From Microbacterium testaceum StLB037 (GTDB lineage: Bacteria > Actinomycetota > Actinomycetes > Actinomycetales > Microbacteriaceae): DNA of 64,000 nucleotides. Numbering within the stretch: the stretch's first letter is position 1; each line of letters opens with the position of its first letter. The stretch spans positions 2,914,001 through 2,978,000 of the forward strand of contig NC_015125.1 in NCBI RefSeq assembly GCF_000202635.1, in the 5' to 3' direction. The position numbers and the translations under genes are program-made. The notes under the pieces were generated by a model. That model had not been told where the DNA came from and did not search any database. It saw only the letters and a program-made list of their open reading frames with translations. Positions 1 through 64,000 of this stretch are shown one piece after another.

Positions 1-2
1 GC

Positions 3-581
3 GTCGTGCCGCGAATGGCGTGGATGGTCGCGGGCCTCGCGACCGGGGCGACCATCCTCTACCTCGCGCTGCAGAGTTTCGACCCGACCGAGTTCGTGAC
101 CGCCGCCGAGCGGAGTGCGACCACGGCGGTCCTGGATCGCCGGGTCGACCTCGCCGCGGGTGCCCTGTTCCTCGCGGGCGCGGTAGCCGTCGCGGTCTGG
201 CGTCTGCGCGTGCCGGTGCGCCCCGTGCGCGCCCGGGCGACGAAGAGCCGCGCGCACTCCTGGAGCTACTACGTGCTCGGGGTGAGCTGCTCGATCATCG
301 GATTCACGACGCTGCCGATCATGTACATGACCGGGCGGATCGCCGACGGCGTGAGCGATCATCCCGCTCTGCGGTGGGTGGCGTACGCGATCTTCCTCGT
401 GGCGCTCGCCGCGCCGTTCGTGCTCCTAGCGACCGCGTGGCTGCATTTCCCCGTCACGGCGGCGCGCGTCAACGGCTACTACGTGCGGGCGATCGACATG
501 GATCACCGGTGGCTCTACGCCGGGGTCCTGGGCCTCGCCGGGGTCGCGTGCGTGACCCTCGGTCTCCTGCCCGGTCGTTGA
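3..581 (+). CDS. Polytopic membrane protein, 5'-truncated by window edge
   Basis: The frame is open to the left edge, so the N-terminus is outside the window. About five hydrophobic segments are visible: near the start (MAWMVAGLATGATILYLAL), VDLAAGALFLAGAVAVAVW, YYVLGVSCSIIGFTTLPIMY, a long one around LVALAAPFVLLATAWL, and a C-terminal one ending in TLGLLPGR. The layout loosely resembles GAP/sulfolipid-addressing-type small membrane proteins of actinobacteria, but no diagnostic motif was recognised, so the function is unknown. Its last 15 codons are duplicated about 1 kb downstream with only synonymous changes. Confidence 0.6.
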   Translation, partial: VVPRMAWMVAGLATGATILYLALQSFDPTEFVTAAERSATTAVLDRRVDLAAGALFLAGAVAVAVWRLRVPVRPVRARATKSRAHSWSYYVLGVSCSIIGFTTLPIMYMTGRIADGVSDHPALRWVAYAIFLVALAAPFVLLATAWLHFPVTAARVNGYYVRAIDMDHRWLYAGVLGLAGVACVTLGLLPGR

Positions 582-600
582 GGGTCAGCGCTTCGCGCGC
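536..600. repeat. 65-bp direct repeat, left copy
   Basis: Left copy of a 65-bp direct repeat matching the right copy at 61 of 65 positions. It covers the last codons (AGVACVTLGLLPGR, stop) of the membrane protein and, on the other strand, the last codons (RAKR, stop) of a small convergent frame. The coding differences between copies fall at third codon positions. Confidence 0.9.
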
Positions 601-645
601 GAGTCGGCGGCCCGAGTGGAAGCGGCGTCTTCGTAGACTCCCGGC

Positions 646-1542
646 ATGGCTTTCGCGTCGTTCCGAGACGATCCGTCGATCCTGCTCGCGACGCTGGGCC
701 CGGGCGGGCGCTCCGGGGCCGAGGTCCGCTCGGTGATCGCGACGTGGGACATGATCAACGTGGACGTCCCCTCGCGCGAGATGATCGAGACGGCGGCGGG
801 CGCGCTCCAGCGTGCGGGCCTCGTGACCATCGAAGAGGGGTGGCGACTCCGCCTCACCGCCGAGGGAGCTCGGATCCGACGCATACCGCGTGTCTCCGGA
901 ATGCGATCGCTTCCGAGCGCTCTGGGGGAACTGCTGCCGCCGTTGACGCCTGATCCGTCCGTGGTGCTGCCGCCGGAGATCTACGACGCCGCGTTGGACG
1001 ACTACCTGCACCCTGCCCCGCTGCTCCCACGGTGGGTGTCGGCCCTCTTCCGTTCGGGTCAGTCCGCTAAGGGCTCGAGGCCGAAGAGAGCGGGAGGCGG
1101 GTCCACCTCAGGCCGCACCGGGGTCCCGTTGGTGCGCCGCGGTCTACCGGGATGCGATGATCGGCGGGTGATGAGCGACGAGGAGTCCGAGGCGGATGCC
1201 GATGACGATGCCGGTCACGTGATCGTCAGCCTGAGCGTCTCGACGACGACCCGTGTGGACGAGCTCGAACGGTATCTCGAAGATCCATCGGGGCCCCCCT
1301 TCATCTATGACCTCGGTATGTCGAGCTTCGATGAGTCCGCGGCTGAGGCGCGGGCCGACAAGCTCGAGATGACGATCACGGAGCTCGTGGATCGGCTGGA
1401 GGACGTCCCGCGCGCTGTGCTCCACGACCCGGAATCCTTCGTGCGGCTGTACATGACGCTTCCCGCGGGAGCCGAGACGATCGGGGCCGACATCGTGAAG
1501 CGGCTGGCCGAGGTGAACGCCACGATCTGGATCGACGCGTAG
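646..1542 (+). CDS. Hypothetical 298-aa protein; probably two joined genes
   Basis: One stop-free frame of 298 codons. Residues 1-100 look like a small helical/winged-helix-like protein. Residues 176-298, starting at an internal ATG at 1171 (MSDEESEADADDDAG), are acidic and end in ATIWIDA, which loosely resembles DUF4279-type proteins. The linker (about residues 140-175) is Arg/Gly/Ser-rich and reads like untranslated GC-rich DNA, so two adjacent genes merged by a lost stop or frameshift is as plausible as a true fusion. The start fits a leaderless mRNA: TAGACT at 634-639, then 6 nt, then ATG. No function is assigned. The whole unit lies between the 65-bp repeats. Confidence 0.55.
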   Translation: MAFASFRDDPSILLATLGPGGRSGAEVRSVIATWDMINVDVPSREMIETAAGALQRAGLVTIEEGWRLRLTAEGARIRRIPRVSGMRSLPSALGELLPPLTPDPSVVLPPEIYDAALDDYLHPAPLLPRWVSALFRSGQSAKGSRPKRAGGGSTSGRTGVPLVRRGLPGCDDRRVMSDEESEADADDDAGHVIVSLSVSTTTRVDELERYLEDPSGPPFIYDLGMSSFDESAAEARADKLEMTITELVDRLEDVPRAVLHDPESFVRLYMTLPAGAETIGADIVKRLAEVNATIWIDA

Positions 1543-1570
1543 CGCACCCTCGACCCGGCGTCCGAGACCC

Positions 1571-1635
1571 CGCCGGGGTCGCATGCGTGACCCTCGGGCT
1601 GCTGCCCGGTCGTTGAGGGTCAGTGCTTCGCGCGC
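1571..1635. repeat. 65-bp direct repeat, right copy
   Basis: Right copy of the direct repeat. In frame it still spells AGVACVTLGLLPGR followed by a stop, the end of the membrane protein gene, but with no gene body in front. On the other strand it holds the stop and last codons (QRAKH) of the intact 61-aa gene. It looks like the original junction between the two convergent genes. Confidence 0.9.
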
Positions 1636-1805
1636 TGCTTCTGCACCTTCGCGATGACCTTCCGGCGCACCTTCCGCACCTTCGGGTCGGTCCACACGCG
1701 GTAGGCGACGGTTCCGGCGGCGACCGCGCGGCCGATCGCCGTTCGGGCGAGGACAGCCCCCGCGAGGCCCACGGCCCCGGTTCCTACCCAGCGTGCAACT
1801 CCCAT
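1620..1805 (-). CDS. Small basic hypothetical protein (61 aa)
   Basis: A 61-residue protein with a hydrophobic Gly/Ala-rich N-terminal half (MGVARWVGTGAVGLAGAVLA) and a strongly basic tail (DPKVRKVRRKVIAKVQKQ). It could be a small membrane-associated or nucleic-acid-binding protein; no family was recognised. Its last codons lie in the duplicated 65-bp element, and a related tail (DSRAKR) survives at the left copy. This suggests the gene was the original convergent neighbour of the membrane protein at the window start. Confidence 0.5.
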   Translation of the reverse strand: MGVARWVGTGAVGLAGAVLARTAIGRAVAAGTVAYRVWTDPKVRKVRRKVIAKVQKQRAKH

Positions 1806-1942
1806 GGCATCCCTCGTTCTCTCGGTGAAGCACCCACCTCACACGATGGGGCGAGGGATGCCAGGGCGCTTGCGCCGCGGTGCGCGATGTGCAGGGGCGC
1901 CCGCACGCGAACGGCGGGATCGCTCTCACGGGGGATGGTTGT

Positions 1943-1958
1943 ATCGAAGTTCTTCGGT
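1943..1958. promoter_or_regulatory. LacI-operator-like palindrome
   Basis: ATCGAAGTTCTTCGGT contains a perfect CGAAG/CTTCG inverted repeat with a 2-nt centre, just upstream of a 53-aa gene. The 12-mer TTGTATCGAAGT here recurs exactly in the lacI/esterase divergent promoter. Confidence 0.35.
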
Positions 1959-1973
1959 CGGTCAAGGTGAGGC

Positions 1974-2135
1974 ATGACGAGAACAGTTCTGTATGTCATC
2001 GCCTCCGTGGCGTTCGCCGTCGCGGCCGTGGCAAGCGCCATCGGCGGGCAATGGGTCATGGCCTCCGCGTTCGTGGCCATCGCGGCCGCGTTCCTCGTGA
2101 TCGCCATCCGATCGCGTCGCGATCCGGGGCGTTAG
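1974..2135 (+). CDS. Small two-TM membrane protein (53 aa)
   Basis: A 53-codon gene with an AAGGTGAGG ribosome binding site immediately upstream. The product begins MTRTVLYVIASVAFAVAAVA and has a second hydrophobic stretch (VMASAFVAIAAAFLVIAI) and a basic tail RSRRDPGR. It therefore looks like a hairpin of two transmembrane helices with the C-terminus in the cytoplasm. It matches no family I recognise. The palindrome directly upstream suggests regulation by a LacI-type repressor. Confidence 0.6.
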   Translation: MTRTVLYVIASVAFAVAAVASAIGGQWVMASAFVAIAAAFLVIAIRSRRDPGR

Positions 2136-2164
2136 GCGTCCCCCGGCCGTCACCTGCTCGGTCG

Positions 2165-3160
2165 TCAGGCGCTCGGGGTGCTACTGGCGCGGACGACGAG
2201 CCGCGGGGTGAGCGTGAGCGACTCGAGGTGCGTGTGCTCGCCGTCGGCCAGGTCGAGAATCAGCCGCATCGCCGCCCGCCCGGACTCTTCGAAGGGCTGC
2301 CACACCGACGTGATGCCGAGGATCTCGGACGCGATGCTCCCGTCGTAGCCGACGAGCGCGATGGGCCGCGCGAGGGGGAGGGTGGAGAGGACGGCGTGGA
2401 CCTCCGCAGCGAGGTGGTCGTGATTCGCGACGACCGCTGTCACAAGAGGGTCCGACACCGCCGCCTCGATTCGGGATGCCAGCGCCGCCGAATCCGGCAC
2501 CTCGCAGCCGACGACCTCGACGTGTCTCGACATCCCCTCGGCCCGGAGCATTCCCGCTGACACGTAGTCGGAGGATCGCTGCGTCTCATGCACGAAAGCG
2601 ACCCGGCGATGCCCGAGGCTCCCCAAGTGCCGGCCGATGAGCTCGCCGCCACGACGGTCGTCGATGAGCACGACGGGAATGTCCGGGTGGATCCCGGTGC
2701 TGTCGGGGACATCGACCAGGACGACGGGCGGTCCGGGGAGGGATGCGGTTTCGGTGGCGTCGCGAGAAAGGGGTGCGCCCATCACGATGATGCCGTCGAT
2801 ACCCGCCCGAACCGGGAGTGCTTCCAGGACGGGAGCATCCGCTCCAGCCGTCGAGGGCAGGTCGTGCACGACGATGTCGACCCCCACCGTCGAGGCGAAC
2901 GTCAGCATGCCCGTCAATCGCGTGTAATACGACGGATAGGTCGAGAAGGGCGCGGCGACGGCGATCCGCTTCCCGGCGGAGAGCTGGGTCTGACCTCGAT
3001 AGCCCAGACGAACGGCCGTAGCGATGACGGACTGTCGGGTCACCTCGTTCACCTTGTGCGGACGATTGATGGCCAGAGAGACCGTGGAGATGCTGACCCC
3101 GGCCGCTTTCGCCACCTCGTAGATCGTGACGCGACCTCGATCGGAGTTCTTCTTCGTCAT
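2165..3160 (-). CDS. LacI-family transcriptional regulator
   Basis: A 331-aa one-component sugar-responsive repressor. The N-terminal helix-turn-helix and hinge are clear (TIYEVAKAAGVSISTVSLAI, then NRPHKVNEVTRQ around residues 12-45). A periplasmic-binding-protein-like effector domain follows to the C-terminus, including the family-typical GYDGS. Length is normal for LacI proteins. It is divergent from the two esterases and MFS transporter, so local control of that operon is the likely role. The start lies 5 nt after a TAGGGT hexamer with no ribosome binding site, fitting a leaderless transcript. The effector cannot be predicted. Confidence 0.9.
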   Translation of the reverse strand: MTKKNSDRGRVTIYEVAKAAGVSISTVSLAINRPHKVNEVTRQSVIATAVRLGYRGQTQLSAGKRIAVAAPFSTYPSYYTRLTGMLTFASTVGVDIVVHDLPSTAGADAPVLEALPVRAGIDGIIVMGAPLSRDATETASLPGPPVVLVDVPDSTGIHPDIPVVLIDDRRGGELIGRHLGSLGHRRVAFVHETQRSSDYVSAGMLRAEGMSRHVEVVGCEVPDSAALASRIEAAVSDPLVTAVVANHDHLAAEVHAVLSTLPLARPIALVGYDGSIASEILGITSVWQPFEESGRAAMRLILDLADGEHTHLESLTLTPRLVVRASSTPSA

Positions 3161-3181
3161 CGCGCACCCTAAAACCTTTGT

Positions 3182-3197
3182 ATCGAAGTGTTTTGAT
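3182..3197. promoter_or_regulatory. Putative LacI operator between lacI and esterase genes
   Basis: ATCGAAGTGTTTTGAT is an imperfect 16-bp palindrome in the 70-bp divergent gap, a size and centre typical of LacI-family sites. It overlaps the expected promoter area of the + strand operon. Confidence 0.45.
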
Positions 3198-3230
3198 CGT
3201 ACAGAGTGTCAGGAAGAGAGGAGTCGACGT

Positions 3231-4292
3231 ATGAGAAATCGCAGGACAGTCGACCCGTTCGTCGCGGCGACCGCCCGTCGGATCGATTCGGCGGCTCGCG
3301 GGGACGGCCCCGCATCCCGCGGACCGCGGCGCCCGTCGAGCGATCCGGTTGCGCGCCGCGAGGACGCGCGGCGACAGGATGCCATCGCCTTCGCTGCGAT
3401 GCGGATAAGTGCCCCGTCGGTGGCTGTGGAAGAGCACGTCCTCCCCGTGGCGCCTCACCCGGACGCGCGGCTCCGCGTCTACTGGCCCACGGAAGAACCG
3501 CTCGACGCGTCCTCCGTGGAGAAGGTCCCGATCCTCGTGTACTTCTTCGGCGGCTCGTTCACCGTGGGCGGGATCGACTGGGTCGGTCTCGACGCCATGT
3601 ACCGGGCGCGGGCGTCGGATGCCGGGGTGATCGTCGTCGCCGGCGAGTACTCCCTCGCTCCGGAGGTCACGTATCCCGCCCAGCCCGAACAGTGCTGGGC
3701 GGTCCTCGAATGGACCGTCGCGCACGCCGCGGCCATCGGGGGAGACGCGAGTCGGGTAGCGATCGGGGGAGCGTCGGCGGGGGCGAACCTCGCCGCGGCC
3801 GTCGCGCTCATGAACCGCGATCGCAGCGCTCATCCGCTGCGTCTGCAGATCCTGGAAGTGCCGGCCCTGGACCTGACGGGCTCCCACCTCGATGCGCGAG
3901 CGGTTTCACCGCTGCTGCCCGGGTTCGTGGTGCGCCGCCTTCTCCGCCCGATCGTCCGCGACTATCTCGGCGCCGACAGTGCACGAATCGCCGGCCTCGA
4001 TCCGTACGCGTCACCGATGCTCGCGTCGGATCATTCGGGTCTCCCGCCCGCACTCATCCTGACCGCGGAACGCGATGTGCTCCGCGGCGATGGCGAGGCC
4101 TACGCGCGCGTGCTCTCGGCATCCGGTGTTCCCGCCACCTGTGTCCGCTACCTCGGACAGGACCATGGATCAGCCGGATACCGCGGTCTCAACCCGGCTG
4201 CCGATCACGCCCACCGGCAGGTCGTCGCCACGCTCCGGACGCTTCACGACGATCCCGTCGACTACTCGGCGGCTCTCGGGGTATCGGCCTGA
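3231..4292 (+). CDS. Alpha/beta-hydrolase fold esterase (HSL-type)
   Basis: A 353-aa serine hydrolase of the hormone-sensitive-lipase/acetyl-esterase class. The nucleophile elbow is GGASAGANL, the acid is in AERDVLRGD and the histidine in GQDHGS. The usual HGGG oxyanion motif is altered: the sequence reads YFFGGSF, with Phe where His is normal. The ATG at 3231 is chosen because of the GGAAGAGAGGAG ribosome binding site. The stop overlaps the next start (TGATG), so translation of the two esterases is probably coupled. As first gene of an operon ending in an MFS exporter/importer, it probably deacylates a small ester or acetylated sugar. The substrate is unknown. Confidence 0.85.
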   Translation: MRNRRTVDPFVAATARRIDSAARGDGPASRGPRRPSSDPVARREDARRQDAIAFAAMRISAPSVAVEEHVLPVAPHPDARLRVYWPTEEPLDASSVEKVPILVYFFGGSFTVGGIDWVGLDAMYRARASDAGVIVVAGEYSLAPEVTYPAQPEQCWAVLEWTVAHAAAIGGDASRVAIGGASAGANLAAAVALMNRDRSAHPLRLQILEVPALDLTGSHLDARAVSPLLPGFVVRRLLRPIVRDYLGADSARIAGLDPYASPMLASDHSGLPPALILTAERDVLRGDGEAYARVLSASGVPATCVRYLGQDHGSAGYRGLNPAADHAHRQVVATLRTLHDDPVDYSAALGVSA

Positions 4293-5281
4293 TGGACGAC
4301 ACCGCGATCGAGGTCGCGCCGGCCATCCTCGCGTGGGCAGAACGGATCGCGGAACTCTCGCGATCCTTGCCGGGGCTGACGGCGGAGGACATGTCCGTGC
4401 GTCGAGAGGCGGAACGACGTCTGTCGGATGCGCTCGCTCTCGAGTTCTGCGAGCCGCCCGCCCGTGACGTGACGGTTCGCGACGAGGTGGTCCACACCGC
4501 CGTAGGCCCCCTCCTGCTACGCCGATACCGCCCTCCGGGCCTGCCCTCGGCCGCGCCGACGGAGGTTTTCCTCCACGGTGGCGGCTTCATCTCGGGGTCC
4601 GTGCGCGAAGTCATCAATGATCGGCTGCTGACGGCTCGTGCACGACGTGCTCGCGTGCAGGTGGTTGCGTTGGAGTACCGCCTGGCGCCCGAGAATCCCT
4701 ACCCCGCCGCCGTCGAAGACACGGTCGCCACGATCGACGTGCTGCGCGAAGATCCCGGACGATTCGGCGTGGATGCCACGCGGATCGGCATCGCGGGTGT
4801 CTCGGCCGGTGCGGGCATCGCCGCGAGCGCGACCCTGTTCCTCCGCGATCGCGGCGAGAGCCCTCTCGTTCTCCAATCCCTCGAGGTTCCCGCACTCGCG
4901 CTCGAGGCCTTCGGTCCTTCGTCGGTCCGGTTCGCACGCGGGTACGGGCTGGATGGGTACGAGGACCTGCTCGAGCTGTATCTCGGCGGCGGACCGGGGC
5001 CGCACACGACGGGCGCCCAGCCGCTCTTCGTGGCCGACCTCGCCGGACTGCCTCCCACCTTCATCCAGGTCGCCGAGTTCGACCCCTTGCGGGATGCGGG
5101 TCTCGAGTTCGGCGAACGGCTGCGAGCAGCCGGGGTCCCCACCGCCGTGTTCCTCGGTGCCGGGCATGTGCACGGTTCTCCCGGCCTCACGGCGACGTTC
5201 CCGCCCGCTCGCGCCTGGCACCGCCGATCGGCTGCCGCGGCGCGGCTCGCCTACCACCGTGCGAGTGACCACTCCGCTTGA
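4292..5281 (+). CDS. Alpha/beta-hydrolase fold esterase, second copy
   Basis: A 329-aa paralogue of the preceding hydrolase with all canonical HSL-family elements: oxyanion FLHGGGF, nucleophile GVSAGAG, acid EFDPLRDA and histidine GAGHVHGS. The YRLAPENPYPAA segment is the usual family signature. The ATG overlaps the stop of the upstream esterase by one base. Keeping a complete copy beside one with a changed oxyanion motif suggests divided substrate range. It is probably cytoplasmic, since no signal peptide is seen. The substrate remains unknown; acetylated sugars or plant esters fit the LacI control. Confidence 0.88.
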   Translation: MDDTAIEVAPAILAWAERIAELSRSLPGLTAEDMSVRREAERRLSDALALEFCEPPARDVTVRDEVVHTAVGPLLLRRYRPPGLPSAAPTEVFLHGGGFISGSVREVINDRLLTARARRARVQVVALEYRLAPENPYPAAVEDTVATIDVLREDPGRFGVDATRIGIAGVSAGAGIAASATLFLRDRGESPLVLQSLEVPALALEAFGPSSVRFARGYGLDGYEDLLELYLGGGPGPHTTGAQPLFVADLAGLPPTFIQVAEFDPLRDAGLEFGERLRAAGVPTAVFLGAGHVHGSPGLTATFPPARAWHRRSAAAARLAYHRASDHSA

Positions 5282-5297
5282 GACCTCGAGGACGACG

Positions 5298-6602
5298 ATG
5301 TTCCCTCCCACCCCTTCCGATCCCGCCATGGCGTCACCCGCGCCCGCGTTCGCGACGAGCACCGCCGCGCGGGACGACATCCCCGGCAGCCCCCAGCCCC
5401 GCGGGTTTCTTCCTCTGTTCGTCCTGGCGTGGTTCGGGGTGACGATCGCCCTCGGCACGATCAGCGGAGCCTCGATCCCCAAAGCGTTGGCGTTCCTCGA
5501 CGACGCGACGAAGGCGACGAACCTGTCGATCATCGCGGGTGCCGGGGGCGTCATGATCATCGTCATCACGCCCCTGTTCGGCCGGCTCTCCGACCGCACG
5601 ATGTCGCGCTTCGGCATGCGGCGGCCCTGGCTGATCGGTGGAGCCCTCGTCGCGACGGTCGGTGTCATCGTGCTCGCCCTGACACAGGATCTCGTCGGGA
5701 CCCTCGTCGGGTGGCTGATCGTTCAGGCCGGATTCGGCGCGAGCAACATGGTGATCCACGCACTCCTGGCCGATCAGATCCCCCGGCGCATCCGCGCACG
5801 CGTCGCCGCGGCCGCCGGCGTGGCGACCGGGCTCGGACTCATCGTCGGCGCGCAGATCATGGTGCTGCTTCCGAACGACCAGAGATGGGCCTGGTTCGTG
5901 GTGCCGGGTCTGATCGGTGTCGTGCTGAGTGCTCTCTTCGTGTTCCGCTTCCGTGACATCGTTCGGACGGCGCCGCCGCCGCCCTTGCGTGCGGCTGACG
6001 TCCTCTCGACGTACTGGCTGAGTCCTCGCCGGTACCCCGACTTCTTCTGGGCTTTCTTCTCGCGGTTCTTGGTGACGATGTCGATCACCGCGATCTCGAC
6101 CTTTCTGCTGTTCATCATCATCGACCGGCTCCACGTGCCCGTGACCGAGGCCTCACCGGTCCAAGCCCTCGCGCTGGTGGTCTTCACGATCGGCAACATC
6201 GTGACGGCGGTGCTCTTCGGATGGATCTCCGATCGATCGGGCCGACGCAAAGCCATCGTGGTCGTCGCCAGTGTGCTGAGCGCGCTCGGTCTGGTGGTCA
6301 CGATGCTCGCCTCGGACGTCGGCTCGATTCTGATCGGTATCGCGATCGTGGGAGCCGCACAGGGGGCGTACGTGTCGGTCGACGTGGCGCTCATGACCGA
6401 AGTCCTCCCCTCCTTCGATGAGGCGGGGAAAGATCTCGGCATCGTCGCCCTGTCCTACCAGATCCCTCAACTGCTCATTCCGGTGATCGCGCTCCCGCTG
6501 CTGGCCGCCGGAGGGGGCGGGTACGACGCGTTCTTCGTCCTCGCGATCGCGTTCGCGGTCGTCGGCGGGCTCGCCGTCCTTCCCATCCGTTCCGTGCGCT
6601 GA
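5298..6602 (+). CDS. MFS transporter
   Basis: A 434-aa major facilitator protein with about twelve hydrophobic segments. The loop after TM2 carries GRLSDRTMSRFGMRRPW, which resembles the MFS/GPH loop pattern, and the second half repeats it as GWISDRSGRRK. The ATG at 5298 has GAGG about 9 nt upstream; a GTG at 5265, overlapping the esterase stop, is possible but has no ribosome binding site. It is the third gene of the LacI-flanked operon and probably imports (or exports) the ester or sugar handled by the two esterases. Direction and substrate cannot be read from sequence. Confidence 0.85.
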   Translation: MFPPTPSDPAMASPAPAFATSTAARDDIPGSPQPRGFLPLFVLAWFGVTIALGTISGASIPKALAFLDDATKATNLSIIAGAGGVMIIVITPLFGRLSDRTMSRFGMRRPWLIGGALVATVGVIVLALTQDLVGTLVGWLIVQAGFGASNMVIHALLADQIPRRIRARVAAAAGVATGLGLIVGAQIMVLLPNDQRWAWFVVPGLIGVVLSALFVFRFRDIVRTAPPPPLRAADVLSTYWLSPRRYPDFFWAFFSRFLVTMSITAISTFLLFIIIDRLHVPVTEASPVQALALVVFTIGNIVTAVLFGWISDRSGRRKAIVVVASVLSALGLVVTMLASDVGSILIGIAIVGAAQGAYVSVDVALMTEVLPSFDEAGKDLGIVALSYQIPQLLIPVIALPLLAAGGGGYDAFFVLAIAFAVVGGLAVLPIRSVR

Positions 6603-6631
6603 TCGAGACATCGCCCCGAAAGGAGAACCCC

Positions 6632-7315
6632 ATGACTCCCCGCGCCATCGTCGGCGTTCTCGCGCTCCTGCTCGCGCGAGGCGCTCTCCTGGCTGTCGCC
6701 GCCTCCGTCCTGATTCCTCAGGGGGCCGGCATCCTGCTCAATGTCGTCATCGTCGGTATCGATCTCGCGACCATCCTGGTGGTGGCCCGACTCGTGCGGA
6801 AGAACGGGGGAGGGCTGCGGAGCTTCCTCGGACCGCTCGTGCTGCGGCGCGACCTCCCCTTCGCCGGCATCACGATGTTCGCCCTCTTCCTCGGTCTGGG
6901 CGTCGGCACCTTCGTCGGCAACGCGCTGATCTACGCCGGCCCCGCGCCCGCGTCGTCCTCGCCGGGCTCCGTGCCGGTGTGGGTCGGGCTCTGGTCTCTG
7001 CTCCTCATGCCCGTCACCGTGGCGGTCGCGGAGGAACTGCTCTACCGGGGCTGGGCGCAGGAGCGACTGCTCGCGGTGTGGCGTCCGTGGGTCGTCATCA
7101 CCGTCGTGGCGGTCGCCTTCGGGCTCCAGCACGCGGCCCTGTCCGCGACCAGCCTGGGAGAGGCGGTCGTGCGGGTGATCGCGACGGGCCTCGCCGGAGC
7201 GGCGCTGGGAATCCTCCGGTACCGGGGCGTCTCTCTGTGGGCGCTCATCATCGGCCACTGGGCCTTCGACGTCATCGGCCTCGGAGTGCCCGCCGTGCTC
7301 CGATCGCTCGCCTGA
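6632..7315 (+). CDS. CPBP-family intramembrane metalloprotease
   Basis: A 227-aa polytopic membrane protein of the CAAX-protease/bacteriocin-processing (Abi) family. The three conserved motifs are present: AEELLYRGW (glutamate pair), FGLQHA (His) and HWAFD (His). It has a good ribosome binding site (AAAGGAGAA) and follows the MFS gene by 30 bp on the same strand, so it may be co-transcribed, although no functional link is evident. Such proteins act as prenyl-protein-type proteases or in self-immunity; the role here is unknown. Its stop lies only 7 bp from the stop of the convergent monooxygenase gene. Confidence 0.85.
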   Translation: MTPRAIVGVLALLLARGALLAVAASVLIPQGAGILLNVVIVGIDLATILVVARLVRKNGGGLRSFLGPLVLRRDLPFAGITMFALFLGLGVGTFVGNALIYAGPAPASSSPGSVPVWVGLWSLLLMPVTVAVAEELLYRGWAQERLLAVWRPWVVITVVAVAFGLQHAALSATSLGEAVVRVIATGLAGAALGILRYRGVSLWALIIGHWAFDVIGLGVPAVLRSLA

Positions 7316-7322
7316 GCCGCCG

Positions 7323-8489
7323 TCAGGCGTCGAGTTGCGCGATGCGCCGGGTCAGCGTGTGCTGCCGCCGAGGCGAACGCAACGCCACGCCCATCGCCGC
7401 GTTGCGGAGGCCGCGGAGAATCGGGCTCCGCAGGGTGGCCATGCGGGTCATTCGATCGGTGAGAGTGATGACTCCCTGCGCGGCGGGGCGACGAAGTCGT
7501 TCGTAGTCGTCGAGGCGATCCTCCGCGCGCTCGCCCTCCAGGACGTCGTTCAGGATGCCGCCGAGCAGAACGGCATCCTGGATACCGAGGTTCATCCCCT
7601 GGCCGCCGGCCGGACTGTGGACGTGCGCCGCGTCGCCGGCGAGGAAGACGTTCCCGTCACGATAGGCGGACGCGAGCCGATGGGCGACGCGGAAGCGCGA
7701 GCTCCAGGCGACGGACCGCACGACGGCGTCCCCCGGCCCTCGTTCGTCGAGGATGTGCTGGACGTCCGCGGCCGTGGGTTCGGCGGGCGCGTCGTCCATG
7801 GTCGCGACGATCCGGTGGCGTCCACCGGGGAGCGGGGCGACGACGACGAGGCCCTGCTTCGCGAGGAACAGCTGCACCTCGTCCGGCGCGAGGGACCAGG
7901 TCATCGAGACGTCGGCGAGAACGAAGGAGGCGGCGTACTCCGACCCCTCGAACGTGATCGCCCGCGCTTTCCGCACCCCGCTCCGACTGCCGTCCGCGCC
8001 GATGACGAACCGGGACGTGGCCTTCTCACGGGTGCCATCACGATGGCGGAGGACGACGGACTCCGCTCCCGCGCCGGTGCCGAAGGACTCGAACGCGACT
8101 TCCCTCTCGATCTCTCCGCCCAGGTCCGTGAAGGCTCGGGCGAGGAGTTCCTCGGTGCGCGCCTGCGACAGCATGAGGGTGAACGGGTACGGCGTCTCGA
8201 GGCTCCGGAAGTCGAGGTGGGCGAGCTTCCTCGCTCCGTCTCGAACGGTGAAGTCCGGCACGATGACGCCCTCGTCGACGATCGGCGCCGCCAGGTCGAT
8301 GGATGCCAGCACCTCGAGCGTCCGCGCGTGGATCACCGCGGCGCGAGAGGTCGATGCACCGTGTTCCGCTGCGTCGACGATCCGAACGTTCGCCCCGCGC
8401 CGGCGCAGCGTCACGGCGGCGGCGAGGCCGACCGGACCGGCTCCGATGATCAGGACATCAGTGGTGTGAGGAGAATCGGAAGTCATCAT
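7323..8489 (-). CDS. FAD-dependent monooxygenase (aromatic hydroxylase type)
   Basis: A 388-aa flavoprotein of the class A group. The N-terminal dinucleotide-binding motif is IIGAGPVGLAAA, the middle DG motif is IGADGSRSGVRK and the GD motif is FLAGDAAHVHSPAGGQGMN. It probably hydroxylates an aromatic compound, or inactivates an antibiotic in the manner of rifampicin monooxygenases, using NAD(P)H and O2. The start is either of two adjacent ATGs; neither has a ribosome binding site. The gene is divergent from a TetR regulator, and an inverted repeat abuts its start codon, so de-repression by the substrate or a related drug is likely. The C-terminal thioredoxin-like domain of longer relatives is absent. 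Confidence 0.85.
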   Translation of the reverse strand: MMTSDSPHTTDVLIIGAGPVGLAAAVTLRRRGANVRIVDAAEHGASTSRAAVIHARTLEVLASIDLAAPIVDEGVIVPDFTVRDGARKLAHLDFRSLETPYPFTLMLSQARTEELLARAFTDLGGEIEREVAFESFGTGAGAESVVLRHRDGTREKATSRFVIGADGSRSGVRKARAITFEGSEYAASFVLADVSMTWSLAPDEVQLFLAKQGLVVVAPLPGGRHRIVATMDDAPAEPTAADVQHILDERGPGDAVVRSVAWSSRFRVAHRLASAYRDGNVFLAGDAAHVHSPAGGQGMNLGIQDAVLLGGILNDVLEGERAEDRLDDYERLRRPAAQGVITLTDRMTRMATLRSPILRGLRNAAMGVALRSPRRQHTLTRRIAQLDA

Positions 8490-8527
8490 GCGTTGACAAT
8501 TTCACCGCGATCGAGAAAAGTCAACGC
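8490..8527. promoter_or_regulatory. Inverted repeat between monooxygenase and TetR genes
   Basis: GCGTTGAC and GTCAACGC form perfect 8-bp arms separated by 22 bp. The left arm directly abuts the monooxygenase ATG and includes a TTGACA hexamer. It is the most probable TetR operator in this gap. Confidence 0.55.
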
Positions 8528-8546
8528 TTGTTGTTAAAATCTCCGC

Positions 8547-9119
8547 ATGACTCCCGAGGACCCCCAGGCACCCACGGCGAAAGGCCGGCGATCCCGCGAA
8601 TCGATCCTCCGCGCGGCCGCCGCGCGCTTCGAAGCCGACGGCTTCGACCGCACGACTGTTCGGGGGATCGCGAAGGACGCCGGCATCGACGCGGCGATGA
8701 TCGTCCGCTACTTCGGAAGCAAGGAGAGCCTCTTCCTCGCCGCGACCGCGATCGATCTCGAGTTGCCGCGCCTGGACACCGATCCCGAGGGCGGCCCGGG
8801 GTACGCCCTCGCGCGACACGCGATCGCGCTCTGGGAGAGTGAGACTCCCGGACGAGCGCTTCGCATCCTGCTGCGGGCTTCCGCGCAGGACGCGGATGCG
8901 GCGGACCGGGTGAAAAAGGTGTTCACGACGCAGGTCTTGCCGTTTCTCTCCGGAAAAGGGGAGCGTTCGCCCACGCATGCCGGCCTCGTCGCCTCGCAGA
9001 TCCTGGGGTACGCCTTCGGTCGCTACGTCCTCGGGCTGGAGCCCCTTGTCGGTGTCGCCGACGACGACGCGGCGCGCCGACTCGGCGCCGCCCTTCAGGC
9101 CGTGATCGACACTCCGTGA
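8547..9119 (+). CDS. TetR/AcrR-family transcriptional regulator
   Basis: A 190-aa repressor with the N-terminal TetR HTH (SRESILRAAAARFEADGFDR, then TTVRGIAKDAGI and IVRYFGSKESLF, about residues 14-60) and a variable C-terminal ligand domain. It is divergent from the FAD monooxygenase and most likely represses it and itself. The start is probably leaderless: TAAAAT at 8535-8540 lies 6 nt before the ATG and no Shine-Dalgarno sequence is present. The ligand is unknown; an aromatic or antibiotic-like substrate of the oxygenase is the simplest guess. Confidence 0.9.
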   Translation: MTPEDPQAPTAKGRRSRESILRAAAARFEADGFDRTTVRGIAKDAGIDAAMIVRYFGSKESLFLAATAIDLELPRLDTDPEGGPGYALARHAIALWESETPGRALRILLRASAQDADAADRVKKVFTTQVLPFLSGKGERSPTHAGLVASQILGYAFGRYVLGLEPLVGVADDDAARRLGAALQAVIDTP

Positions 9120-9169
9120 TGCCCGGACATCCCGTCGCGCGGGCGCGCATCGGGCGGTAGTGTTCCTCC

Positions 9170-9208
9170 ATGCGTACCCTGACGACGTTCTGGTGGCGGC
9201 TGCAGTAG
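9170..9208 (+). CDS. trpS leader peptide (MRTLTTFWWRLQ)
   Basis: A 12-codon peptide with tandem Trp codons (TGG TGG at 9191-9196) ends in TAG inside the first arm of an attenuator and precedes the tryptophanyl-tRNA synthetase gene. TAGTGT at 9158-9163 lies 6 nt before its ATG, so the peptide itself is probably the first codon of a leaderless mRNA. Its role would be sensing charged tRNA-Trp: a ribosome stalled at the Trp pair would select the antiterminator. It parallels the leader described for the inducible tryptophanyl-tRNA synthetase of Streptomyces coelicolor. Confidence 0.85.
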   Translation: MRTLTTFWWRLQ

Positions 9209-9275
9209 CAGCCAGGTGACGCATGTTCGCGGGCTGCACGGCAGCTCGCGCCCCGCAGGTCTTCCCGTGCAGCCC
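9198..9275 (+). promoter_or_regulatory. Transcription attenuator of trpS
   Basis: Four alternating segments are visible. (1) GGCTGC 9198-9203, within the leader peptide end. (2) GCAGCC 9208-9213. (3) GGGCTGCACGG 9231-9241. (4) CCGTGCAGCCC 9265-9275. Pairing 1:2 permits the perfect 11-bp 3:4 hairpin; pairing 2:3 (GCAGCC with GGCTGC) prevents it. The 3:4 hairpin lacks a long U-run, as is common in actinobacteria. Confidence 0.8.
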
Positions 9276-9298
9276 TCTCGACCGGAGGACTCGCACTC

Positions 9299-10351
9299 AT
9301 GGACTCATTCGCCGCGACCCAAGCCCGAATGGCCGACCTCGACGACCGCATCCGCGCCGCGCCGAGTCGCTTCCGCGTGCTCACAGGGGAGCGGCCCACG
9401 GGGCGTCTTCACCTGGGCCACTACTTCGGGACCCTGTCGGAGCGAGCCGTGCTCCAATCCCGGGGAGTCGAGGTCTTCCTCGTGCTCGCGGACTACCAGG
9501 TCATCACCGACCGCGACACCCTGGAGAACGTCGCGGACAACGTGGGGGACATCGTCCTCGATTACCTCGCGGCGGGGCTCGACCCTCTGGGGACGACGAT
9601 CTTCCCGCACTCCGCCGTGCCGTCCCTCCATCAGCTTCTGCTCCCGTTCCTGAGCCTGGTGACGGAGGCGGAGCTGCATCGGAATCCCACGGTCAAAGCA
9701 GAGACCGCCGCCTCGGGCCGCGCCCTCAGCGGACTGATGCTGACCTACCCCGTCCATCAAGCCGCCGACATTCTCTTCTGCAAGGGCAACCTGGTCCCGG
9801 TCGGAAAAGACAACCTTCCCCATGTCGAGCTGACGCGCGTCGTCGCACGGCGGTTCAACGAGAGGTTCGGACCCGTCTTCCCCGAGCCGGAACCGCTCGT
9901 CACGACCTCGCCGGAGGTGCCGGGCGTGGACGGACGCAAGATGTCGAAGAGCTACGGCAACGCGATCGCCCTGGGAATGACCGAGGACGAGACAGCGGCC
10001 GTGATCCGCCGCGCGCGAACCGATGGAGAACGCCGGATCACTTTCGATCCTCCGCGGCGCCCGGGAGTCTCCGCGCTTCTCACGACGATCTCCCTGTGCA
10101 CCGCGACGCCGCCGGAGATGATCGCGGACGAGATCGGCGATCGCGGCAGCGCCGAACTGAAACGCCGGGCAACGGATGCCGTGAACGCTCGGTTCGCGGA
10201 GCACCGGCGCCGTCGGGCTGAGCTCGGGGCCGACCCCGAGGTCGTCGATTCCGTCCTTCGTTCCGGGATCGAACGGGCGAGGGAGATCGCGGATCGCACG
10301 CTCGACGAGGTTCGCGAGGCGATGGGAATGCACTACCTGCGACGGCCCTAG
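9299..10351 (+). CDS. trpS: Tryptophanyl-tRNA synthetase, attenuator-controlled
   Basis: A 350-aa class I synthetase that charges tRNA-Trp. The HIGH-type motif is GRLHLGHYFG (residues 39-48) and the KMSKS loop is GRKMSKSYGN (about 216-225). The TrpRS-typical TYPVHQAADI is present. A good GGAGG ribosome binding site precedes the ATG. The Trp-Trp leader and attenuator upstream indicate induction when charged tRNA-Trp runs low. Such regulated copies are often a second trpS, and some confer resistance to indolmycin-type inhibitors; whether this strain has another trpS cannot be seen here. Confidence 0.92.
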   Translation: MDSFAATQARMADLDDRIRAAPSRFRVLTGERPTGRLHLGHYFGTLSERAVLQSRGVEVFLVLADYQVITDRDTLENVADNVGDIVLDYLAAGLDPLGTTIFPHSAVPSLHQLLLPFLSLVTEAELHRNPTVKAETAASGRALSGLMLTYPVHQAADILFCKGNLVPVGKDNLPHVELTRVVARRFNERFGPVFPEPEPLVTTSPEVPGVDGRKMSKSYGNAIALGMTEDETAAVIRRARTDGERRITFDPPRRPGVSALLTTISLCTATPPEMIADEIGDRGSAELKRRATDAVNARFAEHRRRRAELGADPEVVDSVLRSGIERAREIADRTLDEVREAMGMHYLRRP

Positions 10352-10466
10352 CGGGTCGTACCGGGAGGTGCGACCGACCGTGCAGCGGCGGGCCACGGTG
10401 AACCCCACGATCTGGGCCGACACTGATCGGGAGGCCCCGATTCGAGACGCGCCCCCTCGACCGGAA

Positions 10467-10496
10467 CGGGGCGCCGGACGAGTGTCCGACGCCCCG
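10467..10496. terminator. Hairpin terminator between trpS and GH30 genes
   Basis: 13-bp arms with one mismatch around a GAGT loop lie between two convergent genes. Without U-runs on either side, a bidirectional role is inferred from position and stem strength. Confidence 0.6.
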
Positions 10497-10516
10497 CTCC
10501 AGACGGTTCGCGCTGA

Positions 10517-13500
10517 TCAGCCGCAGGCTCGACGGCTGTAGGTGGCCGTCGTGTCCGTCGCGCTGGAGACTCCGCCGACGACGCCGCGAACGGTGGCGAC
10601 GACCGAGCCCGCCGGGAGCGTCCCGGTGCGTCCCGTGAGGGCCACCGAGCCTGTCTTCCCTGCGCTCAGCGACGTGATCGTCCGCGAGCCCAGCGGCGTG
10701 GCGATCTCGACCGACACCGTCACCGCCGCGCGATTGGTCACCTGCACGGTCAGCACGGGCTTGCCCGCGGCGCAGCGGGTCGAGACCGACACGCTGGATG
10801 CCGTGAGCGCCGTGCGGGCCGCGACGGTCGCCGAGGTCGCGGTGGCCGAGGTGAACCCGTCCTTTGTCGTGGTGGCGCGCACGGAGAGCGCGTGCCCGAC
10901 GTCGGCCGACGCCACCGTGTACTGCGTGCCGGTCGCCGACGTGATCGGGGCCCCGTCGCGCAACCACTGCAGGGTCGTGGTCGCATCGGCGGGGTCGGTC
11001 GTGGCCACGCTCGCGGTGAGCACGGAGCCGGTCACCGGGTCCCCGGAGATGGTGGGAGCGCTGAGCCCCACCTTGCGGGAGACCGTCACGGTGTACGTCC
11101 GCACGGTCGTTCCGTCGGCCGCGGTGACGGTCACCGTGCCGACACCGTTCGCGTCCGCCGGCTGGACGATGGCGACGCGCGCGTTCGTGTCGGTCGGAGC
11201 GGCGTGAAGGGTCGGCCACGCCGCTCCGGCGTGCTCGACCGTGTACGACGTCGTCCCGGATGCGAACGCGGGCACCTGCTGGTAGTCGGTGCTGAGCCGC
11301 GCGAGATCCGCCACCGAAGAGGTGCTGGGGGCGAGAGCGAAGATCTGCACTTCCGACACGACGAGGTGCGTGGACGGGTAGGCGTTCATGACGACGCGAA
11401 CCTGCGAAGCCGACACGTCGCCGAGAGGCACATCGACGACGGGAGCCCCGCTCGTCGGCGTGTCGACGGTGACGGTTCCCGCCGAGGTCCAGGTGCCGCC
11501 GGGCGTCTGGTACTCGACGGACATCGTCTTGGCCCAGCTGGTGGCGGAGCCGTCCTTGTAGAAGAACACCTTGACGTGGCGGACGTCCCGCGTGCGGTCG
11601 AGGGCGTACGTCAGGGTGTCCTGCGCGTTGAGCGTGCCCGAACGCCAGTTCGACCACCCCTTGTCGCTGGTCGACCCGTTCTTCGTGCGGTCGACACTGT
11701 ACGAGTTGCTCTCGGTGTACGTCGCGGACGCGGTGCTCGCCGGTGCGACGTTGGTCTCGCCCGGTGTGGTCACCACCACCGACAGCTGCGCGTCGAGCGC
11801 GGGCTGACCCGTCTCGTTCGAGACGGCGGAGCCGCGCACGGTGACGACACCGGTCTGAGCGAACGCGTTCGCGGCGACGCCCGTCCAGTTCCACGTGACG
11901 GCGGTGTTGGTCCGCGCGTCGGACGATCCGACCCGAGCGGGAACCGTGGTGGGCGCTGCTGATTGCACCGCGGCCAGCGAGCTCCCCGCGTAGACCGTGA
12001 CGGAGACCGGGTCGGTGTCGACGTATCGGCCCACGTCGACGGTGGCCGTCGCGGTGAAGGCCGAGCCGAAGGCATCCGTCCCCTGACCCGACACCTGCCG
12101 GGTGCCGGGCTGAGACCAGTCGATCGACGTGGTGTCCCAGGTGACGTCCGCCGAGCGCTGCACTCCGCCGGCGTACGAGAGGGTGACCTGGCCGGGCAGC
12201 GACGGAGCGCGGCCGGACGGCGTGGCCGCCGTGACGGGCGAGACGGACGCGATCGCCGTGCTGGCGAGGGTCCACCTCTGATTGCCGCCGCCGTTGGCGG
12301 TGTACACCCCGACGGACGCGCCGTCGGCGGTACTGGCCTGGTTCACGTCCAGGACGCTCTGCGAGCTCGCGTTCGCGAGCGCGAACGTCTTGCCGTCGGT
12401 CGTCGAGGGAGTCCACCGGACCCGCGGATCGGTGTCGGATACGGTCCCCGGGTCGAGAAGCGTCGTCCCCTGAGAGGTCGCGGCGAGGAGCTTTCCGGCG
12501 CCGTTGGTGAGGGAGACCGTCTGGCGGTTCGTGCCGGCACCGGAGAGGACGTGCGCGGTCCACTTCTGGGTCGTCGCGGTGGATGCCGCCGTCGCCGAGG
12601 TGCGCAACACGATTCCGGAGGTCTCGCCGCTCAGAGCCTTGCCGCTCTGCGCGCCGATGAACTGGTAGCTCTTGCCGTCCTCGAGACGCGGGGCCGCGGC
12701 GGCGACGCCGGACACGCCCTTCACGACGAACGTGGTGACCGATTTCGCCGGCACCGTGAGGGTCGCCGACTTCTTCGCGAGGTCCACGGGAACCGTCGTC
12801 CCGGCAACGAGCGCGTTCGCGGTGACATCGGTGTCCGGAGACTGGGTGGTGACGATGGGTGTCACCGTCGCCCCGGCGGAGAGCGTTCCGAACTGCGACA
12901 GGTCGATGGTGATGTCGCGCGAGGCGGTGTCGGAGTTGACGTGCACGAGCGTCACGCCGTCACCGGCCGCCGTGACCGCCGCCGTGGTCTGCGTGTCGTC
13001 GGTCGGAATGAGGTGATCCCCCGGGTGGATGTAGTGCGTGAAGTTGCGGATCGTGTTGAACTTCGCGTTGGTCAGCACCTTGCACGAGGGGTCGGCGTCA
13101 CCGTCGGCGAGGCGCCGCGCCGACTTCCCGTCGGCGTTGCAGTCGAAGTCGACGAAGATGCTGCCCCAGTTGGTCTTCTCGACCTTCTGCATGTTGTAAA
13201 GGTCTTCCACGGGCTGCCAGAGCACCCAGGCGCTGGGCTCGAGCTCGCGGAGATCGTCGACCATGTGCCCGGCCACCCCCAGACCGTTGTCGATGTTCGT
13301 CTGGTTGAAGCCCTTGCCGGAGCTGTCCCAGTTGCCCTCGACCTCGCTCATCCACAGGTTCTTGTCGCTCGTCTTGGCGATGTCGCGCACCGCGAGGCGC
13401 CCCGACGTCCCGTACGTGTGGACGTTGAGCCGACTGACTGCGGACTTCGCCTCCGCGCTCCACCCGGCCCAGTCGGTCTGGAAGATGCTCGGGTTGGTCT

Positions 13501-14377
13501 CGTCGGGCGAGGCGATGTGCGCCTTCGTGGTGGTCCCGGGTTGCGCGAGACGGTCGCGCAGAGCTTTGATCACGAGGTCCTGGTTGGCGGGACCGACGTG
13601 GGCGCCTTCCTGCCGGCTCGCCGTCGTGGGCCACCCGTTCGACCCGATGTTCGTGCCCCAGTAGTTCGTGTTCGGCTCGTTCAGCGGCTCGATCGAGTCG
13701 AACGAGATGCCGTAGGTCTGCTCGAGGTGCTGGGTCACGTTGACGAGGTAGCTGGAGAACTTCGCCATGTCGGCGGGAGCGATCTGCTCCGAGGTCGAGT
13801 TCGTGCCGCCCGAGACGTAGCCGCTCTGGGTGAGGAAGTAGGGCGGCGAGTTGCTGAACGCCTCCCACTTCGTCACCTTGTTCTTCAGCGCGTTGACCCA
13901 CCAGTTCTGGGCCGGATCGGCGGTGAAGTCGTACGACGAGGCGCTCTCGCCGTCCCACGCCGCCTTGTACCGATTGCGATCCGCGTACGTCGAGGTGATC
14001 GCGCCGTTCGCGTCGGTGGCGTTCAGATTCGGATTCCACCATCCGGGAACCGCGCCGCCGGGGCGCAGGTAGGACGGAACGTCGGTCGCGTTGCCGCCGC
14101 CGATGTTGTATCGCGCGACGTTCAGGTTGAGCCCGTCGGTGCCGAACACCTTCTCGTACAGGTCGTTGCGGACGGCGTCGGGGTAGCCTCCGGTCGCTTC
14201 GGCGAACCAGGCGAGGCTCGTGCCCCATCCCTCGAACGCGGAACCCTGCGAGGCGGGGTTCGGCGTGATGCGCACGACGTTGGCGGCAACCGCAGGGGAT
14301 GCCGCCGACGCCGCGACGAACGATCCCGCGACCGTCGCGGCGACCGCGAGCGCCGCGAATGCTGCTCGTGTTTTCAT
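10517..14377 (-). CDS. Secreted multidomain glycoside hydrolase, GH30 family
   Basis: A secreted protein of about 1286 aa. Order: signal peptide 1-32 (MKTRAAFAALAVAATVAGSF start); GH30-like (beta/alpha)8 catalytic part about 33-560, with acid/base Glu in EPLNEPN (E234) and nucleophile in WMSEVEGNW; ricin-type lectin domain about 567-707; Ig-like bacterial modules; discoidin (F5/8C) domain about 874-1017; cadherin-like sandwich; Ig-like domain; and a C-terminal 90-residue module bounded by Cys (STRC...RACG). NVARYNIGGGN is reminiscent of subfamily GH30_5 beta-1,6-galactanases. It probably cuts a plant arabinogalactan. An alternative ATG lies at 14395. The C-terminal module recurs in the GH43 protein on the opposite strand. 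Confidence 0.85.
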   Translation of the reverse strand: MKTRAAFAALAVAATVAGSFVAASAASPAVAANVVRITPNPASQGSAFEGWGTSLAWFAEATGGYPDAVRNDLYEKVFGTDGLNLNVARYNIGGGNATDVPSYLRPGGAVPGWWNPNLNATDANGAITSTYADRNRYKAAWDGESASSYDFTADPAQNWWVNALKNKVTKWEAFSNSPPYFLTQSGYVSGGTNSTSEQIAPADMAKFSSYLVNVTQHLEQTYGISFDSIEPLNEPNTNYWGTNIGSNGWPTTASRQEGAHVGPANQDLVIKALRDRLAQPGTTTKAHIASPDETNPSIFQTDWAGWSAEAKSAVSRLNVHTYGTSGRLAVRDIAKTSDKNLWMSEVEGNWDSSGKGFNQTNIDNGLGVAGHMVDDLRELEPSAWVLWQPVEDLYNMQKVEKTNWGSIFVDFDCNADGKSARRLADGDADPSCKVLTNAKFNTIRNFTHYIHPGDHLIPTDDTQTTAAVTAAGDGVTLVHVNSDTASRDITIDLSQFGTLSAGATVTPIVTTQSPDTDVTANALVAGTTVPVDLAKKSATLTVPAKSVTTFVVKGVSGVAAAAPRLEDGKSYQFIGAQSGKALSGETSGIVLRTSATAASTATTQKWTAHVLSGAGTNRQTVSLTNGAGKLLAATSQGTTLLDPGTVSDTDPRVRWTPSTTDGKTFALANASSQSVLDVNQASTADGASVGVYTANGGGNQRWTLASTAIASVSPVTAATPSGRAPSLPGQVTLSYAGGVQRSADVTWDTTSIDWSQPGTRQVSGQGTDAFGSAFTATATVDVGRYVDTDPVSVTVYAGSSLAAVQSAAPTTVPARVGSSDARTNTAVTWNWTGVAANAFAQTGVVTVRGSAVSNETGQPALDAQLSVVVTTPGETNVAPASTASATYTESNSYSVDRTKNGSTSDKGWSNWRSGTLNAQDTLTYALDRTRDVRHVKVFFYKDGSATSWAKTMSVEYQTPGGTWTSAGTVTVDTPTSGAPVVDVPLGDVSASQVRVVMNAYPSTHLVVSEVQIFALAPSTSSVADLARLSTDYQQVPAFASGTTSYTVEHAGAAWPTLHAAPTDTNARVAIVQPADANGVGTVTVTAADGTTVRTYTVTVSRKVGLSAPTISGDPVTGSVLTASVATTDPADATTTLQWLRDGAPITSATGTQYTVASADVGHALSVRATTTKDGFTSATATSATVAARTALTASSVSVSTRCAAGKPVLTVQVTNRAAVTVSVEIATPLGSRTITSLSAGKTGSVALTGRTGTLPAGSVVATVRGVVGGVSSATDTTATYSRRACG

Positions 14378-14438
14378 TTTCCGTTCGTTTCTCATCGCGT
14401 GGGGGCGATGGCTAGGGGTGAATCGTTGTCCGTCGCGT

Positions 14439-15545
14439 TCAGGGGAACCGACGGGTGTTGCGTGTCCTTCGAAGACGGAGAGGGTGCTCATCTCCCATCG
14501 CCGCAGCGCGACGGCCCTCCTCCCGTGCGGCGCGAAGCATCGCGTCGAGCCGCGAGCGCGAACGCCGTCGACCGACGGCGGCCGATGCCACCACGAGGGC
14601 GATTCCCGCGAGGGCCGTCAGCTGCGGCCACGGCACCGAGAACACCGTCGTCTGGGCCGAGACCGAGTTCATCGGCACACCCCGGCCCTGGTCGTCGGCC
14701 GCGGAGCCGGTGAAGTCGACGGTCAGGGGAGCCCAGAACAGCACCCACGCCGACGGCAGGTCGACGCTGAAGCTGCGACGTTCCCCCGGGAAGATCGTGA
14801 CCTTCCCGTCGTCGCCGGTGGGGAAGTCCTGAGCCTCGAAGCCTCCCGTGACGGTCCCGCCGGCGACCACCATCGTGTTCCCGTCGTTCACCACGTCGAA
14901 GGTCGCGCGCAGCGTGCCGGGCTGGAAGGGATTCCACGACAGGTCGTACGAGCCGCTCGGGTTCTCGATGTGCACGGCGGCGGAGAGCTCACCGCTCACC
15001 CGCGTTGTCACGCGGAACCCGACACGGCTGTCGACGGCCACCTGAGCATCCCCTTGCGTGCCGGAGGACAGAACGGATGCCGCGATGCCGGCGGAGTGGT
15101 CTCCGGGCTGGGCATCGGCGGGCACCGTCGTCGTGAAGGCGACGATCGCCGTTTCGTTCGCGGGAACGGTCACCTGCTCCGGGAGGGAGATCCAGGTTCC
15201 GGCATCCTTCGACTGCTGGCTTGTGGGGAGCATGTCGAAACGTCCGCTCGGCGTGTGAAAGCCGTCGGCGGCGGTAAGGCGGAAGGTGACGGTGTCGGTG
15301 CTGAAGTTCCGCACGGCGAAGTGATCGACGGCGGACGCCCCCGGATCCAGATCCTGCTCGATGATCCCTCGGTCGTCCGGGGCGCTCTCCCCGGCGGGAG
15401 TGACGGACCAGGTGATGTCCGGGGTGGCATCCTCAGCTCGTGCCATCGGCGCCGCGAGCATCGGTGCGGCGATGACCGAGGCCGCGAAGGCGAGCACGGC
15501 GACTCCGATCAGGGGCCACCGGCTGATGCGGGCATCCATGGTCAT
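14439..15545 (-). CDS. DUF916-type (WxL-interacting) cell-surface protein
   Basis: A 368-aa exported membrane-anchored protein. It has a signal peptide (about 1-38, ending MARAEDA), an N-terminal immunoglobulin-like region like DUF916 (DRGIIEQDLDPGASAVDHFA, then FSTDTVTFRLTAADG), a second beta-sandwich like DUF3324 to about residue 300, one C-terminal TM helix (LTALAGIALVVASAAVG) and a basic Arg-rich tail. This is the layout of WxL-interacting proteins of Firmicutes. The GGAGGAG site before the ATG at 15545 fixes the start. It lies between a WxL-like secreted protein and the GH30 enzyme in one direction, so it may anchor or present partners at the cell surface. Confidence 0.75.
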   Translation of the reverse strand: MTMDARISRWPLIGVAVLAFAASVIAAPMLAAPMARAEDATPDITWSVTPAGESAPDDRGIIEQDLDPGASAVDHFAVRNFSTDTVTFRLTAADGFHTPSGRFDMLPTSQQSKDAGTWISLPEQVTVPANETAIVAFTTTVPADAQPGDHSAGIAASVLSSGTQGDAQVAVDSRVGFRVTTRVSGELSAAVHIENPSGSYDLSWNPFQPGTLRATFDVVNDGNTMVVAGGTVTGGFEAQDFPTGDDGKVTIFPGERRSFSVDLPSAWVLFWAPLTVDFTGSAADDQGRGVPMNSVSAQTTVFSVPWPQLTALAGIALVVASAAVGRRRSRSRLDAMLRAAREEGRRAAAMGDEHPLRLRRTRNTRRFP

Positions 15546-15616
15546 GTTCTCTCCTCCGGCTCGGCGTGCGGTCGGGCTCTGTGTCGCGTCGACCGCACGC
15601 CCGGTGCGAACAGTCG

Positions 15617-16294
15617 TCAGTTCACGTCTTCGAAGAGCGAGAGCGTCAGTGTCGAGTGGTACTCGCCCGGGGCGACCGTCGCGGGGGCCTTCAGGAGCAG
15701 GTGCGCCGTCGCCGACGACTGCGTCTGGCCGGCACTGACGAGAGCGGCCGAGTCGAGTCCGGCGTACAGCAGGTCGCCGCTCACCAGTCCGGTGTTGTTG
15801 TCGTCCGCGGGTGAGTTGGTGGCGGCGTCGGGGTGCGGCACGACGACGTCGCCCGGTGCGACGTTGCCGTCCCCGTCGGACCCGACGAGAGCCGGGGTCC
15901 ACCCGAGGTTCGCGGCGGGGATCGTCGCCCCCGAAGGACCGGAGAACGCGGTGGCCTGTCCGGTCACGTACCACCAGCGCGACTGCCCGGTCGTCAGTCC
16001 CGAGGAGATCTCCGCCGCGGTACGGGTGTCGGTGACGGTGACTTTCGGCAGGTCACCGGCGAAGGCACGCTGGGCCGCCGAGCCGGATGACGTTTCCGCG
16101 AGCGCGGCGGTGGTGCCCGCGACGGTCAGCGTGAGCGAGCCGGGCGCGACGACCGGCGCGATGTCGACGGAGACGTCGACGTCGGTGCCGGACCCCACCT
16201 GGTTCGCGTAGGCGGCACTGGCGGTTCCCATCAGCAGGAGGCATCCCGTCGTGGCGACGACGAGACGGGCGGCGAGGCCTGTGGACATTCTCAT
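15617..16294 (-). CDS. Secreted WxL-like surface protein
   Basis: A 225-aa exported protein with a signal peptide (ending SAAYANQ), followed by a single beta-rich domain. QSRWWYVTGQATAF and the C-terminal GEYHSTLTLSLFED resemble the two conserved parts of WxL domains (a tryptophan motif, then a C-terminal YxATLTWTL-like strand), although the second Trp motif is degenerate. It is followed 71 bp later by the DUF916 protein, the usual partner of WxL proteins. A role in cell-wall or polysaccharide attachment is inferred. Residue 1 or 3 could be the start; both ATGs are in frame. Confidence 0.65.
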   Translation of the reverse strand: MRMSTGLAARLVVATTGCLLLMGTASAAYANQVGSGTDVDVSVDIAPVVAPGSLTLTVAGTTAALAETSSGSAAQRAFAGDLPKVTVTDTRTAAEISSGLTTGQSRWWYVTGQATAFSGPSGATIPAANLGWTPALVGSDGDGNVAPGDVVVPHPDAATNSPADDNNTGLVSGDLLYAGLDSAALVSAGQTQSSATAHLLLKAPATVAPGEYHSTLTLSLFEDVN

Positions 16295-16498
16295 GGTGTT
16301 TCTCTCTCCGATCACCGCGGCGGTGATCACGGGTGGGGTCGTTCGACGGGTGTCGATCGGTGTCTCGTCGTCGACCGCGGATGCGCGTGTCGATCGGATT
16401 CGCTGGGGTCGTCCGTCACAAAGCTGCCGCGCGTTCGTGGGACACGGCAGAGGGGGCGGAACGGCTTCGTGCGGGCGGCGGTGTTCGGCACGAAGAAT

Positions 16499-16520
16499 GC
16501 GGGAGCGACATCGCTCCCGC
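16499..16520. other. Perfect 10-bp stem-loop in the WxL operon leader
   Basis: GCGGGAGCGA and TCGCTCCCGC flank a 2-nt centre about 200 nt upstream of the WxL gene start. It could be an mRNA leader structure or a weak terminator; there is no U-run. Confidence 0.4.
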
Positions 16521-16548
16521 GAGGTGGTCGGGTAGGTGTTCACGGGGA

Positions 16549-16562
16549 TGTTAGCGCAAACA
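16549..16562. promoter_or_regulatory. LacI-family operator, WxL/GH30 side
   Basis: TGTTAGCGCAAACA is a near-perfect palindrome with the central CG typical of LacI-family operators. It lies on the side of the gap expected to control the minus-strand operon. Confidence 0.65.
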
Positions 16563-16658
16563 TGGCCGTGTGACACCACCTTCGGCGTGGCGCGGTCCCT
16601 AGCCGATGAGCGAAGGGTGAGACGAGGAACGAAAATACTTCGCGCTCCAGAAATTTGC

Positions 16659-16687
16659 TTGCGCGTCGCTCCCAGGGCCGCTAGATT
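16659..16687 (+). promoter_or_regulatory. Promoter of the GH43 gene
   Basis: TTGCGC (-35) and TAGATT (-10) are separated by 17 bp, with the operator centred a few bases after the expected start site. Confidence 0.55.
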
Positions 16688-16696
16688 CTGGCCGTT

Positions 16697-16710
16697 TGTT
16701 ATCGCTAACA
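16697..16710. promoter_or_regulatory. LacI-family operator, GH43 side
   Basis: TGTTATCGCTAACA is a perfect palindrome apart from the inner T/C pair. It sits just downstream of the -10, a classic blocking position. It shares its half-site TGTTA with the site at 16549, so one regulator probably controls both directions. Confidence 0.75.
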
Positions 16711-16774
16711 TTTGCGGACGGGCTCGACGACGTGCCCGCCGCCCTCATCGAAGAAGATCCGAGGGACCCGCCCC

Positions 16775-19700
16775 ATGCAATCCACTCATCCACGCCCTCG
16801 CGGCCTCCGCCGCGGGCTCCTCGCGGGCCTTTGCGCGCTCGGCATCACGGCGACCGGTCTCGCGGTCCCCACGGCCGCGTTCGCCGACGACGTTCCCGCG
16901 CCCACGGCTCGTTACGACATGTCGCACTCGGGTTCGACATTGCTCGACGTCTCCGGCAACGGTCGGAACGCCACCCTCTCGGGCCTCACGGACGCGTCGT
17001 TCGTCGACGCCGGTGGGGATTCCGTGCTGCGCTTCCAGAAGAACGGTTATGCGGCCCTGCCGCAGGGGCTGGTGACGGGATCTGACAACGACTTCACCGT
17101 CGAGTACACCGTCACGACGGCCACCGCTCAGGCGCAGTTCGGCTGGGTCATCGGCGACGGCTTCGGCTCGTGGAACACCACCGCGCTGGGCAACTACGTC
17201 TTCGTGAACCCTCGCTCGCAGGAGTCGTCATACAGCAACCAGGTGCTCGGTGGCATCCGGGTCAAGAGCGGTTCGTCGAACGGCGAGACCCGTATCCCCG
17301 CGGGCGGTGGTCTGAACCCCGGTTTCACGACGCTGACGCTGGTGGGAAGCGGCAACACGCTGACGCTCTACCGCGACGGATCGAGCATCGGCACGGTCAC
17401 GCACAGCCTCTCGATGAGCAACATCGTGCCGACGGGGAAGACGCTCGGCTATCTCGGACGCTCGCTGTACTCGTCGGATCCGCTGCTGCAGGCCGACGTC
17501 ACCGACGTGAAGTTCTGGGACTCTTCGCTCACGCCCGCGCAGGTTCAGGCGAGCATGCCGACCGCGGCGGCGAAGAAATCCACCACCGACGGCCTGCTGC
17601 GCATCGACCTGCCCGCGATCCTGCGGGGGTCGAACACCTCGCTCACAGCGGTTTCCGCGAACCTCTCGCTTCCCGCATCGGCCGACAACGTTCCGCTGAC
17701 GTGGTCGTCGTCGAACACGGCCATCGTCTCCGACGCGGGTGTCGTGACCCGGCCGAGCGGCAACAGCCAGACCGTGACGCTCACCGCGACGACCGGTGTC
17801 GGCACGACGCTCGCGTTCCCGGTCACGGTGCTCGGACAGGGCCCGAGCGCTGACCTCGACGCGATCAGCGTCCCCTCGCGTGTCACCGAGAACCTTCCGC
17901 TGCCGGCCGTGGGATCGGCCAACGGCTCCGCCGTCACCTGGACGAGTTCCGACCCGGCCGCCATCTCCGGGACGGATGCCTCGTACTCGGCGCCCGCGGT
18001 CGGTGCCGCCGATCCCTTCCGAGGCGCGGGCGTCATCGCGCGTCCGGCCTACGGCACCGGAGACAAGACCGTCACCCTCACAGCCCACGCGACCCTCGGC
18101 GGATCGACGGTGGATCGGACGTACGCGGTCACCCTCGCCGAGCAGGCGCGCTCCGCGCCCGACGCCGGATATGCGGCGGCGTACTTCAAGTCCGACTCCG
18201 ACGAGAAGATCTATCAGGCCGCCACCTCCGGCAACGACTTCTTCACGTTCTCGGCCGTCAACGGGGGTGCCCCGACCATCAGCTCGAGCTCTGACACCCG
18301 AGGACTGCGCGATCCGTTCGTGCTGCGGTCGCACTTCGACGACAAGTACTACATGGTCGCCACGGACCTCTGCATCAGCTGCGGCACCAGCTGGGGAGCA
18401 TCCCAGTCCGCCGGCAGCCTGAAGATCGAGGTCTGGGAGAGCACCGACCTCGTCCACTGGTCACGCACGAACGGGGTCGACACCGGCATCACCGTCAACC
18501 GTCCCGAAGCCGGGATGACGTGGGCTCCGGAGGCGTACTGGGATGACGCGCTTCAGTCCTACGTGGTGTTCTTCTCCTCGCGTCTGTACGGCAACACGGC
18601 GCACAGCAACACGGACAAGCTCTACTCGCGCGTCTTCTCCGTGCTCACGCGCGACTTCAAGACCTTCACGTACCCGCCGAACAGCTGGCAGGACACCGGC
18701 TTCGCGCGGATCGACTCGACCGTCACGAAGATCGGCGACACCTACTACCGCTTCACCAAGAACGAGGAGAGCAACGCCGCGGGCACGCTCGAGGCGGGCA
18801 AGGACATCTTCCTGGAGAAGTCGAAGGTGCTGACCGCCCCGACGACGAGTTCCAACTGGAGCGGTGACCCGTCGACGACGTGGCAGCTGGTGGACACCAA
18901 CATGACGACGCCCAAGACCTCGCAGGCCGGCGAAGGTCCGGAGATCATCAAGCTCAACGCGGGGGATCCGAACAACACCTCCGGCGACGCCTACGCCTTC
19001 CTCGTCGACAACTACGGCAGCGGCGGGTACCGGGCGTTCCTGACGACAGGCTCCGCGATCGCGTCCAGCACCCAGACCGACCGGCTCTCGCAGCGGTCGT
19101 CGTGGGCGGTGCGCGCTCCCGGCGGCTTGCCGGCGAGCCCGCGTCACGGCGCCTTCGTCAGTGTGCCGCAGACCGTGCTCTCGGCCATGAAGGACTGGAC
19201 GAACGTCCAGGCGGTGGCATCCACGACCGCCCTCGAGACGACGGCGACCTCGGCGACGGCGACGGTCACCGCCGCCGACGGGGGACAGGTCGCGGGAACG
19301 GTGACGTTCTCGCGGGGGAGTTGGACGTCCACCGTCCCGGTCACCGGTGGTCGTGCGACCACCGACGTACCGGCGGGGTCGGGGACGTTGACGGCGCACT
19401 ACGACGGGTACTCCGACGGTCTCGTCAGCCCCTCGTCCGCCACCGCGACTCTGCCGAAGCGCTCGCAGACCGTGACCCTCGCCCCGATCGCCGACCAGGT
19501 CGTCGGCGCCGCCGACGCTCCGGTGACGGCCTCCGCCTCTTCGGGGCTGCCGGTGGCACTGTCCACCACGGGTCCCTGCTCGATCGTGAACGGTGCGGTG
19601 CATGTGACGGGCGCCGGCACGTGCACGGTGACAGCTGCGCAGGCCGGCGACGACGTGTACGACGCCGCCACGCCCGTGCAGCGATCGTTCGTCGCAACGG

Positions 19701-19996
19701 TGCCGCTGGCGGCACCGACGGTGGTCGTCTCCAGCCGCTGCGCCGTGGGCAAGCCTGTGCTGACCGTGCAGGGGACGAATCGTGCCGGTGTCACCGTGAC
19801 GTTCGACATCGCGACGCCGCTCGGCTCCACGTCGGTCAACGGCGTGGCATCCGGCAAGACGACATCCGCGGTGTTCACCGGTCGATCCGGTTCGCTTTCG
19901 GCGGGGTCGGTGACCGTCACGGCCACCGCGAAGGTCGACGGCGTCAGCACCCGATCCACGACCACCGCCGCCTACCCCGCACGCACGTGCGGCTGA
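16775..19996 (+). CDS. Secreted multidomain glycoside hydrolase, GH43 family
   Basis: A secreted protein of 1073 aa. Order: signal peptide about 1-37; LamG-like lectin domain about 40-265; two atrophied Ig-like domains (WSSSNTAIVSDAGVV and WTSSDPAAISGTDAS) to about 455; GH43 five-bladed propeller about 465-800 with base Asp in GLRDPFVL (D513), TWAPEAYW and acid Glu in AGEGPEIIK; Ig-like modules; and a C-terminal Cys-bounded module (SSRC...ARTCG). It probably removes arabinose or galactose from a plant polysaccharide outside the cell. The ATG at 16775 is preceded by GAGGGA. LacI-type operators control it together with the divergent GH30 operon. Confidence 0.85.
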   Translation: MQSTHPRPRGLRRGLLAGLCALGITATGLAVPTAAFADDVPAPTARYDMSHSGSTLLDVSGNGRNATLSGLTDASFVDAGGDSVLRFQKNGYAALPQGLVTGSDNDFTVEYTVTTATAQAQFGWVIGDGFGSWNTTALGNYVFVNPRSQESSYSNQVLGGIRVKSGSSNGETRIPAGGGLNPGFTTLTLVGSGNTLTLYRDGSSIGTVTHSLSMSNIVPTGKTLGYLGRSLYSSDPLLQADVTDVKFWDSSLTPAQVQASMPTAAAKKSTTDGLLRIDLPAILRGSNTSLTAVSANLSLPASADNVPLTWSSSNTAIVSDAGVVTRPSGNSQTVTLTATTGVGTTLAFPVTVLGQGPSADLDAISVPSRVTENLPLPAVGSANGSAVTWTSSDPAAISGTDASYSAPAVGAADPFRGAGVIARPAYGTGDKTVTLTAHATLGGSTVDRTYAVTLAEQARSAPDAGYAAAYFKSDSDEKIYQAATSGNDFFTFSAVNGGAPTISSSSDTRGLRDPFVLRSHFDDKYYMVATDLCISCGTSWGASQSAGSLKIEVWESTDLVHWSRTNGVDTGITVNRPEAGMTWAPEAYWDDALQSYVVFFSSRLYGNTAHSNTDKLYSRVFSVLTRDFKTFTYPPNSWQDTGFARIDSTVTKIGDTYYRFTKNEESNAAGTLEAGKDIFLEKSKVLTAPTTSSNWSGDPSTTWQLVDTNMTTPKTSQAGEGPEIIKLNAGDPNNTSGDAYAFLVDNYGSGGYRAFLTTGSAIASSTQTDRLSQRSSWAVRAPGGLPASPRHGAFVSVPQTVLSAMKDWTNVQAVASTTALETTATSATATVTAADGGQVAGTVTFSRGSWTSTVPVTGGRATTDVPAGSGTLTAHYDGYSDGLVSPSSATATLPKRSQTVTLAPIADQVVGAADAPVTASASSGLPVALSTTGPCSIVNGAVHVTGAGTCTVTAAQAGDDVYDAATPVQRSFVATVPLAAPTVVVSSRCAVGKPVLTVQGTNRAGVTVTFDIATPLGSTSVNGVASGKTTSAVFTGRSGSLSAGSVTVTATAKVDGVSTRSTTTAAYPARTCG

Positions 19997-20030
19997 GGTG
20001 AGCGCTCGTCGGATCGATTCGTGAAAGGGG

Positions 20031-20064
20031 AAGGGGCGGCGTCGACGACGCCGCCCCTTCTTTT
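20031..20064 (+). terminator. Rho-independent terminator after GH43
   Basis: A long GC-rich stem (AAGGGGCGGCGTC / GACGCCGCCCCTT) is followed by CTTTT. It could also serve the convergent DoxX gene. Confidence 0.85.
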
Positions 20065-20095
20065 CAGGCCCTGCGTTCGGCGGGGTGGCGAACGG

Positions 20096-20461
20096 TCACG
20101 CGACGGTGAGGAAGCCGAGGACGGCGGCGGCGACCGAGAGCAGCGCGAGCACGATCGCCGGAACCGGGCTTTCCTGACGCCGCAGGTGGGTGGCGGCGGC
20201 TCCCGCCATGAGCACCGCGAGCGCGATGCCCGCGATGGGGCTCAGAACGGGAAGGATGCCGACGAGGGGAGGGACGACGAGTCCGATGGCGCCGAGCACC
20301 TCGGCGACACCGATGAGCTTGATCGGACCGGAGGTGAAGTCTTCCACCCAGGCGAGCCCGGACGAGGCGAGTGCGTCCTTCGGTCGAGCGATCTTCATCA
20401 AGCCGGCGGCGAGGAACGCCAGCGCGGCGAGCCCGGCGACGATCCAGAACGCGATGATCAT
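20096..20461 (-). CDS. DoxX-family membrane protein
   Basis: A 121-aa protein with four hydrophobic segments. The first contains the DoxX-typical LAALAFLAAGLMKIARP, followed by the short loop that ends IKLIGVAEVLGAIGL. DoxX-like proteins are small inner-membrane proteins; some associate with oxidoreductases and thiol homeostasis, but the function is not settled. It has a good ribosome binding site (GAAGGAAAA). It is divergent from a MarR regulator with two palindromes in the gap, so it is probably the regulated target. Confidence 0.85.
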   Translation of the reverse strand: MIIAFWIVAGLAALAFLAAGLMKIARPKDALASSGLAWVEDFTSGPIKLIGVAEVLGAIGLVVPPLVGILPVLSPIAGIALAVLMAGAAATHLRRQESPVPAIVLALLSVAAAVLGFLTVA

Positions 20462-20528
20462 GTTTTTTCCTTCGTGTCGTGAGGTGTGCGGAGGGCGGTG
20501 CCGGCGTCATCTCGAGATCGCTCGACCG

Positions 20529-20550
20529 TGTTGTTGCCCGCGCAACAACA
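20529..20550. promoter_or_regulatory. MarR operator 1 (9-bp inverted repeat)
   Basis: TGTTGTTGC and GCAACAACA are perfect arms around a 4-nt centre in the doxX-marR gap. The inner half-site GTTGC/GCAAC is shared with the second palindrome. Confidence 0.6.
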
Positions 20551-20563
20551 TATCCAAGAACTC

Positions 20564-20577
20564 GTTGCCTGGGCAAC
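20564..20577. promoter_or_regulatory. MarR operator 2
   Basis: GTTGCCTGGGCAAC is a perfect palindrome ending 9 bp before the TAGACT hexamer of the marR promoter, a position suited to autorepression. Confidence 0.6.
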
Positions 20578-20597
20578 TACAGCACTAGACTGGACCC

Positions 20598-21107
20598 ATG
20601 GAACCGACCGTGCCGCGGATGGACAGCACGCAGGGAGCGGCCTGGCTCGCCCTCGTGTCGCTCGCCGATCTGCTTCCGCACGCCCTTGATGCGCAACTCA
20701 CCGCTGAGGCCGGGATCATCAACTTCGAGTACGGGATCCTCAGCCTGCTCAACGTCGCGGACGATCAGACGCTTCGGATGAACGAGCTCGGCACGCGACT
20801 GCGGTCACCTGCTCCTCGTCTGTCCAAGGCCGTTCGGCGGCTCGAGTCGAAAGGTCTGGTCGAGCGGAAAGTCGGCGCGCCGGGAGATGCGCGCGCCGTC
20901 CATGTGCGCATGACGCGAGCCGGCCGACGGGCCTGGCTGACCGCCACCCCTCCGCATATCGCGTTCGCGCGGGACACCCTGCTGGCCCCGCTGACGCCCG
21001 GCCAGCTCGAGGACCTCGCACGGCTCCTCGACCCGATCCTCCGCCAGCTCGACCCCGAGCTGTGTGAGACTCGCGCCACAGGTGGCCGTCCGCCCGCCGA
21101 CGGCTGA
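20598..21107 (+). CDS. MarR-family transcriptional regulator
   Basis: A 169-aa winged-helix repressor. The DNA-binding region reads LGTRLRSPAPRLSKAVRRLE followed by the wing VERKVGAPGDARAVHVRMT, the usual MarR pattern. Its start is probably leaderless: TAGACT at 20586-20591, 6 nt, ATG, with no ribosome binding site. It faces doxX across two palindromes and probably controls that gene and itself. It has a single Cys near the C-terminus (ELCETR), so redox sensing is possible but unsupported. Confidence 0.88.
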   Translation: MEPTVPRMDSTQGAAWLALVSLADLLPHALDAQLTAEAGIINFEYGILSLLNVADDQTLRMNELGTRLRSPAPRLSKAVRRLESKGLVERKVGAPGDARAVHVRMTRAGRRAWLTATPPHIAFARDTLLAPLTPGQLEDLARLLDPILRQLDPELCETRATGGRPPADG

Positions 21108-21391
21108 TCGCTTCGGCCCGCTTCGCATCAGAAGAATGTCTGTCGGAAACGCATCGGAGCTAAACAGGCAACTCGAGTCGGTGCACGGCAAGGCTACGGC
21201 GTCGCTATAGACGGCGAAAGCTGCGCTGGCCCATTCGCTCCAGTACGCCACGGTGAGCAAGGCCGGCACTTCCTGAAGGCAATGCAGTGATGAGCGACTT
21301 CGCGGTCGGTCGTCTTCTCGGAGCGTGAAGTCGCGATTGTCGGTGACGCTATCGAGTATGCGCGCAACTTGTTCGAGTAAGACGAGTTTGG

Positions 21392-21464
21392 TGGGCCCGG
21401 AGGGGCTCGAACCCTCGACCCGCGGATTAAAAGTCCGATGCTCTGCCAACTGAGCTACAGGCCC
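21392..21464 (-). tRNA. tRNA-Lys (anticodon TTT)
   Basis: A complete cloverleaf on the minus strand: acceptor GGGCCTG pairs with CGGGCCC; the D-loop reads TAGCTCAGTTGG; the anticodon loop is CTTTTAA with anticodon TTT; the T-arm contains GGTTCGAGCCC. CCA is not encoded. Confidence 0.95.
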
Positions 21465-21504
21465 TCGACCCCCAGCCTAGCGGGCGCGACGAGGCTCGCC
21501 GTCC

Positions 21505-22521
21505 TCATCGGCGGGAGCGGGCCACGATCCAGAAGAGGTACGCGCCGCCGACCACGGCGGTGAGCAGGCCGACCGGGATCTGCAGGGGTGCGAGCGCGCG
21601 CTGCGCGATGACATCCGCCACGAGGAGCACGGCAGCGCCGGTGACGGCCGAGCCGATCACGGGGATGCCGCTCGTGCCCATCGCTCGGCGCGCGAGCTGG
21701 GGCGCGGCGAGGGCGATGAACCCGATCGGGCCCGCGACGGACGTGGCGGTGCCGGTCAGGAGGGCGGCCACGATCACCAGGATGAGACGGACGCGACCGG
21801 TCCGGACGCCGAGCGAGCGCGCTGTGTCGTCGTCGAGCTCGAGGGCGCGGTAGTCGCGGTGCACCGCGATCAGCACGGCCCCCAGCACGCCGAGGGATGT
21901 CAGAAGAAGAACGACATCCTGGGCGGAGGTCGCGACGAGGCTCCCGTGCAGCCACTGCGTCGCGTTCCGGGCCACGTCGATCGGCGCGCGCGTGAGCAGG
22001 TAGTCGTTGACGGCGGCCAGCAGTGTCGAAAGGGCGATGCCGGCGAGGATCGTGCGCTCCCGCGAGATTCCGACGCTGCGCGCAATGGCCATGACCACGA
22101 CGACGGTGAGGAGGCCTCCGGTCCAGGCGCCCACGGCGGGCGAGGCCGGGGGAGCGATCAGTGTCAGACCGATGAGCGCGCCGGTTGCGGATCCGGCGCT
22201 GAAGCCGACGATGTCGGGACTCGCGAGCGGGTTGCGCGCGAGCGTCTGGAACACGGCGCCGGCCAGCCCCAGAGCCGCGCCGATCAGCAGAGCGGCGATG
22301 GTCCGTGGCATCCGCATGCCGACGACGACGACGGTCGTGCGCCCGTCGGCTCCGCCGGTGAGAGCGGATGCCACATCCCCCAGCGACGCGTGGAACGAGC
22401 CCGTCGTCAGGCCCGTCACCGCGGCGATCGCGGCGATCGCGACCGTGACGGTCATGACGAGAACGGCGCGCTGTCGTCGAGAGGAACGCAGCCGTGTCCG
22501 GATCTCGGCGAAGGTGTTCAC
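21505..22521 (-). CDS. FecCD-family iron-siderophore ABC permease
   Basis: A 338-aa polytopic inner-membrane permease (about nine to ten TM helices) of the vitamin B12/siderophore transporter family. Signature stretches include GAALGLAGAVFQTLARNPLA and SVAGPIGFIALAAPQLAR. The start is a GTG overlapping the stop of the upstream permease by 4 nt (GTGA), so the two are translationally coupled and probably form a heterodimer. The set lacks an ATP-binding subunit in this window. Under the iron box upstream it should be made when iron is scarce. Confidence 0.9.
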   Translation of the reverse strand: MNTFAEIRTRLRSSRRQRAVLVMTVTVAIAAIAAVTGLTTGSFHASLGDVASALTGGADGRTTVVVVGMRMPRTIAALLIGAALGLAGAVFQTLARNPLASPDIVGFSAGSATGALIGLTLIAPPASPAVGAWTGGLLTVVVVMAIARSVGISRERTILAGIALSTLLAAVNDYLLTRAPIDVARNATQWLHGSLVATSAQDVVLLLTSLGVLGAVLIAVHRDYRALELDDDTARSLGVRTGRVRLILVIVAALLTGTATSVAGPIGFIALAAPQLARRAMGTSGIPVIGSAVTGAAVLLVADVIAQRALAPLQIPVGLLTAVVGGAYLFWIVARSRR

Positions 22522-23567
22522 GAGGACTTCCGCAGAATCAGCCACAGGAGGAGCGGCGCGCCGAGGAAGGCGGCGACGATCCCGGCCTCCACCTCGCCCG
22601 GGACGGCGATGACGCGTCCGACGATGTCGCTCGCGAGGGTCAGTGCCGCACCGACCACGGCGGCGAGCGGGAGGGACACGGGCACGGAGCGCCCGACCGC
22701 GCCACGAACGGCGTGGGCGACGATCAGACCGATGAAGGCGAGGGGACCGGCCGCCGAGGTGGCCGTGGCGCACAGGAGGGTGATGGCCGCGCCCGCGCTG
22801 AGGGTCACGAGAGCGGGGGAGACCCCCAGTGCGCGCGCCAGGTCCGCACCGAGTTGAAGCTGATCGAGGCCTCGAGCGACCATCGCAGCGAGCAGCAGTC
22901 CCGCGATGGCGAAGGGGAGGAGCTGCGCGGCCACGTCGGGATCGCGGCGTTCGAACGACCCGACGGCCCAGAACCGGAACGACTCGAAGGTGTCGTCATC
23001 GGCGAGCGTGATGATGCCGACGATGGCGCTGAGGCAGGCGCTGAGCGCGACCCCGGCGAGGATCAGGCCGACGGTGTCGTCCCGGCGATCCGGCCGAGCG
23101 GCGGTGTTCACGAGTAGTGCGGCGCCCGCCGCTCCCGCGAAGGCGAACCAGACGTACCCGCTCGCCGTGCCCATTCCGAAGAACGCGATCGCCACGACCA
23201 CACCCACCGCCGCGCCCGCGTTGACGCCGAGCAGGCCCGGGTCGGCCAGAGGGTTGCGGGTCAACGCCTGCATGAGCACACCGGCCACGCCCAGACACGC
23301 CCCGGCGAGGAGCGCCGTGAGAGTGCGCGGGACGCGGAGCTCGTGGACGATCACGCCGACGGCATCCCGTCGGTCCGAGAACAGTGCCGAGACGACGTCG
23401 CCCGGCGCGAGGGCGCGCGACCCGACCGCAAGACTCAGAACCACGAGACCGACGAGCACGGCGGCCATGACGAGGGTGAGTGTGACGGCGCGGACGATTG
23501 CTGATCGACGACGCGCACCCAGGTGTGCGACGACTCCCGTCGCAGCAGCTGTGGACGAGTCGAGCAC
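22518..23567 (-). CDS. FecCD-family iron-siderophore ABC permease
   Basis: A 349-aa permease, first gene of the pair. It shows the same family landmarks as its partner (ACLGVAGVLMQALTRNPLAD and SAAGPLAFIGLIVAHAVR) and about nine TM helices. The GTG start lies 2 bp from the edge of the iron box, so the repressor would sit on its promoter. It is divergent from the substrate-binding lipoprotein gene. Together the three genes would import a ferric siderophore; the siderophore's identity is unknown and no biosynthetic genes are present. Confidence 0.9.
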   Translation of the reverse strand: MLDSSTAAATGVVAHLGARRRSAIVRAVTLTLVMAAVLVGLVVLSLAVGSRALAPGDVVSALFSDRRDAVGVIVHELRVPRTLTALLAGACLGVAGVLMQALTRNPLADPGLLGVNAGAAVGVVVAIAFFGMGTASGYVWFAFAGAAGAALLVNTAARPDRRDDTVGLILAGVALSACLSAIVGIITLADDDTFESFRFWAVGSFERRDPDVAAQLLPFAIAGLLLAAMVARGLDQLQLGADLARALGVSPALVTLSAGAAITLLCATATSAAGPLAFIGLIVAHAVRGAVGRSVPVSLPLAAVVGAALTLASDIVGRVIAVPGEVEAGIVAAFLGAPLLLWLILRKSS

Positions 23568-23569
23568 AA

Positions 23570-23588
23570 AGGTAAGGTTATCCTAACC
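23570..23588. promoter_or_regulatory. Iron box (DtxR/IdeR-type operator)
   Basis: AGGTAAGGTTATCCTAACC resembles the 19-bp DtxR/IdeR consensus and is centred between divergent importer genes. It includes the TATCCT hexamer that would serve the substrate-binding protein gene as -10, so iron-loaded repressor would block both directions. Confidence 0.8.
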
Positions 23589-23590
23589 GT

Positions 23591-24643
23591 GTGAATGACT
23601 TTCGCTTTCCGTCCCACCGCGCCCGTTCTCGTCCTCGGCTCGCAGCTGTCGCTCTGGGGGCTGCCGTGCTGTTGGCGCTCACGGGCTGCTCCGGCGTCGC
23701 GGCACCCGCTTCGACGGTCGATGCCGAAGCTGCGGCGACCGGGGACTGGGTGGTGGCGCGCGATCTCGAGCCGGGCATGGGCTCGAGCGAGGCGGACGGC
23801 GTCTTCCCTCGATCGGTGACGCACTTCGGCGGTGTGACGGAGATCCCCGCGGCTCCCACGCGCATCGCGGTCGTCTCGACCGGCCAACTCGACGCCCTGC
23901 TCGCGCTCGGAACCGTGCCCGTGGCGGCGACGCGGGCAGAGAACAGCGGACTCGTTCCCCAGTACCTGAACGACGCCTTCCCCCAGGACGCATCCGCCCT
24001 CGGTGCGATGTCCGACATCGGCAAGCGCACCGAGCCCGACCTCGAGGCCATCGCGCAGGCGGATCCGGACCTGATCCTCATCAACTCGACGCGCGGCACC
24101 GAGCTGTACGACGCGCTGTCGGCCATCGCTCCGACGGTGCTCACCAAGGGCAACGGCGTGAACTGGAAGAGCGACTTCCTGCTCATCGCGGACGCTCTCG
24201 GGAAAGAGGGGGAGGCTCGCGGCATCCTGGATTCCCTGCAGTCCGATAGCGCGGCGTTCGCCGAGACGCACGCCGCGGGGGAGCCGACGGTGTCGTTCCT
24301 GCAATCCACGGGAGACCGAACGCGGATCATGGGGGTGCCGTCGTTCGCGGGCGGCATCGCCCAGGACCTCGGTCTCGGGCGCCCCGCCTCCCAGCAGTTC
24401 GACGACACTTCTCAGGACATCAGTGCGGAGCAGATCGATCTGGCGGATGCCGATCACGTGTTCTACGCGGGGATCGGTCAGGGGCAGGCGTTCCTCGAGG
24501 ACGCTCCGCTGTGGCCGACGCTCGACGCGGTCGCCGCGGGCCATGTCACCGCAGTCGACTACGACCCGTGGTTCACCAATGCCGGGCCGGTGGCCGCTCG
24601 ACTCGTCCAGGACCAGATCGTCCGGGCGGTGAAAGCCGACTGA
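23591..24643 (+). CDS. Iron-siderophore ABC transporter substrate-binding lipoprotein
   Basis: A 350-aa lipoprotein with signal peptide and lipobox LLALTGC (Cys about residue 33), followed by a FecB/FepB-type bilobal domain (TRIAVVSTGQLDALLALGTV at the start, EAIAQADPDLILINS in the middle). It would bind a ferric siderophore on the outer face and pass it to the divergent permeases. The GTG start at 23591 has no ribosome binding site and lies 6 nt after TATCCT, fitting a leaderless, iron-repressed transcript. Confidence 0.9.
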   Translation: MNDFRFPSHRARSRPRLAAVALGAAVLLALTGCSGVAAPASTVDAEAAATGDWVVARDLEPGMGSSEADGVFPRSVTHFGGVTEIPAAPTRIAVVSTGQLDALLALGTVPVAATRAENSGLVPQYLNDAFPQDASALGAMSDIGKRTEPDLEAIAQADPDLILINSTRGTELYDALSAIAPTVLTKGNGVNWKSDFLLIADALGKEGEARGILDSLQSDSAAFAETHAAGEPTVSFLQSTGDRTRIMGVPSFAGGIAQDLGLGRPASQQFDDTSQDISAEQIDLADADHVFYAGIGQGQAFLEDAPLWPTLDAVAAGHVTAVDYDPWFTNAGPVAARLVQDQIVRAVKAD

Positions 24644-24656
24644 GGCGTTAACGAGA

Positions 24657-24695
24657 GCGAGCGCCGGACCCCCTCGCCTGGGGTCCGGCGCTCGC
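24657..24695. terminator. Terminator after the siderophore-binding protein
   Basis: A perfect 16-bp stem (GCGAGCGCCGGACCCC with its complement) has a short loop, between convergent genes. It may act in both directions. Confidence 0.8.
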
Positions 24696-24732
24696 CGTCA
24701 GATCCGATCGAAAGATCGGCCGGGTGCGTGGA

Positions 24733-25404
24733 TTACGCAGCCGGGGGCGTGAGAACCGTGTCGATGAGGTACACGGTCGCGTTGGCGGTCTTCACGCCAC
24801 CGCAGATGACCTTGGCGTCGTTGACCATGATGCTGTCACCCGAGCCCGAGACGGTGACGTTCTGGCCCTCGACCGTGGCGTGCGTGCCATCGATCTCGGA
24901 GGGGCTGAGCTGGCCGGCGACCACGTGGTACGTGAGGATCTTGCTCAGCGCGGCGCTGTCGGTCTTGAGGCCGTCGACGGTCTCGGCCGGGAGCTTGGCG
25001 AAGGCCGAGTCGACCGGCGCGAAGACGGTGAACTCGCCACCGTTGAGCGTGTCGACCAGGTTCACGTCGGGGTTCAGCTTGCCGCTGACGGCAGCGGTCA
25101 GCGTGGTGAGCAGCGGGTTGTTCGAGGCGGCGACGGCGACCGGGTCGGCGGCCATGCCCGCGACCGAGCCGGCACCCGAGGGGACCTGCGAGGCGTAGTC
25201 GGCGCAGCCGGGGCCGACGAGGTCGGCGGCCGGGTCCATCATCGACGAGGACGCCGAGGGCGACGCCGACATGGCGGGAGCGCTGCTGCTCTCCTCGCTC
25301 ATCGACCCACCCGAGGTGGAGCCTCCCGAACAAGCGGTGAGGGCGAAGGCCGAGCCCAGAACGAGGGCGAGACCAGCAACAACAGGCTTCTTGTTGGTGA
25401 GCAT
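24733..25404 (-). CDS. Fasciclin (FAS1) domain lipoprotein, MPT83-like
   Basis: A 223-aa lipoprotein with signal peptide and lipobox ALTACSGG, a Ser/Met-rich linker to about residue 70, then one FAS1 domain ([33 protein letters not shown]-like end). In mycobacteria the MPT70/MPT83 fasciclin proteins are made by SigK and sit beside sigK-rskA; the same arrangement is seen here. It is probably a cell-surface adhesion protein. GGAGG before the ATG at 25404 fixes the start. Confidence 0.9.
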
Positions 25405-25710
25405 GACATTCCTCCGAAATCGTTCGGACCGCGAATGCGATCCGTCAGGGACACCCCGGTGCGGGTGGTTCGCCGTGGAGCGGCTTACACGGGGTCTTCG
25501 GCTCCCCGCGGAGATCGGATTGGAGAAACCTCGAAACTTGTCTCCTCTCGTTGCGCCGAGATCAAGAAAAGCCCTGGTGAAAGGGCGGGAAACATTCTCG
25601 AGAATATTTCCGGGGAGGGGCGCCTCGGAGCCGAGGGGGCCGCGTAACGGTTCCCTAACCGATGTCTCGACGCGCGTGAAGATCAACGGGCGAGGGTTTC
25701 GACGTAGGCA
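25405..25710. promoter_or_regulatory. Divergent promoter region, fasciclin and sigK
   Basis: 306 bp between the fasciclin and sigK starts. A recognisable mycobacterial-type SigK promoter was not found on either strand by eye. The region contains a large palindrome, annotated separately; otherwise nothing was seen. Confidence 0.4.
25588..25611. promoter_or_regulatory. 24-bp near-perfect palindrome upstream of sigK
   Basis: A dyad centred on ATTCTCGAGAAT with outer arms GGAAA and TTTCC; only one base pair breaks the symmetry. It lies about 100 bp before the sigK start and is unusually AT-rich for this genome. It may be an operator for an unidentified regulator. Confidence 0.5.
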
Positions 25711-26313
25711 ATGATGGATGCCATGGTGATCGACGGTTTCGACCTGCCCGAAGAGGGCTCGGACCGCGTCGACCACGTAGGCGACCTCATCCAGCGCGTG
25801 GCGGCGGGCGACCGGGACGCCTTCGCCGAAGTGTATGACGCCCTGTCCGCTCGGGCGTTCGGCCTGATCCTCCGCGTGCTCGTCGATCGGGCGCAGAGCG
25901 AAGAGGTGCTCCAGGAGGTTTTCCTGGAGGTGTGGCAATCCGCTGCGCGCTTCACTCCGAAAAGAGGGCAGGGAAGATCGTGGGTGCTCACGATCGCACA
26001 CCGGCGAGCGGTGGACCGCGTGCGGTCTTCGCAATCCAGTGTCGATCGCGACGTGCGCGCGGGCTTCCGCGATATGGACGTTGCGTATGACAACGTCTCG
26101 GAAAAAGTCGAGATGAAGATCGAAGGGCGGCGCGTCGTCGATGCACTGGCGGCGCTTCCCGACGCCCAGAAAGAAGCTCTCACCCTGGCCTACTTCGGTG
26201 GATACAGCCAGAGTGAGATCGCTACTCTCGTCGGGGCGCCCCTCGGAACGATCAAGACGAGGATGCGCGACGGTCTGTCACGCTTGAGGATGGAAATGGG
26301 GGTGGACAAGTGA
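25711..26313 (+). CDS. sigK: ECF sigma factor, SigK-like
   Basis: A 200-aa ECF sigma factor. Region 2 is at about residues 27-95 ([19 protein letters not shown], then [15 protein letters not shown]) and region 4 at about 140-195 ([20 protein letters not shown], then [20 protein letters not shown]). Together with the RskA-like gene that overlaps it by 4 nt (GTGA) and the adjacent fasciclin gene, this matches the SigK-RskA-MPT83 module of mycobacteria. It should direct transcription of the surface fasciclin protein when RskA releases it. Several in-frame ATGs exist at the start; the first is used. Confidence 0.88.
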
Positions 26314-27098
26314 ACGAGAGGGATTTCGCCGACCTCGCAGCCGGTCACGCGTTGAATGCGCTGTCGGATGCTGATGAACGCGCGTACCAGGAGGCACTTG
26401 CGAGCAATCCCCACTGGGATTCCCATGTGCGTGACGCCTCCGAGGCGATCGCCGCGCTGAGCGACATCGTCGAGCCGGTCGATCCGCCCGCCTCGGTGCG
26501 CGCATCGCTCCTGGAGCGCATCGCCGACCTGCCTCAGCAGACCGACGTTCCTCCCGCGCTCGACGAGGACAAGGAAGACTTCGCCGCCGCCGGCCCTGCA
26601 CCCGTCGAACCGGATGCCACCCCCGCACGCCCCGCGAGCTGGGGCCGCCGTCGCTGGTTCACGCTCGCGGCATCCATCGTCGCTGTTCTGGTGCTCGGTT
26701 TCGGCGCCGCCTCGATCGGTCAGTACGTGACGCGGCCGGCGTCGGTCGTGGCACTCGAGCAGATCGAGAACGCGCCGGATGCGCAGTCCGCCTCGGTGAC
26801 GATGCCCGACGGAGGCTCGGCGACCGCTCACTGGTCCGCGTCGACCGGGCAGAGCGTCCTCGTGACCGACGGCATGCCGGCCCTCAGCGACGATCAGACA
26901 TACGAGCTGTGGTTCGTGCGGGGCGAGACGCCGATCGCCGCCGGGATCTTCGAGACGGATGCCGAGGGCCGGGCGACCGCGATCCTCGATGGCGAGTTCC
27001 ACTCCGGCGACACCATCGCGGTGACGATCGAGCCCGCGGGCGGCTCGCCGGACGGCACCCCCAGCTCCGCCCCGGTGGTCGCGGTCGCGACCGCCTGA
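26310..27098 (+). CDS. rskA: Anti-sigma-K factor RskA
   Basis: A 262-aa single-pass membrane anti-sigma factor. The N-terminal cytoplasmic anti-sigma domain (residues about 1-75; DFADLAAGHALNALSDADER) lacks the zinc His-Cys-Cys motif, as in RskA. One TM helix follows (about 113-135, WFTLAASIVAVLVLGFGAAS), then an extracellular RskA C-terminal domain (QTYELWFVRGETPIAAGIF). It would hold SigK inactive until regulated intramembrane proteolysis. The GTG start overlaps the sigK stop, ensuring balanced synthesis. Confidence 0.9.
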   Translation: MNERDFADLAAGHALNALSDADERAYQEALASNPHWDSHVRDASEAIAALSDIVEPVDPPASVRASLLERIADLPQQTDVPPALDEDKEDFAAAGPAPVEPDATPARPASWGRRRWFTLAASIVAVLVLGFGAASIGQYVTRPASVVALEQIENAPDAQSASVTMPDGGSATAHWSASTGQSVLVTDGMPALSDDQTYELWFVRGETPIAAGIFETDAEGRATAILDGEFHSGDTIAVTIEPAGGSPDGTPSSAPVVAVATA

Positions 27099-27129
27099 CC
27101 GGCTCCCACCGCTGCGCGGGTGAGGGGTC

Positions 27130-27234
27130 CCCGAGCTCATGAAGGTCCCTGAGCCTGTCGAAGGGACCGGCCCCGACCCCCGAGCTCGTGAAGCTCCCTG
27201 AGCCTGTCGAAGGGACCAGCCCCGACCCTCGAGT
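27130..27234. repeat. Tandem intergenic repeat with CCTGAGCCTGTCGAAGG core
   Basis: Two consecutive copies about 50 bp apart each carry TCCCTGAGCCTGTCGAAGGG, part of a near-palindromic stem beginning GGTCCC and ending GGGACC, flanked by CCCCGA. The same core recurs after the next gene. This kind of element is common between genes in Microbacterium-like genomes. Confidence 0.75.
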
Positions 27235-27254
27235 GAACCGCCTAGCCTGGAACG

Positions 27255-27893
27255 ATGAGCGATTCGCCGCGCGAGTTCCACAAGCCCATCCGACGTCCCG
27301 CCGAACTGTTCGACCGCCTCTTCGCCGCCGATGACCCCGCCGAGGTCTCGCGCGTCGCCCACAGCACCGCTCACGCCCTCCTGTCACGGGTTCGCGCCGA
27401 TCCGAGCGTCGACGTCGTCGAGCGTCTCGTCGCGTTCACCGACGACCACGGCATCGACGACATCGCCGAGCTCTGGTCGCGCTCGCCGGCACGCTCGCTC
27501 CCGGGCGCGCTCTGGCGGCTGTATCTGCTGCAGCTCATGATCCACGACGACGCCGCGACGGCCGCCCTCCTCTACGAGCGAGGTCGCGTCGAGATGGCGA
27601 CCGTGGACCCGGTCGTGGTGGGCGCTCCCGCTCCGGCGGGTCCCGAGGAGCTCGTGCAGCTGATCGACACGATCCTGCGCGGGCTCTTCGAGGGCGACTT
27701 CGCCGTGGCCCTCGACCGGGCGGCCGCGTTCTGCCGCGTGCAGGCGTCGGGGTCGACGCACCTGGCCGACGACTACGAGAACACGGAGTCGGAGCGGGCG
27801 TCTGCGCTCACGACGCGAGCCCTGCGTCTGTCGACGTACGCCGAGGATCTGTCCGCGGCGGCGGCTCTCTGGCGTCGGGACGCGCTGGGCTGA
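27255..27893 (+). CDS. Conserved hypothetical protein (212 aa)
   Basis: A soluble, helical 212-residue protein without signal or membrane segments; FHKPIRRPAELFDRLFAADD lies at the N-terminus. It resembles a hypothetical protein widespread in Microbacteriaceae whose function is unknown to me. The start is probably leaderless: TAGCCT at 27243-27248, 6 nt, ATG. It is a single-gene unit flanked on both sides by copies of the CCTGAGCCTGTCGAAGG repeat. Confidence 0.65.
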   Translation: MSDSPREFHKPIRRPAELFDRLFAADDPAEVSRVAHSTAHALLSRVRADPSVDVVERLVAFTDDHGIDDIAELWSRSPARSLPGALWRLYLLQLMIHDDAATAALLYERGRVEMATVDPVVVGAPAPAGPEELVQLIDTILRGLFEGDFAVALDRAAAFCRVQASGSTHLADDYENTESERASALTTRALRLSTYAEDLSAAAALWRRDALG

Positions 27894-28226
27894 GGGCTGG
27901 TTCGGTCCCGGTCCCTTCGACGGGCTCAGGGACCTCGGGTGCACCGGTGGCTGAGCCTTTCGAAGCCCCCCGCGCGATCCGGGCCGTGGCGAAGCAGGGG
28001 GCTGAGCTTGTCGAAGCCCGCCGGCGGGAGGACACACCGCAGAAAAGATAAGTGCCGGACCGCAGAACGCCTCTCGGCGCATGGCCGCTCATAGCGGCAG
28101 AAGATGGAGCCCGGGGTTACTGCGGCCCGGCTAGGAAAGTGTAACAAGCGCCGGCTCCGCACATTCCCTCCGGCGGCCCCGTTGACAAGGCCCGGGCGTG
28201 TCGCATCACGGGCGTAGGCTCGCTCC
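27894..28226. other. 333-bp intergenic region with repeats and GC-rich hairpins
   Basis: Contains an inverted repeat copy beginning GGTCCC at 27910-27934, two shorter relatives (GGCTGAGCCTTTCGAAGCC at 27949, GGCTGAGCTTGTCGAAGCC near 28000) and several GC-rich hairpins between 28087 and 28180 (AGCCCGGG/CCCGGCT; GCCGG/CCGGC). TAGGCT at 28215-28220 is the likely -10 of the next gene. No protein-coding gene was seen. Confidence 0.6.
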
Positions 28227-29111
28227 ATGGCCCTGCTTTTCGCGCTCGTGATCGACCCCGTGGCATCCGATGATCGACGCGAAACGTACTCCGCGACCTT
28301 CACCGCGGTCGATCCCGACGGTCCCGTGCTGCCCCTCGGAGAGCTCAGCGCGCAACGCGGCGACGGCGTCTTCGAGTCGATCGGCGTGGTCGACGGACAC
28401 CCGCAAGAGGTCGGTCCGCACCTGGAGCGCCTGGCGCACTCGGCGCGACTCGTCGATCTGCCCGCGCCGAATCCGGAGCAATGGCGAGAGGCGATCGCCC
28501 GCGTCGCCGCCGAAGCCGGCGAGGAGGAGCTCGTGATCAAGCTCATCCTCAGCCGAGGCGTGGAGCAGGGATCCTCGCCGACCGCCTGGATCACCCTCGC
28601 GACAGCCCCCGACAACGTGGTCGCCCGTACCGATGGGGTCGGCGTCGTCACTCTCGATCGCGGATATCAGCTCGACGTGCCCGGACGCGCGCCGTGGCTG
28701 CTGCTCGGGGCGAAGACGCTCTCTTACGCGGTCAACATGGCGGCCATCCGCGAGGCGAAGCGCCGGGGAGCCGACGACGCCGTGTTCGTCACGAGCGACG
28801 GATACGTGCTCGAGGCGCCCACGGCATCCGTGATCCTGCGTTTCGGTGACAGGTTCGTCACCCCCGAGCCGAACGCGGGGATCCTGCACGGCACCACCCA
28901 GCTCAGCCTGTTCGCGTACCTCGACCGCCGCGGCTTCGCGACCGCGTACGAGGCGGTGCTCCTGAGCGACCTGCGGACCGCGGATGCCGCGTGGTTGCTG
29001 TCCAGCGTGCGCCTGGCCGCGCCGATCTCCGCCGTCGACGGTGTGGAGAAGGCCGTCGACCGCGCGCTCACCGACGAGCTGAACGCGTACCTGCTCTCGC
29101 CCCGCAACTGA
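28227..29111 (+). CDS. Class IV aminotransferase, aminodeoxychorismate lyase-like
   Basis: A 294-aa fold-type IV PLP enzyme. The PLP lysine is in LLGAKTLSYAVNM; the phosphate-binding region is around EAPTASVIL and GTTQLS; the N-terminal RGDGVFES loop fits the family. It resembles PabC (4-amino-4-deoxychorismate lyase, folate synthesis) or related D-amino-acid/branched-chain transaminases; PabC-like is preferred by length and motif. The start appears leaderless (TAGGCT, 6 nt, ATG). In mycobacteria a comparable gene lies near nitrobindin and glnR genes, also represented in this window. Confidence 0.8.
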   Translation: MALLFALVIDPVASDDRRETYSATFTAVDPDGPVLPLGELSAQRGDGVFESIGVVDGHPQEVGPHLERLAHSARLVDLPAPNPEQWREAIARVAAEAGEEELVIKLILSRGVEQGSSPTAWITLATAPDNVVARTDGVGVVTLDRGYQLDVPGRAPWLLLGAKTLSYAVNMAAIREAKRRGADDAVFVTSDGYVLEAPTASVILRFGDRFVTPEPNAGILHGTTQLSLFAYLDRRGFATAYEAVLLSDLRTADAAWLLSSVRLAAPISAVDGVEKAVDRALTDELNAYLLSPRN

Positions 29112-29123
29112 CGCGGAAACGAC

Positions 29124-29149
29124 GAGAGCCCCGCCGAAGCGGGGCTCTC
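29124..29149. terminator. Bidirectional terminator between pabC-like gene and pstB
   Basis: A perfect 11-bp stem (GAGAGCCCCGC/GCGGGGCTCTC) with a CGAA tetraloop lies between convergent genes. Confidence 0.85.
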
Positions 29150-29162
29150 TCGCGATGCGGGC

Positions 29163-29942
29163 TTATCCGAAGCGCCCCGAGACGTAGTCCTCGGTGGCCT
29201 GGACGGTGGGCGCCGTGAAGATGGTCGCCGTGTCGTTGTACTCGATGAGCTTGCCGGGCTTGCCGGTGCCGGCGATGTTGAAGAACGCCGTCTTGTCGCT
29301 CACGCGCGAGGCCTGCTGCATGTTGTGCGTCACGATGACGATCGTGTACTCGTTCTTCAGCTCGCCGATGAGTTCCTCGATCGCGAAGGTCGAGATCGGG
29401 TCGAGCGCCGAACAGGGCTCGTCCATCAGCAGCACGTCGGGCGACACCGCGATGGCACGCGCGATGCACAGGCGCTGCTGCTGACCGCCCGAGAGACCGC
29501 CGCCGGGCTTGTCGAGGCGGTCCTTGACCTCGTTCCAGAGGTTCGCACCCTGCAGCGACTTCTCGACGAGGGCGTCGGCGTCGCTCTTCGACATGCGCTT
29601 GTCGTTGAGCTTCGCGCCGGCCAGCACGTTCTCGCGGATCGACATGGTGGGGAAGGGGTTCGGACGCTGGAAGACCATGCCGACGTGGCGGCGCACGAGC
29701 ACCGGGTCGACGCCGGGGCCGTACAGGTCGTCGCCGTCGATGAGCACGCGGCCCTTGACGTGACCGCCGGGGATGACCTCGTGCATGCGGTTGAGCGTGC
29801 GCAGGAACGTGGACTTGCCGCAGCCCGAGGGACCGATGAAGGCGGTGACCGAACGCGGCTCGATGTCGATCGAGACGCCCTCGACCGCGAGGAAGTCGCT
29901 GTAGTAGACGTTGAGGTCCTGGACCTCGATGCTCTTGGACAT
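29163..29942 (-). CDS. pstB: Phosphate ABC transporter ATP-binding protein PstB
   Basis: A 259-aa ATPase of the high-affinity phosphate importer. Walker [13 protein letters not shown] signature [14 protein letters not shown] and Walker [14 protein letters not shown] are all intact; the length is standard. It is the last gene of pstSCAB and ends at a strong terminator. With PstA and PstC it drives phosphate uptake and takes part, with PhoU, in signalling to SenX3/RegX3, whose genes lie 19 kb away in the same window. Confidence 0.97.
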
Positions 29943-29964
29943 GTGGGGGTGTGCCTTTCCGCGC

Positions 29965-31053
29965 TCAGCGGGTCTTCGGCGCGAACAGGGCCGCGACGAT
30001 CCGGGCGATCAGGTTGAAGATGACGACGAGGACGACGAGGAGGAAGGCCGCACCCCAGGCGTTGGCCTGGGAGGCGTCGATGTCCTGGCCGGGGAAGCTG
30101 TACGCGGTGTACGCCATGACCGGAAGGGTCTGCATCGGGCCCTCGAAAGGGTTCGCGTTGAAGTTGTCGGTGAAGCTCGCGGCGATGAAGATCGGTGCCG
30201 TCTCACCCACGACGCGGGCCACGGCGAGCACGACGCCGGTGATGATGCCCGAGGCGGCCGTGCGCAGCACGACCTTGATGATCGTGGCGGAGCGCGGCAC
30301 GCCGAGAGCGAGGGAGGCCTCGCGCAGGTCGGCGGGCACGAGACGCAGCATCTCCTCGGTCGAGCGGATGACGATCGGGATCATCAGCACGCACAGGGCG
30401 ATGGATGCCGAGAACCCGCTGAACGCCTTCGGACCCACGATGAGGCTGAACAGCGAGAAGGCGAACAGACCGGCGACGATCGAGGGGATGCCGGTCATCA
30501 CGTCGACGAGGAAGGTGATCGTGCGACGCAGCGGGTTGGTCGGGAGCGCGTACTCGACCAGGTAGACGGCGGCGAGGACACCGACGGGGACCGAGATCAG
30601 TGCCGCGATCCCGGTGATGATCAGGGTTCCGGTGATGGCCTGCCACGCACCGGCCGTCGCGACGACCGCGAGCGTGTCCGGGTCGAAGGTCGTTCCACCG
30701 ACCTGGGTGATGAACGGCAGGTTCACCACGGCCAGGCCCTTGGACACCACGGTCCACAGCGTCGAGATCAGCGGCGCGAGAGCCAGGAGGAAGGCTGCGG
30801 TCACGAGGCCCCGCACGACGCGGTCGACGGCCTTTCGGCGGTTCTCGACGATCGAGGAGCCCACGCCGATCGCGATGAGGTAGATCACCGCGGTGAGAAC
30901 GAGCCAGACCGCGACGTTGAAGCCGCCGATGAGCAGCTGCACGCCGGCGATGACGACCGCGACGCCGACGAGGAGAGCCGGTTCGATGTAGCGCGGCAGC
31001 TGACCGCTTGTGAGGGCCAGGGGGGTCGAGGCCGGGACGGCGGTGGCGGTCAC
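29965..31053 (-). CDS. pstA: Phosphate ABC transporter permease PstA
   Basis: A 362-aa permease with six core TM helices plus an N-terminal extension of about three more, usual for actinobacterial PstA. The binding-protein-dependent transport EAA loop is around [20 protein letters not shown]. The GTG start overlaps the pstC stop by 4 nt (GTGA). It forms the channel with PstC. A longer in-frame extension upstream lies inside pstC in another frame and is not used. Confidence 0.95.
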
Positions 31054-32069
31054 GAGCGCTTTCCTCTCTTGCGGCCCTTCGCGCCCGGTCCCGTCGCCGA
31101 GATGATGTAGCGCGCGAGCATGTTGACCGCGAGCGACACCACGAACAACATGAGACCCGTACCGATGAGCGCGGAGCGCTGCAGGTCGGTCGCGATCGGG
31201 AAGTTCAGGGCGATGTTGGCGGCGATGGTCTGGGAGTTGTAGCCGTCGGTGAGAAGCAGCACCGAGTAGATGAGGCTCGGCGAGATGATCAGTGCGATCG
31301 CCATGGTCTCGCCGAGAGCGCGGCCGAGGCCGAGGAGCGTCGCCGACACCATGCCGCTGCGGGCGTAGGGGAAGACCGCCAGGCGGATCATCTCCCAGCG
31401 CGTGGCGCCGAGGGCCAGGGCTGCTTCTTCGTGCAGGCGCGGGGTCTGCAGGAAGATCTCGCGCGTGATCGACGTGACGATCGGCAGGATCATCACCGCG
31501 AGCACGACGCCACCGGTGAACATCGTCGAGCCGGTCGACGAGACGGGGCCCTGGAAGAGCGGAATCCAGCCCAGGTACTCGTTGAGGAACTGGCTCACCG
31601 GCAGCAGGAGCGGACGCATCACGATGATGCCCCACAGGCCGAAGACGATCGAGGGCACCGCGGCGAGCAGGTCGACGACGTACCCGAGGGCACCGGCGAC
31701 CTTTCGCGGCGCGTAGTGAGAGATGAACAGCGCGATGCCGATGGCGACGGGCGTGCCGATCACCATGGCGATGAGCGCGGCCCAGATGCTGCCGAAGAGC
31801 AGCGGTCCGACGTACTCCCAGAAGCTGCTCCAGTTGCGGTTCTGGTATCCGGCGAGATCGCCCTCGCTCCAGTTCGCCGTGATGGCGGGAAGGCCTCGGA
31901 TGATGAGGAAGATCGCGACGCCGGCGAGGATGACCATGATCGACACGGCGGCCGTGGTCGACAGGCCGAGGAAGACGGTGTCGCCGACGCGACGCTTCCC
32001 GACGATGCTGGCTCTCGGGGAATCGGGTGTCGCGGCGTCGGTCGCGGCGTCACTCACGGTGTCAGTCAC
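31050..32069 (-). CDS. pstC: Phosphate ABC transporter permease PstC
   Basis: A 339-aa permease with six TM helices and the EAA-type loop (LHEEAALALGATRWEMIRLA). The GTG at 32069 (VTDTVSDAATD) is preferred because GAGG lies 6 nt upstream; ATG at 32081 and GTG at 32090 are in-frame alternatives without a ribosome binding site. It lies between pstS and pstA, with a strong hairpin separating it from pstS, which should make PstS more abundant than the membrane subunits. Confidence 0.93.
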   Translation of the reverse strand: MTDTVSDAATDAATPDSPRASIVGKRRVGDTVFLGLSTTAAVSIMVILAGVAIFLIIRGLPAITANWSEGDLAGYQNRNWSSFWEYVGPLLFGSIWAALIAMVIGTPVAIGIALFISHYAPRKVAGALGYVVDLLAAVPSIVFGLWGIIVMRPLLLPVSQFLNEYLGWIPLFQGPVSSTGSTMFTGGVVLAVMILPIVTSITREIFLQTPRLHEEAALALGATRWEMIRLAVFPYARSGMVSATLLGLGRALGETMAIALIISPSLIYSVLLLTDGYNSQTIAANIALNFPIATDLQRSALIGTGLMLFVVSLAVNMLARYIISATGPGAKGRKRGKRS

Positions 32070-32179
32070 GGGGGACCTCATGCTCGGCACGGATCAAGGG
32101 GTGCTCCTCGGTCGGGTTCTCTCTGAGGATGTTCGGCTCAGCGGAACGGTCGATGCTGAATCGACCCCTCCGATCAGCC

Positions 32180-32214
32180 CGGCCCGGTCCGCACGAGAGG
32201 TGCGGACCGGGCCG
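32180..32214 (-). terminator. Hairpin between pstS and pstC
   Basis: A perfect 15-bp stem (CGGCCCGGTCCGCAC and complement) with a 5-nt loop just after pstS. Without a U-run it probably acts as a partial terminator or mRNA stabiliser, as often seen after the binding-protein gene. Confidence 0.75.
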
Positions 32215-32227
32215 AGTCCGAGAGGTG

Positions 32228-33355
32228 TTACTTGATCGCCTCGAGGGTCTTCGCGGCGGCCGCGAGAACCGAGTCGGGCAGCGGAGCGGAGCCGGCGTTC
32301 TTGGCGGCGACAGCCTGGCCCGTGGTGCTGGTGACGAAGCCGAGGTACGACTTCACAAGAGCGGACTGCTTCGTGTCCTTGAACGTCGAGCACGCGATCG
32401 CGTACGAGACGAGCGGGATCGGGTAGGTCTCGGCGGTCAGCTTCGAGTAGTCGAACTTCTTCGAGAGGTCACCCGGAACGCCGTTGCTGGCGTCGACCGC
32501 CGCAGCGGCGAACGTCGCGGTGACGGCCTCGGCGCTGTAGGGGATCGCGGTGCCGTCCTGGATGATCGCCGCAGCGTTCAGGGTGCCGATCGCGGAGTGG
32601 TCGGCGTAGCCGATGGTGCCCGAGCCGGCCTTGACCGCCTCGACGACGCCGGAGCCGCCCTTCTGCTTCGACACGTTGCCCTCGATGGGCCAGTCCTTGC
32701 CCGCGGGCGAGGTCCAGACCGACGACTGGGTCGCGGCGAGGTAGTTGGTGAAGTTCTGGGTGGTGCCCGAGCCGTCCGAGCGAGCGACGGTCGTGATCGC
32801 ACCGGCGGGGAGCGCGGTGCCGTTGTCCTTGGTGATGGCCGGGTCGGACCAGTCGGTGATCTGCAGCGCGAAGATCTTCGCGATGGTCTCGCCCGAGAGC
32901 TTGAGGTCGGTGACGCCGGGGACGTTGAAGATGATCGCGACGCCGTCGAGGTAGACGGGGATGTTGACGCCACCCTCGGTGCACAGCGCCTTGGACTGAG
33001 CGGTCTGGTCGGCGTTGAGGGGCGAGTCGGAGCCGGCGAAGTCGTACGCGCCGCTCAGGAAGTTGGTGACGCCGCCGCCGGAGCCCTGCGACTTGTCGTA
33101 GTTGATGGTGACACCCTTGGCCTGCGCGTTGTACGCGGCGGTCCACGCGGCCTGCGCGTTGGACTGCGCGCTCGAGCCACCGGCCGTGATCGTGCCGCTC
33201 AGGCTGGGGTCGATCGTGAACGCGACGTCGGAAGACGTGGCGGACGGCGAGGAAGCCGCGGCGTCGCCGGAGCCGGAGGGGGAGGAGCAACCGGCGAGAG
33301 CCAGGGAGGCAACGGCCGCCACGGCGCCCAGCTGGACGAATCGGGAGAGCTTCAC
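32228..33355 (-). CDS. pstS: Phosphate-binding lipoprotein PstS
   Basis: A 375-aa lipoprotein with lipobox SLALAGCSS (Cys about residue 23) and a periplasmic-binding-protein fold. Phosphate-contact stretches are visible: TITAGGSSAQSNAQAAW, KSQGSGGGVTNF, GSDSPL and RSDGSGTTQNF. It captures phosphate for PstCAB. The upstream 11-nt-spaced GGTGAAC repeats resemble a PHO box, so RegX3/PhoP-type activation under phosphate limitation is expected. Confidence 0.96.
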   Translation of the reverse strand: MKLSRFVQLGAVAAVASLALAGCSSPSGSGDAAASSPSATSSDVAFTIDPSLSGTITAGGSSAQSNAQAAWTAAYNAQAKGVTINYDKSQGSGGGVTNFLSGAYDFAGSDSPLNADQTAQSKALCTEGGVNIPVYLDGVAIIFNVPGVTDLKLSGETIAKIFALQITDWSDPAITKDNGTALPAGAITTVARSDGSGTTQNFTNYLAATQSSVWTSPAGKDWPIEGNVSKQKGGSGVVEAVKAGSGTIGYADHSAIGTLNAAAIIQDGTAIPYSAEAVTATFAAAAVDASNGVPGDLSKKFDYSKLTAETYPIPLVSYAIACSTFKDTKQSALVKSYLGFVTSTTGQAVAAKNAGSAPLPDSVLAAAAKTLEAIK

Positions 33356-33445
33356 TGTGTGAATCCTTCGTATGTCGGGGACACGAACCCGGTGCAGGGT
33401 TCTCCCGCACGGTAAACACCGACTCTTACGAGAGTGCGTTGCGCG

Positions 33446-33463
33446 GGTGAACGGGAGGTGAAC
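33446..33463. promoter_or_regulatory. PHO-box-like direct repeats upstream of pstS
   Basis: GGTGAAC occurs twice with an exact 11-nt period (33446 and 33457; GTTCACC on the pst strand), as in the binding sites of actinobacterial PhoP/RegX3. It lies about 90-110 bp upstream of pstS and 50-70 bp upstream of the synthetase gene, so it could serve either. Confidence 0.75.
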
Positions 33464-33513
33464 CGCTCCGGCCTGACCGGGACGTTTTCTTGGGCGGTAT
33501 ACGCTTCACCCCC

Positions 33514-36500
33514 GTGACGACCCCCGCCCCCGCCGCGCAAGCGCCGCTCGATCGTGTGAGCGCCGCCCCGCCCGCCCGCACGCTCATCGACCTCCTCGCC
33601 GACGTCGCCGCACGGCATCCGGAAGCCTCCGCGATCGACGACGGCTCGGGCGCCCTCAGCTACCGCGAGCTCCTCGCGCGGGTCTGGCGGACCGCCGGTG
33701 CGCTCCACGCCGCGGGAGTGCGCCGGGGCGACCGGGTCGGCGTGCGCATGCCATCGGGATCGAAGGAGCTCTACGTGTCGATCCTCGCGGTGATGGCCGC
33801 GGGAGCCGCTTACGTGCCGGTGGATGCCGACGACCCCGACGAGCGTGCTCGTCTGGTGTTCGGCGAGGCCGGAGTGAAGGGCATCATCGCGGGCGATGGA
33901 GAGTTCGTCGCCGACGACGATGATGTGGTTCGTCTCTACGACGGCGACGCCCCGCACCCGAGCACGAACGCGCTGCCCGTGGTCGCTCCACCGACCGTGG
34001 ACGATGACGCGTGGATCATCTTCACCTCGGGGTCGACGGGTGTCCCGAAGGGCGTGGCCGTCTCGCACCGCTCGGCGGCGGCGTTCGTCGAGGCCGAGGC
34101 CCGCATCTTCCTCCAGCAGGATCCGCTCGGGCCGGGCGACCGCGTCCTCGCGGGTCTGTCGGTGGCGTTCGACGCCTCGTGCGAGGAGATGTGGCTCGCC
34201 TGGGGACACGGTGCCTGCCTGGTCCCCGCGCCCCGCTCCCTCGTGCGCTCGGGCGAGGATCTCGCCCCCTGGCTGCTCCGCCAGGGCATCACCGTCGTCT
34301 CGACCGTTCCGACGCTCGCCGCGATGTGGCCCGCGGATTCGATCGAGAACGTCCGCCTGCTGATCTTCGGCGGAGAGGCGTGCCCGCCCGAGCTCGCGGC
34401 CCGGCTCGTCGCCGAGGGGCGCGAGGTGTGGAACACCTACGGTCCGACGGAGGCCACGGTCGTCGCGTGCGCCGCCCCGCTCGACGGCTCTCTGCCCGTG
34501 CGGATCGGACTGCCCCTGGACGGCTGGGCCCTGGCGGTCGTGGATGCCGAGGGCCTCCCCGTCGGCGAGGGAGAGGTCGGCGAACTCATCATCGGCGGCG
34601 TCGGCCTCGCGCGGTACCTGGATCCCGCAAAGGATGCCGAGAAGTACGCGCCCATGCCGACCCTCGGGTGGGAGCGGGCCTACCGCTCCGGTGACCTGGT
34701 GCGGTTCGACCCGGAAGGTCTCCTCTTCCAGGGCCGCGCCGACGACCAGGTCAAGGTCGGGGGGCGCCGCATCGAGCTCGGTGAGGTGGAGTCGGCCCTG
34801 CAGGATCTCGCCGGAGTCAGCGCCGCCACCGTCGCGGTGCGGACGACCGGGGCCGGAGTCCCCGTGCTCGTGGGCTATCTGGTGATGGATGCCGGGGTCG
34901 ACCTCGACCGCGGAGCGGCCCGCGCCACCCTGTCCGAGCGTCTCCCCGCCGCGACCATCCCTCTCCTCGGCGTCGTCGACGAACTCCCCGTGCGCACCTC
35001 GGGCAAGGTCGACCGCGCCGCGCTGCCGTGGCCCCTGCCGGGCGTCGACGCTCCTGCCGCCACGGACTTCTCGGCCGACGAGCTCTGGCTGGCCGAACAG
35101 TGGCAGGCCGTCCTCGGACTCCCGGTGACCGAGCGCAAGGCCGACTTCTTCGACCTCGGCGGCGGTTCCCTCGCCGCCGCGCAGTTGGTCTCGCGGATCC
35201 GCGCCCGCGTGCCCGAGTTCTCGGTCGCCGACATCTACGACGTCCCGCGCCTCGGGGCGATGGCGAAGGCGCTCGGCCCGCAGCTCGTCGATGACACCCC
35301 CGCCGAGTTCCACCGCGCGACGCCGACACCCCGCGCCACGCAGTGGGCGCAGACGCTGCTCGGCGCTCCGCTGTTCATCCTCGCGGGCGTGCGGTGGCTG
35401 CTCTACCTGCTGACCGCGTCGGCGATCCTTCGGTTCCTGCCCGGCTTCGAGGTCCTCCCCGCGGTGCCCTGGCCCGTGCTGCTCATCGGCCTGCTGGTCT
35501 TCGCGACGCCGTTCGGGCGCATGGCGATCGCCGTGGCATCCGCTCGTCTCCTGCTCTCGGGCGTGCGCCCGGGCGACTATCCGCGCGGAGGGTGGGTGCA
35601 CATCCGCCTGTGGCTCGCCGAGCAGATCGCGGATCAGGTGGATGCCGTGGGCCTGGCCGGAGCCCCGTGGGTGTCGTACTACGCCCGGGCGCTGGGCGCG
35701 CGCATCGGCCGCAATGTCGACCTGCACGCCCTGCCCCCGGTCACCGGGATGCTCGTCGTGGGAGACGGAGCCTCGATCGAGCCGGAGGTGGACCTGACCG
35801 GCTACTGGATCGACGGCGACCTCGTCCGCATCGGCGAGGTGCGCATCGGGGCGGAGGCCACGGTGGGAGCGCGCTCAACGCTCGCTCCGGGTACGCGGAT
35901 CGGTCGTCGGGCCGAGATCGCCCCGGGGTCCGCGGTGTTCGGCCGGGTCAAGGCGGATCAGTCGTGGGCGGGCTCTCCCGCCGTCCGCGTCGGCGGGACC
36001 GCGAAGGGCTGGCCGGGGGAGCGTCCCCCGGCCCCCACGCGCTGGCTGTGGGCGTACGCGGCCTCGGCCGTCGTGCTCGCCCTCCTTCCGCTCGCTGCCT
36101 TCACCGTCGGCGGCCTCGTGATCGCCCAGGGCATCTCCGGGGCCGACTCGCTGGGGGAGGCCACCGCCCGCGCGTTCGCCTGGCTCGTGCCCGCGGTCGC
36201 GGTCACCGGGGTCGTGTTCGCGGCATCCGTGGTCCTTCTCGTGCGGCTGCTGTCGATCGGACTCGTCGAGGGCACCTTCCCCGTGCGCAGCCGGGTCGCG
36301 TGGCAGGCGTGGAGCATCGAGAGACTCCTGGATGCCGCCCGCACGATCCTCTTCCCCCTGTACTCGTCGCTCTTCACCCCCGTGTGGCTGCGGATGCTCG
36401 GCGCGCGCGTCGGCCGGGACGTCGAGGCATCCACCGTCCTGTTGATCCCGTCGATGGCCCGCATCGAGGACGGGGCGTTCCTGGCGGATGACACGATGGT

Positions 36501-37452
36501 CGCGTCCTACGAGCTGCGCGCCGGGTGGCTGCGCCTCGGGCCGGTCCGTATCGGCAAGCGCGCGTTCCTCGGTAACTCGGGCATGGCGGCTCCCGGCCAC
36601 CGGGTACCGCGCGACGGTCTCGTGGCGGTGCTCTCGGCCGCACCGCTCAAGGCGAAGCCGGGGTCGTCCTGGCTCGGCTCGCCCGCGGTGCGCCTGCGGC
36701 GCCTGTCCGCGGCGGGTGATGAGTCGCGCACGTACCAGCCGACGCCGGGCCTGCGCCTCGCGCGCACGCTGTGGGAACTCGGCCGGTTCGTGCCCGTGGT
36801 GGTCACGTGCGGCATCGGTCTCGGGGTGCTGTTCACCCTCGCCGCCCTGTGGGACGTGGTCGGGCCCGTGTGGACGCTGCTGCTCTCGGGCGTCGTCATG
36901 CTCGCCGCGGGCGCGGTCGCGGCCGGGGTGTCCACCGCGGCGAAGTGGGCGATCGTCGGGGTCATCCGGGCGGGCGAGCAGCCCCTCTGGTCGAGCTTCG
37001 TCTGGCGGACGGAGGTGTCGGACACCTTCACCGAGATGGTCGCGGCACCCTGGTTCGCCCGCGCCGCCTCCGGCACACCGGCACTGGCCGTGTGGTTGCG
37101 CAGCCTCGGAGCGAAGATCGGGGCGGGCGTGTGGTGTGAGAGCTACTGGCTGCCCGAGCCCGACTTGGTGACTCTGGGCGATGCGTCAACCGTCAACCGC
37201 GGATGCGTCGTTCAGACGCATCTGTTCCATGATCGAATCATGAGTATGGACACCGTCGAGCTGGAACCCGGGGCGACCCTGGGCCCGCACAGCGTGGTGC
37301 TGCCGGCATCCACGCTCGGAGCCCACGCGACCGTGGGACCTGCGTCGCTCGTGATGCGCGGCGAGACCGTTCCGGTCGGTTCGCGCTGGAGCGGGAACCC
37401 CATCGGCCCGTGGCGTGCGGTGAAGGTGCGCGCGTACCAGTCGACGACGTGA
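33514..37452 (+). CDS. Pls/PosA-family nonribosomal peptide synthetase
   Basis: A 1312-aa membrane-bound synthetase. Order: adenylation domain about 1-510 (IIFTSGSTGVPKGVAVSHR, NTYGPTEATV, YRSGDLVRF, GRRIELGEVE); thiolation domain about 520-590 with the phosphopantetheine serine in FFDLGGGSLAAAQL; then a 700-residue terminal region with about six TM helices alternating with three left-handed-beta-helix modules (ARIGRNVDLH, ARVGRDVEAS and AKIGAGVWCE begin the repeats). This is the architecture of epsilon-poly-L-lysine synthetase relatives, which assemble amino-acid homopolymers. The GTG at 33514 is chosen; TTG at 33490 is also in frame. It overlaps the peptidase gene by 4 nt. The substrate is unknown; a cationic poly-amino acid is plausible. 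Confidence 0.88.
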   Translation: MTTPAPAAQAPLDRVSAAPPARTLIDLLADVAARHPEASAIDDGSGALSYRELLARVWRTAGALHAAGVRRGDRVGVRMPSGSKELYVSILAVMAAGAAYVPVDADDPDERARLVFGEAGVKGIIAGDGEFVADDDDVVRLYDGDAPHPSTNALPVVAPPTVDDDAWIIFTSGSTGVPKGVAVSHRSAAAFVEAEARIFLQQDPLGPGDRVLAGLSVAFDASCEEMWLAWGHGACLVPAPRSLVRSGEDLAPWLLRQGITVVSTVPTLAAMWPADSIENVRLLIFGGEACPPELAARLVAEGREVWNTYGPTEATVVACAAPLDGSLPVRIGLPLDGWALAVVDAEGLPVGEGEVGELIIGGVGLARYLDPAKDAEKYAPMPTLGWERAYRSGDLVRFDPEGLLFQGRADDQVKVGGRRIELGEVESALQDLAGVSAATVAVRTTGAGVPVLVGYLVMDAGVDLDRGAARATLSERLPAATIPLLGVVDELPVRTSGKVDRAALPWPLPGVDAPAATDFSADELWLAEQWQAVLGLPVTERKADFFDLGGGSLAAAQLVSRIRARVPEFSVADIYDVPRLGAMAKALGPQLVDDTPAEFHRATPTPRATQWAQTLLGAPLFILAGVRWLLYLLTASAILRFLPGFEVLPAVPWPVLLIGLLVFATPFGRMAIAVASARLLLSGVRPGDYPRGGWVHIRLWLAEQIADQVDAVGLAGAPWVSYYARALGARIGRNVDLHALPPVTGMLVVGDGASIEPEVDLTGYWIDGDLVRIGEVRIGAEATVGARSTLAPGTRIGRRAEIAPGSAVFGRVKADQSWAGSPAVRVGGTAKGWPGERPPAPTRWLWAYAASAVVLALLPLAAFTVGGLVIAQGISGADSLGEATARAFAWLVPAVAVTGVVFAASVVLLVRLLSIGLVEGTFPVRSRVAWQAWSIERLLDAARTILFPLYSSLFTPVWLRMLGARVGRDVEASTVLLIPSMARIEDGAFLADDTMVASYELRAGWLRLGPVRIGKRAFLGNSGMAAPGHRVPRDGLVAVLSAAPLKAKPGSSWLGSPAVRLRRLSAAGDESRTYQPTPGLRLARTLWELGRFVPVVVTCGIGLGVLFTLAALWDVVGPVWTLLLSGVVMLAAGAVAAGVSTAAKWAIVGVIRAGEQPLWSSFVWRTEVSDTFTEMVAAPWFARAASGTPALAVWLRSLGAKIGAGVWCESYWLPEPDLVTLGDASTVNRGCVVQTHLFHDRIMSMDTVELEPGATLGPHSVVLPASTLGAHATVGPASLVMRGETVPVGSRWSGNPIGPWRAVKVRAYQSTT

Positions 37453-38741
37453 GCGCCGATCCCTACGCCCCGCAGAGCGGCGATCCGTCCTACGACGTGC
37501 GAGAGTACGACCTCGAGCTCGGCTATCGGGTGCGTACCAACCGACTCGACGGTGTGGCCAGGATCACCGCGGTCGCGCGACAGCCCCTCACCGCATTCAC
37601 GCTCGATCTCGTCGGGCTCCGCGCGACGCGCGTGAAGGTCGACGGCGCGACGGCTCGCCACGTGAGCGGCCCCCGGGCCCTGCGCGTCACGCCGCCGGTC
37701 GCGCTCGCCGCGGGCACGTCGTTCACCGTCGAGGTCGCGTACGCCGGTTCGCCGGCGCCGCGGCGCTCGCGTTGGGGGACCGTGGGGTGGGAAGAGCTCA
37801 CCGACGGCGCCCTCGTCGCGGGGCAGCCGACGGGCGCGCCGACCTGGTTCCCGTGCAACGACCGGCCCGACAACCGCGCGCGCATGCGCATGCGGATCAC
37901 CGTCGACGACGGGTACACGGTCGCCGCGACCGGAGTCCCGGGCGCCGTGACGCGACGTGGCGGCCGCACCTCCACGACCTTCACGTCGGATGTTCCCACC
38001 GCGACCTACCTCGCGGCCGTTCACGTGGGCCGGTATCGCACGCAGCATCTGGCGGGGAGCGGCGTCGACGTCGTCCCGGAGGTGAGCGTGACCGCTCCGC
38101 CGGCGCTGACGGCCGCCGCCGATCGGGCCTTCGCCCGGGTCCCCGAGATGCTGCGCGTGTTCGACCGCCTGTTCGGGCCGTACCCGCAGGAGACCTGCAC
38201 GCTCGTGGTCACCGCGGATGAGCTCGAGATCCCGCTCGAAGCCCAAGGTCTCGCGGTCTTCGGCATGAACCACCTCGTTCCCGCCGCGCAGCGTCTCGTC
38301 GCCCACGAGCTCGCCCACCAATGGTTCGGCAACAGCGTCGGCATCGCCCGATGGAGCGACATCTGGCTCAACGAGGGCTTCGCCTGCTACGCGGAGTGGC
38401 TGTGGTCGGATGCCTCGGGCGGCCCGTCCGTCGACGCCTGCGTCGGCGAGAATAACACCCGCCTCGCCGCGAAGCCCCGCGACCTCCTCCTCGTGGACCC
38501 CGGACCCGACGACATGTTCGACGACCGCGTCTACAAGCGCGGCGCCCTCGCGCTGCACGCGGTACGCCGGGTGGTGGGCGACGAGGCGTTCTTCGCGCTC
38601 CTGCGCTCGTGGACCGCCGACCACCGTCACGCCCTCGTCACGACCGACGACTTCCGTGCCGCGGTCGAGCGGACCGGGGGAGCGGATGCCACGGCCGTGC
38701 TGTCGGCGTGGATCGACCACCGCGAGCTGCCCGCGTTGTGA
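37449..38741 (+). CDS. M1-family metallopeptidase (short form)
   Basis: A 430-aa zinc aminopeptidase. The zinc site VAHELAHQWFGN followed by WLNEGF gives HEXXH-X18-E exactly. The N-terminal beta-saddle domain is present; the C-terminal helical domain of full-length (about 850 aa) M1 enzymes is missing. The exopeptidase motif GAMEN is replaced by LAVFGMN. The GTG start overlaps the synthetase stop (GTGA), so the two are co-translated and probably function together. Trimming, recycling or detoxifying the synthetase's amino-acid polymer is an attractive inference. No signal peptide is seen. Confidence 0.88.
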   Translation: MSADPYAPQSGDPSYDVREYDLELGYRVRTNRLDGVARITAVARQPLTAFTLDLVGLRATRVKVDGATARHVSGPRALRVTPPVALAAGTSFTVEVAYAGSPAPRRSRWGTVGWEELTDGALVAGQPTGAPTWFPCNDRPDNRARMRMRITVDDGYTVAATGVPGAVTRRGGRTSTTFTSDVPTATYLAAVHVGRYRTQHLAGSGVDVVPEVSVTAPPALTAAADRAFARVPEMLRVFDRLFGPYPQETCTLVVTADELEIPLEAQGLAVFGMNHLVPAAQRLVAHELAHQWFGNSVGIARWSDIWLNEGFACYAEWLWSDASGGPSVDACVGENNTRLAAKPRDLLLVDPGPDDMFDDRVYKRGALALHAVRRVVGDEAFFALLRSWTADHRHALVTTDDFRAAVERTGGADATAVLSAWIDHRELPAL

Positions 38742-38742
38742 G

Positions 38743-38793
38743 CTGACGCATCTTGCCCTGACGCGTGCACGGCTGACGCCTGAGCGGCTGACA
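38743..38793. repeat. Four CTGAC units in exact 15-bp phase
   Basis: CTGACGC occurs at 38743, 38758 and 38773 and CTGACAC at 38788, directly after the peptidase stop. If translated in frame past that stop it gives Ala/Pro-Asp-Ala repeats, so it may be decayed coding DNA. Confidence 0.5.
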
Positions 38794-38796
38794 CGC

Positions 38797-38877
38797 GATG
38801 AGCGGAGGATCAGGGGGCAGGGGGAGGACCTGGTCGCGGTTTCGCTTCCTCCGTTCGCCCCTCATCCTCCGCTCATC
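38797..38877. terminator. Long-loop inverted repeat between convergent genes
   Basis: Perfect 14-bp arms (GATGAGCGGAGGAT and complement) are separated by 53 bp, between the peptidase and the PPTase gene. It is a possible terminator, but the loop is large. Confidence 0.45.
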
Positions 38878-38881
38878 ACGC

Positions 38882-39421
38882 CTATGGTCCGGCTGGTGAC
38901 GGGCGACGACGGTCCGTCACCGGTGTCGCGGGGAGCACCGCGACAGCGACGACGACCCCATCCGGCCCCGCGACGTCGTACCCGTGGAGCGTGAGTCCGT
39001 CGTCGATGGTGGCGCTCCACGTTCCGTCTTCTCGCGCCGTCACCCGAACGCGCGCCGGATCGATGTCGAGCCCACGTCCGTCGGCTTTCACCACCGCCTC
39101 GACGCGTGCCCACGCTCGCGCATCGGCACCGGGCAAGACGCGGTCCAGGCCCGAGGCGGGGCCGGAGACGGCGTCGACCCCCACGCGTCCCTCACCCTCG
39201 AGCGTCGCGACCACCGCCCAGCCTTCCGCGTAGGACACGGATGCCGAGGCATCCACCCCCGAAACACGCAGGCGACCGTGTTCACCGCCGCACCGCTCGC
39301 AGCGCGAGGACAGCCGCGCCGCCGGGAGGAGTTCCGTCACCAGCGCCCGCGACACCTCACGACGCGATGCCCCATCAGCGACCTCGCCCCAGGCGACGCG
39401 CACACCCCGGGGGAGCGTCAC
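38882..39421 (-). CDS. 4'-phosphopantetheinyl transferase (Sfp-type)
   Basis: A 179-aa enzyme that would attach phosphopantetheine from CoA to a carrier-protein serine. The family signatures are VGVDAVSG (magnesium-binding GxD) and WARVEAVVKADGRGLDI (the W-x-K-E-A-x-x-K motif, with the first Lys/Glu partly altered to V/E). It is shorter than most Sfp proteins and has a Cys pair (RCERCGGEHGR) in the N-terminal half. It converges on the Pls/PosA synthetase operon and is the obvious candidate for priming that thiolation domain. The GTG start overlaps the upstream NUDIX gene (GTGA). Confidence 0.8.
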   Translation of the reverse strand: MTLPRGVRVAWGEVADGASRREVSRALVTELLPAARLSSRCERCGGEHGRLRVSGVDASASVSYAEGWAVVATLEGEGRVGVDAVSGPASGLDRVLPGADARAWARVEAVVKADGRGLDIDPARVRVTAREDGTWSATIDDGLTLHGYDVAGPDGVVVAVAVLPATPVTDRRRPSPAGP

Positions 39422-40356
39422 ACCGGCGGCTCGTGGGTCTCGATGGCGACGATGCCCGCTCCGGGGTGGTGAACGGGAATGTGGACCACCGAGAACGCCC
39501 CCGTCTCGAGCGCCGAGGAACTGCCGAGGTACGACCCCCGCATCGTCCCCGTCGCCAGGGCGAGTTCGTGCATGATCGCCGGCAGCACGGGGCCGTGACT
39601 CGAGAGCACGACGGGCTTGCGGGCACGCACCCGCTCGCCCACGGCGGTACGGACGTCGGCTCGCCCCTCTTCCCAGGCGTCCTGGCTGATGTCTGCGGTC
39701 GTCTGGATCCTCGCCGCCAGAGCCTGCGACAGCGGTGTCACCGTGCGGACGCACCGCTCCGCGGGGCTCGACACGATCCGGCGGACCCCGAAGGCGAGCA
39801 GCGGACCGACGATGGCGTTCGCCTGCCGGCGTCCGCGCGGGGTCAGGGGGCGCTCGGCATCCGGCCCCTCCCACTCGTCACGCGGGCGGGCCTTGCCGTG
39901 GCGCAGGGCGATGATCGGGAAGGTCGGGAGGGCCTTCTCGTCGACCAGCCGGATGAACTCATCGAGGATCTCGAGGTCGACGGGATAGCTCAAGTGCTTC
40001 CGCGCCTTCTTCAGGCTCATCCACTCGATCGCCGCGACCTCTTTGTTCGGCACGAAGCTGGATGTGCGCACCGCCGCGTCCGAGGCCTCTGCCGCCCAGT
40101 AGTGCACGATCTTCGTGCGCGAGCTCGGCATCCGGTATCGGGAGACGCCGACGGGCACCCCGAGAGCGACCCGGATGCCGGTCTCCTCGCGGATCTCGCG
40201 CACGGCGGTCTCGGCGAGGGTCTCGCCGGGGTCGACCTTGCCCTTGGGGAGCGTGATGTCGCGGTACTTGGTGCGATGGATCAGCAGGACGCGAAGTTTG
40301 CCGTCGATCTCGCGCCAGACCACCCCACCTGCCGCGTAGACGGCGGTTTCCGTCAC
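39418..40356 (-). CDS. NUDIX hydrolase fused to histidine phosphatase (MutT1-like)
   Basis: A 312-aa two-domain enzyme. The N-terminal NUDIX box reads [20 protein letters not shown] (then TGI), with all catalytic residues. The C-terminal histidine-phosphatase domain (from about residue 160) starts ALRHGKAR. This is the layout of mycobacterial MutT1, which hydrolyses 8-oxo-(d)GTP and diadenosine polyphosphates and, like this one, sits beside ppk1. The GTG start overlaps the ppk1 stop by 4 nt. It probably sanitises the nucleotide pool. Confidence 0.9.
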
Positions 40357-42527
40357 CGTGCCGCCCGAACGCGCCGCTTGCGCTGCACGCGTGCCATCGT
40401 GTGCTCCTGCAGGTCGACGAGGGGTGCCCCCTCGGCATCGACGCTGTGGCGGACCCACTCGCCCTCGGAACCCAGATGCCACGACATCGTGCCGTCGTCC
40501 ATCGCGAGGTCGAACAGGGTCGAGAGCTCCTGGAGCTGGTTCGGGTCGACGACGCGCACGAGGGCTTCGACGCGGCGGTCGAGGTTGCGGTGCATCATGT
40601 CGGCGCTGCCGATGTAGATCTGCTCGTCGCCGTCGTTCGCGAACGAGAAGATGCGCGAGTGCTCGAGGTATCGGCCGAGGATCGAGCGCACCGTGATGTT
40701 CTCGCTCATGCCGGGCACGCCGGGCTTGATCGAGCAGATGCCCCGCACCCAGACCTCGACGGGGACACCCGCCTGGCTGGCCCGGTACAGAGCGTCGATG
40801 ATCTCTTCGTCGACCATCGAGTTGACCTTGATGCGCACGCGCGCGGGCTTGCCCTCGAGCGCGTTGCGGCGCTCCTTGTCGATGTGCCGGAGCAGCCCCT
40901 TGCGCAGGTGCAGCGGGGCGACGAGAAGACGCTTGAACTTCTTCTCGATCGCGTAGCCGCTCAGCTCGTTGAACAGGCGCGTCAGGTCGCGACCGACCTG
41001 GTCGTCGATCGTGAAGAGACCGAAGTCCTCGTAGATGCGGCTGGTCTTGGGGTTGTAGTTGCCCGTCCCGACGTGGCTGTAGTGGCGGAGCCGCCCCTCT
41101 TCCTCGCGGATGACGAGCGCGAGCTTGCAGTGCGTCTTGAGGCCCACGAGACCGTAGACCACGTGGACGCCGGCCTTCTCGAGCTTCCGCGCCCAGACGA
41201 TGTTGTTGGCCTCGTCGAAGCGCGCCTTGACCTCGACGAGGGCGAGCACCTGCTTGCCGGCCTCGGCCGCGTCGATCAGTGCCTGCACGATGGGGCTGTC
41301 GCCCGAGGTGCGGTACAGCGTCTGCTTGATGGCGAGCACGTGCGGGTCGCGCGCCGCCTGCTCGAGGAACGCCTGCACGCTCGTCGCGAAGGACTCGTAG
41401 GGGTGGTGCACGAGCACGTCGGCCTTGCGGATCGCTCCGAACAGGTCGGCGCGTCCGTTCTGCTCCGGCGGCTGGAAGGCGAGGGCCGTCTTCGGCACGT
41501 GCGGCGGGTAGTGGAGGTCGGGACGGTCGATGCGCGAGAGGTCGAACAGTCCGCGCAGGTCGAGCGTCCCGGGCAGGCGGTAGACCTCCTGCTCGGTGAT
41601 GTCGAGCTCGCTCAACAGCAGCGAACGCGTGACGTCGTCCATGTCCTCGGTGATCTCGAGGCGGATCGGCGGGCCGAAACGACGGCGCAGGAGCTCGGCC
41701 TCGAGGGCCTGGATGAGGTTCTCCGTCTCGTCTTCCTCGATCGTCATGTCCTCGTTGCGCGTGAGGCGGAACGCGTGGTGATCGAGCACCTCCATGCCCG
41801 GGAAGAGGTCCCCCAGGTGGTTGGAGATGAGCTCCTCGAGGGGGAGATAGCGCACGCCCGGGCCGTCGCTCGGGACCTCGACGAACCGCGGCAGCATCGG
41901 GGGCACCTTCAGACGCGCGAACTCCTGGCGACCGGTCCGCGCGTTGCGGATGCGGATCGCGAGGTTCAGCGACAGGCCGGAGATGTAGGGGAACGGGTGC
42001 GCCGGGTCGACCGCGAGGGGCATGAGGACCGGGAAGACGTTGCGCTGGAAGTACTCCGTCAGTCGCTCGGCCGTCGGCTCGTCGAGCGAGTCCCACGTGA
42101 CGACCTCGATGCCGGCGTCGGCGAGGGCGGGACGGACCTTCTCGGTCCACGCCGCGGCGTGCCGCAGCTGAAGACGGTGGGCCTCCGCCGAGATGTCGGC
42201 GAGGACGTCCAGCGGGGCGCGACCGACGTTCGTCGGCACGGCGAGCCCGGTGATGATGCGGCGCTTCAAACCGGCGACGCGCACCATGAAGAACTCGTCG
42301 AGGTTGCTGGCGAAGATCGCGAGGAAGTTCGCGCGCTCCAGGACCGGGACCGTGGGGTCTTCGGCGAGCTCGAGCACCCGCTGGTTGAAGGCGAGCCAGC
42401 TGACCTCCCGGTCCAGGTACCGGTGATCGGGAAGCTGGTCGTCCTCGGCCTCGATCGCCTCGTCGAAGTCGTCGTCGTCCGCGTCGCCGAGGCCCGCGTC
42501 GAGCGCGTCGTGTTCCATCATCCCCAC
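40353..42527 (-). CDS. ppk1: Polyphosphate kinase PPK1
   Basis: A 724-aa enzyme that reversibly makes polyphosphate from ATP. The N domain ([20 protein letters not shown]) and the catalytic phosphohistidine motif [11 protein letters not shown] are intact, and the second conserved His (YLEHSRIF) is present. The acidic N-terminal 35 residues are an extension. The GTG at 42527 opens GTG-GGG-ATG-ATG; the internal ATGs are equally possible. It is first in a coupled set with the MutT1-like gene and the PPTase. The proximity to pst, phoU and senX3-regX3 suggests phosphate control. Confidence 0.95.
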
Positions 42528-42591
42528 ATCATTGCAGGGGTCGGTGACACGGGAGTGAACACGCGGTACCCGCGTGCTCCGGCGGGGGTGT

Positions 42592-43284
42592 TCAGACGGA
42601 AGTGGATGCCACCGGCGGCTGCTCGTCTTCGTAGACGTTGAAGCGGTAGCCGACGTTGCGCACGGTGCCGATGAGCTGCTCGAGATCGCCGAGCTTGGCG
42701 CGCAGGCGGCGCACGTGCACGTCGACGGTGCGCGTCCCCCCGAAGTAGTCGTATCCCCAGACCTCGCTCAGCAGCTGCTCGCGGGTGAACACCCGGGAGG
42801 GGTGCGTCGCGAAGAAGTGCAGGAGCTGGAACTCCTTGTAGGTGAGGTCCAGCGGCTTGCCGTGCACCTTCGCGGAGTACGAGGACTCGTCGATCGTGAT
42901 CCCGGAGGTCTGGATGCGCGTCGACACCTGGTCGGCACTGCGGCGGCCCATCGCGAGGCGGATGCGGGCGTCGATCTCGGCGGGACCGGCCCCGACCAGC
43001 ACGACGTCGTCGATGCCCCAGTCGGTCGAGACGGCGGTGAGTCCGCCCTCGGTGATGACGAGGATGAGGGGAGCCTCGATGCCCGTGGTCGTGAGGATCT
43101 TGCACAGCGACTTGGCGCCGACCAGGTCGAAGCGCGCATCGACGAAGACGATGTCGGCGCTGGGGGCGTTGACCAGTTGCGCGGGTTCGGCCGGAATCTG
43201 CCGTACCCGGTGGCTCAGCAGTTCGAGCGCAGGCAGCACGGCACCGCCGCCGGGGGCGGAGCTGAGAACGAGAAGTTGAGCCAC
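42592..43284 (-). CDS. GlnR-like orphan response regulator
   Basis: A 230-aa OmpR-type protein: an atypical receiver (residues 1-120) and a winged-helix domain (about 130-220; [20 protein letters not shown], then [20 protein letters not shown]). The receiver retains VFVDARF (Asp49) but lacks the acidic pair and conserved Lys, and contains [20 protein letters not shown], reminiscent of actinobacterial GlnR, the global nitrogen regulator that works without phosphorylation. No histidine kinase is adjacent. The GTG at 43284 has a GGGAGG site 5 nt upstream. GlnR is the preferred reading, not certain. Confidence 0.75.
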
Positions 43285-43401
43285 ACGGTCCTCCCAGTGC
43301 GGGCTGCCGCACACCCGCCCATCTTAGGGTGAGCCGCGACACGACGCCGTACGACCCTCTTCCCACGTGCGCCACGCCTCCGCGTGGGGAATGATGGAGG
43401 C

Positions 43402-43692
43402 ATGTCGACGCCCGACCTCGTACCGCGCCGCACCTACGGCGGTGTGATCGCCGTCTGGGCCCTGGCGGTCGTGGCCGGTGTCGTCATCGGCATCCTGGTT
43501 CCGGTGCACGCGCGGGCGCAGTGGGTGACGGTGGCGCTGGGCGGGTGCGTCATCGCGGCGTTCGCGATCCAGCTATGGTATGGCCGGTCGCAGGCCTTCA
43601 TCCAGCGGATGGCCGCGAGCGTGCTCGGAGCCCTCATCGTTCTGGGGCTCATCACGGCCGGCTTCGGGCTGGCGGCCATCGTTCCCCGCTAG
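43402..43692 (+). CDS. Small membrane protein (96 aa)
   Basis: 96 residues with three hydrophobic segments (GGVIAVWALAVVAGVVIGIL, WVTVALGGCVIAAFAIQLW, MAASVLGALIVLGLITAGFG) and an otherwise short polar remainder. The start has TGGAGG 3 nt upstream. No family with known function was recognised. It is divergent from the GlnR-like regulator and followed by a 37-aa membrane peptide gene. Confidence 0.7.
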   Translation: MSTPDLVPRRTYGGVIAVWALAVVAGVVIGILVPVHARAQWVTVALGGCVIAAFAIQLWYGRSQAFIQRMAASVLGALIVLGLITAGFGLAAIVPR

Positions 43693-43702
43693 AGTTGAGG
43701 GC

Positions 43703-43816
43703 ATGAACCTCCTCGCGCTCGAACTGTTCTTCGTGGGACTTCTCGGCCTGGCGTCGCTGGCGATCGCTTTCGTATCGGGAACGGTCATCTGGAACCTCTA
43801 CCGCGGCCAGCGCTGA
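43703..43816 (+). CDS. Membrane micropeptide (37 aa)
   Basis: A 37-codon gene encoding one hydrophobic helix (LELFFVGLLGLASLAIAFVS) and a short tail NLYRGQR. TAGAGT at 43690-43695 lies 7 nt before the ATG, so it may have its own leaderless mRNA. It lies 10 bp downstream of the 96-aa membrane gene and upstream of nitrobindin. Function unknown; such peptides often stabilise membrane complexes. Confidence 0.5.
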   Translation: MNLLALELFFVGLLGLASLAIAFVSGTVIWNLYRGQR

Positions 43817-43826
43817 TCGGCATCTC

Positions 43827-44426
43827 GTGATCGAGATTCCGACGGATCTTCCCGCCGACCTCGTCCCGCTCTCGTGGCTCCTCGGCGTCTGGGAGGGCAC
43901 CGGGGTCATCGATTACGAGGCGGACGGCCGGTCGTTCTCGGGCGAGTTCGCGCATCGCGTGAGCTTCAGCCACGACGGCGGCGATTTCCTGAACTACTCC
44001 GCGGACGCGTGGCTCCTCGACGGTGAGGAGCGACGCCCGCTGGTCTCGGAGATCGGGTATTGGCGTATCGCCCGGCCGTCGACCGATGCGGATGCCGGTC
44101 CGGCTCTGCTGCCGCCGACCGACGCCGCCGTCGTCCGCTCGGCGGACGATGTGGAATCGCTCCGCAACGCCGACGGCGGGTTCGATCTCGAAGTGAGTCT
44201 GGTGCATTCCGACGGCGTCCTCGAGCTGTACGTGGGGCAGGTCAAGGGTCCCCGCATCGACCTCGCCACCGACGCCGTGGTGCGGACGGCCGGCGCGAAG
44301 CCGTACACCGCCGCGACGCGCCTGTACGGTCTCGTCGACAACCACCTGCTCTGGGCGTGGGACATTGCGGCTCTCGGGCGCGAGCTGGGCTCCCACGCCT
44401 CGGCGCGGCTCGCCCGGGCGGAATGA
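43827..44426 (+). CDS. Nitrobindin-family heme-binding beta-barrel protein
   Basis: A 199-aa lipocalin-like barrel. The N-terminal signature LLGVWEGTG matches the GxWxGxG motif of nitrobindin/FABP-like actinobacterial proteins (also in human THAP4), which bind heme and interact with nitric oxide or peroxynitrite. A proximal His is expected near the C-terminus. The start is GTG at 43827. The stop overlaps the YgfZ start (ATGA), coupling the two. Confidence 0.8.
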   Translation: MIEIPTDLPADLVPLSWLLGVWEGTGVIDYEADGRSFSGEFAHRVSFSHDGGDFLNYSADAWLLDGEERRPLVSEIGYWRIARPSTDADAGPALLPPTDAAVVRSADDVESLRNADGGFDLEVSLVHSDGVLELYVGQVKGPRIDLATDAVVRTAGAKPYTAATRLYGLVDNHLLWAWDIAALGRELGSHASARLARAE

Positions 44427-45517
44427 TCATGGCGACGCTCGCAGACGTGCCCGGTGCCGTCGTCGACGACCGCGGTCTCCGCCACATCGGCTCTCCCGTC
44501 GCGGAACAGCGACGCTTGGCATCCGGTGCCGCTCTCGCCCCCCTCGGCGACCGCCGTGTCATCTCGGTGGGTGGCGAAGACCGGCGCAGCTGGCTCGACT
44601 CGCTCTCGTCGCAGGCGCTGACGCACCTCGCCCCGGGCGTGTCGACGGAGATGCTCATCCTTGATCCGCAGGGGCGCGTCGAACACGCCGCCTCCGTCGT
44701 CGACGACGGCGAGACCGCATGGCTCATCGTCGACGCGACCGACATCGAGGCGCTCGCCGGGTGGCTGACGCGCATGCGGTTCCGCTTACGCGTCGAGGTG
44801 AAGGACCGCTCCGACGATCTCTTCGTCGTGGGCGGCACGCGCGACGCGGTGTCGTCTCTGTCGGCCGTCGCGCCGGTCTGGATCGACCCGTGGCCGGACG
44901 TGTCGCCCGGGGGCTGGGCGTATGCGCGCGTTGAACCGCACCCCGGCGCCGACCGCGACTGGGCCGAAGCGATTCTGGATGCCGCGGAGTTCGACCGCGT
45001 GATCGACGCTGCCGTGCGGGGCGAGGTCTCGCTGGCGGGCCTCGACGCCGTGGAAGCGCTCCGCGTGGCCGCCTGGCGTCCTCGGGTCGGGGTCGACGCC
45101 GACGAGCGGTTGCTTCCGCACGAGATGGACTGGCTGCGGACCGCGGTCCACCTGTCGAAGGGCTGCTACCGCGGTCAGGAGACGGTGGCGAAGGTGCACA
45201 ACCTCGGCCACCCGCCTCGGCGCGTGGTCGCGCTCCAGCTCGACGGCAGCGACAACGTCCTCCCGCAGCGCGGTGACGAGGTGCGGGTTGGGGACGCGGT
45301 GATCGGCGCGATCACGTCGGTCGCCGTGCATCACGAAGAGGGTCCGATCGCGCTGGCCCTGATCAAGCGGAATGCCCCCGAGGGCGTGCCGCTCGTCATC
45401 GACACCGCCGACGGCCCGCTGGCCGCCGCGCAGGAGACCGTCGTCCCCGCGGATGCGGGTGCCACGGCCTCGATTCCGCGGCTTCCGCGCCTCGGACGCC
45501 GTCGCGCCGCGGAATGA
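44423..45517 (+). CDS. ygfZ: Folate-binding protein YgfZ (iron-sulfur cluster maintenance)
   Basis: A 364-aa protein of the GcvT-like fold with the diagnostic KGCYRGQE motif (about residue 244), whose Cys is needed for tetrahydrofolate-dependent iron-sulfur cluster repair. The ATG at 44423 overlaps the nitrobindin stop; a second ATG lies 6 nt later. Pairing with a nitric-oxide/peroxynitrite-type heme protein fits a shared role in oxidative protection. Its stop overlaps the next gene (ATGA). Confidence 0.88.
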   Translation: MIMATLADVPGAVVDDRGLRHIGSPVAEQRRLASGAALAPLGDRRVISVGGEDRRSWLDSLSSQALTHLAPGVSTEMLILDPQGRVEHAASVVDDGETAWLIVDATDIEALAGWLTRMRFRLRVEVKDRSDDLFVVGGTRDAVSSLSAVAPVWIDPWPDVSPGGWAYARVEPHPGADRDWAEAILDAAEFDRVIDAAVRGEVSLAGLDAVEALRVAAWRPRVGVDADERLLPHEMDWLRTAVHLSKGCYRGQETVAKVHNLGHPPRRVVALQLDGSDNVLPQRGDEVRVGDAVIGAITSVAVHHEEGPIALALIKRNAPEGVPLVIDTADGPLAAAQETVVPADAGATASIPRLPRLGRRRAAE

Positions 45518-46626
45518 CCGCGGACGACTCCTCGACCACCACCGTCGGGGTGGCGGTGTCGCGGCCGGGATGGCGCGTGTCCCTGGCTCGACGCAGCGCG
45601 CGGGTGCGCGAATCCCTGCCGGCGATCGCGCAGATCGTCGTCGCGGCGACCGCGGCCTACTGCTTCGCGCACTTCGTGCTGGGGCACAGCATCCCGCTCC
45701 TTGCGGCCACGGTGACCGTCTCGAGTCTGGGGCTCGTCCGCGACGCGCGACCCTGGCGCGTCGCCGAAACCGTTGCCGGGATGCTTGTCGGCATCCTCAT
45801 CGCGGAGCTCGTGCTGCTGGTCGCGGGTGCCGGGTGGTGGCAGATCGCGCTCGCGATGACGGTCACGCTCCTCGCCGCGCGCTTCCTCTCGCCGCAGCCC
45901 GGTTTCGCGCTCGCGGCGGTCGTGCAGTCGCTCATCGCCCTCGTCCTCGTCTCCGGCGTGCCGTTCCTGCGGCTCGTCGACGGCGCGGTCGGGGGAGTGG
46001 CGGCTCTCATCGTGACCGCGCTGATCCCGCGGACCCTGCGCCGCACGGAGCTGCGCGACGCCGACGAGCTCTTCGACGCCCTCGACGTGGCGATGACGAC
46101 CATCGTGCGGGCACTGCGCAAGGGCGACAGGGCGCGCGCCGAGCGCGGCCTCGAGCGCGCGCGATCGCTGCAGACCTACGTCGACGCGTGGAGCGGATCG
46201 CTCGAGTCGGGGCAGGAGGTCGCGCGCATCTCGCCGTTCCTCCGTCGCCAGCGGACCGAGCTGCAGAGGCACGCGCGCGTGCGCGAGGCCCTGGACCTGG
46301 CGACCCGCAACCTGCGCGTGGTCGCGCGGCGCGCCGCCTACCTCTGCGCCGACGGCCACGCCCGACCGGTTCCCGCCGACCTCCTCGCGGAGCTGGCGCG
46401 CGGCGCGTCCCTGGTCCGCGACAGCCTCGACGACATCTCCCTCGAACCGGCGGCGCGCGCCGCTCTCGTCGCCGTCATCCGCCGCCTCGATCCAGCGGTT
46501 CTGCTCCCGGACGGCGGGGTCGGGGAGCTCAATCTCGTGGCCGCGATGCGACCGCTCGCCGTCGACCTGCTGGTCGCCGCGGGGATGCCGTCGACCGAGG
46601 CCCGGGCTCTGCTCCCACGGATCTGA
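45514..46626 (+). CDS. FUSC/aromatic-acid-exporter-family membrane protein
   Basis: A 370-aa protein whose N-terminal half holds about six TM helices (AATAAYCFAHFVLGHSIPLL, WQIALAMTVTLLAARFL, LAAVVQSLIALVLVSGVPF) and whose C-terminal half is a long helical cytoplasmic domain. This is the FUSC_2/ArAE architecture, one half of the usual two-repeat exporters. Substrate unknown. The ATGA overlap with ygfZ indicates one operon. Confidence 0.8.
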   Translation: MTADDSSTTTVGVAVSRPGWRVSLARRSARVRESLPAIAQIVVAATAAYCFAHFVLGHSIPLLAATVTVSSLGLVRDARPWRVAETVAGMLVGILIAELVLLVAGAGWWQIALAMTVTLLAARFLSPQPGFALAAVVQSLIALVLVSGVPFLRLVDGAVGGVAALIVTALIPRTLRRTELRDADELFDALDVAMTTIVRALRKGDRARAERGLERARSLQTYVDAWSGSLESGQEVARISPFLRRQRTELQRHARVREALDLATRNLRVVARRAAYLCADGHARPVPADLLAELARGASLVRDSLDDISLEPAARAALVAVIRRLDPAVLLPDGGVGELNLVAAMRPLAVDLLVAAGMPSTEARALLPRI

Positions 46627-46646
46627 CCGGCGCGTGTCTGCGTGCC

Positions 46647-47444
46647 TCAGCGGGGCGCCACGGCGGCCCAGGCCACCTCGACCTCGCCGAGCCTCCACCG
46701 CTCCCGCCGCACGAGCGGCCAGCCGCCGTCGACGAGGGCGTGCATCGCGGTCCGCCAACGATGCACGGGTCCGAAGGGCGCGACCGCCGCGGCCCTCGTC
46801 CACTCCCGATCGAGGGATGCCACGAACTCGTGCACCCGCTCGCCGGGGACGTTGCGGTGGATCAGCGCTTTCGGCAGGCGCTCGGCGGCGATCGCGGGGG
46901 AGTCGAGCTCCGCGAGACGCAGCGAGATCGTGAGAGTCCGGGGCACGGCATCCGCCCCCACCTCGATCCAGGTCGCGACCCGTCCGATCTCGTCGCAGGT
47001 GCCCTCGACGAGGATGCCGTCGGGCTGCAGTCGCGCACACATCAGCGCCCACGCCTCGGCCACATCGGACTCGTCGTACTGCCGCAGCACGTTGAGGGCT
47101 CGGATGACGGCCGGTCGACGCGCCCCGGGGACGGGGACTTCGAAGCCGCCGCGCGCGAAGGACACGCCCTCGACCCCGACGGACTGCTCGCGCGCCCGGG
47201 CGACGCGGTCGGGATCGATCTCGAGCCCCAGGACCTCGGCATCCGGCCTCTGGCTCCGGAGACGGGCGAGAAGCTCGAGGGGCGTGACGGCGCTCGCTCC
47301 GAAGCCGAGGTCGACCACGAGCGGGTCGTCGGTGCGGCGGAGCACCGGATGCCGAGCGATCCAGCGATCGATCCGCCGCAGGCGGTTGGTCCCGGTCGTG
47401 CCGCGGGTCGGGCGGCCGACGGGGGAGGAACTCATTCCCGACAT
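46647..47444 (-). CDS. Class I SAM-dependent methyltransferase
   Basis: A 265-aa enzyme with Rossmann motif I VVDLGFGAS, acidic motif II VLGLEIDPDRVARA and a post-II CARLQPDGILVEGTCDEIG. The N-terminal 40 residues are basic and unrelated. The target is not deducible. The ATG at 47444 has GGAG 9 nt upstream; ATG at 47435 is possible. It is convergent with the FUSC gene and divergent from gpmA. Confidence 0.8.
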   Translation of the reverse strand: MSGMSSSPVGRPTRGTTGTNRLRRIDRWIARHPVLRRTDDPLVVDLGFGASAVTPLELLARLRSQRPDAEVLGLEIDPDRVARAREQSVGVEGVSFARGGFEVPVPGARRPAVIRALNVLRQYDESDVAEAWALMCARLQPDGILVEGTCDEIGRVATWIEVGADAVPRTLTISLRLAELDSPAIAAERLPKALIHRNVPGERVHEFVASLDREWTRAAAVAPFGPVHRWRTAMHALVDGGWPLVRRERWRLGEVEVAWAAVAPR

Positions 47445-47495
47445 GATGCCAGGCTCCGCTCGGGAGCAACCCGTCCGCGTCGATAGCATGGACTC

Positions 47496-48242
47496 ATGCC
47501 TCACACGCTGATCCTCCTCCGCCACGGGCAGAGCGAGTGGAACAAGACCAACCAGTTCACCGGCTGGGTCGACGTGCGACTCACCGACCAGGGCAAGGCC
47601 GAGGCGAAGCGCGGCGGCGAGCTGCTCGCCGAGTCCGGCATCCTGCCTGACGTGCTGCACACCTCGGTGCTCAGCCGCGCGATCCAGACGGCGAACATCG
47701 CGCTCGACGCGGCCGACCGTCTGTGGATCCCCGTGAAGCGCTCGTGGCGCCTCAACGAGCGTCACTACGGCGCTCTGCAGGGCAAGGACAAAGCGCAGAC
47801 GCTCGAAGAGTTCGGTAACGAGCAGTTCATGCTCTGGCGCCGTTCGTTCGACGTTCCGCCGCCGCCGCTGCCCGCGGACGACCAGTACAGTCAGGTCGGT
47901 GACCCCCGCTACGTCGGCATCAACGGCGAGGTTCCCGACACCGAGTCGCTGAAGATCGTCATCGACCGCATGCTGCCGTACTGGCACAGCGACATCGTCC
48001 CCGACCTGCAGGCGGGAAAGACCGTGCTCGTCACCGCGCACGGCAACTCGCTGCGCGGCCTCGTGAAGCACCTCGAGGGCATCAGCGACGCCGACATCGC
48101 GGAGCTGAACATCCCCACGGGCATCCCGCTCGTCTACCGCCTCGACGACGACCTCAAGCCCCTCGGCCCGGGCGAGTACCTCGACCCCGAGGCCGCTGCC
48201 GCGGGGGCCGCGGCCGTGGCCGCGCAGGGCAACAAGCACTGA
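47496..48242 (+). CDS. gpmA: 2,3-bisphosphoglycerate-dependent phosphoglycerate mutase
   Basis: A 248-aa glycolytic enzyme that interconverts 3- and 2-phosphoglycerate. The phosphohistidine motif is [10 protein letters not shown], with substrate-site [10 protein letters not shown] and the second histidine [11 protein letters not shown]. Length and C-terminal region are typical. The start is leaderless-like: TAGCAT at 47484-47489, 6 nt, ATG. It is followed by a strong terminator. Confidence 0.97.
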
Positions 48243-48256
48243 CACCGCACGAGAGA

Positions 48257-48290
48257 AGGGGGTGGATGCCGATCGGCATCCACCCCCTTC
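48257..48290. terminator. Terminator between gpmA and phoU
   Basis: A 16-bp stem (AAGGGGGTGGATGCCG with complement) followed by CTTCTTCGTT lies between convergent genes. Confidence 0.85.
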
Positions 48291-48302
48291 TTCGTTCCGC
48301 GC

Positions 48303-48980
48303 TCAGACGAGGGGGGTGTGTTCGACCTCATCGTCCGCGCCGGCCCAGTCGCCCGTCGCGAGGTACACGACCTTCTTGGCGACGGACACCGCGTGATCGG
48401 CGAAGCGCTCGTGGTAGCGGCTCGCGAGGGTCGCGTCGACCGTTGCGGTGGCCTCGCCCTTCCACGAGTCGCCGAGGACCTTCTCGAAGACGCTGACGTG
48501 CAGCTCGTCGATGTCGTCGTCGGCGTCGCGGATGGCCTCGGCGATGCGCAGGTCCTGCGTGCGCAGCAGCTCGGCGAGCTTGCGCGACACCTCGACGTCG
48601 AGCTCGCCCATGCGGGTGAACGTGGTCTTGAGGCCCTTGGGGATCGCGCGCTCGGGGAAGCGCGACCGCGCCAGCTGCGCGATGTGCTCGGCCATGTCGC
48701 CCATGCGCTCGAGCGAGGCGCTCACGCGCAGCGCCGTCACGACGATGCGCAGGTCGCGCGCGACAGGCTGCTGGCGAGCGAGGATCTCGATGGCGAGCTC
48801 GTCGAGCTCGAGGGCCTTCTCGTCGATGACCGCGTCGGCCTCGATGACCTCTTCGGCCAGCGAGACGTCGCTGGTACCGAATGCGCGCGTGGCGCGGTCG
48901 ATGGCGACCGTCACGAGGTCGGCGATCTCGACCAGGCGGCCCTGAACGTCCTCGAGGGACTGGTGGAATACTTCGCGCAT
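48303..48980 (-). CDS. phoU: Phosphate signalling regulator PhoU
   Basis: A 225-aa two-repeat helical-bundle protein. Metal-binding-type repeats EVIEADAVIDEKALELDE and RDADDDIDELHVSVFEK are present, with the SASLERMGDMAEHIAQ and YHERFADHAVSVAK motifs. It restrains SenX3/RegX3 signalling when phosphate is plentiful. The ATG at 48980 is fixed by GGAAGG upstream. It is divergent from senX3. Confidence 0.95.
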   Translation of the reverse strand: MREVFHQSLEDVQGRLVEIADLVTVAIDRATRAFGTSDVSLAEEVIEADAVIDEKALELDELAIEILARQQPVARDLRIVVTALRVSASLERMGDMAEHIAQLARSRFPERAIPKGLKTTFTRMGELDVEVSRKLAELLRTQDLRIAEAIRDADDDIDELHVSVFEKVLGDSWKGEATATVDATLASRYHERFADHAVSVAKKVVYLATGDWAGADDEVEHTPLV

Positions 48981-49104
48981 CGCGGTACCTTCCGTCGGCG
49001 GCACGGCACAGGGACGTCCCGCTACCTCCCGGGATTGTTTCCAGCGAAGATGAACGAACGGTGCCGTGACAGTGAATAGTAACGTTCGGCTTCGGCATCC
49101 ACCG

Positions 49105-49122
49105 CCTGAACGGCCGGTGACG
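49105..49122. promoter_or_regulatory. Weak PHO-box-like repeats upstream of senX3
   Basis: CCTGAAC and GGTGACG lie exactly 11 nt apart in the phoU-senX3 gap. Each matches GGTGAAC at only 5 of 7 positions, so this is tentative. Confidence 0.3.
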
Positions 49123-49149
49123 CCGTGACCTCGCCTTTACTCTGGTGAC

Positions 49150-50367
49150 ATGGAACCACCGCAGCTCTCGCTGCTCGCGCTCCTCGTCGGGCTTGTGCTC
49201 GGGGGCGGCATCGTCGGCCTCGTGGTCGGCGCCCTGCGAGCGAGGGATCGGTCGCTCGCGCAGACGACCGCGGACCTCCCCGAGGGGGTCGAGGCCATGC
49301 TCGGAGCGATGGACGACCCCGCTTTCGTGTGCGACATGTCGTCGACGGTCCTGGCCCTGTCCTCGTCCGCCGGGGTGTTCGGCCTGGTCGCCGGAGAAGT
49401 GATCGCCAGCGATGAGCTGCGACGGGTCGCCCGCGCCGCACGCGACTCGGGCGCATCGGTGAGCGAGAACCTCCGCCTGCGCCGAGGGGCCGCTCCCGCG
49501 GAGCCGCGTCTCGTCGCGGTCCGGGCAACCCCGATCTCTCCGCGGCTGGCGCTCCTCGTCTTACGCGACATCACCGAGCGCGAGCGCGTCGAAGAGATGC
49601 GCCGCGACTTCGTGGCGAACACCAGTCACGAGCTCAAGACCCCCGTCGGCGCGGTGAGCCTGCTGGCCGAGGCGATCGAGTCCGCCGCCGACGACCCCGA
49701 GCAGGTGCGCTACTTCTCGTCGCGCCTGCAAGCGGAGGTCACGCGGCTGGGTGCTCTGGTCAATCGCATCCTGAGTCTGTCCCGCCTGCAGGCGTCGGAC
49801 GAGTTGCGCGACGTCCGCGACGTCTCGATCGACGAAGTCGTGACCTCGGCGGTCGAGGCGTATGCGATGGCCGCGGACTCCGCGCAGGTGACGGTGGTGC
49901 GCGGCGGCACCAAGGGTCTGTGGGTGCGCGGCGAGCCGCAGATCCTCACCGAGGCTCTCGGCAACCTCGTGGCCAACGCGATCGCCTACTCGCCGAGCGG
50001 CTCCAAGGTCGGCGTCGGCGTGAAGCTCGACGACACGGTCGTCGAGATCGCGGTCACCGACCGCGGCATCGGCATCCCCGAGGCCGACCAGCACCGGGTG
50101 TTCGAACGCTTCTACCGCGCCGACCAGGCACGATCGCGTCGCACCGGAGGCACCGGGCTCGGCTTGTCGATTGTCAAGCACGCCGTCCAGCGCCACGGCG
50201 GCGAGGTGCGGTTGTGGTCGCGCCCCGACCGCGGATCGACCTTCACCATCCGCCTGCCCCTGTCCGAGGCACCCGACCTCGAACCCGCCCGCGCGAAGCC
50301 GGGACGCAAGAGCCGCAAGGCCGCTTCCGTCCCGCGTCCCGCCCCCAAGAACGGAGACCCCGTATGA
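49150..50367 (+). CDS. senX3: Sensor histidine kinase SenX3
   Basis: A 405-aa kinase of the phosphate-starvation system. Order: one N-terminal TM region (LLALLVGLVLGGGIVGLVVG), PAS-like domain about 45-145, HisKA box with NTSHELKTPVGAVSLLAEA (phosphohistidine), N box NLVANAIAYSP, G boxes DRGIGIPEADQ and GGTGLGLSIVKH. The Arg/Lys-rich C-terminal tail is low-complexity. It overlaps regX3 by 4 nt. Only one clear TM segment is visible, so the sensor probably receives its signal through PhoU/Pst. Confidence 0.95.
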   Translation: MEPPQLSLLALLVGLVLGGGIVGLVVGALRARDRSLAQTTADLPEGVEAMLGAMDDPAFVCDMSSTVLALSSSAGVFGLVAGEVIASDELRRVARAARDSGASVSENLRLRRGAAPAEPRLVAVRATPISPRLALLVLRDITERERVEEMRRDFVANTSHELKTPVGAVSLLAEAIESAADDPEQVRYFSSRLQAEVTRLGALVNRILSLSRLQASDELRDVRDVSIDEVVTSAVEAYAMAADSAQVTVVRGGTKGLWVRGEPQILTEALGNLVANAIAYSPSGSKVGVGVKLDDTVVEIAVTDRGIGIPEADQHRVFERFYRADQARSRRTGGTGLGLSIVKHAVQRHGGEVRLWSRPDRGSTFTIRLPLSEAPDLEPARAKPGRKSRKAASVPRPAPKNGDPV

Positions 50368-51047
50368 CCCGCGTTCTGATCGTCGAGGACGAGCCGGACC
50401 TCGCCGACCCGCTGGCCTATCTGCTGCGGCGGGAGGGATACGAGGTCGAGATCGCCGAGGACGGCGCGCTCGCCCTGTCGGCCTTCCACGATCGCGGAGC
50501 CGACATCGTGCTGCTCGACCTGATGCTGCCGGGGATGCCGGGCACGGAAGTGTGCCGTCAGCTCCGGCTGTCGTCGCACGTGCCGATCATCATGCTGACC
50601 GCGAAGGACTCCGAGGTCGACATCGTCGTGGGTCTCGAGCTCGGGGCGGACGACTACGTGACCAAGCCGTACTCGACGCGCGAGCTCCTCGCGCGCATGC
50701 GCGCGGTCCTGCGGCGCCGGACGCCGGATGACGCCGATCTCGACGATCGCATCCTCAGCGGAGGGCGCGTGACCCTCGACATCGACCGGCACACGGTGGC
50801 GGTGGACGGCAACGAGATCAACATGCCGTTGAAGGAATTCGAGCTGCTCGAGGTCCTCATGCGCAACGCGGGGCGCGTGCTCACGCGCGGCCAGCTCATT
50901 GATCGCGTGTGGGGGACCGACTACTTCGGCGACACGAAGACCTTGGACGTGCACATCAAGCGCATCCGGTCGCGGATCGAGCAGAGCCCCAGCGAGCCGG
51001 CGATGCTCGTCACCGTTCGAGGGCTCGGCTACCGCTTCGAGTCCTGA
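50364..51047 (+). CDS. regX3: Response regulator RegX3
   Basis: A 227-aa OmpR-family activator. Phospho-acceptor Asp52 is in VLLDLMLPG and Lys101 in YVTKPYS; the winged-helix domain is at 130-225 (MPLKEFELLEVLMRNAGRVL, then VDVHIKRIRSR-type segment). It would bind PHO boxes such as the one upstream of pstS. Start coupled to senX3 by ATGA overlap; ends at a terminator. Confidence 0.96.
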   Translation: MTRVLIVEDEPDLADPLAYLLRREGYEVEIAEDGALALSAFHDRGADIVLLDLMLPGMPGTEVCRQLRLSSHVPIIMLTAKDSEVDIVVGLELGADDYVTKPYSTRELLARMRAVLRRRTPDDADLDDRILSGGRVTLDIDRHTVAVDGNEINMPLKEFELLEVLMRNAGRVLTRGQLIDRVWGTDYFGDTKTLDVHIKRIRSRIEQSPSEPAMLVTVRGLGYRFES

Positions 51048-51059
51048 GGCGACAAAAGG

Positions 51060-51092
51060 GGAAGGCGCCGCGTGAGAACGTCGGCGCCTTCC
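51060..51092. terminator. Terminator after regX3
   Basis: An 11-bp stem GGAAGGCGCCG/CGGCGCCTTCC lies between convergent genes regX3 and the LpqE-like gene. Confidence 0.8.
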
Positions 51093-51115
51093 TCGTTGGT
51101 CGAGAAGTCGACCGG

Positions 51116-51685
51116 TTACGGCGTGGGGGTCGGCGTCGGGACGCTGGGCGTCGACGTCGAGCTCGGCATCGGGATCGGAGTTGCCGTGACCGTCGGGTAC
51201 GGAGTCGGCGCGAGGGTGCTGAGGTACTGCACGGCACCGTCCAGGACGGGCACCTGCATGAGGGCGCCCTCGCCGTCGCCGGACTGGAAGTACACGGGGA
51301 TCGTGGAGCCGGGAACGGCGTCGATTCCCTCGAGGCGGAGGGGCTCCACGCCGTTGGCGAGATCGCCGAGGCTGAGGGTGCTGCTGGCCGGGACCTTGAC
51401 GGAAGCACGGACCGCCGAGGAGCCTTCGCCGACCTCGACGCGTAGGGTCTGCGGCTCGCTCGTGGAGTTGACGACGGCGGCGACGAAGTTTCCGAGCTCG
51501 CCGTCCTCGTCGGCCACGATCAGCGCGTTGCGCACGTCGAGCGGACCGGAGGCCGCGGGGACGTTCACGCCGTCAGAAGCGGAGTAGTCGATCGTCGTCG
51601 CCTGCGGCGCGAGGATGTTGCAACCCGTCGTGCCCAGCACGACAGCGGCACCTACGGCGATGGACGCGATCAGGCGCGATTTCAC
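51116..51685 (-). CDS. LpqE-like lipoprotein
   Basis: A 189-aa putative lipoprotein. The signal peptide ends VVLGTTGC, a slightly atypical lipobox. A single beta-rich domain follows (about 40-150; NALIVADEDGELGNFVAAVV), then a Thr/Pro/Ser-rich tail. A lipoprotein gene divergent from carD and facing the regulator genes matches mycobacterial lpqE in position. The GTG at 51685 has GGGAGGA upstream. Its function is not established; related beta-sandwich domains include copper chaperones, but no metal motif is visible. Confidence 0.65.
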   Translation of the reverse strand: MKSRLIASIAVGAAVVLGTTGCNILAPQATTIDYSASDGVNVPAASGPLDVRNALIVADEDGELGNFVAAVVNSTSEPQTLRVEVGEGSSAVRASVKVPASSTLSLGDLANGVEPLRLEGIDAVPGSTIPVYFQSGDGEGALMQVPVLDGAVQYLSTLAPTPYPTVTATPIPMPSSTSTPSVPTPTPTP

Positions 51686-51845
51686 GGATCCTCCCAGGAC
51701 GACAGACGGCACGCCCCCATCCTACGGGGTCGGCGCGCCGCGGTCGGCTCGACCACGCGTGCGGACGTGCGTCGCGCGGGCGAGATGCGCGCGTGAGAGA
51801 GGCGTCGGCCAGGAGGGCGGAACCTTAGCGTATGACTGCCTGTGG

Positions 51846-51851
51846 TATCCT
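51846..51851 (+). promoter_or_regulatory. -10 element of the carD promoter
   Basis: TATCCT lies 26 bp before the carD start and a GAAAGGA ribosome binding site. A clear -35 was not seen, as is usual for CarD-activated promoters. Confidence 0.45.
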
Positions 51852-51877
51852 GGATGTTGCCGAAAGGACATAACTCC

Positions 51878-52360
51878 ATGCTTTTTGAGGTTGGCGAGAC
51901 CGTCGTTTACCCGCACCATGGCGCGGCCACGATCATCGAGGTCAAAGAACGCGTCATCAAGGGCGAGACGAAGAAATACCTGAAGCTGAACGTCACGCAA
52001 GGCGACCTCGTGATCGAGGTCCCGGCTGACAACGTCGACCTGGTCGGCGTTCGCGACGTCATCGGCAAAGAGGGTCTCGATCGCGTCTTCGACGTGCTGC
52101 GCGCACCGTTCACCGAAGAGCCCACCAACTGGTCTCGTCGCTACAAGGCGAACCTCGAGAAGTTGGCCTCGGGCGATGTCATCAAGGTGAGCGAGGTCGT
52201 CCGCGACCTGTGGCGCCGCGACCAGGATCGCGGACTCTCCGCGGGCGAGAAGCGCATGCTGGCCAAGGCCCGCCAGATCCTCGTGTCCGAGCTTGCTCTG
52301 GCCGAGAAGACCGACGAAGACCGCGCGAGCGTCGTGCTCGACGAGGTCCTCGCGTCCTGA
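51878..52360 (+). CDS. carD: RNA polymerase-binding transcription factor CarD
   Basis: A 160-aa essential actinobacterial factor that stabilises open promoter complexes. The N-terminal RNAP-interaction domain begins [19 protein letters not shown]. The C-terminal helical domain carries the tryptophan ([18 protein letters not shown]) that inserts at the upstream edge of the -10 bubble. Length and start match the family. It is the head of the carD-ispDF-cysS-rlmB block. Confidence 0.97.
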
Positions 52361-52421
52361 GACGCTTCATCGCCCGTCGCTCGCTCCGAGCGGCGGGCGA
52401 TGCCCGCGCTAGCGTAGGGGA

Positions 52422-53585
52422 GTGACCCCCTCGCCTTCTCCGCGCCTCGCAGTCATCGTCGTCGCCGCCGGCTCCGGAACCCGTCTGAACGGGGGAGCGC
52501 CCAAGGCGTTCGTCGCCCTCGATGACCGCGCGATCCTGGAGCATTCCCTGGACGGGGTGTTCGCCGCCCCGTCCGCGCACGTCGTGGTCGTCGTTCCCGA
52601 CGGTTACGAGGATGCCGCGCGCACCGCCGCCGGAGGCCGCGGCGGGCGGGTGCACGTCGTCGTCGGGGGGCGCACCCGGCAGGAATCGGTCGCCGCCGGT
52701 CTCGCGGTCCTCGAGCCGAGCGTCGAGTTCGTTCTCGTGCACGACGCGGCCCGCGCGTTGACCCCCGTCGCCGTCTTCGAGAGGGTCATCGACGCCCTCG
52801 AGCAGGGTGCGCCGGCGGTCATTCCGGCGGTCCCCGTCGTCGACACGATAAAGCGCGTCGACGATGACGGCATCATCGTGGCCGCGGTCGACCGGTCGGA
52901 GCTCGCCGCGGCCCAGACGCCTCAGGGCTTCCGTCGCGATGTCCTCGAGGCGGCGGTCGTCGCGGCTGACGCCGACCACACGGACGACGCCGCCCTCGTC
53001 GCGGCAGCTGGTCACACGGTCGTCACGGTCGCGGGCGATGCGAACTCGTTCAAGATCACCACCGCCCCCGACCTCGAGCGCGCCCGAGGCCTCGTCGCCC
53101 CGCGCCACGCGATGATCCCTCGCATCGGCATCGGGACCGATGTCCACGGCTTCGGGGGAGAAGGCACCCTCTGGCTCGCGGGTCTCGAGTGGCCCGGCGA
53201 ACAGGCCCTCTCCGGTCACTCCGACGGCGACGCCGTCGCGCACGCGATCGTCGACGCGCTCCTGGCCGCTGCGGGGCTGGGCGACATCGGCACGCACTTC
53301 GGCACGGATCGGCCCGAGTTCTCGGGTGCCCACGCCGAGGCCTTCCTGTCGCACACCGTCGAGTTGCTGGCGGCCGCCGGCTGGCGGGTGGGGAACGTCT
53401 CGGTGCAGGTGCAGGCGAACCGCCCGCGCTTCGCCGCTCGCCGTGTCGAGAGCGAGCGGGCTCTGTCGGCAGCACTCGGCGGAGCGCCGGTGTCGGTGAG
53501 TGCGACGACGACGGACGGCCTGGGATTCACCGGCCGCACCGAGGGCGTCGCCGCGTTCGCGACCGCCCTGGTCGTCCCCCTCTAG
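52422..53585 (+). CDS. ispDF: Bifunctional IspD/IspF enzyme of the MEP isoprenoid pathway
   Basis: A 387-aa fusion. Residues 1-230 are IspD (MEP cytidylyltransferase; [16 protein letters not shown], with the family's usual Pro in the second motif changed to Ala). Residues 232-387 are IspF (2C-methyl-D-erythritol 2,4-cyclodiphosphate synthase; zinc ligands in GIGTDVHGF and SGHSDGD, plus the hydrophobic GLGDIGTHF). Intermediates pass through IspE, encoded elsewhere. The GTG start fits a leaderless mRNA (TAGCGT, 6 nt, GTG). Confidence 0.97.
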
Positions 53586-54043
53586 AGCTCCCGCATCATG
53601 AACGTCGACAGCGGATCGGGCGCGTAGGGCGCGAACGGCGGGCACTCCGCGAAACCCTCGCTCGCATAGAGACGACGAGCGGCGACGAACTCCTCGGTGC
53701 TTCCCGTCTCCAACCACAGACTCCGGATGCCGCGCGCCCGCGCCTCGACCATGAGGTGCCGCACGAGTGCTCGTCCGATCCCCTGTCCGAGGAAGCGCTC
53801 GTCGACGCGCATCGACTTGATCTCGGCGCGCTCGTCGCTCAGGGCGGATAGCGCCCCGATGCCGGCGAGCTCGCCGTCGACCCACGCGGACCACAGCTGT
53901 ACCCCGTCGCCCGCGAGCCGGTCGAGGTCGTAGGCGTGCACGCTCTCGGGCGGGGTGTTCGCGAGCATCCCGCCGAGGTGAGCGGCGACCAGCGCACGGG
54001 TCGCCGCGCCGGTCAGGTCGTCGGGTCGGATTTCGAGGGACAC
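53582..54043 (-). CDS. GNAT-family N-acetyltransferase
   Basis: A 153-aa GCN5-related acetyltransferase. Acetyl-CoA-binding motif A is [19 protein letters not shown] (Q/RxxGxG/A), followed by [20 protein letters not shown]. The substrate is unknown. Its stop codon and that of ispDF share the palindromic CTAG, so the convergent genes overlap by 4 bp. Confidence 0.88.
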
Positions 54044-54111
54044 GACTCGACCGTAGCGTCCCCGTGTTTCCGGCTCGGGTCGCGGTCAGGGGCGGCCGGT
54101 AGGCTAGGGCG

Positions 54112-55506
54112 GTGACTGTTCGGCTGTACGACACGAGAGCGCAGGCCCTGCGCGACTTCGCTCCTCTCGACCCCTCGAACGTCACGGTCTACGTCTGCGG
54201 CCCCACCGTGCAGTCGGGCCCGCACATCGGTCATGTGCGCGCGGCCCTCGCGTTCGATCTGCTCCGCCGCTGGCTCGCCCACCGGTACGGCCGGGTGACC
54301 TTCGTCCGCAACGTCACCGACATCGACGACAAGGTGCTCGCGAACGCCACCGCCACCGAACCGTGGTGGGCGCTCGCCTACCGCATGGAGCTCGAATTCT
54401 CGCGCGCCTACGCGGCCATCGGCATCCTGCCCCCCACATACGAACCGCGGGCGACCGCCTCCGTGACGCAGATGCAGGAGTTGATCGCCGAGCTCATCGA
54501 GCGGGGTCACGCGTACGCCGCCGCCGGCGACGTCTACTTCGACGTGCGGTCCTGGCCCGCGTACGGCGAGCTGACCCGGCAGAGCCTGGATGCCATGGAG
54601 CCCGCCGCCGATGCCGACCCTCGGGGCAAGCGGGACCCGCGCGACTTCGCCCTCTGGAAGGGGGCGAAGGACGACGAGCCCGCTTCGGCCACCTGGGCGT
54701 CGCCCTGGGGAGCGGGCCGGCCGGGCTGGCATATCGAGTGCTCGGCGATGTCGCGCCGCTACCTCGGTCCGGAGTTCGACATCCACGGGGGCGGTCTCGA
54801 CCTGCGCTTCCCCCACCACGAGAACGAGATCGCCCAGTCCACCGCGGCGGGCGACGCGTTCGCGCGGTACTGGGTGCACAACGGGCTCGTGACCGTCGAT
54901 GGGCAGAAGATGTCGAAGTCGCTGGGCAACTTCACGCTCGCGTCCGACGTGCTGGCCGAGAACGATCCCCGCGTGGTGCGTTATGCGCTGGCCGCGGCGC
55001 ATTACCGGTCGAACCTCGACGTTTCCGATCGCGCCTTCGCCGAGGCGGCCAGCGCCCTGGGCCGCATCGCGACGTTCCGCCAGCGCGTGCTGCGCGCCGC
55101 CGGGGCCGACCCCACCGTGATCCTTCCCGGGGACGTCCCCGAGACGTTCGCCGCCGCCATGGACGACGACCTCAGCGTTCCTCAGGCCCTCGCCGTGGTG
55201 CACGAGACGGTGCGCGCCGGTAACGTCGCCCTCGATGCGGGCGACCTCGACGCCGGCGTCGCGGCCCATCGCTCCGTCGCCGCGATGCTCGGCATCCTGG
55301 GACTGGATGCCGACGAGCCCGCGGTCGCGACAGGATCGAGCGAGACCGCTCTCGACGCCCTCGTGCAGACGATGATCACTCAGCGCGCTCAGGCGCGCGC
55401 CGACAAGGACTGGGCGGCGGCCGATCGCATCCGTGATGCCATCGCCGCCGCAGGAATCACGCTGGAGGACACTCCGGCCGGAACACATTGGAGTATCGAT
55501 GGCTAA
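54112..55506 (+). CDS. cysS: Cysteinyl-tRNA synthetase
   Basis: A 464-aa class I synthetase. Zinc ligands are in [17 protein letters not shown] and [10 protein letters not shown]; the HIGH motif is HIGHVRAAL and the KMSKS loop is KMSKSLGN. The GTG start has no ribosome binding site and follows TAGGCT by 6 nt. The 3' end overlaps rlmB by 8 nt. The alternative MshC (mycothiol ligase) is excluded by the full-length C-terminal tRNA-binding region. Confidence 0.95.
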
Positions 55507-56497
55507 GCCTGGACGCCCGGGAGCACGCAACCCCGGAAAGAAGAAGGGTCCCCTGAAGGGCACCGGCGGGCACTCCCGCAAGGCGCTCGAAGGTCGGGGT
55601 CCCACCCCGAAGGCGGAGGACCGCGCCTGGCACCCCGCCGGCAAGCGCAAGGCCGCCGAGGAGCGGTACGCCGCCGCCGGCGGCAAGGGCCGCCCCGGCG
55701 TCCGCGCGGTCGGGAGCAACTCCAACCGGAAGAGCCCGAAGGCCTCGGACGACACCGAGACCGTCACCGGCCGTAACTCAGTGCTCGAGGCGCTGCGCGC
55801 GAAGATCCCCGCCACGGCCTTCTACATCGCCCAGCGCGTCGAGATGGATGACCGCGTCAAGGAGATGCTGTCGATCGCGACGAACCGGGGCATCCCCGTC
55901 CTCGAGGTCACGCGGCCCGAGCTGGACCGCATGGCCGGTTTCGACGGCGTCCACCAGGGCGTCGCGCTCAAGGTGCCGCCGTACACCTACGCGCACCCGC
56001 AGGACCTGCTCGAGCAGATCATCGACCGCGGCGAGGTTCCGCTTCTCGTGGCGCTCGACGGCGTCACCGACCCGCGCAACCTCGGGGCGATCATCCGCTC
56101 CACCGGGGCGTTCGGCGGTCAGGGGCTCATCCTTCCGCAGCGCCGCTCCGCGAGCGTCAACTCCGCCGCGTGGAAGACCAGCGCCGGCGCCGCCGCGCGC
56201 ATCCCGGTGGCCCTGGCGGCCAACCTCACCGCGACGCTCAAGGAGTTCAAGAAGCAGGGCGTGTTCGTGCTTGGTCTCGCCGGTGACGGCGATGTCTCGC
56301 TGCCGGCGCTCGAGCTCGCCGACCGTCCCGTCGTGATCGTCGTGGGGTCCGAGGGCAAGGGGCTCTCGCGCCTGGTCACCGAGACGTGCGACCAGGTCGT
56401 GTCGATCCCGATCTCGACCGCGACCGAGTCCCTGAACGCCGGGATCGCGGCATCCGTGGCCCTGTACCAGGTGTCGACGCTCCGCGCCGCCCACTGA
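55499..56497 (+). CDS. rlmB: 23S rRNA 2'-O-methyltransferase RlmB
   Basis: A 332-aa SpoU-family enzyme that would methylate G2251 of 23S rRNA. SPOUT motifs [25 protein letters not shown] and [20 protein letters not shown] are intact; the N-terminal 90 residues form a basic, disordered extension ([18 protein letters not shown]) that may aid rRNA binding. The substrate-binding domain follows ([12 protein letters not shown]). It overlaps cysS, as in many actinobacteria. Confidence 0.95.
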
Positions 56498-56518
56498 ACC
56501 GCTGAGAGAGGAACGCTC

Positions 56519-57160
56519 ATGACCCGTATCGCCGTCATCGGTGGCACCGGCTACGCCGGCAGCCACATCGTCGCCGAGGCCGTCCGCCGCGGACACACCG
56601 CCGTCTCGATCGCCCGGTCGGTTCCCTCCGAGCGCCTCGAGGGGGCGACCTATCTCGAGGGCACCGTCCTCGATGTCCCCGGTCTCGTGGCCCAGCTGGA
56701 AGGCGTCGACGTCGTCGTGTCGGCCGTGGCTCCCCGTGGCGATATGGAGGGCAAGCTCCGCCCCGCGATCGCCGAGCTCGTCGCTGCGCTGCCCGACAAC
56801 GTCCGCGTGGGCGTCGTTGGCGGCGCGGGCGGCTCGCTCGTCGCCGAGGGCGGCCCGCGCCTGATCGACACCGACGGGTTCGCCGAGGAGTACAAGCCCG
56901 AAGCGCGCGAGGCCATCGACATCCTCGAGGACCTCCAGGCCGACGACACCGGCCGCGACTGGTTCTACGTGCACCCCGCCGGCGGGTTCGGCTCGTGGGC
57001 TCCGGGCGAGCGCACCGGCAGCTACCGCGACGGGGGCGACGTGCTCGTCGTCGACGCCGACGGGAACTCCTTCATCGGCGGTGCCGACTTCGCGATCGCG
57101 GTCCTCGACGAGATCGAGAACCCGAAGCACACGCGCGAGCGCTTCACCGTCGGTTACTGA
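56519..57160 (+). CDS. NAD(P)-binding Rossmann protein
   Basis: A 213-aa NAD(P)H-binding protein of the atypical short-chain/biliverdin-reductase-B-like group. The N-terminal motif IGGTGYAGSHIVAEAVRRGH and VSAVAPRGD are typical; the active-site Tyr-Lys pair of classical SDRs is absent. The function is unknown; a quinone or stress reductase is possible. The GAGAGAGGAACG site precedes the ATG. It is probably last in the carD-rlmB operon before a terminator. Confidence 0.8.
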   Translation: MTRIAVIGGTGYAGSHIVAEAVRRGHTAVSIARSVPSERLEGATYLEGTVLDVPGLVAQLEGVDVVVSAVAPRGDMEGKLRPAIAELVAALPDNVRVGVVGGAGGSLVAEGGPRLIDTDGFAEEYKPEAREAIDILEDLQADDTGRDWFYVHPAGGFGSWAPGERTGSYRDGGDVLVVDADGNSFIGGADFAIAVLDEIENPKHTRERFTVGY

Positions 57161-57176
57161 CGCTCGCTCCACGCTG

Positions 57177-57218
57177 AAGGCCGTGGCATCCCGGATCGAT
57201 TCCGGATGCCACGGCCTT
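57177..57218. terminator. Terminator between NAD(P)-binding gene and DUF4032 gene
   Basis: 17-bp arms (AAGGCCGTGGCATCC region and complement) with a short loop lie between convergent genes. Confidence 0.8.
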
Positions 57219-57238
57219 CCTCATGTGCGGGTGTGGCC

Positions 57239-58561
57239 TCAGACCAGGTCGCGCCAGTCCACCACGTCGGTGTCGGTCGTGGGCACCTCGCCGGTGGCGG
57301 GGGCATCCGCATCGGAGATCGTCGGGAGCGACATCGTGTCGGTCGGCGGGCCCATGACGGTGGCTTCGTCTCGGCGGTGGCGCAGAACGTCGTCGATGTA
57401 GGACGTCACGACCTCCGCGAGGGGCACGGAACGTCCGCGCGCCTGCGACATGTACCAGCGGTGCTCGAGCACCTGGTGGAACACCTCGGCCGGCTCGAGC
57501 TTCGCGCGCAGGTCGAACGGGATCGACATCACGATCGGCTCGAAGACGCGGGTCAGCCACTCGTGGGCGACCATCTCCTCGTCCGCGCCCAGCCGTGAGA
57601 CGCGGGCGCGGAACTCGTCGAGGTCGTTCAGCAGGCGGCGGGCCTGATTCTCTTCGACGTCGAGACCGGTCAGGCGCAGCAGTCGGCGCTGGTGGTGGCC
57701 GGCGTCGACGACCTTGGGCTGGATCGACACCCGGGTGCCGTCGCTCGTCGTGCTCATCGACATCTCGCCGATGTCGAAGCCGAGGGCGTTGAGCCGGTGC
57801 ACGCGTTCGGTGATGCGCCACGACTCGTCGACCGCGAACGACTCCTTGTCGGTGAGCGCGCCCCACAGCGAGTGGTACGACGATACGAGACCGTCGGCGA
57901 TGGCGACGGCATCCAGTCCGCCTTCCAGACGTCCGCCGGCCTCGAGGTCCATGATCTCGCCGGCGATGTTCGTCCGCGCGATGTCGAGGTCGTGGGCGCG
58001 CTGTCCGGGGCTGAGGCGATTGCCGTGCAGCTCGCCCGTCTCGGCGTCGACGAGGTAGGCCGCGAATTCGCCCGCATCGCGACGGAACAGGGTGTTCGAC
58101 AGGGATACGTCGCCCCAGTAGAAACCGACGTTGTGCAGGCGCACCAGGAGGACGGCGAGAGCGTCGACGAGGCGGGTCGCGGTGTGGGGGCGGAGGACTT
58201 GCGTGAACAGGGCGCGGTAGGGGAGCGAGAAGCGCAGGTGCGCGGTCACCAGCGCGGCGGGGAGCGGACGACCGGAGGCGTCGGTACGACCGGCGATGAC
58301 GGCGATGCGGTCGACGCAGGGGGCATCGAGCCGGTCGAGGTTGCCGAGCATGTCGTACTCGCGGCGAGCCATCTCTTCGGTGGTCTCTTTGATCGCGACG
58401 ACGCGGCCCGACAGGTTCGCGAAGCGGACGAGGTGGCGGGAGATGCCCTTGGGGAGCGCGACGATGTGGTTGCTCGGCCAGTCGGCGAGTCCCGTGGACC
58501 ACGGGAGTTGGAGCAGCCCCGGATCGACGGCGCTGGCGGTGATGCGGAGGGATTCGGACAC
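57239..58561 (-). CDS. DUF4032 protein with kinase-like core
   Basis: A 440-aa cytoplasmic protein, recognised as the DUF4032 family by its N-terminal ESLRITASAVDPGLLQLPW. The middle has a kinase-like catalytic loop FYWGDVSLSNTLFR followed by YLVDAETGELHG, so it may be an atypical phosphotransferase (lipopolysaccharide-kinase-like); the standard HxD reads WGD and DFG reads DAE. The C-terminal 190 residues are the DUF4032 helical part. Function unknown. It lies downstream of the MsiK-like ATPase gene and is separated from it by a long hairpin. Confidence 0.75.
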   Translation of the reverse strand: MSESLRITASAVDPGLLQLPWSTGLADWPSNHIVALPKGISRHLVRFANLSGRVVAIKETTEEMARREYDMLGNLDRLDAPCVDRIAVIAGRTDASGRPLPAALVTAHLRFSLPYRALFTQVLRPHTATRLVDALAVLLVRLHNVGFYWGDVSLSNTLFRRDAGEFAAYLVDAETGELHGNRLSPGQRAHDLDIARTNIAGEIMDLEAGGRLEGGLDAVAIADGLVSSYHSLWGALTDKESFAVDESWRITERVHRLNALGFDIGEMSMSTTSDGTRVSIQPKVVDAGHHQRRLLRLTGLDVEENQARRLLNDLDEFRARVSRLGADEEMVAHEWLTRVFEPIVMSIPFDLRAKLEPAEVFHQVLEHRWYMSQARGRSVPLAEVVTSYIDDVLRHRRDEATVMGPPTDTMSLPTISDADAPATGEVPTTDTDVVDWRDLV

Positions 58562-58581
58562 GGTTTCTCCGGGAAAACAGG

Positions 58582-58630
58582 TGCGGCGCGTCTTCGTCCC
58601 GTGACAGGTCAGGAACGAAGACGCGCCGCA
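58582..58630 (-). terminator. Long hairpin downstream of the MsiK-like gene
   Basis: A perfect 16-bp stem (TGCGGCGCGTCTTCGT and complement, 17-nt loop) just after the ATPase stop. No U-run follows on the minus strand. Confidence 0.75.
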
Positions 58631-58642
58631 GCGGTGCGTCGA

Positions 58643-59746
<1,104 letters not shown>

Positions 59747-59870
59747 CTTTTCTTCTCCTTCACCGGCAGGTACGTGCCGGACGATCCGTAGTGAATGGAA
59801 TGAGCGGGGGCGACCCCGCACGCCCGACATTGGACGCAGGGTCAGTATGCCATGCGTCTGGGCTTTTCTC

Positions 59871-59895
59871 AGCCAGCCTGGCTAGCATCGATGCT
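59871..59895. promoter_or_regulatory. Two adjacent palindromes upstream of the DsbA-like gene
   Basis: AGCCAGCCTGGCT and AGCATCGATGCT lie side by side about 65 bp before the start. They may be operator sites; no matching regulator was found. Confidence 0.3.
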
Positions 59896-59958
59896 CGTTC
59901 GCCCCAACCCGAGCGTTCCCCAGATTTGTTGCGGCACTTCGCGTGCCCGAGAGGTTCC

Positions 59959-60930
59959 ATGTCCAACGACCAGACGCCGAATGTGCCCGCCGAACGCGAT
60001 CGTCGCGAGGCGGTGCGTGAGAAGGCGCAGCAGGTGAAGGCACGCCAGGCTCGGCTGCGCATCCTTCGTCGCTCGGCGATCGGCGTGGGTGCCATCGCTG
60101 TCGTGGCGGTGGGCGCGGTCGCCGTGACGTACGCGCTGTCGTCGAACGGCTCGCGTCCCCAGGCGCTCCCGAACGCGGCATCCGACGATGGATTCCTCGT
60201 CTCGAGCGCGACCGGGATCGCCGACCCTCTGGCCACCCAGACCGTCGACGGCGACGCGTCGACGCTCGCGGCGGGGGCGACTCCGACTCCGGATGCCGCG
60301 ACCACCCCCACTCCGTCGCCGACGACGACGGCCGCGCCCGTCGACATCCGCGTCTACGTCGACTACCTCTCCACAGAGGCTCGCGAGTTCCAGGTGGCCA
60401 ACGCCGAGCAGCTCTCGAAATGGGTCGACGAGGATGCCGCGACGCTCACGTACTACCCGGTGGCGATGCTCACCTCGAAGTCGAACGGCACGAAGTACAG
60501 CCTCCGCGCCGCCGGGGCCTCGGCCTGCGTCGCGACTCACGCGTCGGACCGGTTCTTCGCCTTCAACCACGAGCTGCTGACGAACCAGCCCGCCGTGGAC
60601 TCCGAGGGCTACAGCGACCAGCAGCTCGCCGACATGGCTCAGGGAGCCGGGGTCAGCGACGTCGACACGGTGCGCTCGTGCATCGAGGACGAGACCTACA
60701 CCGGGTGGGCGAAGGCCGCGACCGATCGCGCCATCAAGAGCCTGCCCGACACGAAGGGCCTCGCGCTCACGACGCTGCCGACTGTCCTCGTCAACGGCAC
60801 CCCGTACGTCGGCCACATGGACGACCCGAAGGAGTTCGCGCAGTTCGTCCTGACGATCGACAGCAACGCGTACTACTCGACGGCGACCCCCACGCCGACG
60901 GCGACACCGACGACCACGCCCGCGGGCTGA
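59959..60930 (+). CDS. Membrane-anchored DsbA-fold protein lacking CXXC
   Basis: A 323-aa protein. Order: N-terminal cytoplasmic basic segment, one TM helix (about 40-60, IGVGAIAVVAVGAVAVTYAL), a Thr/Pro linker (TPTPDAATTPTPSP), a DsbA/thioredoxin-like domain (about 127-300) and a Thr/Pro tail. The domain keeps IRVYVDYLSTEAREFQ, AAGASACVATH and the cis-Pro region TLPTVLVNGTPY, but the position where DsbA proteins have CPxC reads STEA. It therefore cannot act as a standard thiol oxidase. RBS AGAGG lies 5 nt before the ATG. It is probably an extracellular protein-folding or binding domain. Confidence 0.8.
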   Translation: MSNDQTPNVPAERDRREAVREKAQQVKARQARLRILRRSAIGVGAIAVVAVGAVAVTYALSSNGSRPQALPNAASDDGFLVSSATGIADPLATQTVDGDASTLAAGATPTPDAATTPTPSPTTTAAPVDIRVYVDYLSTEAREFQVANAEQLSKWVDEDAATLTYYPVAMLTSKSNGTKYSLRAAGASACVATHASDRFFAFNHELLTNQPAVDSEGYSDQQLADMAQGAGVSDVDTVRSCIEDETYTGWAKAATDRAIKSLPDTKGLALTTLPTVLVNGTPYVGHMDDPKEFAQFVLTIDSNAYYSTATPTPTATPTTTPAG

Positions 60931-60985
60931 GCCCGCCCCGCCGTGCGCGGGGGAGGGCGCCGCGGATCGCTAGACTTGGTGGTCT

Positions 60986-61058
60986 GCCGGCTTGGCGCAA
61001 TTGGTAGCGCACCGTACTTGTAATACGGGGGTTGCAGGTTCAAGTCCTGTAGCCGGCA
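60986..61058 (+). tRNA. tRNA-Thr (anticodon TGT)
   Basis: A complete cloverleaf: acceptor GCCGGCT/AGCCGGC, D-loop GCGCAATTGGTAGCGC, anticodon loop CTTGTAA with anticodon TGT, and T-arm GGTTCAAGTCC. CCA is not encoded. Confidence 0.95.
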
Positions 61059-61163
61059 CCGACGATCCGGGCTGACCGGACGGCGTCACGCCGTTCGGCG
61101 GCTCGCGAGCCGACAGCCCCACACCGTTGCGTGTCGAACAATCTCGCGGATACGTTGGGGCGG

Positions 61164-61340
61164 ATGCCAGAGCGTGTTTCGGATCGGGTGCGGAGGCTCC
61201 TGGTGGAGCAGCCGGACATCGTCGTACGCTTCACCGCCGCCATCGCGCCGGAGAGCTTCCACCATGCGGTTCGGCCGAACGGTGCGGTGCTGTTCCTCCA
61301 TCCGGTTCACCGCGAGCTGGTCGAGCAACTGCGCGGCTAG
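61164..61340 (+). CDS. Small hypothetical protein (58 aa)
   Basis: A 58-residue soluble protein (MPERVSDRVRRLLVEQPDIV start, ending HRELVEQLRG). The ATG at 61164 is chosen because TACGTT lies 7 nt upstream; a GTG at 61131 is in frame. No family was recognised. It lies shortly after tRNA-Thr. Confidence 0.45.
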   Translation: MPERVSDRVRRLLVEQPDIVVRFTAAIAPESFHHAVRPNGAVLFLHPVHRELVEQLRG

Positions 61341-61392
61341 CGGCCGTCCGCCACCCCTGGTCAGGTCGCCCGACGGAGGCGAGGATGGTCGT

Positions 61393-62283
61393 ATGGGTTT
61401 CCTCGATCGATGGCGGCAGAACAAGGCGGACGCGGCATCCGGAGATGCGGATTCCTCCGTGGAACTGGGACCGGGAGAAGACACTTTCGCGGGACATGTG
61501 TTCGATGCTCTCGGCATCGACCCCGTCGTGATCGGGGAGCCGATCGGGGGGTCCGTCCTCGTCGTCGAGAAGCGCGTCCCTGACGGGCCGATCGTCGTCA
61601 TGACCTCGGGGGCATCGAGGCTCCCGACAGATTCCGGTGAACAGGTCGAGCTGGCGGTCGAGGTCGTCGACGGGCAGCAGGGCGCTGCGCGGGTCGCGCT
61701 GTCGATCGTGTGCGACGACATCGCCGCCCATCGTCGCGTGCCACCGGTGGGCGCCCCCTGGCGCAACGACCAGGCCTTCCTCAACGGCACGCGCATCTCG
61801 GCGATCCTGGCCACACCGTCGCGCTGGGGCGCACCGTTCGACGAGGTGCGTTCCGCCGATGGAGCGCTCCGGGGGCACGTGCGTACCCTGCGACTTCTCA
61901 CCGATGCCGAGGCTGCCACGGCGTCGGCGTTCGGGTGGGACGCGCTCGTGGACAAGGCGGGGAGCATCGACGCGTTCCTGGATGTCACACGCGGCGATGT
62001 GGTGGAGAGCCCGGGGCTGCCCGGAAACGCACCGGTCTTCGTGACGAAGCTCCACGCGGAGCACCCGCCCCGGTGGGTCACCTTCACGGGGGGTTCGCTG
62101 GAGTCCGTCACGGGGTTGGAGTCCCAGGAGTTCATGGACGATGCCGCGAACCACGAGATCTGGTCGGTCGAGTCGTTCCTCGCGCGTTTTCCCCAGGTCG
62201 CGGGCTTCGCGCGACAGGCGAGACCCGGTCAGACGGCGCTGTTCGCCGATGATTCCGGGGCCTACACGATCGAGGAAGGCTGA
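61393..62283 (+). CDS. Suppressor-of-fused-like domain protein
   Basis: A 296-aa soluble protein. From about residue 30 it resembles bacterial suppressor-of-fused (SUFU) domain proteins (VVIGEPIGGSVLVVEKRV, LPTDSGEQVELAVEVVD-like strands). In bacteria these often occur as immunity or accessory proteins, but no toxin gene is adjacent, so the role is unknown. The stop overlaps the start of the methyltransferase remnant (TGATG), suggesting they once formed a coupled pair. Confidence 0.55.
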   Translation: MGFLDRWRQNKADAASGDADSSVELGPGEDTFAGHVFDALGIDPVVIGEPIGGSVLVVEKRVPDGPIVVMTSGASRLPTDSGEQVELAVEVVDGQQGAARVALSIVCDDIAAHRRVPPVGAPWRNDQAFLNGTRISAILATPSRWGAPFDEVRSADGALRGHVRTLRLLTDAEAATASAFGWDALVDKAGSIDAFLDVTRGDVVESPGLPGNAPVFVTKLHAEHPPRWVTFTGGSLESVTGLESQEFMDDAANHEIWSVESFLARFPQVAGFARQARPGQTALFADDSGAYTIEEG

Positions 62284-62628
62284 TGCCCGAGGACGCCCCC
62301 GCCTCGTCGACCTCTACGACATCGACAACCCCGAGGTCCGGACCGCGCCGTCTACCGGGCGCTCGCCGACGACCGGGACGCCCGATCGATCCTCGACCTC
62401 GGGTTCGGGTGGGCCTGCTCACCGTGAGCCTCGCGCGCGCATGACGTCTTCTCGGTGACCGGGGACACGGTCATCGAGACGAAGCCCCTCGACGTCCGCG
62501 ACCGCGCTGAGGTCGAGCGCGACCTGAGCGTGGTCGGGTTCGAGGTGGAGAGCATCAGCGGCGATGCGGACGGCACCCCGGTCGACGGCGTGGCCCAGCT
62601 GATGATCTTCGTCGCACGGGCTCGCTGA
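62283..62628 (+). pseudogene. Degenerate SAM-dependent methyltransferase
   Basis: Three reading frames carry pieces of one class I methyltransferase: LVDLYDIDNP; then, after a 1-nt shift, DRAVYRALADDRDARSILDL with GFG in place of the SAM-binding CGTG; then, after another 1-nt shift, GLLTVSLARA and a stop. The C-terminal end (FSVTGDTVIETKPLDVRDRA and VESISGDADGTPVDG) resumes immediately, so about 100 codons in the middle are missing. The remnant is 346 bp, against about 720 bp for the family. No intact frame is left. Confidence 0.85.
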
Positions 62629-62730
62629 ACCCGCCCCGGTGAGCTCTTCGCCCACTGTTCACACGATCGGAACGTCGCCGATGCCGGCCCCGGCGTCGAC
62701 CGTGGCATCCTCCCGTGGAGGAGGAACCTC

Positions 62731-62913
62731 ATGTCTCGTGCTCGCCTCGTCACCCACGCGTACCGCTACCCCGAGGGGTGGCAGGAGGTGAAGCGCGAGC
62801 GCCTCACTCGCGAGTACGCCCGGGAGCTGATCGCGCAGGGCTTCACGCTCATCCGAGCCCGACGCGGATTCTTCGACGTGCGGGAGGTCTCGCTCAGCTG
62901 GTACGTCGCCTGA
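62731..62913 (+). CDS. Small hypothetical protein (60 aa)
   Basis: A 60-residue basic protein (YRYPEGWQEVKRERLTREYA, then TLIRARRGFFDVREVSLSW). It has an excellent ribosome binding site (GGAGGAGG). The size and pattern recall small actinobacterial domains of unknown function such as DUF5703, but the match is uncertain. It lies between the pseudogene and a small membrane protein gene. Confidence 0.6.
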   Translation: MSRARLVTHAYRYPEGWQEVKRERLTREYARELIAQGFTLIRARRGFFDVREVSLSWYVA

Positions 62914-62977
62914 GGTGCCGAACCGGGTCCGTCTCGCGGGGGAGGTGCGCGCGGAGACGCGTCGTTACCGTCGGGGG

Positions 62978-63196
62978 ATGGAGACCAAGCACTCGGACAA
63001 TTCGGCGTTCGTCTGGATCGCCATCCCGTTCTTCTCGCTCGCCGTCACGATGGGTCTGGTCATGCACAACTGGGCGATCGGCCTGCCGTTCGCCGTCCTT
63101 GCCGTGACCTTCCTCGTGATCGGCTGCTCGGGCATGTTCACGTCGGGCACACGCGGCGGGGTCGAGAAGGAGGAAGGCGACTCGACCGTCACGTGA
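62978..63196 (+). CDS. Small two-TM membrane protein (72 aa)
   Basis: 72 residues with two TM helices (FVWIAIPFFSLAVTMGLVM and FAVLAVTFLVIGCSGMF) and an acidic tail. The ATG at 62978 is chosen because TACCGT lies 6 nt before it (leaderless-like). It overlaps the end of the convergent oxidoreductase gene by 8 bp. Function unknown. Confidence 0.6.
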   Translation: METKHSDNSAFVWIAIPFFSLAVTMGLVMHNWAIGLPFAVLAVTFLVIGCSGMFTSGTRGGVEKEEGDSTVT

Positions 63197-64000
63197 GCGA
63201 GAGATTCGGAAGTGCCTGACCGACGCTTTTCAACGCGAGGCGAGCAGCGTGCCATCCCGCCATTCCGTGCACACCCGCGCCCGGGGGAGCTGCCGCCGAG
63301 CACAGATACACACCGGGCAGCGGGGTGCGCCAGGGGAGCCCTGTCGACGTCGGACGCGTCAGCAACTGGGCGGCATCCACTCGACCTCCCAGAACATCGC
63401 CGCCGACGAAGTTCGTGTTGAGGCCGGCGAAGAACGTCGCCGGGCGGGATTCGCGGTGCACGATCAGATCTCGGAAGCCGGGGGCGAAGTTCTCGATGCG
63501 CGAGGTGATGACCTCGGCGGCGTCGAAGGCCGAGCCGTTGGGGACATGGGCGTACGTCCACACGATTTCGTTATCGGATCCGGCGGGGAGCCTGGTGCGG
63601 TCGAGCCGCGTCGGCTGAGACAGTAGCACGTAGGGCTTCGCCGATAGGTGACCGCGGCGTGCGGCCTTTTCGGCTCGGGAGACCTCCCGCTCCGGTCCGC
63701 CCAGGTGGACGGTGCCGGCCTCGCGCAGACGCGTATCGCTCCACGGGATGGGACCGGACAACACGAAATCCACTTTCGACGCCCCGTTGCCGTACCGATA
63801 ACGCCCGAGAGCGGCACGGTAGCGGTTGGAGATGGTGGATGCCGCGATGTCGGCGAACCCTCTCGGGCCCGTGTCGAAGAATGCCGCGTCGCCCGGCTGC
63901 CACACGTCTCGGATGTCGGTGACCCGGTGCCCCACCACGACGCGGCCACCGTGCGCCACGAGGTCGTCGACGAGGGCGCTCGCGATCGCGTGTGCGCCAC
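63189..64000 (-). CDS. Phytoene-dehydrogenase-like FAD oxidoreductase, N-terminus outside window
   Basis: The C-terminal part (about 270 aa) of an FAD-dependent amine-oxidase/phytoene-desaturase-like protein. The visible stretch has the ALVDDLVAHGGRVVVGHRVT substrate-side beta strand and the C-terminal FAD motif LPGVYLCSAAAPPGAGVHGM. The frame is open to the right edge. In related actinobacteria such genes act in carotenoid or other oxidations; the specific role is not deducible. The N-terminal GxGxxG motif lies beyond the window. Confidence 0.75.
   Translation of the reverse strand, partial: GAHAIASALVDDLVAHGGRVVVGHRVTDIRDVWQPGDAAFFDTGPRGFADIAASTISNRYRAALGRYRYGNGASKVDFVLSGPIPWSDTRLREAGTVHLGGPEREVSRAEKAARRGHLSAKPYVLLSQPTRLDRTRLPAGSDNEIVWTYAHVPNGSAFDAAEVITSRIENFAPGFRDLIVHRESRPATFFAGLNTNFVGGDVLGGRVDAAQLLTRPTSTGLPWRTPLPGVYLCSAAAPPGAGVHGMAGWHAARLALKSVGQALPNLSLT

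Follow-up and report, generated by a model that had tools for sequence, protein, structure and literature searches.

What does a tryptophan leader peptide do for the gene behind it when the RNA between them carries no recognizable terminator? The question arises in the 64,000-nucleotide stretch of Microbacterium testaceum StLB037 DNA that was analyzed here as a whole (the window), where a short open reading frame with two adjacent Trp codons precedes trpS2, a gene for an auxiliary tryptophanyl-tRNA synthetase (TrpRS) with a Shine-Dalgarno (SD) sequence GGAGGA at 9284-9289 and a start ATG at 9299. A sequence-only reading of this locus had described a complete attenuator, consisting of a peptide with tandem TGG codons, a TAGTGT box 6 nt 5' of its ATG, and segments 1 to 4 with the possible pairings 1:2, 2:3 and 3:4, the last over 11 bp. 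These elements are all in place (Table 1), but that reading overlooked a hairpin 3:3', a stem 0:0' over the leader's own start codon and a sequestor of the trpS SD/start region, all three of which coevolve. Our preferred reading, to which we would assign a probability of a little under 0.6, is that the leader acts as a translational attenuator that reads Trp codons on a probably leaderless mRNA. The analysis is computational throughout.

Table 1. Features of the trpS2 leader and gene, numbered from the first nucleotide of the window.
Feature	Position	Strand	Basis
-10 box TAGTGT (TAnnnT)	9158..9163	+	read in sequence; 6 nt 5' of leader ATG
Leader peptide MRTLTTFWWRLQ (ATG 9170) and stop TAG (9206-9208)	9170..9208	+	WW/WWW/WTW peptide in 46/46 distinct leaders
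Tandem TGG Trp codons of leader peptide	9191-9196	+	sequence
Segment 0 (9170-9175 and 9178-9181), opening codons of leader including its start codon, partner 0'	9170..9181	+	swap test z -8.6, 0/5000
Segment 1 GGCTGC, partner 2	9198..9203	+	sequence; 1:2 almost invariant
Segment 2 GCAGCC, partner 1 or 3	9208..9213	+	sequence; 2:3 in simulated stalled state
Segment 0', 9213-9216 with 9178-9181 and 9219-9224 with 9170-9175	9213..9224	+	swap test
Segment 3, 9228-9237 to 3'; GGGCTGCACGG 9231-9241 to 4	9228..9241	+	folding, swap test, pair counts
Segment 3' GCAGCTCGCG, closing strand of the 3:3' hairpin	9241..9250	+	z -5.2 (0/5000); 97.8% of cells paired
Segment 4 and flank, CCGTGCAGCCC 9265-9275 to 3, or stretch to trpS SD/start region	9258..9278	+	folding, swap test, pair counts
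Region sequestered in fold X, SD GGAGG 9284-9288 through start codon 9299-9301 and codon 2	9284..9305	+	4tail:SD z -6.1, 4head:AUG z -4.0
trpS2, auxiliary tryptophanyl-tRNA synthetase, 350 aa	9299..10351	+	TIGR00233, PF00579

The trpS2 protein scores 236.6 bits against TIGR00233 (cut-off 176.75), carries a PF00579 match and, among solved structures, comes closest to 1yi8 and then to 2a4m, entitled "Tryptophanyl-tRNA synthetase II". The suspicion that the genome holds a second trpS is borne out by a genome search, which places that copy at 672537-673544 with 34% identity to trpS2. The two enzymes differ in their motifs: ADYQVIT and GERPTG of trpS2 correspond to VDLHALT and GMQPSA of the housekeeping copy, and the histidine at the first of these sites presumably matters for indolmycin. 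From the motif differences and the similarity to TrpRS II, it is plausible that the trpS2 enzyme tolerates such inhibitors.

A search of 366 Microbacterium genomes for trpS2 (E 1e-90 or better) returned 49, of which 46 share one build of the leader region, with 46 distinct leader sequences. The 52 loci behind them also included four identical copies from Microbacterium sp. No. 7 (G231) and two loci that repeat named records; these six were left out. Two of the other genomes (L023 and L153) have another WWW leader with a different compact hairpin, and the last (L154) has a partial trpS match from residue 74 with no leader seen; all three stand outside the 46-leader set. The leader peptide is therefore not peculiar to the window: a WW, WWW or WTW leader is found in 48 of the 49 Microbacterium genomes with trpS2, the 49th being the partial match, and in each of the 46 distinct leaders it is a peptide of 11-16 aa whose remaining residues vary. 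The upstream scan covered 400 nt per locus and open reading frames of 5-45 codons with at least 2 Trp codons, with loci reported where the match reached at least 200 bits, and 20 further loci, 8 of them named non-Microbacterium records, were inspected by eye. Elsewhere in the order, among the genomes sampled, the trpS2 type is the sole trpS in 10, none of which has a WW leader within 340 nt (one, L017, has a WW open reading frame at -341), and stands beside a second trpS in 7, of which 5 have the WW leader, the other two having a single-Trp leader recognized by eye (L019) or none (L015). With 5/7 beside a second trpS against 0/10 alone, the leader tends to accompany the spare copy.

These counts bear on the idea that the leader is a conserved element that senses no amino acid and serves, say, to keep expression constitutively low or to give the 5' end a stable structure. 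The idea has a precedent in the Streptomyces coelicolor ilvB and leuA leaders, for which excerpts of PMC1262725 describe codon changes that were without effect or inconsistent with classical attenuation. Here, however, the Trp codons (WW, WWW or WTW) are kept in 46/46 leaders while other leader residues vary, and outside the genus the WW leader follows the two-trpS genomes and is missing from the 10 trpS2-only ones, which makes a leader indifferent to tryptophan very improbable.

If the peptide is read, the question becomes how a ribosome gets onto it. A TAnnnT box ends 6 nt (28 leaders) or 7 nt (17 leaders) 5' of the leader ATG in 45 of the 46 distinct leaders, the exception being L010 with TACGGC in its place, and just one further TAnnnT turns up when the 60 nt upstream of each of the 46 are taken together. 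Predicted anti-SD binding averages -1.7 kcal/mol at the leader ATG against -6.9 kcal/mol at trpS. The spacing of the -10 box, together with the anti-SD binding, implies a transcript that begins with the leader ATG or immediately beside it, and we accordingly rate the leaderless initiation proposed from the window alone as probable on the strength of the TAnnnT spacing. Leaderless leader peptides are documented for Streptomyces lividans, including one that precedes trpS without a U-rich stretch (excerpts of PMC8079986), and the trpL transcript of Sinorhizobium meliloti has the start codon of its Trp leader peptide at the very 5' end (excerpts of PMC7298713), so that the leaderless aspect would not be new.

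The mutually exclusive pairings 1:2, 2:3, 3:3', 3:4 and 4:SD are possible by sequence in the 46 leaders, and constrained folding resolves them into two alternative folds. Fold X combines the 3:3' hairpin with a downstream hairpin in which segment 4 lies on the trpS SD/start region, and fold Y has 3:4, mostly enclosing 3':3''. Fold X is the stabler by a mean of 7.2 kcal/mol over the 46 leaders and by 0.8 kcal/mol in the window leader. Pairing 3:4 can form at 11 of 11 positions in 35/46 leaders and at at least 9 in 46/46 (G-U allowed). The leader folded as a whole is no stabler than its shuffles (z -1.04, 38/200). A search of positions 8700-9600 against Rfam gave no match above threshold, the one sub-threshold match being DUF3800-VI on the opposite strand (E 0.57).

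Support for these folds comes from comparison among relatives. We used an alignment-free swap test, which sets a leader's own pairing energy against that of segments drawn from different leaders in 5000 permutations and ignores relatedness. Across the 46 leaders, 0/5000 permutations was obtained for each of 0:0' (z -8.6), 4tail:SD (-6.1), 3:3' (-5.2) and 4head:AUG (-4.0), with weaker values for 3':3'' (z -2.7, 22/5000) and 3:4 (z -2.3, 78/5000). Helix 1:2 gave no signal of coevolution (4737/5000), being nearly invariant and too conserved to test. Five control pairings gave 1471, 4992, 3874, 3918 and 4250 of 5000; the control 3:SD (4992/5000) is worse than the cross pairs, with z 2.8, which shows that calibration of the test is imperfect. 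Pair counts were taken from alignment A3 of the 46 leaders, which is fitted to a model and leans towards structure. In it, 3:3' and the sequestor together have 89.8% of cells paired against 87.3 in shuffles (0/500), 41 cells with changes on both sides against 15.6 (0/500) and a covariation of 0.192 against 0.143 (0/500), with the number of covarying pairs (67/500) and of pair types (202/500) no higher than in shuffles. In some clades, altered trpS codons 2-4 accompany an altered segment 4 (GUCCGUG:CAUGGAC, GGACUCCGU:AUGGAGUCC, CGUCGUG:CACCAUGACG). The SD/start region of trpS is thus paired in one of the two folds with comparative support, apart from the sequestor columns 51:96, which cannot pair in 23/46 leaders, and we regard an SD/start-site sequestor of trpS as well supported.

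Pairing 3:4 presents a different picture, in that 97% of its cells pair across the 46 leaders and its covariation is not higher than in shuffles (494/500). Its best support comes from columns 58 and 59, which vary in 8 and 14 of the 46 rows and yet can pair with segment 3 in 46/46; these columns have no partner in the consensus sequestor, although fold X of the window leader itself pairs them. The sequence-only reading had taken 3:4 for a transcription terminator, and its conservation, together with its being favored (0.73) when the untranslated leader of the window is folded at equilibrium, is what that proposal has in its favor. Judged by the usual form of an intrinsic terminator, a GC stem and then a U-run, neither 3:4 nor 3:3' qualifies. 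The 10 nt that follow in the window read UCUCGACCGG for 3:4 and CCCCGCAGGU for 3:3', with a U-run in neither, and over the 46 leaders the 10 nt after 3:4 contain UUU in 5 and at least 4 U in 10. Moreover, in the alternative fold it is strand 4 that lies on the trpS SD/start region and coevolves with it, and over the 46 leaders 3:4 is seldom favored in the stop state, where a terminator should form (0.05 at equilibrium; above 0.5 in 3/46 simulated leaders). A terminating 3:4 is therefore improbable, and the pairing is better read as an anti-sequestor.

If segment 4 is shared between segment 3 and the trpS start site, then a ribosome on the leader peptide could decide between the two. Transcription would begin at or beside the leader ATG, and a ribosome would load onto the 5' AUG as it emerges. 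With charged Trp-tRNA available, this ribosome would get to the stop codon, segment 2 would be covered or taken by segment 1, and segment 3 would immediately fold with 3', leaving segment 4 free to pair with the trpS SD/start region and hold the gene OFF. A ribosome stalled on UGG would instead cover segment 1, so that 2 could capture the emerging 3 and 3' would fold elsewhere; segment 4 could then pair with 3 in place of the SD, turning the gene ON. A handover of segment 3 from 2 to 4 is plausible within this model. Stem 0:0', once made, would shut the start codon of the leader itself, so that a given transcript would be read about once. The direction of the switch, its kinetics and an output at translation rather than at termination are thus predictions of the model, built upon pairings that are conserved and, for 0:0', 3:3' and the sequestor, coevolving.

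Equilibrium folding of blocked states gives a mean SD pairing over the 46 leaders of 0.82, 0.81 and 0.81 (untranslated, stalled and stop), with 3:3' predominant even in the stalled state (0.85). In the window leader, the corresponding SD pairing is 0.70, 0.69 and 0.79, and 3:4 goes from its untranslated value to 0.85 stalled and 0.18 at stop. Since SD pairing at equilibrium is on average unchanged, we turned to a simplified simulation of co-transcriptional folding, coded for this analysis with ViennaRNA energies and heuristic barriers. It depends on footprint and speed and serves as a test of plausibility rather than as proof. In the stop state, 3:3' exceeded 0.5 in 42/46 leaders; with the ribosome stalled at the first Trp codon, 3:3' did so in 5/46, 2:3 in 29/46 and 3:4 in 9/46. 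At stop, segment 4 was paired with the SD at a mean of 0.73 and with the AUG at 0.45; stalling changed these means to 0.57 (21 leaders lower, 5 higher) and 0.26 (26 lower, 15 higher), a merely partial release across the set. A first version with a longer footprint gave 3:3' in 11, 2:3 in 18 and 3:4 in 15 of the 46 when stalled, with the SD free at 0.27 stalled against 0.19 at stop and the AUG unchanged (p 0.63).

The window leader itself, when untranslated or with a ribosome at stop, reached 3:3' of 1.00 and SD pairing with 4 of 0.83-0.89 in the simulation, so that the untranslated transcript behaves as OFF. When stalled, 3:4 was 0.75-1.00 and SD pairing with 4 was 0.00-0.22 at 0.02 and 0.1 s/nt, and at 0.005 s/nt the switch was weaker, with 3:4 at just 0.22-0.36. 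AUG pairing with segment 4 rose on stalling in most settings, being 0.20-0.45 stalled (0.00 in 1 of 6 settings) against 0.13-0.21 at stop, and the AUG was less free stalled than at stop (0.40 against 0.67). Simulated stalling thus releases the SD of the window leader but not its AUG. Eight other leaders simulated at 0.005 and 0.1 s/nt had 3:3' of at least 0.77 in 16/16 stop runs and 3:4 above 0.5 in 4/16 stalled runs.

The same simulations lend weight to the main rival, transcription attenuation, in which 3:3' would act as a terminator without U or as part of a Rho-linked stop, 2:3 would be the antiterminator, and the SD hairpin would be a second layer or secondary; such a mechanism may also combine with translational control. 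Whether the ribosome stalls or stops sets 2:3 against 3:3' in most simulated leaders, as the 29/46 and 42/46 above indicate. The compact hairpin at the usual place of a terminator is 3:3', likewise without a U-run, and its position is that of a hairpin followed by UUU or UUUU in three relatives (L052, L061 and L163). Control of S. coelicolor trpRS1 has been reported as transcriptional attenuation, which also counts against a translational reading, and the S. lividans trpL2 leader before trpS, leaderless, with two hairpins and lacking a U-rich stretch, is described as terminating in excerpts of PMC8079986. Against this, the 10 nt after 3:3' contain UUU in 0/46 leaders and at least 4 U in 4/46 (mean U 0.15), and termination at 3:3' would leave the coevolution of segment 4 with the SD/start region unexplained. 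We consider transcription attenuation a serious possibility that is nonetheless distinctly less probable than the translational attenuator.

An RNA model, R1, built from the 46 Microbacterium leaders makes it possible to follow this type of leader beyond the sequences that define it. In the StLB037 genome R1 has one strong match, the window leader, the other three being at E 1.4 or above. Within the genus it matches in 46/366 genomes at E 0.01, and, compared by eye, 50 R1 places outside the G231 plasmids coincide with trpS2 places; 4 further places are on G231 plasmids, where trpS occurs twice in each of two plasmid records (one region inspected), and one extra weak match lies antisense to a leader. 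Over 249 genomes of the family (E at most 0.001), R1 finds its own genome and 11 others in nine genera, and 10 of these 11 matches directly precede trpS2 with a WW leader.

The eleventh lies in Agromyces sp. G08B096 (G641), where a leader MRNDRANWWRLQ with an R1 match (E 1.7e-6; L178 1430-2051) precedes a GNAT acetyltransferase gene, the only trpS of that genome being 38% identical. We considered GNAT as a second regulated function. The family sample contains 7 other genomes in which a GNAT protein is matched at E 1e-35 or better, none of them with a WW leader, and R1 over 60 Agromyces genomes gives one strong match, plus L219 (G675) at E 0.0099, so the locus may be a single gene replacement.

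Among 33 loci outside the 46, R1 matches at the leader only in L161 (E 0.12), on plasmid p1 of Rhodococcus sp. DN22. There (3340-3495) a trpS 69% identical follows a WW leader with TAGCCT six bases before its GTG, and inspection by eye shows segments 3 and 4 changed together (GCUGUAUG:CGUACAGC), an SD hairpin and the same layout, which suggests horizontal transfer of trpS together with its regulator. Two-trpS genomes of other families show 3:3'-like segments and an SD hairpin by eye at L016 (WW) and L019 (single Trp), with no R1 match.

Mobility is also apparent within Microbacterium. In G231, trpS2 and a WWW leader lie inside an IS21-type element beside istA and istB (L137-L141 and L162, on the chromosome and plasmid B). 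Five chromosomal copies of the element show no difference over 3905 nt, and the genome has nine copies of the leader and eight of istA, the latter all identical. In G113, locus L164 has the order istA - istB - trpS2, with istB in two frames and 72% nucleotide identity to the G231 element over 3362 nt. A fuller version of the translational attenuator would make of it a portable cassette, to judge by G231, G113 and the GNAT locus of Agromyces, and a terminator-free kinetic switch in which the 5' AUG can be read once, until 0:0' forms, and in which a stall lets segment 2 hold 3 and pass it to 4, freeing both the SD and the start codon of a spare TrpRS. In this complete form the proposal is tentative, and we think it rather unlikely that every part of it holds.

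If the translational attenuator is correct, an amino-acid attenuator would here act by exposing a start site rather than by termination, and its own leader start codon would be shut by pairing. It would turn on a spare and possibly inhibitor-tolerant tRNA synthetase only upon failure of the main one, and it offers a concrete case for attenuation in high-GC actinobacteria when the leader lacks a U-run terminator. Among titles found by searches of open-licence PMC papers, none concerns a start-site-sequestering trpS attenuator or this leader in Microbacterium. As far as the literature searched shows, two features are new, namely the coevolving sequestor of the SD/start region and the closing of the leader's start codon by a stem, both in leaders that span several genera within one family.

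The general kind is already known from S. coelicolor trpRS1, Streptomyces avermitilis trpS2 and S. lividans trpL2. In 2010 Vecchione and Sello reportedly described ribosome-mediated transcriptional attenuation of a trpS that is both auxiliary and antibiotic-resistant, and we take this gene to be S. coelicolor trpRS1. It resembles the Microbacterium locus in being an auxiliary trpS with ribosome stalling as the sensor, and differs in that its reported output is transcription attenuation, whereas in Microbacterium the coevolving target is the SD/start region and a U-run is lacking. The S. lividans trpL2-trpS arrangement shares a leaderless leader peptide before trpS and hairpins without a U-rich stretch; its peptide, however, has a single Trp codon (MMTRTCTQLWRAA), and the available excerpts of PMC8079986 mention no SD sequestor. 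An attenuator predicted before S. avermitilis trpS2, and the trp attenuators of actinobacteria, likewise have Trp codons and alternative hairpins (excerpts of PMC1262725). S. meliloti trpL is alike in a transcript that begins with the ATG of its Trp leader peptide and unlike in that it serves transcription attenuation of trpE(G), not of a synthetase gene (excerpts of PMC7298713). On the side of the enzyme, excerpts of PMC6804068 describe S. griseus SGR_3809 as an indolmycin-resistant auxiliary TrpRS. It too is a second trpS beside a housekeeping one, resistance being a feature of SGR_3809 that the Microbacterium enzyme may share to judge by its motifs. As for the output, the ileS T-boxes of actinobacteria also sequester an SD by RNA and release it on amino-acid limitation (excerpts of PMC1262725). 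A T-box, however, reads tRNA directly, whereas in Microbacterium the reader would be a ribosome on Trp codons. In the Bacillus subtilis system of the rtpA leader peptide, too, a start site is hidden by RNA and freed on amino-acid limitation.
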